Source: an uncultured Pirellulaceae bacterium (GTDB taxonomy: Bacteria > Planctomycetota > Planctomycetia > Pirellulales > Pirellulaceae). Taken from it: a stretch of 32,914 nt of DNA. The DNA is taken from assembly GCA_937941455.1 (NCBI GenBank), contig CALDHM010000073.1:1-32914 (forward strand), read 5' to 3'. Positions 1 to 32,914 of this stretch are shown piece by piece (the stretch's first letter is position 1; each line of letters begins with the position of its first letter). Made by a program: the position numbers and the translations under genes. Below the pieces are notes generated by a model, which searched no databases, was not told the origin of the DNA, and saw only the letters and a list, made by a program, of their open reading frames with translations.

Positions 1-173
1 ACCGACGCTAGGGCCTCCATCCTGCGGCGGATCCATTCCTTGCGAAAGGAGTAATCCCGGCCCGTTTTCTCGTCTTTTCCAGCCAAAAAGGCCCTGCGTA
101 CGCACCTCTGAATGGCGTGCACGATGCACACCTCCCCAGCACCAGACTGCTCCACTCGCAAAGGTCGTCCCAT
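1..173 (-). CDS. REP-associated (Y1 / IS200-like) transposase, N-terminal part, cut by window edge
   Basis: Reading leftward from an ATG at 171-173 gives 57 codons open to the window edge. The peptide begins MGRPLRVEQSG and contains RCVRRAFL followed by a DEKTGRD..RKEWI segment, which I recognise as the N-terminal pattern of the planctomycete branch of the Y1 (HUH) REP-associated tyrosine transposases. These single-strand-specific enzymes nick and rejoin DNA at REP-like hairpins. The catalytic HUH and Tyr motifs would lie outside the window, so activity cannot be judged. A strong Shine-Dalgarno (AGGAGG on the minus strand, about 181-186) precedes the ATG at good spacing, supporting this start. 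The A-rich tandem repeat at 255-299 and the GGTGGGTGGCAC motif lie directly upstream of it. Confidence 0.7.
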   Translation of the reverse strand, partial: MGRPLRVEQSGAGEVCIVHAIQRCVRRAFLAGKDEKTGRDYSFRKEWIRRRMEALAS

Positions 174-242
174 AGAAAGTCCTCCTGTTCAATCCACCAA
201 TGCTCCCAATCCTAACAAATTACGGAGGGAAGTCAATAAAAA

Positions 243-299
243 GGTGGGTGGCACTTAAAAAGACCTTAAAAAGACTTACTTAAAAAGACTTAAAAAGAA
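243..299. repeat. GGTGGGTGGCAC motif followed by tandem TTAAAAAGA repeats
   Basis: GGTGGGTGGCAC occurs at 243-254 and is followed by four copies of a TTAAAAAGA unit between 255 and 299. The same 12-mer recurs at 32752-32763, also followed by short direct repeats. It lies between the transposase start and the glycosylase gene and may be part of the transposase's upstream or REP region. Confidence 0.6.
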
Positions 300-343
300 A
301 GGGAAATGTAACTCTGGCATGTAGGAACGAAATCGGTATATTC

Positions 344-1315
344 ATGCTCATGAGTTCGGATATCCCCAATGTCTTGATACAACAACTAAGGAGCTGGTCG
401 CAAGCAGGCCTGTCCCATCTACCCAAGGCTCGTTATTCGCAGCCAAGGCCAGGCGACCACTCGATCAGCGAGGTGGCCGCTGGAAACCCGTCACGTTCTG
501 TGGCAACCGAAATCGCCGCTTCATCGTCCACTGGCGTCGCCGCGTCAACTGCAACGGGAGCCCACGCCGTCGACTTCATCTCATCGGCTGAGGACAATTA
601 TGCAGCGGCCGCATCTTCGGCCAACGTCCAGACTCCGCCGACATCGCGGGTTGGCAGCCAAGGACTGCTAGGTGGCTGGCAGATTGGCGTCACAGGTAGT
701 GCGATCGATGTACGCCCATACCCCGTGTCGCTACGAATCGACGAGCGGCAGCACCAATTGGGCCAACTCGCGCTCCAAGTTGCCGGATGTCGGCGGTGCG
801 CGATCCTCTCAGGATGTCGTACCCAAACTGTGTTCGGAGTCGGCAATCCGCAACCGCGGTTAGTCCTTTTTGGCGAAGCTCCCGGAGCGGAGGAAGATCA
901 ACAAGGCGAGCCATTTGTCGGAGCAGCTGGCCAACTGCTGAACAAGATCATCCAAGCCTGCCAAATGCGGCGGGAGGACGTCTACATCATGAACACCGTC
1001 AAATGTCGCCCACCGCAGAATCGCAATCCCAATCCTGATGAAATGGAAAATTGCTGGGAATACGCGGAACGCCAATTCGAAATTTTACAGCCGGAATTCA
1101 TTTGCTGCTTGGGAAAGGTCGCAGCCCAGAGGTTGCTGAAAACCGAGGCCGCGATAAGTCGATTACGCGGCCGTTGGTTCAACTATCGCGGCAGTCGCGT
1201 GATGGTTACGTATCACCCCGCATATCTGCTGCGAACTCCTTCGGCAAAAAAAGCAACATGGGACGACATGAAAATGCTCCTCAAGGAAATGGGTATCGAA
1301 CTCCCGCAAGCGTAG
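344..1315 (+). CDS. Family 4 (Fe-S) uracil-DNA glycosylase with long N-terminal extension
   Basis: Removes uracil from DNA, the first step of base excision repair after cytosine deamination. The catalytic domain is residues about 140-320. The four cluster cysteines of family 4 enzymes are visible as C149 and C152 (CRRC), C221 (KCRPP) and C237. The uracil-binding motif GEAPGAEEDQQG covers 177-188, and the second active-site motif HPAYLLR covers 291-297. Family 4 enzymes are normally about 200 residues; here the first 140 or so residues are a low-complexity Ala/Ser/Thr-rich extension without recognisable domain. The start is uncertain because ATG codons at 344 and 350 both lack a clear Shine-Dalgarno. 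The gene stands alone and is convergent with the porin gene. Confidence 0.93.
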   Translation: MLMSSDIPNVLIQQLRSWSQAGLSHLPKARYSQPRPGDHSISEVAAGNPSRSVATEIAASSSTGVAASTATGAHAVDFISSAEDNYAAAASSANVQTPPTSRVGSQGLLGGWQIGVTGSAIDVRPYPVSLRIDERQHQLGQLALQVAGCRRCAILSGCRTQTVFGVGNPQPRLVLFGEAPGAEEDQQGEPFVGAAGQLLNKIIQACQMRREDVYIMNTVKCRPPQNRNPNPDEMENCWEYAERQFEILQPEFICCLGKVAAQRLLKTEAAISRLRGRWFNYRGSRVMVTYHPAYLLRTPSAKKATWDDMKMLLKEMGIELPQA

Positions 1316-1635
1316 ATCGATTGCCGACAGCCGCGTTTTCCCCGCCGATACATTGCGGGGAGGGTTTCCCGCGCGACTCCGAATTGTCTCGTAAAGGTTC
1401 GCGCCTGGTGGCACTTTCCTGGCAAGATTTTTGCGAATTTACCGTTTCCGCAGCGTCAATTTCATCGTGCCTACTTCGCTCAGGGTTGTGGGCTGAAGAC
1501 GAACCGCGCTGCGATCGTGAATCTTTTTGGCTGTTTCCTCCTCCGAGCGACTGCGGCAGCGCACCCCCCGGGGCAGCACGATAGCAACCACCGGCTACAC
1601 GGCCTTTCTCGACCTCCTCATGCGAGCACAGCTGA
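1316..1635. other. Convergent intergenic gap with one GC hairpin
   Basis: This 320-base gap separates the stops of the glycosylase and porin genes. It holds a 6-bp hairpin (CCCCGC at 1340-1345 with GCGGGG at 1355-1360, 9-base loop). The hairpin lies 25 bases past the glycosylase stop but has no following T-run, so it is at best a weak terminator. I see no convincing gene here. Confidence 0.4.
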
Positions 1636-3327
1636 TTAATATGCCAGCGACCATTGCACGTAATAAAATGCTGCGTTGCCAGCAAAGGGGACACCGGGCG
1701 TCGTCGAGTAGTACTTGCCGGAGAAAAAGTGGGAATAACCCAACTGCGCTTGTTGACGAGCCGTCACGTTGTAGGTTGCCAGCAAGTCCAACTCGTGCCC
1801 GAGTTCTGCACTTCCAGGAGTGTTCCCGGGATTGAAGGGGGTCATCAACAGCGAGTAGGGCGTATCGGATTTCGTCTCCAGGAAGAGGTAGTGATACCAG
1901 ACCAGCAAATTCAACTTCTTGCTCGGTTGCATCGTCAACAACAGGTTGACGTCCTCCAGGTTGCGACGGCCGAACAAGTCCATCAATCCGTTAAAACGGT
2001 GGCCCAATGGAAATTGATGATGATAGCCTTGGCCGGCCCCCAAGTCGTCCCCTCCCGAGGCCCAATCATAGTAAGCCCATAGAACTGGCTTCCAGCCTTG
2101 TTCACTGAGTTTTCGTCCCAGTCCAATCGTCACCGCACCGGCTGCATGGTCTGATCCATCTGTGTTTTCACCCCATTGGTAGGCCCCTTCAAACTCCCAA
2201 AGATGAACCCCTTGACTTGCTTGCCAGCGAGCTCCCAACGTGTTGAACTTGAAATCGTTACTTCCTGAACCGTTGAGGTAGCGGAGCAAGTATAAATCGT
2301 ACGTCCGATCTTTGACGCCCGTATACGACGTGTAAATTCCCATGAACTCTTGATCCCGATCCGGATTATCGAATGCGTTCGGCACGACTCGCACGGGATG
2401 TGTCCAAAAAGCGTTGATGGCGAAATCTTCGGTCTTTCGCATTACGCTGAAACCTTCGAAGGTGCGACGTGTGTTGGCCCAGTCAAGGGGCGAAATCACG
2501 CGCTGCGAACCGTACAGCAGTTGTTGCCGACCCGACCGGACAATCAAGGCATCCTGCGTGTCACCCAGTAGATTGACATCGACGAAGAGATTTTGCATGT
2601 CAAATCGATTCTCTTCGATACCCCGCGGTAGGAAATTCTCGTAGTAGCTAATCGCGTCAATCATCTCACCGAAAACCCGCAAGCGATCCGACAGATGCAG
2701 ATCACCATACAGCCGATTTCGTTGCAAAAGGAAATCGTCGTCGATCCCAGTAAGTCCTAATCCTCGATGATTCCGCTCGGCGTGATAGCGGTACCGAGTT
2801 TCGCCCCCGATATCAAACCATCCCCCTCGCGGCAGGGCCCGCCGCTTTAGGCGGTCCCCCAACCAAAATCCTTGATAACTCGGATCGAGGACATAGGAGA
2901 AGTCATTGTTGAAATACAGCGGTTTGTGGGCCGACGCGATCTTTTTTTCGAGTTCGGCTTGCTGTTTCTTGGCAACTTCGGCGGTTTGCTCGGTGGCTTT
3001 TTTTTCACGTGCACTTTGCTGTGATTCTGTCAAAACGTGCATTGGCATATTCGTTTCGACGGCAGAGTCGTAGCCCCCTGGCAGAGTAGTAACCCGATTT
3101 GGATCGGGAGAGGCAGTCCCGTTGGCCTTGATACTCGGCTGGGGGTCGGCCAAATGCAGTCGCACGCCTGATTGGACAGGGGGCAAAGCCTCTTGCCTGG
3201 CGACGGCGATGTGGTCCCAGACCGGTAGGGCGATTGCCAGCAGCCAACAGAGGACAATCCCACCACATTTAAGCTGACGACGTTGCTCTGACAGGGAGGC
3301 CAACTCCCTCGCGTTTGCGGGATTCAT
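1636..3327 (-). CDS. Alginate-export (AlgE-like) family outer-membrane porin
   Basis: 563 residues from the ATG at 3325-3327. The N-terminus has a signal-like stretch (CGGIVLCWLLAIALPVW) after a basic RRQLK segment, then a low-complexity linker with a Glu/Lys-rich helix, then a long beta-rich domain. Features typical of the Alginate_exp barrel are WFDIGGETRYRYHAERNH, the FLLQRNRLYGDLHLSDRLRVFGEM segment (given here only as FLLQRNRLYGDL), the SGRQQLLYGSQRVISPLDW motif, and an aromatic C-terminus (YYVQWSLAY). An in-frame ATG at 3454-3456 would add 43 residues, but it has no ribosome site and would put the promoter-like repeat at 3348-3370 inside the gene, so I prefer 3327; GGAAAG lies upstream of it. 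Because it is divergent from nap, it could pass nitrate or other anions, but that is inference from position only. Confidence 0.8.
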   Translation of the reverse strand: MNPANARELASLSEQRRQLKCGGIVLCWLLAIALPVWDHIAVARQEALPPVQSGVRLHLADPQPSIKANGTASPDPNRVTTLPGGYDSAVETNMPMHVLTESQQSAREKKATEQTAEVAKKQQAELEKKIASAHKPLYFNNDFSYVLDPSYQGFWLGDRLKRRALPRGGWFDIGGETRYRYHAERNHRGLGLTGIDDDFLLQRNRLYGDLHLSDRLRVFGEMIDAISYYENFLPRGIEENRFDMQNLFVDVNLLGDTQDALIVRSGRQQLLYGSQRVISPLDWANTRRTFEGFSVMRKTEDFAINAFWTHPVRVVPNAFDNPDRDQEFMGIYTSYTGVKDRTYDLYLLRYLNGSGSNDFKFNTLGARWQASQGVHLWEFEGAYQWGENTDGSDHAAGAVTIGLGRKLSEQGWKPVLWAYYDWASGGDDLGAGQGYHHQFPLGHRFNGLMDLFGRRNLEDVNLLLTMQPSKKLNLLVWYHYLFLETKSDTPYSLLMTPFNPGNTPGSAELGHELDLLATYNVTARQQAQLGYSHFFSGKYYSTTPGVPFAGNAAFYYVQWSLAY

Positions 3328-3347
3328 CGAAAAAACTTCGCTTTCCG

Positions 3348-3370
3348 AATTGTAGACATTTTGGTCTTGT
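3348..3370 (-). promoter_or_regulatory. Rrf2-type operator / -10 element in front of the porin gene
   Basis: On the minus strand this reads ACAAGACCAAAATGTCTACAAT. It shares the 11-mer ATGTCTACAAT, and the AGAC half at the same distance, with the palindrome before the Rrf2 gene at 10678-10697 (16 of 22 positions equal). TACAAT can serve as a -10 box, about 21 bases before the preferred porin start at 3327. The core is AGAC-N6-GTCT. That a regulator binds here is inference. Confidence 0.55.
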
Positions 3371-3550
3371 TTTAGAATGGTTCGGTAGGAGTTCTCCAAA
3401 AAATCAACATATCCTGCGATTTCATTACAAATTGCCTGATCCGCAAATTTTGCCACAGCGTTGGTTCACAGCACTTTGGCAACCCACAAATCGCTGGTTG
3501 ATGAAATGGAGACCAGACAATTCACGTTAATCACATCCTCGTGAGCCCGT

Positions 3551-3573
3551 GTTGACGCATGGGGATGCGTAAC
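3551..3573. promoter_or_regulatory. Inverted repeat upstream of napD
   Basis: ACGCAT (3555-3560) and ATGCGT (3565-3570) flank GGGG, and the symmetry extends outwards as GTT/AAC with one extra base on the left. It lies about 40 bases before the napD start, so it could be an operator or a 5'-leader hairpin. It does not resemble the Rrf2-type site. Confidence 0.4.
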
Positions 3574-3610
3574 GTGCGGTCGTTCCATTGGCCGGGGAGG
3601 GAGAGCAGGA

Positions 3611-3856
3611 ATGATCTCAAGTTTGTTGGTGCAATTTTCGCCGCATGCTGATCAAGCGTCTGTCTTGCAGATGCTGGCGGATCACCCGCAAATCGATGTC
3701 GGTACGCAGGTTCCTTCTGGCACTTTACCTGTTGTTATCGAGGCAGAGCATCGCGGCGAGCTGAATGGCCTGCATGATTGGATCGCGAGTTTGCCCGGAG
3801 TCGCTGCCGTCGAGGTGGTGATGGTTTATTTTGATTCGCAGAATGCGACGCAATGA
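3611..3856 (+). CDS. napD: NapD-like chaperone for periplasmic nitrate reductase
   Basis: An 81-residue cytoplasmic protein of the NapD family. NapD binds the twin-arginine signal peptide of NapA and delays its export until the molybdenum cofactor is loaded. The sequence shows the ferredoxin-like fold pattern expected of NapD: strand ISSLLVQF, helix ASVLQMLADH, strand, helix LNGLHDWIASLPGV, then strand AAVEVVMVYFD. The length matches the family (about 80-90). A purine-rich ribosome site (GGGAGGGAGAGCAGGA) precedes the ATG. It is followed after 9 bases by napA, and this pairing makes the assignment firm despite low sequence conservation in the family. Confidence 0.85.
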   Translation: MISSLLVQFSPHADQASVLQMLADHPQIDVGTQVPSGTLPVVIEAEHRGELNGLHDWIASLPGVAAVEVVMVYFDSQNATQ

Positions 3857-3865
3857 GGTGCGTTT

Positions 3866-6316
3866 ATGACGACAGCATGTTCGGATAGAAGGATTCCCGA
3901 CAATTCCACGTTGGCGCGGCGACAGTTTATCAAGGCCTCCGCGATGGCCATGGCCACCACCATGGCTGCCGGGAAGGCAACCGGGGCGTTACCGATCTTA
4001 CCCGCCGCTACGGTGGTGAGCGAGACGTCCCTGGACGTGGTGTGGAACAAAGCTCCCTGTCGCTTCTGTGGCACCGGTTGTCATGTGCAGGTAGGTGTCC
4101 AGAACGGTCGTGTTGTGGCCATTGCCGGGGATCGCGATGCCGAGGTGAATAAAGGCTTGCTGTGCGTGAAGGGGTATCATGTCGGCGGCATCTTGTATGG
4201 ACAGGATCGCCTGACCCATCCGCTTCTCAAAGTTGGAGATCATTATCGCAAAATCACCTGGGACGAAGCCATCGACGTCATTGCCGATCGCATTATGGCG
4301 GCACCCTCACGATTCGCTTTTTATGGCTCCGGCCAGTGGACGATTCCCGAAGGTTACGCTGCGCAAAAGTTTATGAAGGGGGGCTTGGGCAACAATCATA
4401 TCGACCCCAACGCGCGATTGTGTATGGCATCGGCCGTCACCGGATTTCTGGCGACCTACGGCGTCGACGAGCCAGCCGGCTGCTACGATGATCTGGACCA
4501 TTGCGATGTCTTGATCATGTGGGGCAACAATCCGGCCGAAATGCACCCCGTGCTCTTTTCTCGCGTCACCGATCGGCGGCTGCGCGGCGAGCAGGTACTC
4601 ATGATCGACATCGGTACGCGGCGTACGCGGACGACCGAAAAATGCCAACATTACCTGGAGATGAAGGGGCATGGCGATTTAGCGATCGCCAATGGGATCG
4701 CCCATCAATTGATCAAGAACAAAACGTACAACCGGCAATTCGTCGAAAAGTATTGCAATTTCAAGGCCCCAGACGATGCCAACCCTAATTTGCACGGCCG
4801 AACCATCACCTTCGAAGAGTATCAAAAACTACTGGAGCCCTACACGCCTGAGTACGTTCAGCAGGTAGCGGGAGTCCATGCGGAACAAATCGTGATGCTC
4901 GGTGAACTCTTCGGTAATCCGAATTTGCGGATTACTTCGCTCTGGTGCATGGGCATGAACCAGCATACGCGCGGCACGGCAATCAATAATTTGGTGCATG
5001 GGATTCATCTGCTCAGTGGTCATTTTGGTCGCCCGGGAGATGCCCCCACCAGTTTGACGGGCCAGCCCTCGGCATGCGGCACCGTGCGCGAGGTCGGCAC
5101 CTTAGCGCATGGTTTGCCCGGCGGCCTCGTCGTGAGCAACCCGCAGCACCGCGCCGAGGCAGAACGGATTTGGAATTTGCCCGCCGGGCGGATCAATCCT
5201 AATCCAGGCTATCACACAGTTCTGATGTGGGAGAAGTTTTGCACGCCCAGCGATCAAGGAGGAGATATCGACACGATCTGGGTGCAAGTCACGAACCCGG
5301 GACAATCGCTCCCGAATCTCAACAAACTGTTCCGCCCCAAAGCGGATCTCAAAGAAAAATTTTTGATCGTCAGCGAGGTCTATCCAACGGCCACCACCCA
5401 GCTGGCCGACCTGATCTTACCTTCGGCGATGTGGGTAGAAAAAAATGGAATGTTCGGTAACTCCGAGCGGCGCACTCAACAATGGTTCAAGATGGTTGAA
5501 CCAGCCGGAGAGGCGCGCGACGATTGTTGGCAGACCATTGCCGTCGCCCGCCGCCTTTTCGATCGTGGGCTCGATGGTATGAAAGATCGAGATGGTCGAT
5601 TCATTTTCGACGTCCGCGACCAAGACGGGAACGTAGTTGCCGTGTGGGACTGGGAACATTATTACAACGTCAACGTGGATGAGTTCCTATTCAACGAATA
5701 TCGGGCCTTCTCCCGATTCAAGCATAAAGATCTGGCCCCTTACGCTGAATACGTCAAAGCCCGCGGCCTACGTTGGCCGGTACTCGAGGTCGATGGCCAT
5801 TGGCGCGAAACGAAATTCCGCTTCGTCGAAGGTGCTGATCCGTACGTTGCCACCGGCAAAGGAATTCAGTTCTACCATTCGTCCACCAACGATGATCGCG
5901 CTCAGATCTGGTTTCATCCCTGGGAGCCGCCGGCGGAAACGCCTTGTGACGAATTCCCCTTGTACCTGACCACAGGTCGCGTACTCGAGCATTGGCACAC
6001 GGGCACGATGACGCGGCGAATTCCCCAGTTGAGTCGAGCCATGCCGGGCGCCTATTTGGAGATCCATCCCGAGGATGCCCGCCAGGCCGGCATCTCCAGC
6101 GGCGATATGGTCGACGTCGAATCGCGCCGCGGCACGATTCGCCTACCGGCTTGGATCAGTGGCCGCGGCTATCCACCACAAGGAACCGTATTCGTTCCGT
6201 TTTTTGATGAGATGCATCTGATCAACGATCTGACATTGGATGCACACGATCCCTTCTCGAAGGAACCGGATTACAAGAAGAGTGCCGTCCGCATCAAAAA
6301 AGCGTCAGGACAATGA
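3866..6316 (+). CDS. napA: Periplasmic nitrate reductase, catalytic molybdoprotein NapA
   Basis: 816 residues. Reduces nitrate to nitrite in the periplasm using a bis-MGD molybdenum cofactor and one [4Fe-4S] cluster. A twin-arginine signal is visible at residues 18-23 (RRQFIK) followed by an Ala-rich segment. The cluster ligands are C65, C68, C72 and C100, and K102 lies between cluster and cofactor (CVKGY). The molybdenum-ligand cysteine is C186 in NARLCMASAV, so this enzyme uses Cys, not Sec. GMNQHTRGT and TGRVLEHWHTGTMTRR are cofactor-binding segments, the latter typical of NapA. Length is close to known NapA (about 830). Its stop is one base from the ATG of the downstream cytochrome, so they are co-transcribed. 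No NapC, NapG or NapH gene is in the operon. Confidence 0.97.
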   Translation: MTTACSDRRIPDNSTLARRQFIKASAMAMATTMAAGKATGALPILPAATVVSETSLDVVWNKAPCRFCGTGCHVQVGVQNGRVVAIAGDRDAEVNKGLLCVKGYHVGGILYGQDRLTHPLLKVGDHYRKITWDEAIDVIADRIMAAPSRFAFYGSGQWTIPEGYAAQKFMKGGLGNNHIDPNARLCMASAVTGFLATYGVDEPAGCYDDLDHCDVLIMWGNNPAEMHPVLFSRVTDRRLRGEQVLMIDIGTRRTRTTEKCQHYLEMKGHGDLAIANGIAHQLIKNKTYNRQFVEKYCNFKAPDDANPNLHGRTITFEEYQKLLEPYTPEYVQQVAGVHAEQIVMLGELFGNPNLRITSLWCMGMNQHTRGTAINNLVHGIHLLSGHFGRPGDAPTSLTGQPSACGTVREVGTLAHGLPGGLVVSNPQHRAEAERIWNLPAGRINPNPGYHTVLMWEKFCTPSDQGGDIDTIWVQVTNPGQSLPNLNKLFRPKADLKEKFLIVSEVYPTATTQLADLILPSAMWVEKNGMFGNSERRTQQWFKMVEPAGEARDDCWQTIAVARRLFDRGLDGMKDRDGRFIFDVRDQDGNVVAVWDWEHYYNVNVDEFLFNEYRAFSRFKHKDLAPYAEYVKARGLRWPVLEVDGHWRETKFRFVEGADPYVATGKGIQFYHSSTNDDRAQIWFHPWEPPAETPCDEFPLYLTTGRVLEHWHTGTMTRRIPQLSRAMPGAYLEIHPEDARQAGISSGDMVDVESRRGTIRLPAWISGRGYPPQGTVFVPFFDEMHLINDLTLDAHDPFSKEPDYKKSAVRIKKASGQ

Positions 6317-6317
6317 T

Positions 6318-7148
6318 ATGCGTCGTGTTTGGGAGAACTATCGAGTAGGCTTGCTCGCCGCCGTGATGGTGATTTCGGCGACGGTGGTCGGCTACTTCAC
6401 TGGTTTGCAAGCGCCGATGAGCCGCGGCCAGCTCTACGATTCATATTCGAATCATTCGGTCGAACCTCCGGAAGCCGATTCCCTTGACGCGACGGCTGCG
6501 ATTGTGCCGGCCACGAGTTATCGGGAACTAGCAGACGTGTTGCGAGCGCGTTCCTCGGTGAAGCCGAGGACACTCGAGGAGCTGCTCCCGCCCCCGAGGA
6601 TACCCCAACCCGATTCGCCGCAGACCGATCTACCTCCAATCACAATGTCCGATAAAACCTTTGCCTTGAGCATGCGGGCGATAAATCGCGCCTTCAATGG
6701 TGCTCCCCCCACAATACCGCACCCGATTGACCAATTATCGGATCAAACGTGCCTGGCGTGTCACGGCACTGGTTTTCAAATGTCGTCGTTACGCGTCTCG
6801 AAAATGTCTCATCAGATGCTGCAGAATTGCACTCAATGCCATGTCGAGCAACAGCCACGGCATCTCCCGGCCACGGAATTTCGTGCGTCGACGTTCGTCG
6901 GTCTACCCGCTCCGCTGGAAGGCCCCAGGGCCTATCCCGGAGCGCCGCCTCAAATCCCTCACACGACATGGATGCGGATCGATTGCACGAGTTGCCACGG
7001 TCCGAGCAGTTGGCGGGGTTTACAAACCACCCACCCCTGCCGCGAAAATTGTTTACAGTGCCACACACCTGCGGCCGCGATGGAGCAAGTCAAAATCGAC
7101 CCGCAACCCAGATTTCTCGAACCGCCAAACATCGTCGGTGACCAATGA
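6318..7148 (+). CDS. napB: NapB-like membrane-anchored cytochrome c with two NapB-type modules (four hemes)
   Basis: 276 residues from the ATG at 6318, one base after the napA stop; an earlier in-frame ATG at 6240 lies inside napA and is rejected. A single N-terminal hydrophobic segment (residues 10-30) could be an uncleaved anchor or signal. A Pro-rich linker (about 45-110) follows. There are four CxxCH heme sites: C145-H149, C171-H175, C223-H227 and C245-H249. Ordinary NapB has two, preceded by a PPxIPH segment. Here that segment occurs twice (APPTIPH at 129-135 and APPQIPH at 209-215), each followed by two heme motifs, so the protein looks like a tandem duplication of the NapB module. It presumably passes electrons to NapA. 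Confidence 0.88.
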   Translation: MRRVWENYRVGLLAAVMVISATVVGYFTGLQAPMSRGQLYDSYSNHSVEPPEADSLDATAAIVPATSYRELADVLRARSSVKPRTLEELLPPPRIPQPDSPQTDLPPITMSDKTFALSMRAINRAFNGAPPTIPHPIDQLSDQTCLACHGTGFQMSSLRVSKMSHQMLQNCTQCHVEQQPRHLPATEFRASTFVGLPAPLEGPRAYPGAPPQIPHTTWMRIDCTSCHGPSSWRGLQTTHPCRENCLQCHTPAAAMEQVKIDPQPRFLEPPNIVGDQ

Positions 7149-7666
7149 ACCGCAAATCACCTGAGTTAAGTCAAGCAAACAGCTCTGAACCTAAAATCTC
7201 CCGCCGCGATTGGTTTCGCCTGAGACGCGGCACAACCGCAGCCGACTGCCTACAAGTAGATAACACGGCCGATCGCGGTCAGCCGCGGCAACTGATGGCT
7301 CCCGGACAACCAATTTCACAACCGACCAACTACGGCGAGATCGATCTGGCTCAATTGCCGCCCCTGAGAGAGGCAGAACTCGATGGCGAACAACTTGTGC
7401 AGTTGTTCGAAGATCTCCGCGAGTTTGCTCACCGGATCAGCGTCCATTACCGCGGATTGTCCTCCGGCGTAGACCAAGGCTTGGTCGATGCAGCGACTCA
7501 ACTGATAGCCGTGCGAACCGAATTATTCTCAGGTCGATTGTCGCGAGTGCAGATTCGTTATGCCTGGGATGGAGCTTGGTGGATCGATACTCTCGAATCG
7601 CGCGACGGACGATTTCGGTTAGTGCGAATCTGTCACAAGATCCCAAACATGGCCGGTTCGCCGTGA
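7145..7666 (+). CDS. Protein of unknown function, last gene translationally coupled to nap
   Basis: 173 residues; its ATG overlaps the stop of the NapB-like gene by four bases (ATGA), so it is very likely a real member of the nap operon. I do not recognise a family. Near the N-terminus is SRRDWFRLRRG (residues 19-29), which resembles the basic start of NapF-type maturation proteins or a twin-arginine motif. No hydrophobic stretch follows, so export by Tat is doubtful. No ferredoxin cysteines are present, so it is not NapF. The middle (about 65-130) looks helical and acidic, and the C-terminus (RYAWDGAWWIDTLE, residues 136-149) beta-rich. A cytoplasmic assembly role for Nap is a guess from position only. 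Confidence 0.75.
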   Translation: MNRKSPELSQANSSEPKISRRDWFRLRRGTTAADCLQVDNTADRGQPRQLMAPGQPISQPTNYGEIDLAQLPPLREAELDGEQLVQLFEDLREFAHRISVHYRGLSSGVDQGLVDAATQLIAVRTELFSGRLSRVQIRYAWDGAWWIDTLESRDGRFRLVRICHKIPNMAGSP

Positions 7667-7721
7667 TCCACAACTGACAGACAGTAAGAGCTTTTGGTTT
7701 CCTGATTCGTCAGGGATGAAC

Positions 7722-8057
7722 ATGGCCAAATCAACAGTGCTGGTAGACGTCGCTGAATCCAGTCCCACAGCATTCTCGAAGAGTGTGCTGCATGCCGATT
7801 CTTCGATCAAACTGGTTCGACTGCAGCTACCGGCCGGCAAACAAATTCCCGCTCATCATGCTCCGGGTGATCTCACCGTGCTGTGCCTGGAGGGAGAGGT
7901 TCGATTCGAAGTGGGGCAAGAGCCATATACTCTGACGGCTGGCAAGTTGATCTACGTTCCCGATAAGCGAACTCACGCGCTAACTGCCGTCACAGACGCA
8001 CGGCTGTTGGTCACGATCATCGCCGAACGGGACGCTGCCGCAGTCGATTCGGTATGA
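7722..8057 (+). CDS. Small single-domain cupin protein
   Basis: 111 residues from the ATG at 7722, which has AGGG at proper spacing; the ATG at 7716 is too close to that site. The sequence has one cupin barrel. Motif 1 is around residues 45-65 (PAHHAPGDLTVLCLEGEV) with two adjacent His and a following Glu as possible metal ligands. Motif 2 contains YVPDKRTHAL with a further His. Such proteins bind metals or small molecules, and the substrate cannot be told from sequence. It lies 55 bases after the nap operon's last stop in the same direction, and convergent with nrfA, so it may be part of the nap transcript. Confidence 0.85.
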   Translation: MAKSTVLVDVAESSPTAFSKSVLHADSSIKLVRLQLPAGKQIPAHHAPGDLTVLCLEGEVRFEVGQEPYTLTAGKLIYVPDKRTHALTAVTDARLLVTIIAERDAAAVDSV

Positions 8058-8110
8058 GCTCGCGATCGCGGCATGAAGCTCAACGATGGCCTGATCTGGT
8101 GGTGCGGAAC

Positions 8111-9790
8111 TCATTTTTCCGAATTTGCGTTCCCTTGGTTTGCCGACGGCTGCGCAGCCAGGGTCAAGATCAATCGCAGAGCTGCAGCCTGGGCCTGGCG
8201 ACTGAGGTCGATGGATTCGCCCAAGATGCGAGCGGATTCTTGAGGAGCATGAAATCCGCGTGAATTTTCGCTGCTGATGTAGTCGAGCCGCCACATCGAT
8301 TTCCGTTGCAATAGGCGGATCGGTGCAAGCTGTTCGTCGGTCGCGCCGGCTTTTTGGCATGCGACGATGACGTCGAGCATGTCGGTCATGGCCACCGCGG
8401 CTCGTTCCATCAGATCCTTCGTTCGTTGCTGAATAGTCTCGACCCGTTCGATGAGATCCTTTTCCGCGACATGGTGGCAGTTTTGGCAGGCATGATTGAT
8501 ATTCTCGAGGGGGCTGCGGACGTTGTGATTGCTGACTTTCATCGCCCCGACTCGTTCGTAAGGCATATGGCAATCGGCGCAGCTGACACCAGCCCGAGCG
8601 TGGGTGCCTTGGTTCCACAGTTCGAACTCTGGATGCTGCACCTTGAACAGTGGTGTTCCGGTTTCCGTATGAACGAAATCGGCGAAGTCCGTTCCGTCAG
8701 GAAATTTTTTCTCTTCCCAGTGCTGTTCGAGTTGTTCGGCCTTCAGGCCTTTGGACCACGGAAATTCGAGGATATCTTTGGGGGCGCAGTAGTATTCGAC
8801 GTGGCATTGGGCGCAAGTAAAGCTTCTCATTTCGTGCCTCGTTGCCAGCTTGTTTGGATCGTAGGGTTCCTTGCGATCGCCGCGCCGCCATTTCTCGATA
8901 CTGGGCAGGTGAGGAAACGGTTCGTCGCTCGTTGCCAGATCAGCAATCCCTTGCATGAATCCTGGTCGCGTGATTCGCAGGGCCATCGTGCGCGGATCAT
9001 GACAATCGATACAACTCATGGGGTGCGCCTCGCTCATTTGGAAATGCCCATCGACCGGCTGCTGCGGATGGAAGCCGCCGACGGGTGGGGATGGAAAGGT
9101 CGTTGGTTGCCCCTTCGTGGTTCCGTCCGGAACCTGAGTCAGCATTTCGAGGACCTCATGATACGGTTTTTGGCTGAGCAGCTCGAACCCTTTTCGTACA
9201 GCCTCCATGTTAAACTCACTGGCCAGAGCGACTTCATCGAATGGTTTTCCCATGGCTTCCAGACCGACCTTGCGGTACAGCACTATGGGTGACGCATGGC
9301 AATGGAGACAGGCCCCGGCCTGTGGCCGCTGATTAACGCGCTCGGTTACCACCTGATCGTACAGCATGTAAGCATGGCCTCTTGCCTCGCGATAATCAAT
9401 GCTGAACGCGTAGCCCGCGTACAGCCGTTTCAGCCACGGGCTTTGCTCCAGTTTGCTATCGGGCAGGGCCGAAGAACCCCCGTAAAATTTATCGCCTGCA
9501 GTCAGCTTGTATTGATCGAACTGATGGGGCCAATTCAATCCCCACGGGATAGGATCGGTACTTACCTCGTTAATTTCCACAACGCGTGCGTAGGCTCGTA
9601 GGGCATCCTGCTTGTGCCCGAACATCGTGAACAGAACCCAAGCGATCAAGGCGGTGGCGATAGCAGCCGACAGCGTGAGCACCAAAGGCAGCACGAGACG
9701 GCCAGAACGCGACGAAATCTGCAACGACTGAATCATGGCTGTGATAAATCTTGCTTTATTGAGAGTGATTTTTAGAAAATAACGAATCAT
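8111..9790 (-). CDS. nrfA: Ammonia-forming cytochrome c nitrite reductase NrfA, all-CxxCH type
   Basis: Six-electron reduction of nitrite to ammonium in the periplasm. Five heme motifs are seen: C161-H165, C260-H264, C326-H330, C404-H408 and C435-H439. In most NrfA the first, catalytic heme has CxxCK; here it is CLHCH, as in the known CxxCH subgroup (for example Campylobacter). Family hallmarks are CAQCHVEYYC at 326-335, with the Glu-Tyr calcium ligands and nearby catalytic Tyr, and THARAGVSCADCHMPY at 396-411, with the active-site His. At 559 residues it is longer than usual. An N-terminal hydrophobic segment (about 32-56) looks like an uncleaved anchor. The start is uncertain: 9790 or the in-frame ATG at 9736, neither with a good ribosome site. 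It follows nrfH on the same strand. Confidence 0.95.
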   Translation of the reverse strand: MIRYFLKITLNKARFITAMIQSLQISSRSGRLVLPLVLTLSAAIATALIAWVLFTMFGHKQDALRAYARVVEINEVSTDPIPWGLNWPHQFDQYKLTAGDKFYGGSSALPDSKLEQSPWLKRLYAGYAFSIDYREARGHAYMLYDQVVTERVNQRPQAGACLHCHASPIVLYRKVGLEAMGKPFDEVALASEFNMEAVRKGFELLSQKPYHEVLEMLTQVPDGTTKGQPTTFPSPPVGGFHPQQPVDGHFQMSEAHPMSCIDCHDPRTMALRITRPGFMQGIADLATSDEPFPHLPSIEKWRRGDRKEPYDPNKLATRHEMRSFTCAQCHVEYYCAPKDILEFPWSKGLKAEQLEQHWEEKKFPDGTDFADFVHTETGTPLFKVQHPEFELWNQGTHARAGVSCADCHMPYERVGAMKVSNHNVRSPLENINHACQNCHHVAEKDLIERVETIQQRTKDLMERAAVAMTDMLDVIVACQKAGATDEQLAPIRLLQRKSMWRLDYISSENSRGFHAPQESARILGESIDLSRQAQAAALRLILTLAAQPSANQGNANSEK

Positions 9791-9960
9791 CGAGCAGGCG
9801 CGGATCGAAATTCTCGTGCTGCGTCGATTCCTGAATAGGGAAATAATCGAATCCGCCGATAGGTGCTAGCCCCGGTGTTTCCTAATCGTGGCTAGTGGCT
9901 TGCGGCTAATCTTGAGTGCGATTGATCGGATTGATGTAAAAACCGAACTCCTTGATTCAC

Positions 9961-10467
9961 TCAGTGATGGGCGTGCCCCACCGAATAGTGACAATGGATG
10001 CAATCCAGCATGCCTTGGTCTTCGGTCGCTGGCAGCATCGAATGAACCAATTCCTGGTGGCAATAGAGACAGGCCTGCTGAGTGACTCGTCGGTTACGCG
10101 GCTTGATTTGAATCGGCTCTTGAAACTGGCCGGTGGTGAAGGCCAGGGAATGGAACAACCCATTGTCGGATTTCGTCAACCACTTGGCGAGGAACGAATC
10201 GTGGGGCAAATGGCAATCGTTACAAGTCGCAACCGAGTGATGGCTGGATTTCTGCCAAGAATCGAAATGAGACTGCATGATGTGACAATTGGCACACGAC
10301 TTAGGGTCATTCGAAAAATACGAAAGCCCGCCGCCGTAATTGAAGGTGAAAATACCTAGCCCGAGAGGCACTCCCACTGCCATGAATGGAATCAAGGTCA
10401 GCCAACGCCGAAATACCGGATAGCGACGCACCGATCGGATCGCGGGGCGCAAGCTCTCCTGCTCCAT
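9961..10467 (-). CDS. nrfH: NrfH, tetraheme quinol dehydrogenase subunit of nitrite reductase
   Basis: 168 residues of the NapC/NrfH family. NrfH takes electrons from menaquinol and feeds NrfA, to which it is bound on the outer face of the inner membrane. One N-terminal membrane helix spans about residues 22-42 (LTLIPFMAVGVPLGLGIF). It carries four CxxCH motifs: CANCH, CNDCH, CLYCH and CIHCH. The CANCHIMQSHFDSWQ segment with SHH after it is typical of NrfH, in which the first heme has unusual axial ligation by a nearby Met. The start ATG has GGAG 8 bases upstream. It is the first gene of the leftward nrfHA pair, about 170 bases ahead of nrfA, and divergent from the Rrf2 regulator. Confidence 0.95.
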   Translation of the reverse strand: MEQESLRPAIRSVRRYPVFRRWLTLIPFMAVGVPLGLGIFTFNYGGGLSYFSNDPKSCANCHIMQSHFDSWQKSSHHSVATCNDCHLPHDSFLAKWLTKSDNGLFHSLAFTTGQFQEPIQIKPRNRRVTQQACLYCHQELVHSMLPATEDQGMLDCIHCHYSVGHAHH

Positions 10468-10576
10468 GATTCGGCTCCGGGTATCTGCAATTCGGACGGT
10501 CGGCAGCGACTGTGACCTGAGAGGGACTGCCGCGGTCCCCGCAATTTGTTAAACTTTGAGTTTTGTTTCTAAATCC

Positions 10577-10672
10577 GTCAAACGCGGGTCACTAGCCCGC
10601 CGTTCTCGCGACAACCGGACGCTACGGTGTTCCGCTGATAGAGCGGGAACAAAACCTAGCAAAAAATGGCCC
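10577..10672. repeat. Dispersed 96-bp intergenic repeat, copy A
   Basis: This stretch aligns over its full 96 bases with 22866-22961. Shared blocks include CTAGCCCGC, AACCG-ACGCTA, GATAG and AAAAAATGGCC/GAAAAATAGCC. A shorter, more diverged relative is at about 22799-22825 (CGTCAACCGTAGGG, then CTAGCCCC). It lies between nrfH and the Rrf2 gene, next to the operator. No coding sense was found. Confidence 0.6.
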
Positions 10673-10677
10673 CGAGA

Positions 10678-10697
10678 TGTAGACAACCATGTCTACA
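10678..10697. promoter_or_regulatory. Perfect palindrome TGTAGAC-N6-GTCTACA, probable Rrf2 operator
   Basis: Seven-base perfect arms (10678-10684 and 10691-10697) flank a 6-base spacer. It lies 10 bases before the Rrf2 start codon. It overlaps a -10-like TACAAT (10694-10699), so transcription would start almost at the ATG and the message may be nearly leaderless. Rrf2-family regulators commonly bind such palindromes in their own promoters. The site is also within 230 bases of the divergent nrfH start. A close relative lies before the porin gene. Confidence 0.7.
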
Positions 10698-10707
10698 ATA
10701 GTTTAGC

Positions 10708-11139
10708 ATGATTTCAGCCACGGCGGAATACGCGTTGCGTGCCACGGTCTTCTTAGCTAGGCGACACGGACGCAAAGTCAGTCGCCAGGAGATAGCTAAT
10801 GCGACGGATGTGCCAGCCGATTACCTCCTCAAGGTTCTGAAAACTTTAGATGAAGCTGGTATCGTCGAATCGCAACGGGGGCCAGGAGGCGGCTATGAAT
10901 TGGTCAAGCCTCCTCAACTAATCACCGTGCTGGATGTTGTAAACGCGGTGGACGAGATTCCTCGTATCAAACGTTGTCCGTTGAGGCTGGGATCGCATAA
11001 GTCGCTTTGCCCGCTGCATCACTTGCTCGATGAAGCGGCCAAGGCGATCGAGGATGCGTTCCGGAATGTCAGTCTACATGATTTGGTCACTGCAAAACGG
11101 ATTCCGCACTCGTGTTCCTTTCCGGGATTGTCCAGTTAA
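10708..11139 (+). CDS. Rrf2-family transcriptional regulator (possible Fe-S or NO/redox sensor)
   Basis: 143 residues. A winged-helix DNA-binding domain fills residues 1-80, with the family signature EYALRATVFLAR at 7-18, recognition helix region ATDVPADYLLKVLKTL at 32-47 and wing GPGGGYELVKPP at 58-69. C90 and C101 (CPL...CPLH) with a third C136 are placed where IscR/NsrR-type regulators hold their cluster, although spacing differs from the classical C-x5-C-x5-C, so cluster binding is unproven. Nitrite or nitric oxide sensing is suggested by its position between nrfHA and the cytochrome/FeS/NrfD genes. The palindrome directly upstream implies autoregulation. Confidence 0.92.
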   Translation: MISATAEYALRATVFLARRHGRKVSRQEIANATDVPADYLLKVLKTLDEAGIVESQRGPGGGYELVKPPQLITVLDVVNAVDEIPRIKRCPLRLGSHKSLCPLHHLLDEAAKAIEDAFRNVSLHDLVTAKRIPHSCSFPGLSS

Positions 11140-11933
11140 TCACGCCGCAAAACTCAGCAGCACGCGAGGTGTCCTTGCCCAGCCGCTCCCCGCCGACCGT
11201 CAAGTCGCCTGTTAATCACGCCACCCGCTCCGGCATCTCAACGCTGACCACGCTCACCACCGCCGCTTTGGTCGCTGTCGCCTTGGTAACAGCCTGGCAT
11301 GTCAGCTGGATGTGGGACGCACGCCTCGCGACTGAGGGATCGGGAAGCAGCCATCAGTCAGGCGCGACCTCAGCGTTGCCGCGGCAAGAACGTCGCGATG
11401 ACCATCGCAGTGGTGATCGACATGGGCCGGTGTTCCCCATCGAAATTCGTCACCCCCAGGGCGACCTGGGGATTTTGGTAAGCCACCCACATGACGAAAC
11501 GGCAGTGCGAGTCGCTTGTGCGACGTGCCATGCGACAAGGCAGCCGGATCTCTCCAACCGTGCAACGGCAGATTTAACCGAATTTCATCAGATGACAGTC
11601 GTTGACCACGGCTCGATCAGCTGTTTGTCCTGCCACCACCCTGAGGACTATGGCGCCTTTCGTTTGGCCGATGGCCAACAGCTTGCCTATCGTGACGTCA
11701 TGCAGCTGTGTGCGCAATGCCATAGCCAGCAAAAACGCGACTACGATCATGGGGTGCATGGCGGAATGATCGGACATTGGGATCGGCAATTCGGCCCTCA
11801 GTACAAGCACAACTGCATCGATTGCCACGCGCCCCACCAGCCGAAGTTTCCCGCCATGCAAGCGACATTCAAGCCGCAGGATCGATTCTTGGCGCCGCCT
11901 CGCAATTCACGACCTCACTCGCCGGGACACTGA
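11112..11933 (+). CDS. Membrane-anchored tetraheme c-type cytochrome (NrfB-like role)
   Basis: Open from a GTG at 11112 that overlaps the Rrf2 gene by 28 bases; a GTG at 11169 is an alternative, and neither has a clear ribosome site. From the first start it is 273 residues, with one membrane segment at about 46-66 and a His/Arg-rich linker. A periplasmic domain carries four CxxCH motifs: C136-H140, C171-H175, C200-H204 and C235-H239. Several His outside the motifs (for example in YDHGVHGGMIGHW) could be second axial ligands. The stop is one base from the next ATG, so it is co-expressed with the FeS and NrfD proteins. This suggests it carries electrons from that membrane module. I cannot assign it to a named subfamily. 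Confidence 0.88.
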   Translation: MFLSGIVQLITPQNSAAREVSLPSRSPPTVKSPVNHATRSGISTLTTLTTAALVAVALVTAWHVSWMWDARLATEGSGSSHQSGATSALPRQERRDDHRSGDRHGPVFPIEIRHPQGDLGILVSHPHDETAVRVACATCHATRQPDLSNRATADLTEFHQMTVVDHGSISCLSCHHPEDYGAFRLADGQQLAYRDVMQLCAQCHSQQKRDYDHGVHGGMIGHWDRQFGPQYKHNCIDCHAPHQPKFPAMQATFKPQDRFLAPPRNSRPHSPGH

Positions 11934-11934
11934 C

Positions 11935-12927
11935 ATGACCAATCCTCGCCGTTCTGAAGAAAACGATCAGGTTGGCTCGGAAGCGACCGAAGGCCGGTCG
12001 CGGTCGACACAATTGCCGATCGTTAATCAATCCGGATCCTCGCGGCGGACCGCTCTGAAAATCGCGGGCGCAGCTCTTGGTCTCGTTGCGTTTGGAAGAG
12101 CCGTCGCGCCGATGTGGTCGATTCCCGAAAATATTTCGATCGCCGAATTTTTGCAACGACATTACAAGGAGTTGACCGACGAGGACAAACAAGAGATTTT
12201 CCAGCGGCTCGCATCGGAAACCAAAACACGGTACGGCGCCGACGTTACGATTGTCGATCATCGGCCGATCCCTGGCGTAAAATTTGCCTACGCTATCAAT
12301 CTCAGCAAATGCAATGGCAACGGCAAATGCATGGAGGCCTGCCATCGAGAAAACAATCATCACCGCGGCACGAATCAATCATACATTCGCGTTCTGGAAA
12401 TGACCAAGGGCTCACTTGATATGGAGCACGGGACGTCGACGTATGACCACCCCACGCCGCAGCCCGACAAATACTACATGCCGGTACAATGCCAACAATG
12501 CGACAACCCGCCCTGCGTGACGGTCTGCCCAGTAGAGGCGACGTGGAAAGAAGAGGATGGGATCGTCGTGGTCGATTACAACTGGTGTATTGGCTGTCGG
12601 TATTGCGAGGCCGCTTGTCCGTATCACGCCCGCCGCTTCAACTGGGAAGCTGTCGAAATACCTGCAGCAGAAATCAATCCCGAACAAGGTTACTTGTCCA
12701 ACCGGATTCGCCCCCAAGGGACCATGGAAAAATGCCACTTTTGCTTGCACCGAACTCGCCAGGGACGGCTTCCCGCCTGCTTGGAAGCTTGTCCGACCGG
12801 AGCCCGAGTGTTCGGAGATATTAATGATCCCGAATCAAGCATCAACTACGTTCTTAAAAACAAACGCGTTTTTGTCTTGAAAGAAGAGTTGGGAACCCGG
12901 CCAAGCTTTTTCTACTTTTTTGATTGA
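11935..12927 (+). CDS. nrfC: NrfC-type iron-sulfur protein with Tat signal, four cluster motifs
   Basis: 330 residues. A twin-arginine signal is at 36-42 (SRRTALK) before a hydrophobic run, so the protein is exported folded. Cys groups typical of the NrfC/PsrB/DmsB family follow: C126, C132, C136; C186, C189, C194, C198; C218, C221, C224, C228; and C267, C270, C282, C286. The first group reads CNGNGKCMEACH, with Asn129 where the second Cys of the usual CxxCxxCxxxC stands, so one cluster may be [3Fe-4S]-like or oddly ligated. It likely passes electrons between the NrfD membrane protein and the tetraheme cytochrome encoded just upstream. No molybdopterin subunit accompanies it. Confidence 0.93.
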   Translation: MTNPRRSEENDQVGSEATEGRSRSTQLPIVNQSGSSRRTALKIAGAALGLVAFGRAVAPMWSIPENISIAEFLQRHYKELTDEDKQEIFQRLASETKTRYGADVTIVDHRPIPGVKFAYAINLSKCNGNGKCMEACHRENNHHRGTNQSYIRVLEMTKGSLDMEHGTSTYDHPTPQPDKYYMPVQCQQCDNPPCVTVCPVEATWKEEDGIVVVDYNWCIGCRYCEAACPYHARRFNWEAVEIPAAEINPEQGYLSNRIRPQGTMEKCHFCLHRTRQGRLPACLEACPTGARVFGDINDPESSINYVLKNKRVFVLKEELGTRPSFFYFFD

Positions 12928-13064
12928 ACGCCGTAGGTGAACGAGCGACGCGAGCAGCGAGCAACTTCGAACGAAGGATCTCAACTTAGTTCCTAGTGGT
13001 GCCGTGCAGTACATTTTGAAATCGCACGAAACGTTGGCCGCACTTGACCGATGCGAGAACGGAC

Positions 13065-14354
13065 ATGAAACCTGCAGATTTTAACCTGGGTGATTCGAAC
13101 CTTTTCGGCGGCAATCCCGACCATCCGGTGCGCAGCTACCCAAAATTTATCCTCTGGGGGATCGGCGAAGCTACCGACGGTAGTCTGTTGTTCTATTTGT
13201 GGATGCTGGTTCTGACCGGAATTGCGCTGGTCGGAGCCAATGCCTGGGCTGTCCAGGTTCACGATGGCATGATCGTTACGAACATGACCGACCATGTGAG
13301 TTGGGGGCTATACATCGCGAATTTCACATTTATGGTCGGCGTCGCGGCCGGTGGCGTGATGATGGTGATTCCGGCCTACCTGTACCACGATAAGAAAATG
13401 CATGACGTCGTGATCCTCGGCGAGATTCTCGCAATTGCAGCCATCGTCATGTGCCTACTGTTCGTCACCGTCGACTTGGGACGCCCGGAACGGTTCTGGC
13501 ATTTGATTCCGGGAATCGGGCGCTTCAATTGGCCGCTGTCGATGTTGACCTGGGACGTGATTGTTCTTAACGGCTATCTGCTGCTGAATCTGCACATTTG
13601 CGGCTATCTAATGTACATGAGATTTCTGGGATGCAAGCCCAATCCGCGCTGGTATGTTCCTTTCGTCATGGTGTCGATTTTTTGGGCGATCTCGATTCAC
13701 ACTGTAACGGCGTTTCTCTATTGCGGCCTGGGAGGTCGACCGTTCTGGAATACGGCGCTATTGGCACCCCGTTTTTTGGCCAGCGCGTTTGTAGCTGGGC
13801 CCGCGCTGATCTTGATCCTGTTCGAAGTGCTAAGGGTAACGGCCAACCTGAAGGTGGATGATGGGCCGATTCGTGTGCTCCTGAGTATCGTTCGCGTAAC
13901 CGTGCTCGTCAATTTGTTAATGGTGGTTTCCGAAGTCTTCACTGAGTTCTACACTGGCGGTTCTCACACCGCCTCGGCACGTTATCTTTTCTTCGGCCTG
14001 CACGGGCACCGCGCACTTGTTCCCTGGATCTGGACTGCCGTCGTTTTGAATGTTGTCGCCGCGGCGATGTTTTTGTTGCCTGTCGTGATCACGAATCACT
14101 ATGTTCGTGTCGCCGCTTGCACCATGGCCCTCGTCGGAGCCTGGATCGAGAAGGGGATGGGCCTGGTCGTCCCGGGATTCATTCCCAGCACTTTGCATGA
14201 GATCGTTGAATATTCTCCCAGCCTGATTGAATGGAAAATCAGCGCTGGCATCTGGGCGCTGGGATTGATGATTCTGACGGTCCTCACCAAACTCGCCATC
14301 GTGGTATTCCAGCGTCCACTTGCCCAACATGAATCCGAGATGTCCAGTCACTAA
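13065..14354 (+). CDS. nrfD: NrfD / polysulfide reductase-like quinol-interacting membrane protein
   Basis: 429 residues from the ATG at 13065; an in-frame TTG at 13044 would add seven residues. It is an integral inner-membrane protein with about nine to ten hydrophobic helices (for example 42-62, 80-106, 115-136, 163-186, 198-222, 233-257, 274-294, 320-342 and 392-414). NrfD proteins exchange electrons with menaquinol on the periplasmic side and dock an FeS subunit. LGRPERFWHL at 138-147 is a typical family loop. It lies 137 bases after nrfC and is probably the last gene of the Rrf2-cytochrome-nrfC-nrfD operon. Which enzyme it serves (NrfA, Nap or another acceptor) is not shown by the sequence. 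Confidence 0.93.
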   Translation: MKPADFNLGDSNLFGGNPDHPVRSYPKFILWGIGEATDGSLLFYLWMLVLTGIALVGANAWAVQVHDGMIVTNMTDHVSWGLYIANFTFMVGVAAGGVMMVIPAYLYHDKKMHDVVILGEILAIAAIVMCLLFVTVDLGRPERFWHLIPGIGRFNWPLSMLTWDVIVLNGYLLLNLHICGYLMYMRFLGCKPNPRWYVPFVMVSIFWAISIHTVTAFLYCGLGGRPFWNTALLAPRFLASAFVAGPALILILFEVLRVTANLKVDDGPIRVLLSIVRVTVLVNLLMVVSEVFTEFYTGGSHTASARYLFFGLHGHRALVPWIWTAVVLNVVAAAMFLLPVVITNHYVRVAACTMALVGAWIEKGMGLVVPGFIPSTLHEIVEYSPSLIEWKISAGIWALGLMILTVLTKLAIVVFQRPLAQHESEMSSH

Positions 14355-14921
14355 CGCTCCAGCTCGGCTCGAAAGATTTAGTGTATTCCCGTCCCAACGT
14401 ATCGGGACAAATCCAAGCGTGGCCTTAAATCGCGGCCGAACGCAGCAAATTAACTTGGGCAACCCCACCTATTTCCTGGATTTTCTCAAATTCTAGCGCC
14501 CCTCAAAGAGCTTTTTACCAACCTAAGCGTGCGGCGTTTGTCTAGTGTTCAGCTGCGGTCATGAGGCCCGTGCTTGTCTCCTTGTGCCTGATTGCGGTTG
14601 CAGACGACGGTAAGCAGTAATGCCGTGCAAACCGACTGGCGGCGACCGAAAAGAGTTCGTGGCTCGGCAGCGGCAGTTACGCGGATCCTCCCAAACGTTA
14701 GCGGGCCAAGCGCCGAAGCTGGCTTGCATCAACCTCCAGCTGTACCAAACGGTTCAGGCTGGCGAGCGTACCGACCATTCTGAACATCGGCGGTTTCAGC
14801 GACGCAGTGTTCAACATCATCAGCGACCTTCTGACAGACCGCGCTCGACGGTTCGTGGCAGAAGTGGAAGCGATGGTGTTGTAGTTCGCGGCGAAGAGTC
14901 TGAGGAACGGATTAGTCACTA

Positions 14922-14977
14922 TCTGGAAATGGGCCACTGTGTTCCGATGCGGTGGCCTGGCCGTGCACTTCCAGCGC
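14922..14977 (+). promoter_or_regulatory. Alternative hairpin competing with the terminator (possible attenuator)
   Basis: CTGGAA (14923-14928) can pair with TTCCAG (14969-14974), and inside it GGCCAC (14932-14937) with GTGGCC (14952-14957). The inner right arm shares 14954-14957 with the terminator stem, so the two folds exclude each other. This is the layout of an attenuator or riboswitch, but no known class was recognised. Confidence 0.4.
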
Positions 14978-14993
14978 TTGCCAGGCCTTTTTT
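14954..14993 (+). terminator. Rho-independent terminator in the nrfD-selD gap
   Basis: GGCCTGG (14954-14960) pairs perfectly with CCAGGCC (14981-14987) and is followed by six T (14988-14993) and more A/T. It is 600 bases past nrfD and 240 bases before selD. An alternative upstream fold uses the same bases, as described in the neighbouring regulatory entry. Confidence 0.75.
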
Positions 14994-15232
14994 ATTTTAT
15001 GGACTGGACGGGCCCGCAATGGACCGAGTATCCGCAGGTGCAGGGCAGGGCCGCATGCCCTGCGGGCCATGGGATCGGCGTTGACTTCTCGGTACAATCG
15101 GGACGAGCTGATGAATATGCGATCGTATTCATCGGACAGAGCCGAATACCTCGACGAATCGTACTTCACGATTGATTCGCGCATCGAGGGACGGCGTGAG
15201 CTTGTTGAGTCGACCGCCTCAAGGACAGGTAC

Positions 15233-16273
15233 ATGACTACCGGAAAACAGATTCGTTTGACTTCCTATGCCAGTTGTGCTGGCTGAGCGTCGAAATTAGG
15301 GCCAGGGGACTTGGCCCGCGCAATCGAACCGCTCAAAAACCTGTTCCGCCCGGCCGACTATCCGAATTTGTTGGTCGGGTTAGCCCGCGCAGATGATGCG
15401 GCCGTTTACGAGCTGAACCCGGAGCAAGCCATCATCACGACGACCGATTTTTTCCCCCCCGTCGTGGACGATCCCTATGATTTCGGGGCGATCGCAGCCG
15501 CCAACGCGATGTCGGACGTTTACGCGATGGGTGGCCAAGTCTTATTCGCCATCAATCTGGTGGGCTACCCGGAAAGCTTGGGGCCGGAATTGCTGGCGGA
15601 AATCTTGCGCGGAGGAGCTGAAAAGGTCGCCGAGGCGGGGGGGGTCATCGCGGGAGGCCATAGCGTCAGCGACAAAGAACCCAAGTACGGCCTGGCGGTC
15701 ATCGGCCTCATTCATCCCAGTTTGGTGAAAACCAAAGGGGGGGCCGCAGCGGGCGACATTTTGTTTTTGACTAAGGGGCTCGGAGTGGGGGTCGTGACGA
15801 CTGCACTGAAACGCGAGCAAGCCGACACCGAGCACGTGGCGGCTGCGGTGCAAAGTATGAAGACCCTCAATCGAGCGGCTGCGCAGGCCGCCCTGGCCGC
15901 ATCAGCAAGGGCGATGACGGACATCACTGGTTTCGGTTTTATCGGGCACGCTTCGGAAATGATCCTCGAATCGCAGGTCGATTTCGTGATCGCGTCCAAC
16001 AAGGTTCCTTGGTTGCCCGGTGCGGTGGCTTACGGGTCGGCTGGCATGTTTCCCGGCGGCACCAAGCGAAATTCCAACTACTTCGAACCGCGGGTCCGTT
16101 TCGAATCGCATGTCGATCCGGTCATCAAGTCGTTGTTGATGACCCCGGAAACATCGGGGGGATTGCTGATTGCAGTTCCTGCCGATCGGGCGGATCAGTT
16201 CCAGCGCGAGTGCCCGAGCGGGGTGGCGATCGGCCAGGTCGTTTCTGGCGCCGGAATGATCCGGGTGGTTTAG
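15233..16273 (+). CDS. selD: Selenide, water dikinase (SelD), itself a selenoprotein with in-frame UGA
   Basis: Makes selenophosphate from selenide and ATP, the selenium donor for selenocysteine synthesis and tRNA selenation. Reading from the ATG at 15233 (AAGGACAGG upstream) gives 346 residues if the TGA at 15284-15286 (codon 18) is read as selenocysteine. The N-terminus is then SYASCAGUASKLGPGDL, matching the family's active-site loop, in which position 18 is the catalytic Cys/Sec and K21 the essential Lys. Downstream are TTDFFPP, a GGHSV loop and DITGFGFIGHA, all SelD hallmarks. Starting after the TGA would remove the active site. The length equals E. coli SelD (347). Standard gene callers would start it at 15311. 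Confidence 0.95.
15299..15317 (+). promoter_or_regulatory. Bacterial SECIS-like hairpin for UGA recoding
   Basis: GGGCCA (15299-15304) and TGGCCC (15312-15317) form a perfect 6-bp stem with the 7-base loop GGGGACT, which begins with G. The loop starts 18 bases after the UGA. Stem, loop size, loop G and distance all fit bacterial SECIS rules for SelB-directed Sec insertion. Confidence 0.75.
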
Positions 16274-16345
16274 ATCCTATCTCAAAAAGTGCCCGCGCTT
16301 ACGCTTCGGGTTACGGAGCCTGACGATTCTCCGAGAGGCACTTAA
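16272..16345. repeat. Dispersed palindromic repeat, degenerate copy
   Basis: Contains the core CGCTTACGCTTCGGGTTACGG shared in pieces with the copies at 19836-19904 and 27521-27589, and starts with CCTATCTCAAAA, similar to CTACCTCAAAA at the second copy. Its own arms are AAGTGCC (16287-16293) and GGCACTT (16337-16343). It starts at the selD stop codon and also covers the stop of the leftward small membrane gene. Confidence 0.5.
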
Positions 16346-16542
16346 TCCCCAGTGCCAGGTTGCGGGTCTGGCGAGCTCGACACGCTACTGGCCGCAGGCG
16401 GGAGTGGGAGCTTGCGATGATTCGGCGGCGATTTATCCGCTGGAGGGAATACAACGCGGAGCATCAATCCGACGGTGATCCCTGCCAAGACAAGGAAAAA
16501 ACGTTCCCGCCAGATCGGTGCGATGCGCCAACGTCGTTTCAT
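16342..16542 (-). CDS. Small single-helix membrane protein downstream of sucA
   Basis: 66 residues. An Arg/Trp-rich start (MKRRWRIAPIWRER) is followed by one hydrophobic segment (about 15-32, FFLVLAGITVGLMLRVVF) and a Pro/Ser-rich tail, so it should sit in the inner membrane with the basic end inside. It starts 23 bases after the sucA stop on the same strand, which suggests co-transcription. I do not recognise a family, and small size makes the call moderate. Confidence 0.5.
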   Translation of the reverse strand: MKRRWRIAPIWRERFFLVLAGITVGLMLRVVFPPADKSPPNHRKLPLPPAASSVSSSPDPQPGTGD

Positions 16543-16565
16543 GACTCAGCCTGTGGTCTCTCCGC

Positions 16566-19334
16566 CTAACGAGTGACGCGGGTTGGGGTGGCAAAGGCCG
16601 ACTCGATCAACTCGTTCTGCTCGATGACGTGCATCTTCTTCGAACCTGTCGAGGGACTCGCCGATTCCGGCCGAGAGATGAACGACAGCGGGTAGTCCTT
16701 TTGCAATTCGAGGTCTTCCCACTTTAGGCGGATGAAATTGCGGGCTCCCATGTTGCGGGGCTCCTCTTGGACCCAATAAATCGGAGTCCCCGCCGGGTAG
16801 GCCTGCAGCGCCTCGACGATATCGCGGCGATGGAGCGGGTACAGTTGCTCCAGGCGTACGATGGCGACTTCGTCGGATTTCCGTTCCTCGCGAGCCTTGT
16901 ACAAGTCGACAGCGATCTTGCCGGAGCAGAGCAAGATTCGCGAGGGTGATGCCAGGTCGCCGACACGCGGATCCTGGATCACGCGTTGGAACTGACCGGC
17001 GGTCAGATCACTGAACGGGCTCATCACGAGGGGCTCGCGGAGCAGGCTCTTGGGCGTGAGCACGATGAGCGGCTTACGCCACTTGCGGTGGACCTGCCGC
17101 CGCAGCAGATGGAAGTACTGGGCGGCCGTGGTGGGATAGACGATTTGCATGTTGTGTTCGGCCGACAAGGTCAAGAAACGTTCGAGTCGAGCGCTGCAGT
17201 GCTCCGGTCCAGCGCCTTCGAAGCCATGCGGCAGGAGCATGGTGATGCCGCTGAGCCGACGCCATTTGTCTTCGGCGCTCGAAATGAATTGATCGACAAT
17301 GACCTGAGCCACATTCCAGAAGTCGCCGAATTGGGCCTCCCACATCACGAGGCTCTCGGGGGCATCCAGACTGTAGCCGTACTCGAAGCCCAGGACACCG
17401 GCCTCGCAGAGGGGACTGTTGTAAACCTCGACAGGTGCCTGATCCTGCCCGATATGCTTCAGCGTGTGGTACTTTGCACCCGTTTCGGCGTCGTTCAGGA
17501 CGGCATGGCGGTGACTGAAGGTACCGCGTTCGGCATCTTGGCCACTCAACCGCACGGGGTGCCCCTCCAAGGCCAGCGACGCCATCGCAGCCAATTCCGC
17601 GGCGGCCCAGTCGATCGGCCGATCACCGCCGGCCATTTCCGCCCGCGAGTCGATGACGCGTTGCAGTTTCCGGTTCACGTTGAAGTCGGCAGGCGTGCGG
17701 CCCAGCCCCAAGAAAATTTCCTCAAGCGTCTTGCGATCGACCCCCGTGTCGTGCCGATCTTCATCCCGTTCGAGTCCGCCGTAATAGTGATTCCAGAATC
17801 CGCCGAGCGTTTGCACATCGGATTGGAATTGCGAAACTTTTGCGGCTTCGAATTCCGACTCGAGCTCCTCGCGACGCTGTTGCACGATGTAGTCCGCATC
17901 CTCAGCGGTAATTTTTTGTGACTTGAGCAGTTGCTGGACGTACACCTCGCGCACTGACGGTCGATGGTCGATGGTTTGGTACATCACCGGCTGAGTGAAG
18001 CGCGGCTCATCACTTTCGTTGTGCCCGTGCCGCCGATAGCAATACATGTCGATGACGACGTCCCGTTTGAAGAGACTGCGGAAATCCATGGCCAAGTCCA
18101 CGACTTGGGCCACGGCCTCGGGATCTTCGCCGTTCACGTGGAAGATCGGAATTTGTAGCATCTTGGCCACATCGCTGGCGTAGGTCGTCGAGCGGCCTTC
18201 CTCAGCGGGCGTCGTAAAACCGATCTGATTGTTGAGAATGACATGCAAGGTACCGCCTACGGCATAACCCGGCAGTTCACTCATGTTGAGTGTTTCCTGC
18301 ACGATTCCCTCGCCGGCGAACGCTGCGTCACCGTGGATCAGAACATTCATGCAGCGACGTCGTTCATAATCGCGGAAGCGATCCTGCTTCGAGCGGCAGC
18401 GGCCCATTGCCACGGCGTTGACATATTCGAGATGGCTGGGATTGAAGCACAGCGAAATGTGAATCTTTTGTCCGGCTTGCGTGACCCAGTCGCTGCTGTA
18501 GCCCATGTGGTACAGCACGTCGCCGCGACCCCGCTTCATCTCGTGATCGGCCTCGTCGATACTCCAGAAAATATTTTGAGCCCGTTTGTGCAGGATGTTG
18601 GCCAGCACGTTCAGGCGGCCGCGGTGGGCCATTCCCAACACGACCTCTTGGACCCCTTGCTCGCCAGCTTTTTCCAGCGCCAAATCGAGCAACGGGATTA
18701 GTGTCTCGCCCCCCTCGAGCGAAAAGGTCTTTTGGCCGATGTACTTCTTGCGGACAAACTCCTCGAAGATGGTCGCATCGGTTAGGCGGGTCAGAATGCG
18801 GACCATGGTAGCGTGAGACAATTGCAAGCGGTTTTGCGTGCTCTCCATGCGACTTTGCAGCCAGTTCCGCACGCTGTAGTCGTCGATGTGCATGAACTGC
18901 GCTCCGATCGAGCGGCAGTACGTCTCTCGCAACTTGGCAACGATTTCCTCCAGCGTCAATTCGTCCGCGCCGTAAATAGTACGGGTGGAAAATTTGCGAG
19001 TGAAATCCTCGTCGGTAAATCCGTAAGAATAGGGATCCAACTCGGTGTTCTGACGACGGGGGATGCCCAGCGGATCGATGCGTGCCTCCAAGTGCCCACG
19101 CACTCGATAACCGCGAATCAACTGGTCGACACGATCCTGCAAATTGGCAATCGCCATTTTGGAGGTCGCTCCATTGCCGGTGGTTCGTGCAGCGCCGACC
19201 AGCGTGGTTGCCTCACCCGGCTTGCCAGCAATGAAGTTCCGAAAATAATCGTGCCACTCTGCGGGAACGGATTCGGGTTGTTGCAGATATTGATGAAAAA
19301 GGTCGTCGAGGAATTCTTGATTTGAAACGTTCAT
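16566..19334 (-). CDS. sucA: 2-oxoglutarate dehydrogenase E1 component
   Basis: 922 residues, near the usual 930. This thiamine-diphosphate enzyme decarboxylates 2-oxoglutarate in the TCA cycle and passes the succinyl group to the E2 lipoyl domain. Seen in order: the N-terminal E1 segment (NQEFLDDLFHQYLQQPESVP, residues 5-24) that in other OGDH binds E2; GMAHRGRLNVL at 234-244; the diphosphate/Mg motif GDAAFAGEG at 335-343 with the closing NNQ at 368-370; HGHNESDEPRFTQP; and a C-terminal transketolase half ending with the usual YPLSFISRPESASPSTGS region. No sucB or lpd is adjacent. The ATG at 19334 has no clear ribosome site, but no better start is near. Confidence 0.97.
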   Translation of the reverse strand: MNVSNQEFLDDLFHQYLQQPESVPAEWHDYFRNFIAGKPGEATTLVGAARTTGNGATSKMAIANLQDRVDQLIRGYRVRGHLEARIDPLGIPRRQNTELDPYSYGFTDEDFTRKFSTRTIYGADELTLEEIVAKLRETYCRSIGAQFMHIDDYSVRNWLQSRMESTQNRLQLSHATMVRILTRLTDATIFEEFVRKKYIGQKTFSLEGGETLIPLLDLALEKAGEQGVQEVVLGMAHRGRLNVLANILHKRAQNIFWSIDEADHEMKRGRGDVLYHMGYSSDWVTQAGQKIHISLCFNPSHLEYVNAVAMGRCRSKQDRFRDYERRRCMNVLIHGDAAFAGEGIVQETLNMSELPGYAVGGTLHVILNNQIGFTTPAEEGRSTTYASDVAKMLQIPIFHVNGEDPEAVAQVVDLAMDFRSLFKRDVVIDMYCYRRHGHNESDEPRFTQPVMYQTIDHRPSVREVYVQQLLKSQKITAEDADYIVQQRREELESEFEAAKVSQFQSDVQTLGGFWNHYYGGLERDEDRHDTGVDRKTLEEIFLGLGRTPADFNVNRKLQRVIDSRAEMAGGDRPIDWAAAELAAMASLALEGHPVRLSGQDAERGTFSHRHAVLNDAETGAKYHTLKHIGQDQAPVEVYNSPLCEAGVLGFEYGYSLDAPESLVMWEAQFGDFWNVAQVIVDQFISSAEDKWRRLSGITMLLPHGFEGAGPEHCSARLERFLTLSAEHNMQIVYPTTAAQYFHLLRRQVHRKWRKPLIVLTPKSLLREPLVMSPFSDLTAGQFQRVIQDPRVGDLASPSRILLCSGKIAVDLYKAREERKSDEVAIVRLEQLYPLHRRDIVEALQAYPAGTPIYWVQEEPRNMGARNFIRLKWEDLELQKDYPLSFISRPESASPSTGSKKMHVIEQNELIESAFATPTRVTR

Positions 19335-19641
19335 TTACGGCGTGCTGGCAAGGGTGACCAGGACAATTTTTCGGGGCTGATGACCTGAAACGAAAATGCG
19401 GCGCGCGAACGTGCACAGCCTCTGGGTTGTCCCCAAGAGCAGTTAAAAAACCGTTCCGCCCGGCGGTTCACAATCAAGTTTATCAATTCAAATCCGTTTT
19501 TCCTATTGGAAAATCGCGAATTCCGACAACTTGAGCAAGTCGTCGCACGGGGTTAATCCCCCCTTGACTTTGGCAGTCGATTTCTCAGACTAGGCGGGCT
19601 TCCAGCGGAAACGGCGAGATTCGGTCGTGCGGCCGGTTGGC
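19335..19641. other. Gap between divergent sucA and tRNA-Lys
   Basis: About 300 bases that should hold the sucA promoter (leftward) and the tRNA promoter (rightward). A TTGACT at 19564-19569 is a plausible -35 for the tRNA, but the matching -10 is poor. A weak hairpin (AACCG/CGGTT, 19449-19468) sits in the middle. No gene is seen. Confidence 0.35.
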
Positions 19642-19714
<73 letters not shown>

Positions 19715-19835
19715 CTTGTTCAGATATGCTTCCTCCTCTTGAACCTCACCCACTTTTCCCGATTGCCGGCGTAGTCGTGATCCGGCAGTTGCCAGCCGTT
19801 GACTCGAGCCTAAGGTCAACGCCTTAATCGGATTA

Positions 19836-19904
19836 GAGTCTACCTCAAAACGAGGAGGCGCCGTAACCCGAAGCGTAAGCGAGGGCGAGGCTTGGGATAG
19901 GCTC
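19836..19904. repeat. Dispersed palindromic repeat, 69 bp
   Basis: Begins GAGTCTACCTCAAAAC, ends CTTGGGATAGGCTC, and holds CCGTAACCCGAAGCGTAAGCG in between. It has the same length as the copy at 27521-27589, with matching ends and core in inverted sense. Degenerate arms suggest an old palindromic, REP- or MITE-like element. Confidence 0.6.
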
Positions 19905-20137
19905 TTAAAAGACAAATGGGCAGGCTGCTCCCCGCGCCCGTAGTTGCAATGCGACCGGTTGCATCCCTTGCAGATCACGCCGACAACACCCTGCGCGTGG
20001 TCGCCTCGGAGAGGCCACGATCGACTGCCAGGCCACGGGAAATCGCCAAATTCGCTTCATTTTCCGAAAAATAGCCGATGAGCCGTCAGTCAGAGCCACA
20101 TTGGCTGCCAGTTTCATCGAGACTTTTGAAGAGTTTG

Positions 20138-20146
20138 TGCTATGAT
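20138..20146 (+). promoter_or_regulatory. Extended -10 promoter for the FHA gene
   Basis: TGCTATGAT is an extended -10 (TGn followed by TATGAT). Transcription would begin near 20153, about 50 bases before the GTG at 20204 and after the ATG at 20078, which argues against the earlier start. No clear -35 is seen. Confidence 0.45.
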
Positions 20147-20203
20147 CTAAGGGGTTGGCAGCATCCATCCGCACCAAGCGTTCGCTCGAAATCTTTTCTC
20201 CTC

Positions 20204-20842
20204 GTGTCTACCTTAACGATTCGAATCATCGATGGCGTCGACCGCGGCAAAGTCTTTGCCGACCTTCCCACTCCTATTTCAATCGGACGGGAAACTGGGA
20301 ATTCCATTCAGCTGAATGATGACCGCGTCAGCCGTTTTCACGTCAAAATTCATACCGACAAGAATGAATTTGTGCTCACCGATCTGGAAAGCACCAACGG
20401 CACAATGGTCAATGGCGAGGATAGCCACTTGCGGATCCTTCGCTATGGCGACCTGATCCGGATCGGGCGAACGACAATGATCGTGGGGACGAGAGAGCAA
20501 ATCAACCAGCGGATGGAAAAAATCAACGCCGATTTGAAAAACAAGTTGGTCGGATCTTCGGCCAAGGATTCATCGTCCGGTCAACCTTGGTTGAGCGACC
20601 CAAATTACTCGCTGAGGCTGATGGAGGGGGATCCACCAGGCGTTCCAGCACGGTTGTCGCCGGGGCAGTTGGCTCAATTCATCGAAATCATCGAATTTTT
20701 ACACCTGAATCTGCGGCGTTTGATTTCCGATCTGGAGTCCCGCGAGCCTGGCAAGCCGATCGAAATGAATCCCGCCCAGTGGCAATTGTTGTTAGACCTC
20801 CAAGCGCGTATGGCCGAGTATCTGCGGCACACCGGCCGTTGA
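20204..20842 (+). CDS. FHA-domain protein
   Basis: 212 residues from a GTG at 20204. An earlier ATG at 20078 would add 42 residues of poor protein character (CYDLRGWQHPSAPS) and lies upstream of the best promoter. The forkhead-associated domain, which binds phosphothreonine peptides, fills residues about 4-95. Its conserved residues are present: G28-R29 (IGRE), S43-R44-x-H46 (RVSRFH) and the STNGTMVNG loop at 63-71. Residues 96-120 form a charged helix. The C-terminal 70 residues (from about 145) look helical and are unknown to me. It is probably a cytoplasmic adaptor for Ser/Thr kinase signalling, which is common in planctomycetes; no kinase gene is nearby. Confidence 0.88.
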   Translation: MSTLTIRIIDGVDRGKVFADLPTPISIGRETGNSIQLNDDRVSRFHVKIHTDKNEFVLTDLESTNGTMVNGEDSHLRILRYGDLIRIGRTTMIVGTREQINQRMEKINADLKNKLVGSSAKDSSSGQPWLSDPNYSLRLMEGDPPGVPARLSPGQLAQFIEIIEFLHLNLRRLISDLESREPGKPIEMNPAQWQLLLDLQARMAEYLRHTGR

Positions 20843-20857
20843 TGCATGGCCGGTTTT
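20831..20857 (+). terminator. Rho-independent terminator overlapping the end of the FHA gene
   Basis: ACCGGCC (20831-20837) pairs with GGCCGGT (20848-20854), a 7-bp stem followed by TTTTCATTTT. The FHA stop codon lies in the loop, so the left arm is coding sequence. Confidence 0.75.
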
Positions 20858-21169
20858 CATTTTGACCGACTTGCCGCTCCTGTGTGCACGTTTGAGCTTG
20901 ACGTTCTCCAACTGCCAAGCCGCAATCTGAACGCCGCGGCCACTCTGATCAGCTCCCCGGTAAATCGCAGAGTAGGGCAACGAGCCTGAACCGGCACCGA
21001 GTTCGGTTGTACAATCATTCGGTAGTCGGATTGGCCGCGCAGCCGCATCGTCGCAGTTCGTTTTTCGGCGAATCGCGGTGGAAATTGCCAAACAAATCGC
21101 CCGCCGCGGCGAGTCGTAGTTGGTCGATGCGGGTCGGGACGCTCGAGGTTTCAGGAGTCAACAATCGCC
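20843..21169. other. Gap upstream of the membrane-anchored unknown
   Basis: About 330 bases. After the FHA terminator I see only a -10-like TACAAT at 21010-21015 without a good -35, and AGGAG about 12 bases before the next ATG. Open frames through it are not protein-like. Confidence 0.35.
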
Positions 21170-22738
21170 ATGAGTCAAAATTTTCCGTTTCCGCCGGGTG
21201 GACCGAACAAACCGTTTCCGGGCAAACCGGGGCCGTCGGCAGGCCTGAACACGGGCGAAGGATCGAGTCGGGCTTGCGGCTGTTGCGCGTTAGGATGCGG
21301 TGGTTTTCTGGCCTTACTGGTCGGACTATGCGGCTTCGGTTACTACGCGATTTTCTATACCGCTTGGCCCTTGCAATTCGCTGCCCGGCAAATGGAGAGG
21401 TCCGGAGTCAAAGTCGAGGGGCTGCGGGGCAACGTCACGACTGGAGTCGAGGTCGATGCTTTGGAAATCCCCGTCGAAATCGCGATGGCGAGTGCAGATT
21501 CCGCAGGGGGCGCTACCATCGTCGTCAAGAAAAAGTATCAGAATCAACTTCGCGATTTGAAGCTGAAGTATCGCGGGGGGGGGCTGTTCAGTTCAGGACT
21601 GGTGGTCGAGGAGGCAAGTATCGGGTCCGGTACACTCTATACGCCGCTATCCACGAGCGAATCGACGGAAGCCAGTTTTTTCAATGGCCTCAGCGAATTC
21701 CTGGACAACTTTAATCGCGAATTCACTAGCACGCTCGGTTCATCGGACGAAGTGAGAATCGATAAACTAACGGTCCGCGACCTCAAACTGATCGACCCGA
21801 AGACAGACTTCGAATATCGGATCGACGAAATCAGCTACGAAGGCCTCAGCATCATTGGCGGAGTTCTTGCCGACATTGGCGACTTGCGCATCAAAACTGA
21901 CAATCTCGATTTGGCCACGGCACCCGGCGGCGTCAAGGGAACAACGCAACGCGGACGGCATCTGGCCGGTTCCATGCGACCGGGGAGCGATCCCTTCGTG
22001 CAAACCGAAATCCCCTTCGAAATCGACTATGAATTCGATTCGGCTGGCGAGTTCCTGTATCGCGGCTCGATCTTTGGCGATCAAGTGGTATTTTCCTCAG
22101 AGGGACGATCCCAACCGACCGACGTGGCATTCGTTGGTTATGAACCAGATCGTTTCATTCGTCTGCAGCAACCAGGCCTGCATCCCAACAATGTGACCCT
22201 GCGCGTCAAGATCAGCAAAACGATCACCGAGGTTGAGCCGACAGGCTTATTCGAGTTAGGCAAAACGGCGTTCGCCGCCTATCAGTTGGGAGTCGACGAA
22301 AAAACTCGAAAGAATTTTGTCATCGCAAGTGCAACCATTGCTGATCTCCCTGTCACCGCTCGCGCTTATATCTCGACGCGATTTCCCTTCATCTCGGTTC
22401 ATCTGGTGAGCGAACAACATTCGGAAGATACCGAGTCACTCCGCGACTTGTGGTCGCGAGTCGTTTTCGGTTCGCCATTCGCCGAATTGAGTGATGAGGA
22501 CCGTAAACAAATCGACGGATCGGTCGAAAGGCAATTGAAGAAACTCGATCTGATCGACGAATCCGAGCAAAACAAAAAATCTGACTTGAACAAACTCCGC
22601 GATGAAATTCGCGACAAAATCAGAGAGTCTTTGCAGGACATGCCCAAGCAAAATGGAAACGGCCAAGATTTCCCCCAAGAAATCCGCGACCGCATCGACG
22701 ACAAGCTGAAAAAGCTCGACAAGCCCACAAAAAATTAG
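21170..22738 (+). CDS. Membrane-anchored protein of unknown function
   Basis: 522 residues. A Pro/Gly-rich cytoplasmic start (FPFPPGGPNKPFPGKPG) and a Cys-rich patch (CGCCALGCGG, 36-45) lead into one membrane helix (about 45-65). A large domain with alternating strands follows (70-430). Repeated phrases such as VRIDKLTVRDLKLIDPKTDF, ISYEGLSIIGG and IGDLRIKTDNLDL recall the strand-rich repeats of AsmA/DUF748-type proteins that face the periplasm, but I do not claim that family. The end (about 455-522) is a highly charged helical stretch rich in Lys/Asp/Arg, probably coiled coil. AGGAG lies about 12 bases before the ATG. It stands alone between the FHA gene and a repeat-rich gap. Confidence 0.85.
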   Translation: MSQNFPFPPGGPNKPFPGKPGPSAGLNTGEGSSRACGCCALGCGGFLALLVGLCGFGYYAIFYTAWPLQFAARQMERSGVKVEGLRGNVTTGVEVDALEIPVEIAMASADSAGGATIVVKKKYQNQLRDLKLKYRGGGLFSSGLVVEEASIGSGTLYTPLSTSESTEASFFNGLSEFLDNFNREFTSTLGSSDEVRIDKLTVRDLKLIDPKTDFEYRIDEISYEGLSIIGGVLADIGDLRIKTDNLDLATAPGGVKGTTQRGRHLAGSMRPGSDPFVQTEIPFEIDYEFDSAGEFLYRGSIFGDQVVFSSEGRSQPTDVAFVGYEPDRFIRLQQPGLHPNNVTLRVKISKTITEVEPTGLFELGKTAFAAYQLGVDEKTRKNFVIASATIADLPVTARAYISTRFPFISVHLVSEQHSEDTESLRDLWSRVVFGSPFAELSDEDRKQIDGSVERQLKKLDLIDESEQNKKSDLNKLRDEIRDKIRESLQDMPKQNGNGQDFPQEIRDRIDDKLKKLDKPTKN

Positions 22739-23045
22739 CGCGGGCTCGCGGTCAGTTGTTAGTCGGCATATGAGGAAATCCCGGCTTGGTGTCAGACGCG
22801 TCAACCGTAGGGCCCCTAGCCCCAGTAGCATGCCGAGGCCGACTCACGGCAAGGTGCCAAATCGCGTCAGCCGTCGGGCGCTAGCCCGCGGCTCTCTCGA
22901 AAACCGTACGCTAACGCGTGCCTGCGGATAGTTTGGGGACAAAGCGTAGTGAAAAATAGCCAAACGGCGAACTAAGGGTTGGCCGATCGTCTCAGCCGTC
23001 GGCTGTTTGGTTCCCCAGCAGGCAGGCCGTTAGATTTGCGAAACG
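22739..23045. other. Repeat-rich convergent gap
   Basis: About 300 bases between the stops of two convergent genes. It contains dispersed repeat copy B (22866-22961), a shorter relative at about 22799-22825, and a third CAGCCGTCGG motif at about 22994-23004. No gene is seen. Confidence 0.5.
22866..22961. repeat. Dispersed 96-bp intergenic repeat, copy B
   Basis: Partner of 10577-10672, equal in length and aligning end to end. Its left part CGTCGGGCGCTAGCCCGCGG is close to palindromic, so the element may form a hairpin. It lies in a gap between convergent genes, whereas copy A lies between divergent ones. Confidence 0.6.
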
Positions 23046-24056
23046 TTACGGATCGTTCGGCCCAAGCGGGGTAGACGCGGTCGTTGCTTCTCGGTCGCTG
23101 GCCCAGTCCGCCGGTGCTCGCAAGTTTTCCACGGCGGCCTTGGCCCTGTCCCGTCCGATGACTCCTGCCAAATCGAGGTAAGGTCGCAATCCCAACACTT
23201 TGCGCCGGGTTGGCGCTTGCAAGTTCCCTCGTATCCCACAGCAACGACAGACCACGTCGTCGCGGATCGCCCGACACCTCCCGCAGCGGGCAGGTAGTTG
23301 CCAAGTCGTGCCGTCAGAATACCCTGGTGGGACCAACTCAACATGAAGTAGTATTTCTGCCGAGACCGCGAGACGCGCGGCGCTCACCAACCGCCGCAAT
23401 CCTACCAACCTCGTCCAACCCTCCCAGACTTCGAACTTTGGCATCGATGATTTGTCATTCATTTCCAAGCGACCGAGAATCTCTGTCATGATCCTCAGGC
23501 CCAGGGCTGCTTGACTCGTTGACCACGGGCTGGTGCACCACAGCCCATACCATCGGGGTTGAGTGACAAGGAACAGCCGCTCATATTCCTCATCCAATTC
23601 GAGTTGTGAAACGACTTCGTCGACCAACTCGGGAATCCGCTCAGTGAGCTGCGTTGATCCCCCCGGGCTTTCGACGTGAATGTTCGACCGAAAGATGGGT
23701 AGCCAACCATGGCAACCAGCCCACCCGCCAATCTCCCGATCGGTATTAGCCAAACATGCCCCACAAGCGCCATCGATCGCGGCCCGCCCCCCGTAGGCCT
23801 GCTCAACCTCACCGACGAGAAAACCGAGGATCGGCTCCCCACCCCCTTCCAAAGCTGACGGGTGCAGAGCAATCCCCTCCGCGATACGCCCTTCTCGGCG
23901 CGCCCGCGACAACTCGCGCAGGGCACGTAGTTCCCGAAAGGCCGTGATCGCAGGTCCCTGCCCGTCGAGAGTTCGCCAAGGGCAGGGATGCTCCAGCGCC
24001 CAGTAGAGCGTTTCGGGGGTCGGTCCGACGATTGCAGCGCGTCGTTTGGAAACCAT
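23046..24056 (-). CDS. Protein of unknown function with C-terminal four-Cys (zinc-ribbon-like) motif
   Basis: 336 residues, Trp- and Arg-rich, with no membrane segment or signal. I do not recognise the family. Two Cys groups stand out: GACGACLAN and AGCHGW at about 95-115, and CGRC...CRCCG at about 260-276. The second is arranged like a zinc ribbon (CxxC-x9-CxCC). The C-terminal part after that (KVLGLRPYLDLAGVIGRDRAK) looks helical. It begins 62 bases after dprA on the same strand, so the two may be co-transcribed, but the start ATG at 24056 has no clear ribosome site. Function cannot be assigned. Confidence 0.75.
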   Translation of the reverse strand: MVSKRRAAIVGPTPETLYWALEHPCPWRTLDGQGPAITAFRELRALRELSRARREGRIAEGIALHPSALEGGGEPILGFLVGEVEQAYGGRAAIDGACGACLANTDREIGGWAGCHGWLPIFRSNIHVESPGGSTQLTERIPELVDEVVSQLELDEEYERLFLVTQPRWYGLWCTSPWSTSQAALGLRIMTEILGRLEMNDKSSMPKFEVWEGWTRLVGLRRLVSAARLAVSAEILLHVELVPPGYSDGTTWQLPARCGRCRAIRDDVVCRCCGIRGNLQAPTRRKVLGLRPYLDLAGVIGRDRAKAAVENLRAPADWASDREATTASTPLGPNDP

Positions 24057-24118
24057 GACTATTTGTTCTTATCCAGGGCTAATTGAACACATCCGTACCA
24101 AATGGCGACGTCCCTGGC

Positions 24119-25264
24119 TCAAATCCGCACGACGCTGGTTCCGCTCAATCGCCGAATCAAGCGGCGAATTTCCAGAGCGCTAAGGGTGGCCAAGACATGG
24201 TGCACGGGGATCTGTGTCCGAGCCACGATTTCATCGACAGATGTCGGCTCGATGCCAATGGCTTGCAATACGGTGGTTTCGCGTTCGTTCAATTTCAACT
24301 CGGCCGGATGGCGAATCTCCGTCTGCTCGTTCTTGCGCACGGGGGCAACCAACGGCCCCAACTCCTCCAGCACGTCATCGACTGATTGGATCAACTTAGC
24401 TCCATCGCGAATCAAGCGATTCGTCCCGTGCGACATCCGACTGTCGATGCGTCCCGGAACGGCGAACACCTCGCGGCCTTGTTCCATGGCCAGCCGCGCC
24501 GTAATGAGCGCGCCGCTGCGATCGGCGGCCTCAATGACGATCGTACCCAAGCACAAGCCAGAGACAATACGGTTGCGCTGCGGGAAATAGCTGCCGCGGG
24601 CCGGGGCCAGCGGATGAAACTCTGAGACGACTGCCCCGCGGCCCTCGATTTGACGAGCCAACTCGCCGTGCTCCTCAGGATAGATCTCCAGGTTACCGCT
24701 CCCCAAGACGGCCAGCGTCCTACCCCCGGTGACAAGTGCACCACGATGGGCCGCTTGATCGATGCCCCGTGCCAATCCGGAAACGATCGTCAAGCCTGCC
24801 AAACTCAACCCGCGGGCAAGCTGCTCGGCCACCTTCAGTCCGTATTGTGTCGCATGGCGCGAGCCTACCACCGCGATCGCCAGTTCATCGGCAGCCTGCA
24901 ACTCTCCTTTGACGAATAAGACCACGGGCGGATCGTGAATCTCTGCAAGCAACTTGGGGTAGCGCGGATCGTCGCAAAAGATCAACTCGATGTTTTCGTC
25001 CCGGCAGAGCCGCAGCAGCTCCTCGACCTTGACCTCCGTTTCCGCCATGACGATCGCACGAGCCAATTTCAAGCCGATCCCCGGCAACTCGCTCAACTCC
25101 TTCGGTGACGCCGCCAGTGCTCGCTGGGCAGTGCCGAAATGGTCCACCAAGTCGCGGTACAAACGTGGCCCGATTCCAGACACTTGGCTCAGCCGCAGCG
25201 CGGCCACTTGGCTTGGGCTCGGTGCCGTGTCGCGCGGCGGTACAGGGGTCACAGGATCACTCAC
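24119..25264 (-). CDS. dprA: DNA-processing protein DprA
   Basis: 381 residues. DprA binds incoming single-stranded DNA during natural transformation and loads RecA on it. The N-terminal helix-hairpin-helix region (about 25-75) has SGIGPRLY and PGIGLKLA. The Rossmann-like core (about 95-300) shows VVGSRHATQYG at 132-142, SGLARGIDQAAHRGAL at 162-177, FPQRNRIVSGL at 227-237, and SGALITARLAMEQGREVFAVPG around 250-271 (quoted in part). A C-terminal winged-helix domain (about 322-378) is present, as in many longer DprA. It is followed by the unknown 336-residue gene and preceded by aroB on the same strand. No other competence genes are in view. Confidence 0.96.
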   Translation of the reverse strand: MSDPVTPVPPRDTAPSPSQVAALRLSQVSGIGPRLYRDLVDHFGTAQRALAASPKELSELPGIGLKLARAIVMAETEVKVEELLRLCRDENIELIFCDDPRYPKLLAEIHDPPVVLFVKGELQAADELAIAVVGSRHATQYGLKVAEQLARGLSLAGLTIVSGLARGIDQAAHRGALVTGGRTLAVLGSGNLEIYPEEHGELARQIEGRGAVVSEFHPLAPARGSYFPQRNRIVSGLCLGTIVIEAADRSGALITARLAMEQGREVFAVPGRIDSRMSHGTNRLIRDGAKLIQSVDDVLEELGPLVAPVRKNEQTEIRHPAELKLNERETTVLQAIGIEPTSVDEIVARTQIPVHHVLATLSALEIRRLIRRLSGTSVVRI

Positions 25265-25316
25265 AGGTTACTCCCTGATCAAACGGGTGATGCCAACCGA
25301 CTGGTGACTGGCAGGA

Positions 25317-26405
25317 CTATCGCAGGGCCTCGCGAACCGGTTGGTCCCCGGGCCATGGGACTAACTTGCCAGAACCCAATTTGGTGGGAAGCACGAGCGA
25401 GACCCCAGCTGCTCCTTTCTTTTTATCGCGCTGCATCGCCTCGAGAATCTGATCGGGCGGCAGCTTAGGAAATTGGGTCGGTAGACCGAGAATCACCAAC
25501 AGATCTTCGATCCGAGCCCGGACCTCATCCACAATCAATTTCATCTGCACCGCCAATCGCAGCGCACAGCACATGCCGATAGCAACCGCCTCGCCATGCG
25601 AGAATTTGTTGTAGGCAGTCACCTGTTCCAACGCATGGCCGAAGGTGTGACCAAAATTCAGTAGCGACCTCCGTCCAGAGGTCTCCCGTTCATCCGCCAG
25701 CACCACTGCGGACTTAATCTCGCAGCACCGAGTTATGATCGGTTGCAGCACTTCTGGCTTGCGAGCCAACAAACCGATGACCTGCTTTTCGATCTCTCCG
25801 AAGAATTTTTCGTCGAGGATCGCTCCGTACTTGACGACTTCTGCCAAGCCCGCGCGATAGTCGCGATCGTTCAGCGTGCTCAAGGCCGCTGGATCGATCA
25901 AGACTGCTTTCGGTTGCCAAAACGCGCCCACCAGATTCTTCCCTTGCGGCAAATTCACCCCCACCTTACCCCCAATGCTGCTGTCGACTTGCGCCATGAG
26001 CGTGGTCGGGATTTGGATCAAGTCCAATCCCCGCATGTAGGTCGCTGCCACGAAACCGGCCAGGTCGCCGACGACGCCTCCCCCCAAGGCCATAATCGCT
26101 GTGCGGCGATCGGCTTGGAAGGTTAGCAACCGCTGCCAAAGCGAATTGGCCACCTCGACCGATTTGGCCTTTTCACCATGAGGTACAACGATGGCATCGA
26201 CCTGGGCAATCGATTTCTGCAGTCGGCGCTTGAGTTTGTTGAGCCACAGCTTCCCCACATTGTCATCGGTGATGATCACCGCATGGGGGTAACGCAACTT
26301 GAGCTCCGTCGGCAACGAAAATTCCTCCAACAGTCCCGTTTGGATGACGACCTTGTAGGGCGTTTCGGGTAGATCAACATTGACAATCGACGGGCCAGTT
26401 GCCAT
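25317..26405 (-). CDS. aroB: 3-dehydroquinate synthase
   Basis: 362 residues, the usual length. Converts DAHP to 3-dehydroquinate in the shikimate pathway, using NAD and a metal ion. The NAD-binding motif GGGVVGDLAGFVAATYMRG spans about 108-126, followed by QIPTTLMAQVDSSIGGKVGV (131-150). The metal ligands are E189 (GLAEVVKYG), H253 and H257 (FGHTFGHALE), and HGEAVAIGM follows. No shikimate gene is adjacent. It is on the same strand as dprA, with 52 bases between them, and about 230 bases after the WecG/TagA-type glycosyltransferase. Confidence 0.97.
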   Translation of the reverse strand: MATGPSIVNVDLPETPYKVVIQTGLLEEFSLPTELKLRYPHAVIITDDNVGKLWLNKLKRRLQKSIAQVDAIVVPHGEKAKSVEVANSLWQRLLTFQADRRTAIMALGGGVVGDLAGFVAATYMRGLDLIQIPTTLMAQVDSSIGGKVGVNLPQGKNLVGAFWQPKAVLIDPAALSTLNDRDYRAGLAEVVKYGAILDEKFFGEIEKQVIGLLARKPEVLQPIITRCCEIKSAVVLADERETSGRRSLLNFGHTFGHALEQVTAYNKFSHGEAVAIGMCCALRLAVQMKLIVDEVRARIEDLLVILGLPTQFPKLPPDQILEAMQRDKKKGAAGVSLVLPTKLGSGKLVPWPGDQPVREALR

Positions 26406-26637
26406 GCGTTCACCTCGTCGTCAGGCATGTAGGAAAATGGAAGGCGGGTACGCTCAGTTTATCACAGTGCAACAAGCCGCGGAAATCGCCGCGAAATTTG
26501 GAGCGGACCAAAATATCGTGAAGATGTTCCCTCTCGTCCCCCTTCATGCATCGCCGCCGTAAGGTCGGGCGAAATTCGACTCAGCGCGCCCCGCCCGCCG
26601 CGATCCTGGCACAAACAGCCTCCGTAATGCCAGGCCG

Positions 26638-27417
26638 TTATCGCCAGGTCCGGGATGGTGCCAACCATTGTTTGACGACCAATTGCGGGAAAACCCAAGC
26701 ATCTTTGGCGTACCGCTTGACCAGCCGCCGCGGTTCGCTGAGCATTCGGTGCAGCCATTCGATCCCCAGACGCTGCATCCAGTGCGGTGCCCGTCGCTTT
26801 TCTCCTGCTAAAAAGTCGATGGTCGCACCGACGCACAGAGCGGCTTTGGCAGCCAATTCGCCGTGATGTTGCGCCACCCAGCATTCTTGCTTGGGTGCTC
26901 CCAGACCGACCACCACCAGATCCGGCTGGGTCAACATCACACGACCGAGAATCAACTCGTTCTCATCGGGATCCTTCTCGAAGCCCAGCGGCGGGCTGTA
27001 CACACCGACAACTTTCACCATGGGCCAACGCTCATGGATGTTGCGAGCTGCTCGCGCGGCGACTCCCGGCGCTGCACCCAACAAAAAGACCCGCAACTCG
27101 CGACCGCGCTCTTGGCAGCTGGCAAAAAACTTTGGTACCAAATCGGAACCCGGCACTCGCTCGGGAAGCGGTCGGCCCAGCAGTCGCGAGGCCCACACCA
27201 GCGGGTGGCCATCGGCCAGAACCATCGCAGCCTCACGATACGCCGCACGGAGCCCCTCGTGCTCTTGCCACAGTACGGCGTGATCGACATTCGGAGTCAC
27301 CACATAGCGGCAGGACTCTCGGCGGTCTTCAGCCATCCAGGAATGTAAACAGTCAATGGCCTGCCCCATGTTCAAGGCATCGATTTCCATGCCAAATAGT
27401 TTTTGCTTGACAGTCAT
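26638..27417 (-). CDS. WecG/TagA/CpsF family glycosyltransferase
   Basis: 259 residues from the ATG at 27417; a GTG two codons earlier is possible. The family transfers N-acetylmannosamine or ManNAcA to lipid-linked sugars for teichoic acid or exopolysaccharide. Seen are TPNVDHA at 41-47, the segment with the catalytic-type Asp (ADGHPLVWASRLLGRPLPER, from 68), GLGAPKQECW at 171-180 and GATIDFLAGEKRRAPHWMQR from 197, all hallmarks. The C-terminal basic helix region (EWLHRMLSEPRRLVKRY) is the usual membrane-peripheral appendage. The start overlaps the stop of a short upstream frame (ATGA). With the deacetylase and GT4 genes to the right, it fits an extracellular polysaccharide locus. The donor sugar cannot be told. 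Confidence 0.95.
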   Translation of the reverse strand: MTVKQKLFGMEIDALNMGQAIDCLHSWMAEDRRESCRYVVTPNVDHAVLWQEHEGLRAAYREAAMVLADGHPLVWASRLLGRPLPERVPGSDLVPKFFASCQERGRELRVFLLGAAPGVAARAARNIHERWPMVKVVGVYSPPLGFEKDPDENELILGRVMLTQPDLVVVGLGAPKQECWVAQHHGELAAKAALCVGATIDFLAGEKRRAPHWMQRLGIEWLHRMLSEPRRLVKRYAKDAWVFPQLVVKQWLAPSRTWR

Positions 27418-27457
27418 GAGCACTTTTTTATTGGGTGAACAACAAGAACTTTCATCG
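27413..27457 (-). CDS. Short leader-like frame overlapping the glycosyltransferase start
   Basis: A 14-codon frame (MKVLVVHPIKKCS) ends in TGA inside the ATG of the glycosyltransferase, the layout of coupled genes. The frame is open further upstream (KVIYQPETREFT) as far as the dispersed repeat at 27521-27589, so it could instead be the tail of a gene broken by the repeat. No ribosome site is clear, so this is a weak call. Confidence 0.25.
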
Positions 27458-27918
27458 TGAATTCGCGAGTCTCGGGCTGGTAGATAACCTTAATCGTTCC
27501 TTGGTGGACGGTTGCACTTAGAGCCTTTCCCAAAACCAGACCTCGCTTACGCTTCAGGCTACGGTTGCTGTCGGTTTTGGGATAGGCTCTTAGCAATCAC
27601 CTATGCGCAGAGCGAATACCATGAACCCGGTCTTCGGTTAATCCGATCTCATGCGGAACCACGGGTTTCGTAAAAAATGTAGGTCATGTCGAACAGCATT
27701 CTCCCGACTCCTTCGTTTGAAATTTCTCGCTCGGCGCGGGGTAATTCCGGATGTAGCGATCGCGACAATCCTGCGGATTAGAAAACAAATTCGTTGGTCG
27801 ATTTTTAGACCGGGACGTTTGCCAAGGCCCTGTTAACAACCAACATTTGCTTACTTTTGCGGCCTTCGCTGCCAACCGGCGGTGGTTACCCCGGAGCCTT
27901 AATTGCCCGACGACAACT
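27458..27918. other. Divergent gap upstream of the polysaccharide genes
   Basis: About 460 bases between divergent genes. It holds the 69-bp palindromic repeat (27521-27589) and otherwise only short, unconvincing frames. It must contain promoters in both directions, but I cannot point to clear boxes. Confidence 0.4.
27521..27589. repeat. Dispersed palindromic repeat, best-preserved copy (69 bp)
   Basis: The 17-base ends GAGCCTTTCCCAAAACC (27521-27537) and GGTTTTGGGATAGGCTC (27573-27589) are inverted repeats with one mismatch. They enclose a core with CTCGCTTACGCTTCAGGCTACGG. The core and the right end recur at 19836-19904, and part of the core at 16272-16345. There is no coding content, and the structure is REP- or MITE-like. 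Confidence 0.7.
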
Positions 27919-28755
27919 GTGTCCACCTTTGAAACGACATTGATCGAATCCTACCGCTGGGCAACGATGCCTATCCGCAGCCTGCACCGCTGGTGGATGG
28001 CCGGGCAACGCCAAGTCCCCGTGGCGATCTTGTTTTATCATCGGGTGGCTGACGACCATCCCAATCCGTGGACCATCTCGCGCCGGCAATTCCAACGCCA
28101 GATCGACTGGCTTGCCAAACATTTTGATTTGGTGTCCCTCGAAGAATGCCAGCGTCGAATCACGACAGGGAACTCCCGCCCCGCTGTAGCGATTACATTC
28201 GACGACGGCTATGCCGAAAATTGCGAATGGGCTATGCCGCTGCTCATCGAACGGAGGATCCCGGTGACCTACTTCGTTGTGCTCGACAACCTGCTCAAGC
28301 AGACCGCGTTCCTTCACGATCAACAGACTGGCCACCCATTCCCCGTCAATACTGTTGAACAAATCCGCGCGCTCGCCGATACTGGAATCGAAATCGGTAG
28401 CCACACCCGCACGCACCCCGATTTGAGTCAGATCCACGATGTTTCAAAACTGTTCGATGAAATCGTGGCGGCAACGGTCGAGCTGGGAAATTTGATCAAC
28501 AGGCCCATCCGCTACTTCGCTATTCCTTTCGGCCAGCAAGCGCACCTCTCGCCAATGTTATTCCAAGTCGCGCGGGAGGCTGGCCTCGCCGGAGTCTGTT
28601 CGGCCTATGGCGGATTCAATGCCGTAGGTGGAGATACCTTCCATCTGAAACGAATTCATGGAGATCCGTGCTTCTCGCGGCTTCGCAATTGGCTGCAATT
28701 CGATTGGCGAATGCTCAACGTACCCGACTACGATTATGAATTCCCGGCCGACTAG
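27919..28755 (+). CDS. Polysaccharide deacetylase (carbohydrate esterase 4 / NodB fold)
   Basis: 278 residues from a GTG at 27919; a TTG at 27847 and an ATG at 27967 are alternatives and none has a clear ribosome site. Removes acetyl groups from N-acetylated sugars using a metal. The NodB motif TFDDGY is at 93-98 (D96 as metal ligand, D95 as likely base), and the metal-binding SHTRTHPDLS at 161-170 supplies two His. YFAIPFG stands for the usual third motif (RxPY/FAYPFG). FYHRVADD at 39-46 is typical of the branch found in exopolysaccharide clusters. No signal peptide is obvious. The family 4 glycosyltransferase starts 14 bases after its stop. Confidence 0.93.
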   Translation: MSTFETTLIESYRWATMPIRSLHRWWMAGQRQVPVAILFYHRVADDHPNPWTISRRQFQRQIDWLAKHFDLVSLEECQRRITTGNSRPAVAITFDDGYAENCEWAMPLLIERRIPVTYFVVLDNLLKQTAFLHDQQTGHPFPVNTVEQIRALADTGIEIGSHTRTHPDLSQIHDVSKLFDEIVAATVELGNLINRPIRYFAIPFGQQAHLSPMLFQVAREAGLAGVCSAYGGFNAVGGDTFHLKRIHGDPCFSRLRNWLQFDWRMLNVPDYDYEFPAD

Positions 28756-28769
28756 TTAGGACTCGTCGC

Positions 28770-29945
28770 ATGTCTCGACCCTTACGCGTCATGTTCGTCA
28801 TTACCAGCATGCCCGTCGGCGGCGCAGAAACGCTGCTCGCGAATCTGGTGCGCTCTTTCGATCGCGTTCGCATTCAGCCGCAGATCTGCTGCTTGAAAGA
28901 GCTTGGCCCCCTCGGCGAGGAACTTCGTAACGAGTTGCCCGTTCACTCCCATTACATTCGCCACAAGTTCGATGTGGCCGTGCTATGGCGGTTGCGAAAA
29001 CTCCTGATCGCCGAGGGAATCGATGCCGTCGTTACCGTGGGGGCAGGTGACAAGATGTTCTGGGGGAGGCTGGCCGCTCGCTGGGCAAATGTGCCTATCA
29101 TCCTTTCGGCATTGCATTCGACAGGGTGGCCGGATGGCGTCGGTCGCTTGAATCGGCTGCTGACGCCGCTGACTGATGGCTTCATCGGAGTCGCCAAAAC
29201 GCACGGCGAGTTTCTGGTTGCTCATGAACGATTTCCGCGCGACAAGGTCTTCGTCATTCGCAACGGGATCGACACAGCTCGATTTAAGTTCCACCCCGCT
29301 GGCCGCCAGCGTTGGCGAGCCGAACTCGGGCTCCGACCGGAGACCCCCGTGGTGGGGATCATCGCCGCCCTGCGACCCGAGAAGAACCACCGCGGTTTTC
29401 TCGAGGCCGCTCGCTTGACGGCCGACGAACTACCTCACGCACACTTTGTGATCGGCGGCGATGGACCGCTGCGTCAAGAACTTTCCGACTACGCTGCCGA
29501 GTTGGGAATTGCCCGCCAGGTGCACTTTTTGGGAAACGTAAAGGACACTCCCGGGCTGCTCTCGGCGCTCGACGTCTTTGCCTTGACCTCCGACAACGAA
29601 GCCAGTCCGGTGTCGATCGTCGAGGCGATGGCCTGCCAGCGCCCGGTGGTGGCGACCCGGGTCGGTTCTGTCCCCGATCTGATCGGCGAGGGACACACAG
29701 GATTTTTGGTTCCCGTACGCGACCCCCATGCGCAAGCCGAGCGTTGGCTCGAACTGCTCTGCGACCGAAGTCGTTGCGACCGCTTCGGCGTCGCCGGCCG
29801 CCAGTTCGTCGTCGAGCACGCCTCGATCGCCGAAATGGTCTCGGGCTACACGCGCCTCATCGAGAAAAAATTCGCCCAAAAAACGGCTGGTCTATCGGCT
29901 GTGCGAACCGGCCTTTCCCATGTAAAAGCGGTAAACAAAGTCTAA
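28770..29945 (+). CDS. Family 4 glycosyltransferase (GT-B fold)
   Basis: 391 residues. Transfers a sugar from a nucleotide donor to a growing glycan, in the cytoplasm at the membrane face. The N-terminal acceptor domain begins with VMFVITSMPVGGAET, whose GGAE (17-20) is a typical GT4 loop. The C-terminal donor domain shows GIIAALRPEKNHRGFLEA (196-213), GGDGPLRQEL (229-238), HFLGNVKD, and the ExxxxxxxE motif with E277 and E285 in NEASPVSIVEAM, followed by the VVATRVGSVPDLI loop. It is probably co-transcribed with the deacetylase upstream. The sugar specificity cannot be deduced. Its last 20 residues (QKTAGLSAVRTGLSHVKAV) are a less conserved tail. Confidence 0.95.
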   Translation: MSRPLRVMFVITSMPVGGAETLLANLVRSFDRVRIQPQICCLKELGPLGEELRNELPVHSHYIRHKFDVAVLWRLRKLLIAEGIDAVVTVGAGDKMFWGRLAARWANVPIILSALHSTGWPDGVGRLNRLLTPLTDGFIGVAKTHGEFLVAHERFPRDKVFVIRNGIDTARFKFHPAGRQRWRAELGLRPETPVVGIIAALRPEKNHRGFLEAARLTADELPHAHFVIGGDGPLRQELSDYAAELGIARQVHFLGNVKDTPGLLSALDVFALTSDNEASPVSIVEAMACQRPVVATRVGSVPDLIGEGHTGFLVPVRDPHAQAERWLELLCDRSRCDRFGVAGRQFVVEHASIAEMVSGYTRLIEKKFAQKTAGLSAVRTGLSHVKAVNKV

Positions 29946-30302
29946 TCGATATCTGGTTGAAATTTTGACACTGGCTTTCGCTTGTTCTGGCTCCGTAGGC
30001 CTGAACTTTTATCGCGGCCGATGCTGAAAACGGAACGCTCCGCCCTTAAGATGAACGGGATAAGCCCATTTGTACGAATTCGAGAAGGTTAAGACTGCCT
30101 CGCTCGAAAATTTTAAGGTCGTCAGCACGAACACGTTGAGGAGAAATATACTCGATGTATTCTTCGGCGGAATAATTTCGGCCATTTAACGGTGGCCATA
30201 ATAGCCTGATCGAAGGGAGTAGATGTGCACCTGCAACAATTCCCCTAAGCTCGACTTTTTCCATATTGGTGACGTGAAATTACAGAATTGGTCGTTACAA
30301 AA
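29946..30302. other. Gap after the glycosyltransferase with one weak leftward frame
   Basis: About 360 bases. A leftward 72-codon frame (30046-30264, MEKVELRGIV...) contains RNYSAEEYIEYISPQRV and reads fairly protein-like, but has no known match, and ribosome site and context give no support. It may be a remnant of a gene displaced by the transposase insertion. Confidence 0.3.
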
Positions 30303-30363
30303 ACGGCTTCCTTGGTCCAAGTTTGTGAGTTCTCAAGCTTACAGACCCAGGCAAGGAAGCCGT
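30303..30363. repeat. 12-bp perfect inverted repeat ahead of the transposase remnant
   Basis: ACGGCTTCCTTG (30303-30314) and CAAGGAAGCCGT (30352-30363) are exact inverted copies 37 bases apart. They lie 22 bases before the transposase start. They may be a leader hairpin that limits transposase expression, or part of the element's left end. Confidence 0.5.
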
Positions 30364-30385
30364 AACGATTCAGATTCCAACTGGC

Positions 30386-30880
30386 ATGAAGCCGCTAGTC
30401 AGTCGATTGACCGATCCGTTTAACGATAAAAGGACTGCCCAGCGAGTTGTGTTCTTGATGCTGGCAGCGATTTTGATTTCGGGAAATCGGACCGTGTCGG
30501 CCATAATTCGTTTGATTGGCTTGATTGATCGAGTAAGTCCGTCAACTTATCATCGCGTAGTTTCTCATCGACGCTGGCATTTGGCTCCGTTGTCGCAAGC
30601 CATCATTGGTTTTTTGCTCGAGCGCTACCTTCCCTCAGGCATCATTCGAATTTGCGGGGACGATACGGTGGATGGTCAGCGCGGCAAAAATGTTTATCGT
30701 AAAGCGCGACATCGAGATGCGGTTCGCAGCAACCAATCGCATACGGTGTACCGTTACAGACACAAGTGGATTGTGTTGGCGATCCTGATTCAATTTCCTG
30801 GTTGCAGTCGTCCATTCGCTTTGGCGGTTTTGGTGGCACTTTATCGGGATGCCCTGAATCAGATGCAAAGGCGATGGTGA
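30386..30880 (+). pseudogene. DDE-type transposase, truncated N-terminal remnant
   Basis: 164 codons. The N-terminal region (RTVSAIIRLIGLID, SPSTYHRVVSHRRW) and the first catalytic Asp motif ICGDDTVDGQRGKNVYRKARHRD (D92/D93, quoted in part), followed by WIVLAILIQFPGCSRPFALAVLVALYR, match a widespread IS4/IS701-like transposase family. After LYRD the frame loses homology and stops. Full-length members are over 400 residues and carry further Asp and Glu catalytic residues, which are absent here. A second frame (up to 31005) runs past this point but is not recognisable. The gene is therefore dead. Confidence 0.75.
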
Positions 30881-31305
30881 ATAACGTTGCGACGTCGGAT
30901 CAGGAACGGCATATGACCGATCGGATCAAACAGATGGAGCGCTTTCGGGCATTCTATTGCAGCGAAGGACAACGAAAGCCGACTTTGGTTGCGCGGTCGG
31001 AATAAGCTGATCTGCGGTGGCAGCAACCGCCGGATAGGCGATTTCCCGGCCGCCTACCGCTCGCAACCATGTCACCTGCAACCGATTGAGTGCCCGCAAC
31101 GGTCGTTAACTCAGACGAGGCGAGAGTCAGAGACGACCGAGAGTTCTGGGCGAAATCGGTGTCGGAACCCGGAACCGGTGGGCGACAAGAATGTCGCGCG
31201 GCGGAACGTGGCGGAGAGTTCGAGACGGGCGGCGGTGATCGAAGTCGTTGCCAGCAGTGTAGATTCGTCCGCAAGTTGTTGTGGACAATGGCGATAGAAC
31301 GCGAA

Positions 31306-31333
31306 AAGGCCGCCATCCGGAGATGACGGCCTT
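31306..31333 (-). terminator. Possible leftward terminator hairpin
   Basis: AAGGCCGCCATC and GATGACGGCCTT pair in 11 of 12 positions around a CGGA loop, and on the minus strand the stem is followed by a TTTT run that overlaps its base. It lies 207 bases past the antitoxin stop. Confidence 0.4.
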
Positions 31334-31510
31334 CTCGATAACTCTGCGGTCTCCCAGTTTCGCAACTGGAAAAACAAGTGGAGTGCTCTGCACCCGCTTC
31401 GAAAACGCCGTTTCCAGTCTATGACTCCGAAAAGAGACGGGTAATCATCCGTGCTTCATAACCTGGTTTCGCAACTTTCGTTCGTGCGAAACTGGACGCC
31501 GTGGGTTATC

Positions 31511-31531
31511 AGAGATGAGAGACTCATCTCT
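31511..31531. repeat. Perfect 9-bp hairpin just past the antitoxin stop
   Basis: AGAGATGAG and CTCATCTCT flank a 3-base AGA loop. It lies 9 bases past the antitoxin stop on the minus strand. There is no T-run, so it may stabilise the 3' end of the message and not terminate it. Confidence 0.5.
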
Positions 31532-31539
31532 CCATTCAA

Positions 31540-31908
31540 CTACTCCAGCGTCGTCACTTCCAGGACGAGAGTCTCCCCTAGACCTGATGCTTTTCGCCCC
31601 TTCCTAGCCTTGGCGGTCTTGACGACGATTCGCCCCCCCGCAGCCGTGAACGCCCGGACGAGTTGGTCCAACGAAACGTCAGCAGCCGCCTGCTCAATCT
31701 TGGCAACCCGAGGTTGGCTCGTCTTCAGAATCGTGCCCAACTGTTTCTGAGACAGGTGCCGAGCTTGCCGCTGACGTCGAACCGCTGAAGCCAATTCGAC
31801 GCGCGTGTCGAGGAGCTGGCGTTCTTCGTCGCTCATCCCCAGAAAATCCGCCGCGTCGCCTACTTTCCAGCCGGCCGCTTCAATCGCTTTGCGTTTTGTG
31901 GCGTCCAT
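31540..31908 (-). CDS. HigA-like antitoxin with XRE-type helix-turn-helix
   Basis: 122 residues. A helix-turn-helix domain (about 40-90) contains LSQKQLGTILKTSQPRVAKIEQ (52-73, quoted to show the Q..LG..L..SQ..V..IE pattern of XRE/Cro proteins). The basic C-terminal tail (VVKTAKARKGRKASG) may also contact DNA. Antitoxins of this type bind the toxin and repress their own promoter. It starts 10 bases after the toxin stop with GAGGA as ribosome site, the toxin-first order typical of higBA. The N-terminal 30 residues (EAAGWKVGDAADFLGMSDEE) are the usual HigB-contacting segment in this subfamily. Confidence 0.88.
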   Translation of the reverse strand: MDATKRKAIEAAGWKVGDAADFLGMSDEERQLLDTRVELASAVRRQRQARHLSQKQLGTILKTSQPRVAKIEQAAADVSLDQLVRAFTAAGGRIVVKTAKARKGRKASGLGETLVLEVTTLE

Positions 31909-31918
31909 CAGTTCGTCC

Positions 31919-32260
31919 TCACTTCCCCGATTGTTTTCTGGCTGTTTTGACCACTTCGTCGTACCGCTTCAGTCGGTCCTGGCACCGCTCGATGACCTCG
32001 TCCGGGATCTTGCGCGACTTCTTCGCGTAGACTTCCAGGATCAGGATGGCATCGGCGTCGACGCGGTACATGATTCGCCAGTTGTGTTGCGCATCACAAA
32101 CCCGCAACGCTCCGCAGCGTTTGCCGACGTCCGGCAAAGGCTCAGCCTGCGGCATTCCCAACTGTTCACCTTGCTGCATCAGTCGCAACAGCATTCCCGC
32201 TTCCTGCCGACCTTCCGCCGTGAACGGAGGGGTCTTGATCTCGCCATGCAGCCAAACCAA
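31919..32260 (-). CDS. RelE/HigB-like toxin (phage Gp49-like)
   Basis: 113 residues from a TTG at 32260. WLHGEIKTPPF near the start, then RQEAGMLLRLMQQGEQLGMP, LRVCDAQHNWRIMYRVD and a basic C-terminus (KRYDEVVKTARKQSGK) are typical of the RelE-fold HigB / Gp49-like mRNA interferases that cut mRNA at the ribosome. Basic residues for catalysis would be in LRVCDAQHNWRIMYR. The start is odd: no ATG or GTG exists between the stop at about 32327 and the core. A strong AGGAGG (32317-32322) and promoter lie 57 and 80 bases upstream, without a start codon at proper distance. The open frame there (EASRRAKAQPAEEEAPAPKP) looks coding, so the true start may have been lost. Confidence 0.85.
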   Translation of the reverse strand: MVWLHGEIKTPPFTAEGRQEAGMLLRLMQQGEQLGMPQAEPLPDVGKRCGALRVCDAQHNWRIMYRVDADAILILEVYAKKSRKIPDEVIERCQDRLKRYDEVVKTARKQSGK

Positions 32261-32336
32261 CGGCTTCGGAGCCGGTGCTTCCTCTTCCGCTGGTTGTGCT
32301 TTTGCCCTGCGAGACGCCTCCTGCTGTCAGACAAAG

Positions 32337-32363
32337 TTTATATCGGATACGGTATATCGTCAA
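32337..32363 (-). promoter_or_regulatory. Promoter of the toxin-antitoxin pair with possible operator
   Basis: On the minus strand TTGACG (32358-32363) and TATAAA (32337-32342) are good boxes with a short 15-base spacer. The spacer and -10 hold two CGATATA copies and the small palindrome ATAC-C-GTAT, a likely place for the antitoxin to bind. Confidence 0.5.
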
Positions 32364-32914
32364 GTCCAGGAAATCCGTGCGCGGTAGGGCATTTCGACGC
32401 GCCGGCCCGACGCCAGCAACAAGACAGGCGGCTGTCAGCGGGACACCGAAGGGCATTCGCCGGTCGAGCGGGGCTGCAACGAAAATCTGAAAAACGCGCG
32501 CAGCATCGCTCCAGGACGGCATAAGAAACAGAGGGTGGCACGAAATTCGAAATTTTGGTGGCTTCTTCTCCTCGTGGCGACCCCGCCCCGCGCCTTGACT
32601 CGCTGCGCCTTATTCACTGATTTAGCCCGCATTCCCCCGCGATTCCTCCCCAAATCCCGGCCATTTCCCCTTCAATCCTGTCCCCATCGCCTTCCCATCC
32701 CTCCCAATCCCGTGTACGGGGCGTCAATGTTGAAACCTATCATCAAAAATTGGTGGGTGGCACAAATGGCACTTGCTCCCTTCCCACCAGCTAATCCTCC
32801 AAAACACATGAAATAGTTACAAAACGCCAAGAGATATTTACAAGACGCCAAGCCTCCCTCCCTCCCACTTTCCGAAAGCTTGGCAGGGCACCCAGACTAC
32901 CACGCCCAACGGAA
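32364..32914. other. Right-end gap with short repeats, no gene seen
   Basis: About 550 bases of pyrimidine-rich sequence. GGTGGGTGGCAC at 32752-32763 repeats the motif at 243-254. Two 15-base direct repeats, TTACAAAACGCCAAG (32817-32831) and TTACAAGACGCCAAG (32838-32852), follow with a 21-base period, and GCCAAGC/GCTTGGC (32847-32853, 32878-32884) can form a hairpin. A 93-codon frame (32535-32816) looks non-coding. Confidence 0.4.

Follow-up and report, generated by a model that had tools for sequence, protein, structure and literature searches.

An in-frame TGA at the catalytic position of a Chloroflexota-type selD in a planctomycete genome

The window analysed here, a 32,914-nucleotide stretch of DNA from an uncultured Pirellulaceae bacterium, contains a selD gene whose frame runs from an ATG at 15233 to a TAG at 16271-16273 and is open save for one TGA, codon 18 (15284-15286). 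Is this TGA a selenocysteine (Sec) codon within a full-length enzyme, or does it mark a broken gene, a later start or an altered code? The position of the codon, the genes that accompany it and its recurrence in relatives make it almost certain that the gene encodes a Sec-containing selenophosphate synthetase, with the TGA read as Sec (Table 1).

The SelD frame and its TGA codon

Read through the TGA, the protein begins MTTGKQIRLTSYASCAGUASKLGPGDL... and matches the selD family model TIGR00476 with 370.4 bits (cut-off 125) over residues 8-319 of 346, a match that spans the TGA; Pfam models find its AIRS and AIRS_C domains, and it is the genome's only SelD above the family cut-off. An earlier note, made from the letters of this DNA, had described a continuous frame from the ATG at 15233 through a TGA at the catalytic Cys/Sec position, and the full SelD frame bears this out. 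It was also right that conventional gene calling shortens selD, since a mechanical ORF listing yields only a 320-residue ORF from the TTG at 15311. In an alignment over residues 5-326, the TGA falls on Cys17 of the SelD 3u0o and Ser20 falls on its Cys19. We take 3u0o and this residue numbering to be those of the E. coli enzyme, a member of the same family that differs in having Cys17 and Cys19 where the window protein would have Sec18 and Ser20.

Table 1. Location of the features discussed in the text (window positions unless a contig or locus is named)
Feature	Location	Strand	Remarks
selD, selenide water dikinase	15233..16273	+	346 residues, Sec at residue 18 (predicted); TIGR00476 and Pfam matches
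In-frame TGA at catalytic Cys/Sec position	15284..15286	+	probable Sec codon; alignment, relatives
Putative bacterial SECIS stem-loop	15299..15317	+	6 bp and 7-base loop, or 8 bp and GGA loop
Shortened ORF of the mechanical listing	15311..16273	+	TTG start, 320 residues
sucA, 2-oxoglutarate dehydrogenase E1	16566..19334	-	selD neighbour; test of contig origin
L180, redoxin-type gene	contig C7 56063-56470	-	one in-frame TGA, TUPPF; candidate selenoprotein
L181, redoxin-type gene	contig C7 130501-130950	-	one in-frame TGA, UPPC; candidate selenoprotein
L053 SelD	L053:2923-3963		Cys codon TGT at Sec position

Elsewhere in the window, a respiratory gene cluster at 3866-14354 encodes NrfH and a DsrP-like subunit (each above its cut-off), a molybdopterin oxidoreductase resembling NapA (887.1 bits, narrowly missing the cut-off of 904), a DsrO-like subunit that likewise narrowly misses its cut-off, a NapB-matching protein and a Cytochrom_C552 protein. 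A shortened IS701-type transposase lies at 30386-30880 (NF049999, 77.9 bits against a cut-off of 170, positions 18-157 of 412).

The codon at the Sec position was read in 110 loci (L023-L132), comprising the window, the top 29 further loci found in its class (297 genomes searched, 150 with a match) and 80 retained out of 370 from named genomes. As L129 failed to map, 109 rows remain, made up of the window and 108 relatives. Because the named-genome query was limited to the part of SelD downstream of the TGA, that search was blind to the codon of interest. The codon is TGA in 76 rows, TGC in 23, TGT in 10 and nothing else in any, so that without the window TGA stands in 75 of the 108 readable relatives and TGC or TGT in 33. 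Among the class loci, 8 of 29 have TGA and 21 have Cys; among the named-genome loci, TGA is found in 67 of 79 and Cys in 12. All 109 rows share a G just before the Sec/Cys position, an A just after it and a K at +3, and the window gene, whose in-frame TGA occupies the catalytic Cys position with xxK behind it, takes its place among Sec-containing SelDs. The residue aligned to Ser20 is Ala in 32, Ser in 24 and Gly in 20 of the 76 TGA rows, window included; a Ser does replace the second Cys of E. coli, as had been noted (GUASK versus GCGCK), but it is ordinary in TGA rows. Ser at this second residue after the Sec/Cys position occurs in those 24 TGA rows and in none of the 33 Cys rows, a bias that may stem from shared ancestry or from limits set by the hairpin or the recoding context.

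This recurrence bears directly on whether selD is a pseudogene broken by a stop, or its TGA a sequencing error for TGC or TGT. The TGT found at this codon in the nearest relative, locus L053, speaks for such an origin, but a TGA at precisely the same site in 75 of 108 relatives, a frame that is otherwise open in what is the genome's sole SelD above cut-off, and the presence of selA, selB and tRNA-Sec (below) make it very unlikely. Less likely again is that translation starts past the TGA, at the TTG, with the TGA merely closing a short upstream frame. The TTG does yield a 320-residue ORF, but that start would cost the protein residue 18 and the conserved K21, and the stretch ahead of the TGA is covered by the family model and conserved among relatives, which have Cys or TGA at the site and not a conserved start beyond it. 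In each of the 76 TGA rows the open frame also offers a start codon of some kind 10-40 codons before the TGA, although this is a weak test.

Selenocysteine machinery and candidate selenoproteins

The host genome (4.04 Mb, 96% complete, 1% contaminated) contains selA (564.5 bits, cut-off 267.9), selB (334.8 bits, cut-off 242.25) and one tRNA-Sec (selC) match above cut-off (70.7 bits, cut-off 47, with 11 weaker matches below), which ARAGORN calls as SeC with anticodon tca; these three genes and selD lie on four separate contigs. The whole set for which the earlier note proposed to search is thus present. Together with the relatives, it backs that note's firm call that the cell decodes Sec: the planctomycete host very likely does so.

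In the same genome TGA is also an ordinary stop, since it ends nine of 19 hand-picked window genes as well as selB. A genome-wide altered code in which TGA specifies another amino acid, for which there is precedent in other bacteria, is rendered negligibly probable by these terminations, by the tRNA-Sec (tca), selA and selB, and by Cys being the relatives' alternative at the site.

We looked for tRNA-Sec in the genomes of 79 of the 108 readable relatives and found it in 44 of 46 with a TGA-SelD and 28 of 33 with a Cys-SelD (P 0.12), so its presence was rejected as a separator of the two forms. Two of the 46 TGA-SelD genomes (L067 and L080) had no tRNA-Sec match, and four (L060, L068, L072 and L117) had only a match at 49-51 bits, little above the cut-off (47); over all 79 genomes tested, the sole match was of 49-53 bits in five. 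SelB gave no match at a strict E of 1e-60 in seven of the 46 TGA-SelD genomes, of which L063 is recorded as a chromosome.

SelD is probably not the genome's only selenoprotein, judging from a sequence search that covered three families. FdhA is present as a Cys form (920 bits, CHSP motif, no stop), where a passage of a review lists UHxP as the corresponding motif (PMC13188914), and the best match to formylmethanofuran dehydrogenase B, at 102.6 bits, is below its cut-off of 327.8 and has no in-frame stop. Two of the 18 AhpC-TSA matches, however, carry one in-frame TGA each. The TUPPF gene matches the Pfam models AhpC-TSA, Redoxin and T4_deiodinase above cut-off, and the UPPC gene AhpC-TSA, AhpC-TSA_2 and Redoxin. 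Counting these two redoxin-type genes, three or more genes seem to use the Sec system. Species with YbbB may have SelD as their single selenoprotein, according to a section of PMC1794560; we dropped this as an account of the present genome, in which tRNA 2-selenouridine synthase (SelU/YbbB, TIGR03167) gave no match at E 0.001 at 96% completeness and the two redoxin-type genes were found. SelB matches across genomes include six with an in-frame TGA and one with a TAG. In the three of those six that have loci (L140, L164 and L167), we rejected SelB as a selenoprotein, the TGA lying at or just after the end of the match as an overrun true stop.

The putative SECIS hairpin

Just downstream of the TGA, GGGCCA (15299-15304) can pair with UGGCCC (15312-15317) around the loop GGGGACU (15305-15311), which starts 18 bases from the UGA; folding extends the stem by two pairs to 8 bp and leaves GGA as the loop. 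The 6-bp stem, 7-base loop and 18-base spacing stand as the earlier note gave them, and the hairpin fits the usual bacterial SECIS rule, but it is weaker evidence than was presented, with 64 of 200 synonymous-codon shuffles folding as well. Dinucleotide shuffles do as well in 5, 34 and 4 of 200 cases for the 42-mer, 51-mer and 76-mer, respectively, and under a SECIS-like rule that asks for a G among the first two loop bases, 37 of 310 other downstream in-frame positions in selD reach at least 8 bp (the last few of these windows extending beyond the gene's end). Because shuffles and other positions in the gene so often match it, the hairpin alone is not strong evidence, and the Sec call rests on where the TGA lies, on the machinery genes and on the relatives.

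Comparison across the rows is more suggestive, with the reservation that the rows are phylogenetically related and the comparisons are not independent tests: by that rule, 54 of 76 TGA rows, 2 of 33 Cys rows and 3429 of 26160 control codons are followed by a stem of 7 bp or longer. The energy comparison is weaker, with a shuffle z of only -0.68 in TGA rows versus -0.19 in Cys rows (P 0.03, again for related rows), and its hairpin finder saw a G at loop base 1 or 2 in only 40 of the 76 TGA rows. Covariation was assessed in 14 rows hand-picked from the 109 (12 TGA rows in addition to the window and L053), and support from it was rejected: the RNAalifold consensus is weak (-1.46 kcal/mol) and 102 of 500 column shuffles pair as highly as the window's register. 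The best-fitting register among the 14 rows is one codon away, 3 bases earlier, with 80.4% of cells paired versus 71.4% and 15 of 500 shuffles reaching it; in the window itself, 8 of 8 positions pair in the window's register against 7 of 8 in the earlier one.

For the preferred reading, in which the gene makes a Sec-containing enzyme, these elements suggest the following course. The ribosome would initiate at 15233, and at the UGA at 15284, SelB bound to the hairpin just downstream would bring the Sec-tRNA(UCA), so that Sec would be inserted and the full 346-residue enzyme completed. Sec18 would then participate in the synthesis of selenophosphate from selenide and ATP, and SelA would use the selenophosphate for more Sec-tRNA; SelD would thus help make the amino acid that it contains.

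Gene history and the Cys-form sister

The earlier reading of the gene is upheld with the qualification that this SelD is atypical for its class and groups with those of Chloroflexota. Its nearest relative is L053, from a Planctomycetaceae MAG, at 71-73% identity; after it come SelDs of Anaerolineae, at up to 64%, with the 29 class loci reaching 52-53%. In a quick tree of the 109 rows, with SH-aLRT support only and with sets chosen by similarity, the window and L053 are sisters with support 100. They belong to a set of eight rows (99), completed by five Chloroflexota and a Promineifilum MAG, and this set falls within a 24-row set (95) holding 21 Chloroflexota. A single branch (99) separates the 29 class loci from all other rows. 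The whole tree requires seven changes between TGA and Cys.

The genes compared with selD, selB and the neighbouring sucA, tell another story. Among 79 genomes searched with SelB (65 matched), the best 26 are all planctomycete (652.8-387.2 bits), ahead of the best other at 366.8; the exceptions are four planctomycete genomes, three of which have split SelB matches lower in the ranking and the fourth none. For sucA (58 genomes, 30 matched), the best 20 rows are planctomycete (1347.8-824.9 bits) and the best other scores 700.9, with 8 of 29 class genomes, both same-family genomes included, giving no match at E 1e-60. Contamination of the contig by Chloroflexota was accordingly rejected, on the one neighbour tested. 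A SelD within a Chloroflexota clade beside planctomycete-type SelB and sucA suggests horizontal acquisition, and selD was probably acquired from Chloroflexota, a direction drawn from the nesting of the sequences, and is probably read by a planctomycete-type SelB. No transfer of selD from Chloroflexota to planctomycetes was found among the literature titles and abstract openings listed, and the words planctomycet- and chloroflex- are absent from the available portions of the main text of PMC5029168 and PMC12013277. For Planctomycetes, part of one paper describes Sec genes and selenoproteins and a horizontally transferred fdhA (PMC4807772).

The sister L053 has TGT at the Sec position, yet its selD keeps the same 8-bp hairpin as the window and its genome has tRNA-Sec and SelB. 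By parsimony within TGA rows, L053 likely represents a Sec-to-Cys swap that left a relic hairpin; the alternative is that the Cys form was transferred and Sec regained in the window's line. Sec-to-Cys conversions with remnant SECIS-like hairpins have been reported in like fashion, and a section of the same paper counts SelD among the families with such conversions, although the remnant hairpins in the figure legend are from FdhA and a HesB-like protein, whereas that of L053 is in SelD (PMC1794560). Taking these strands jointly, we lean towards a history in which a Chloroflexota selD, carrying its recoding signal within the coding sequence, replaced the native gene and is decoded by planctomycete SelB, with the sister having exchanged Sec for Cys and kept a relic hairpin. 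In that history the window's stem would also have shifted by one codon from the register that suits the 14 aligned rows best.

As the earlier note recognised, Sec-containing SelD is long known and no new family is at issue. FdhA and SelD are described, in part of one survey, as the most widespread bacterial selenoproteins, with Sec-to-Cys conversions in both (PMC1794560), a passage of another gives Sec in 19% of SelD genes among 223 reference prokaryotes (PMC4561486), and SelD is listed with a UxxK motif in an extract of a review (PMC13188914). The window gene resembles the known Sec-containing SelD/SPS2 (TIGR00476) in family, Sec position, UxxK motif and a putative SECIS-like hairpin right after the UGA, and differs only in its host and apparent history, a planctomycete with a Chloroflexota-type gene; it is an ordinary case with a moderately interesting past. 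For the organism, it supplies a trait call, a host that very likely decodes Sec, through a gene that mechanical annotation shortens. For the family, an apparent transfer into a foreign SelB background, with a Cys-form sister alongside, would offer a natural experiment on the limits of SelB's tolerance for foreign SECIS hairpins.
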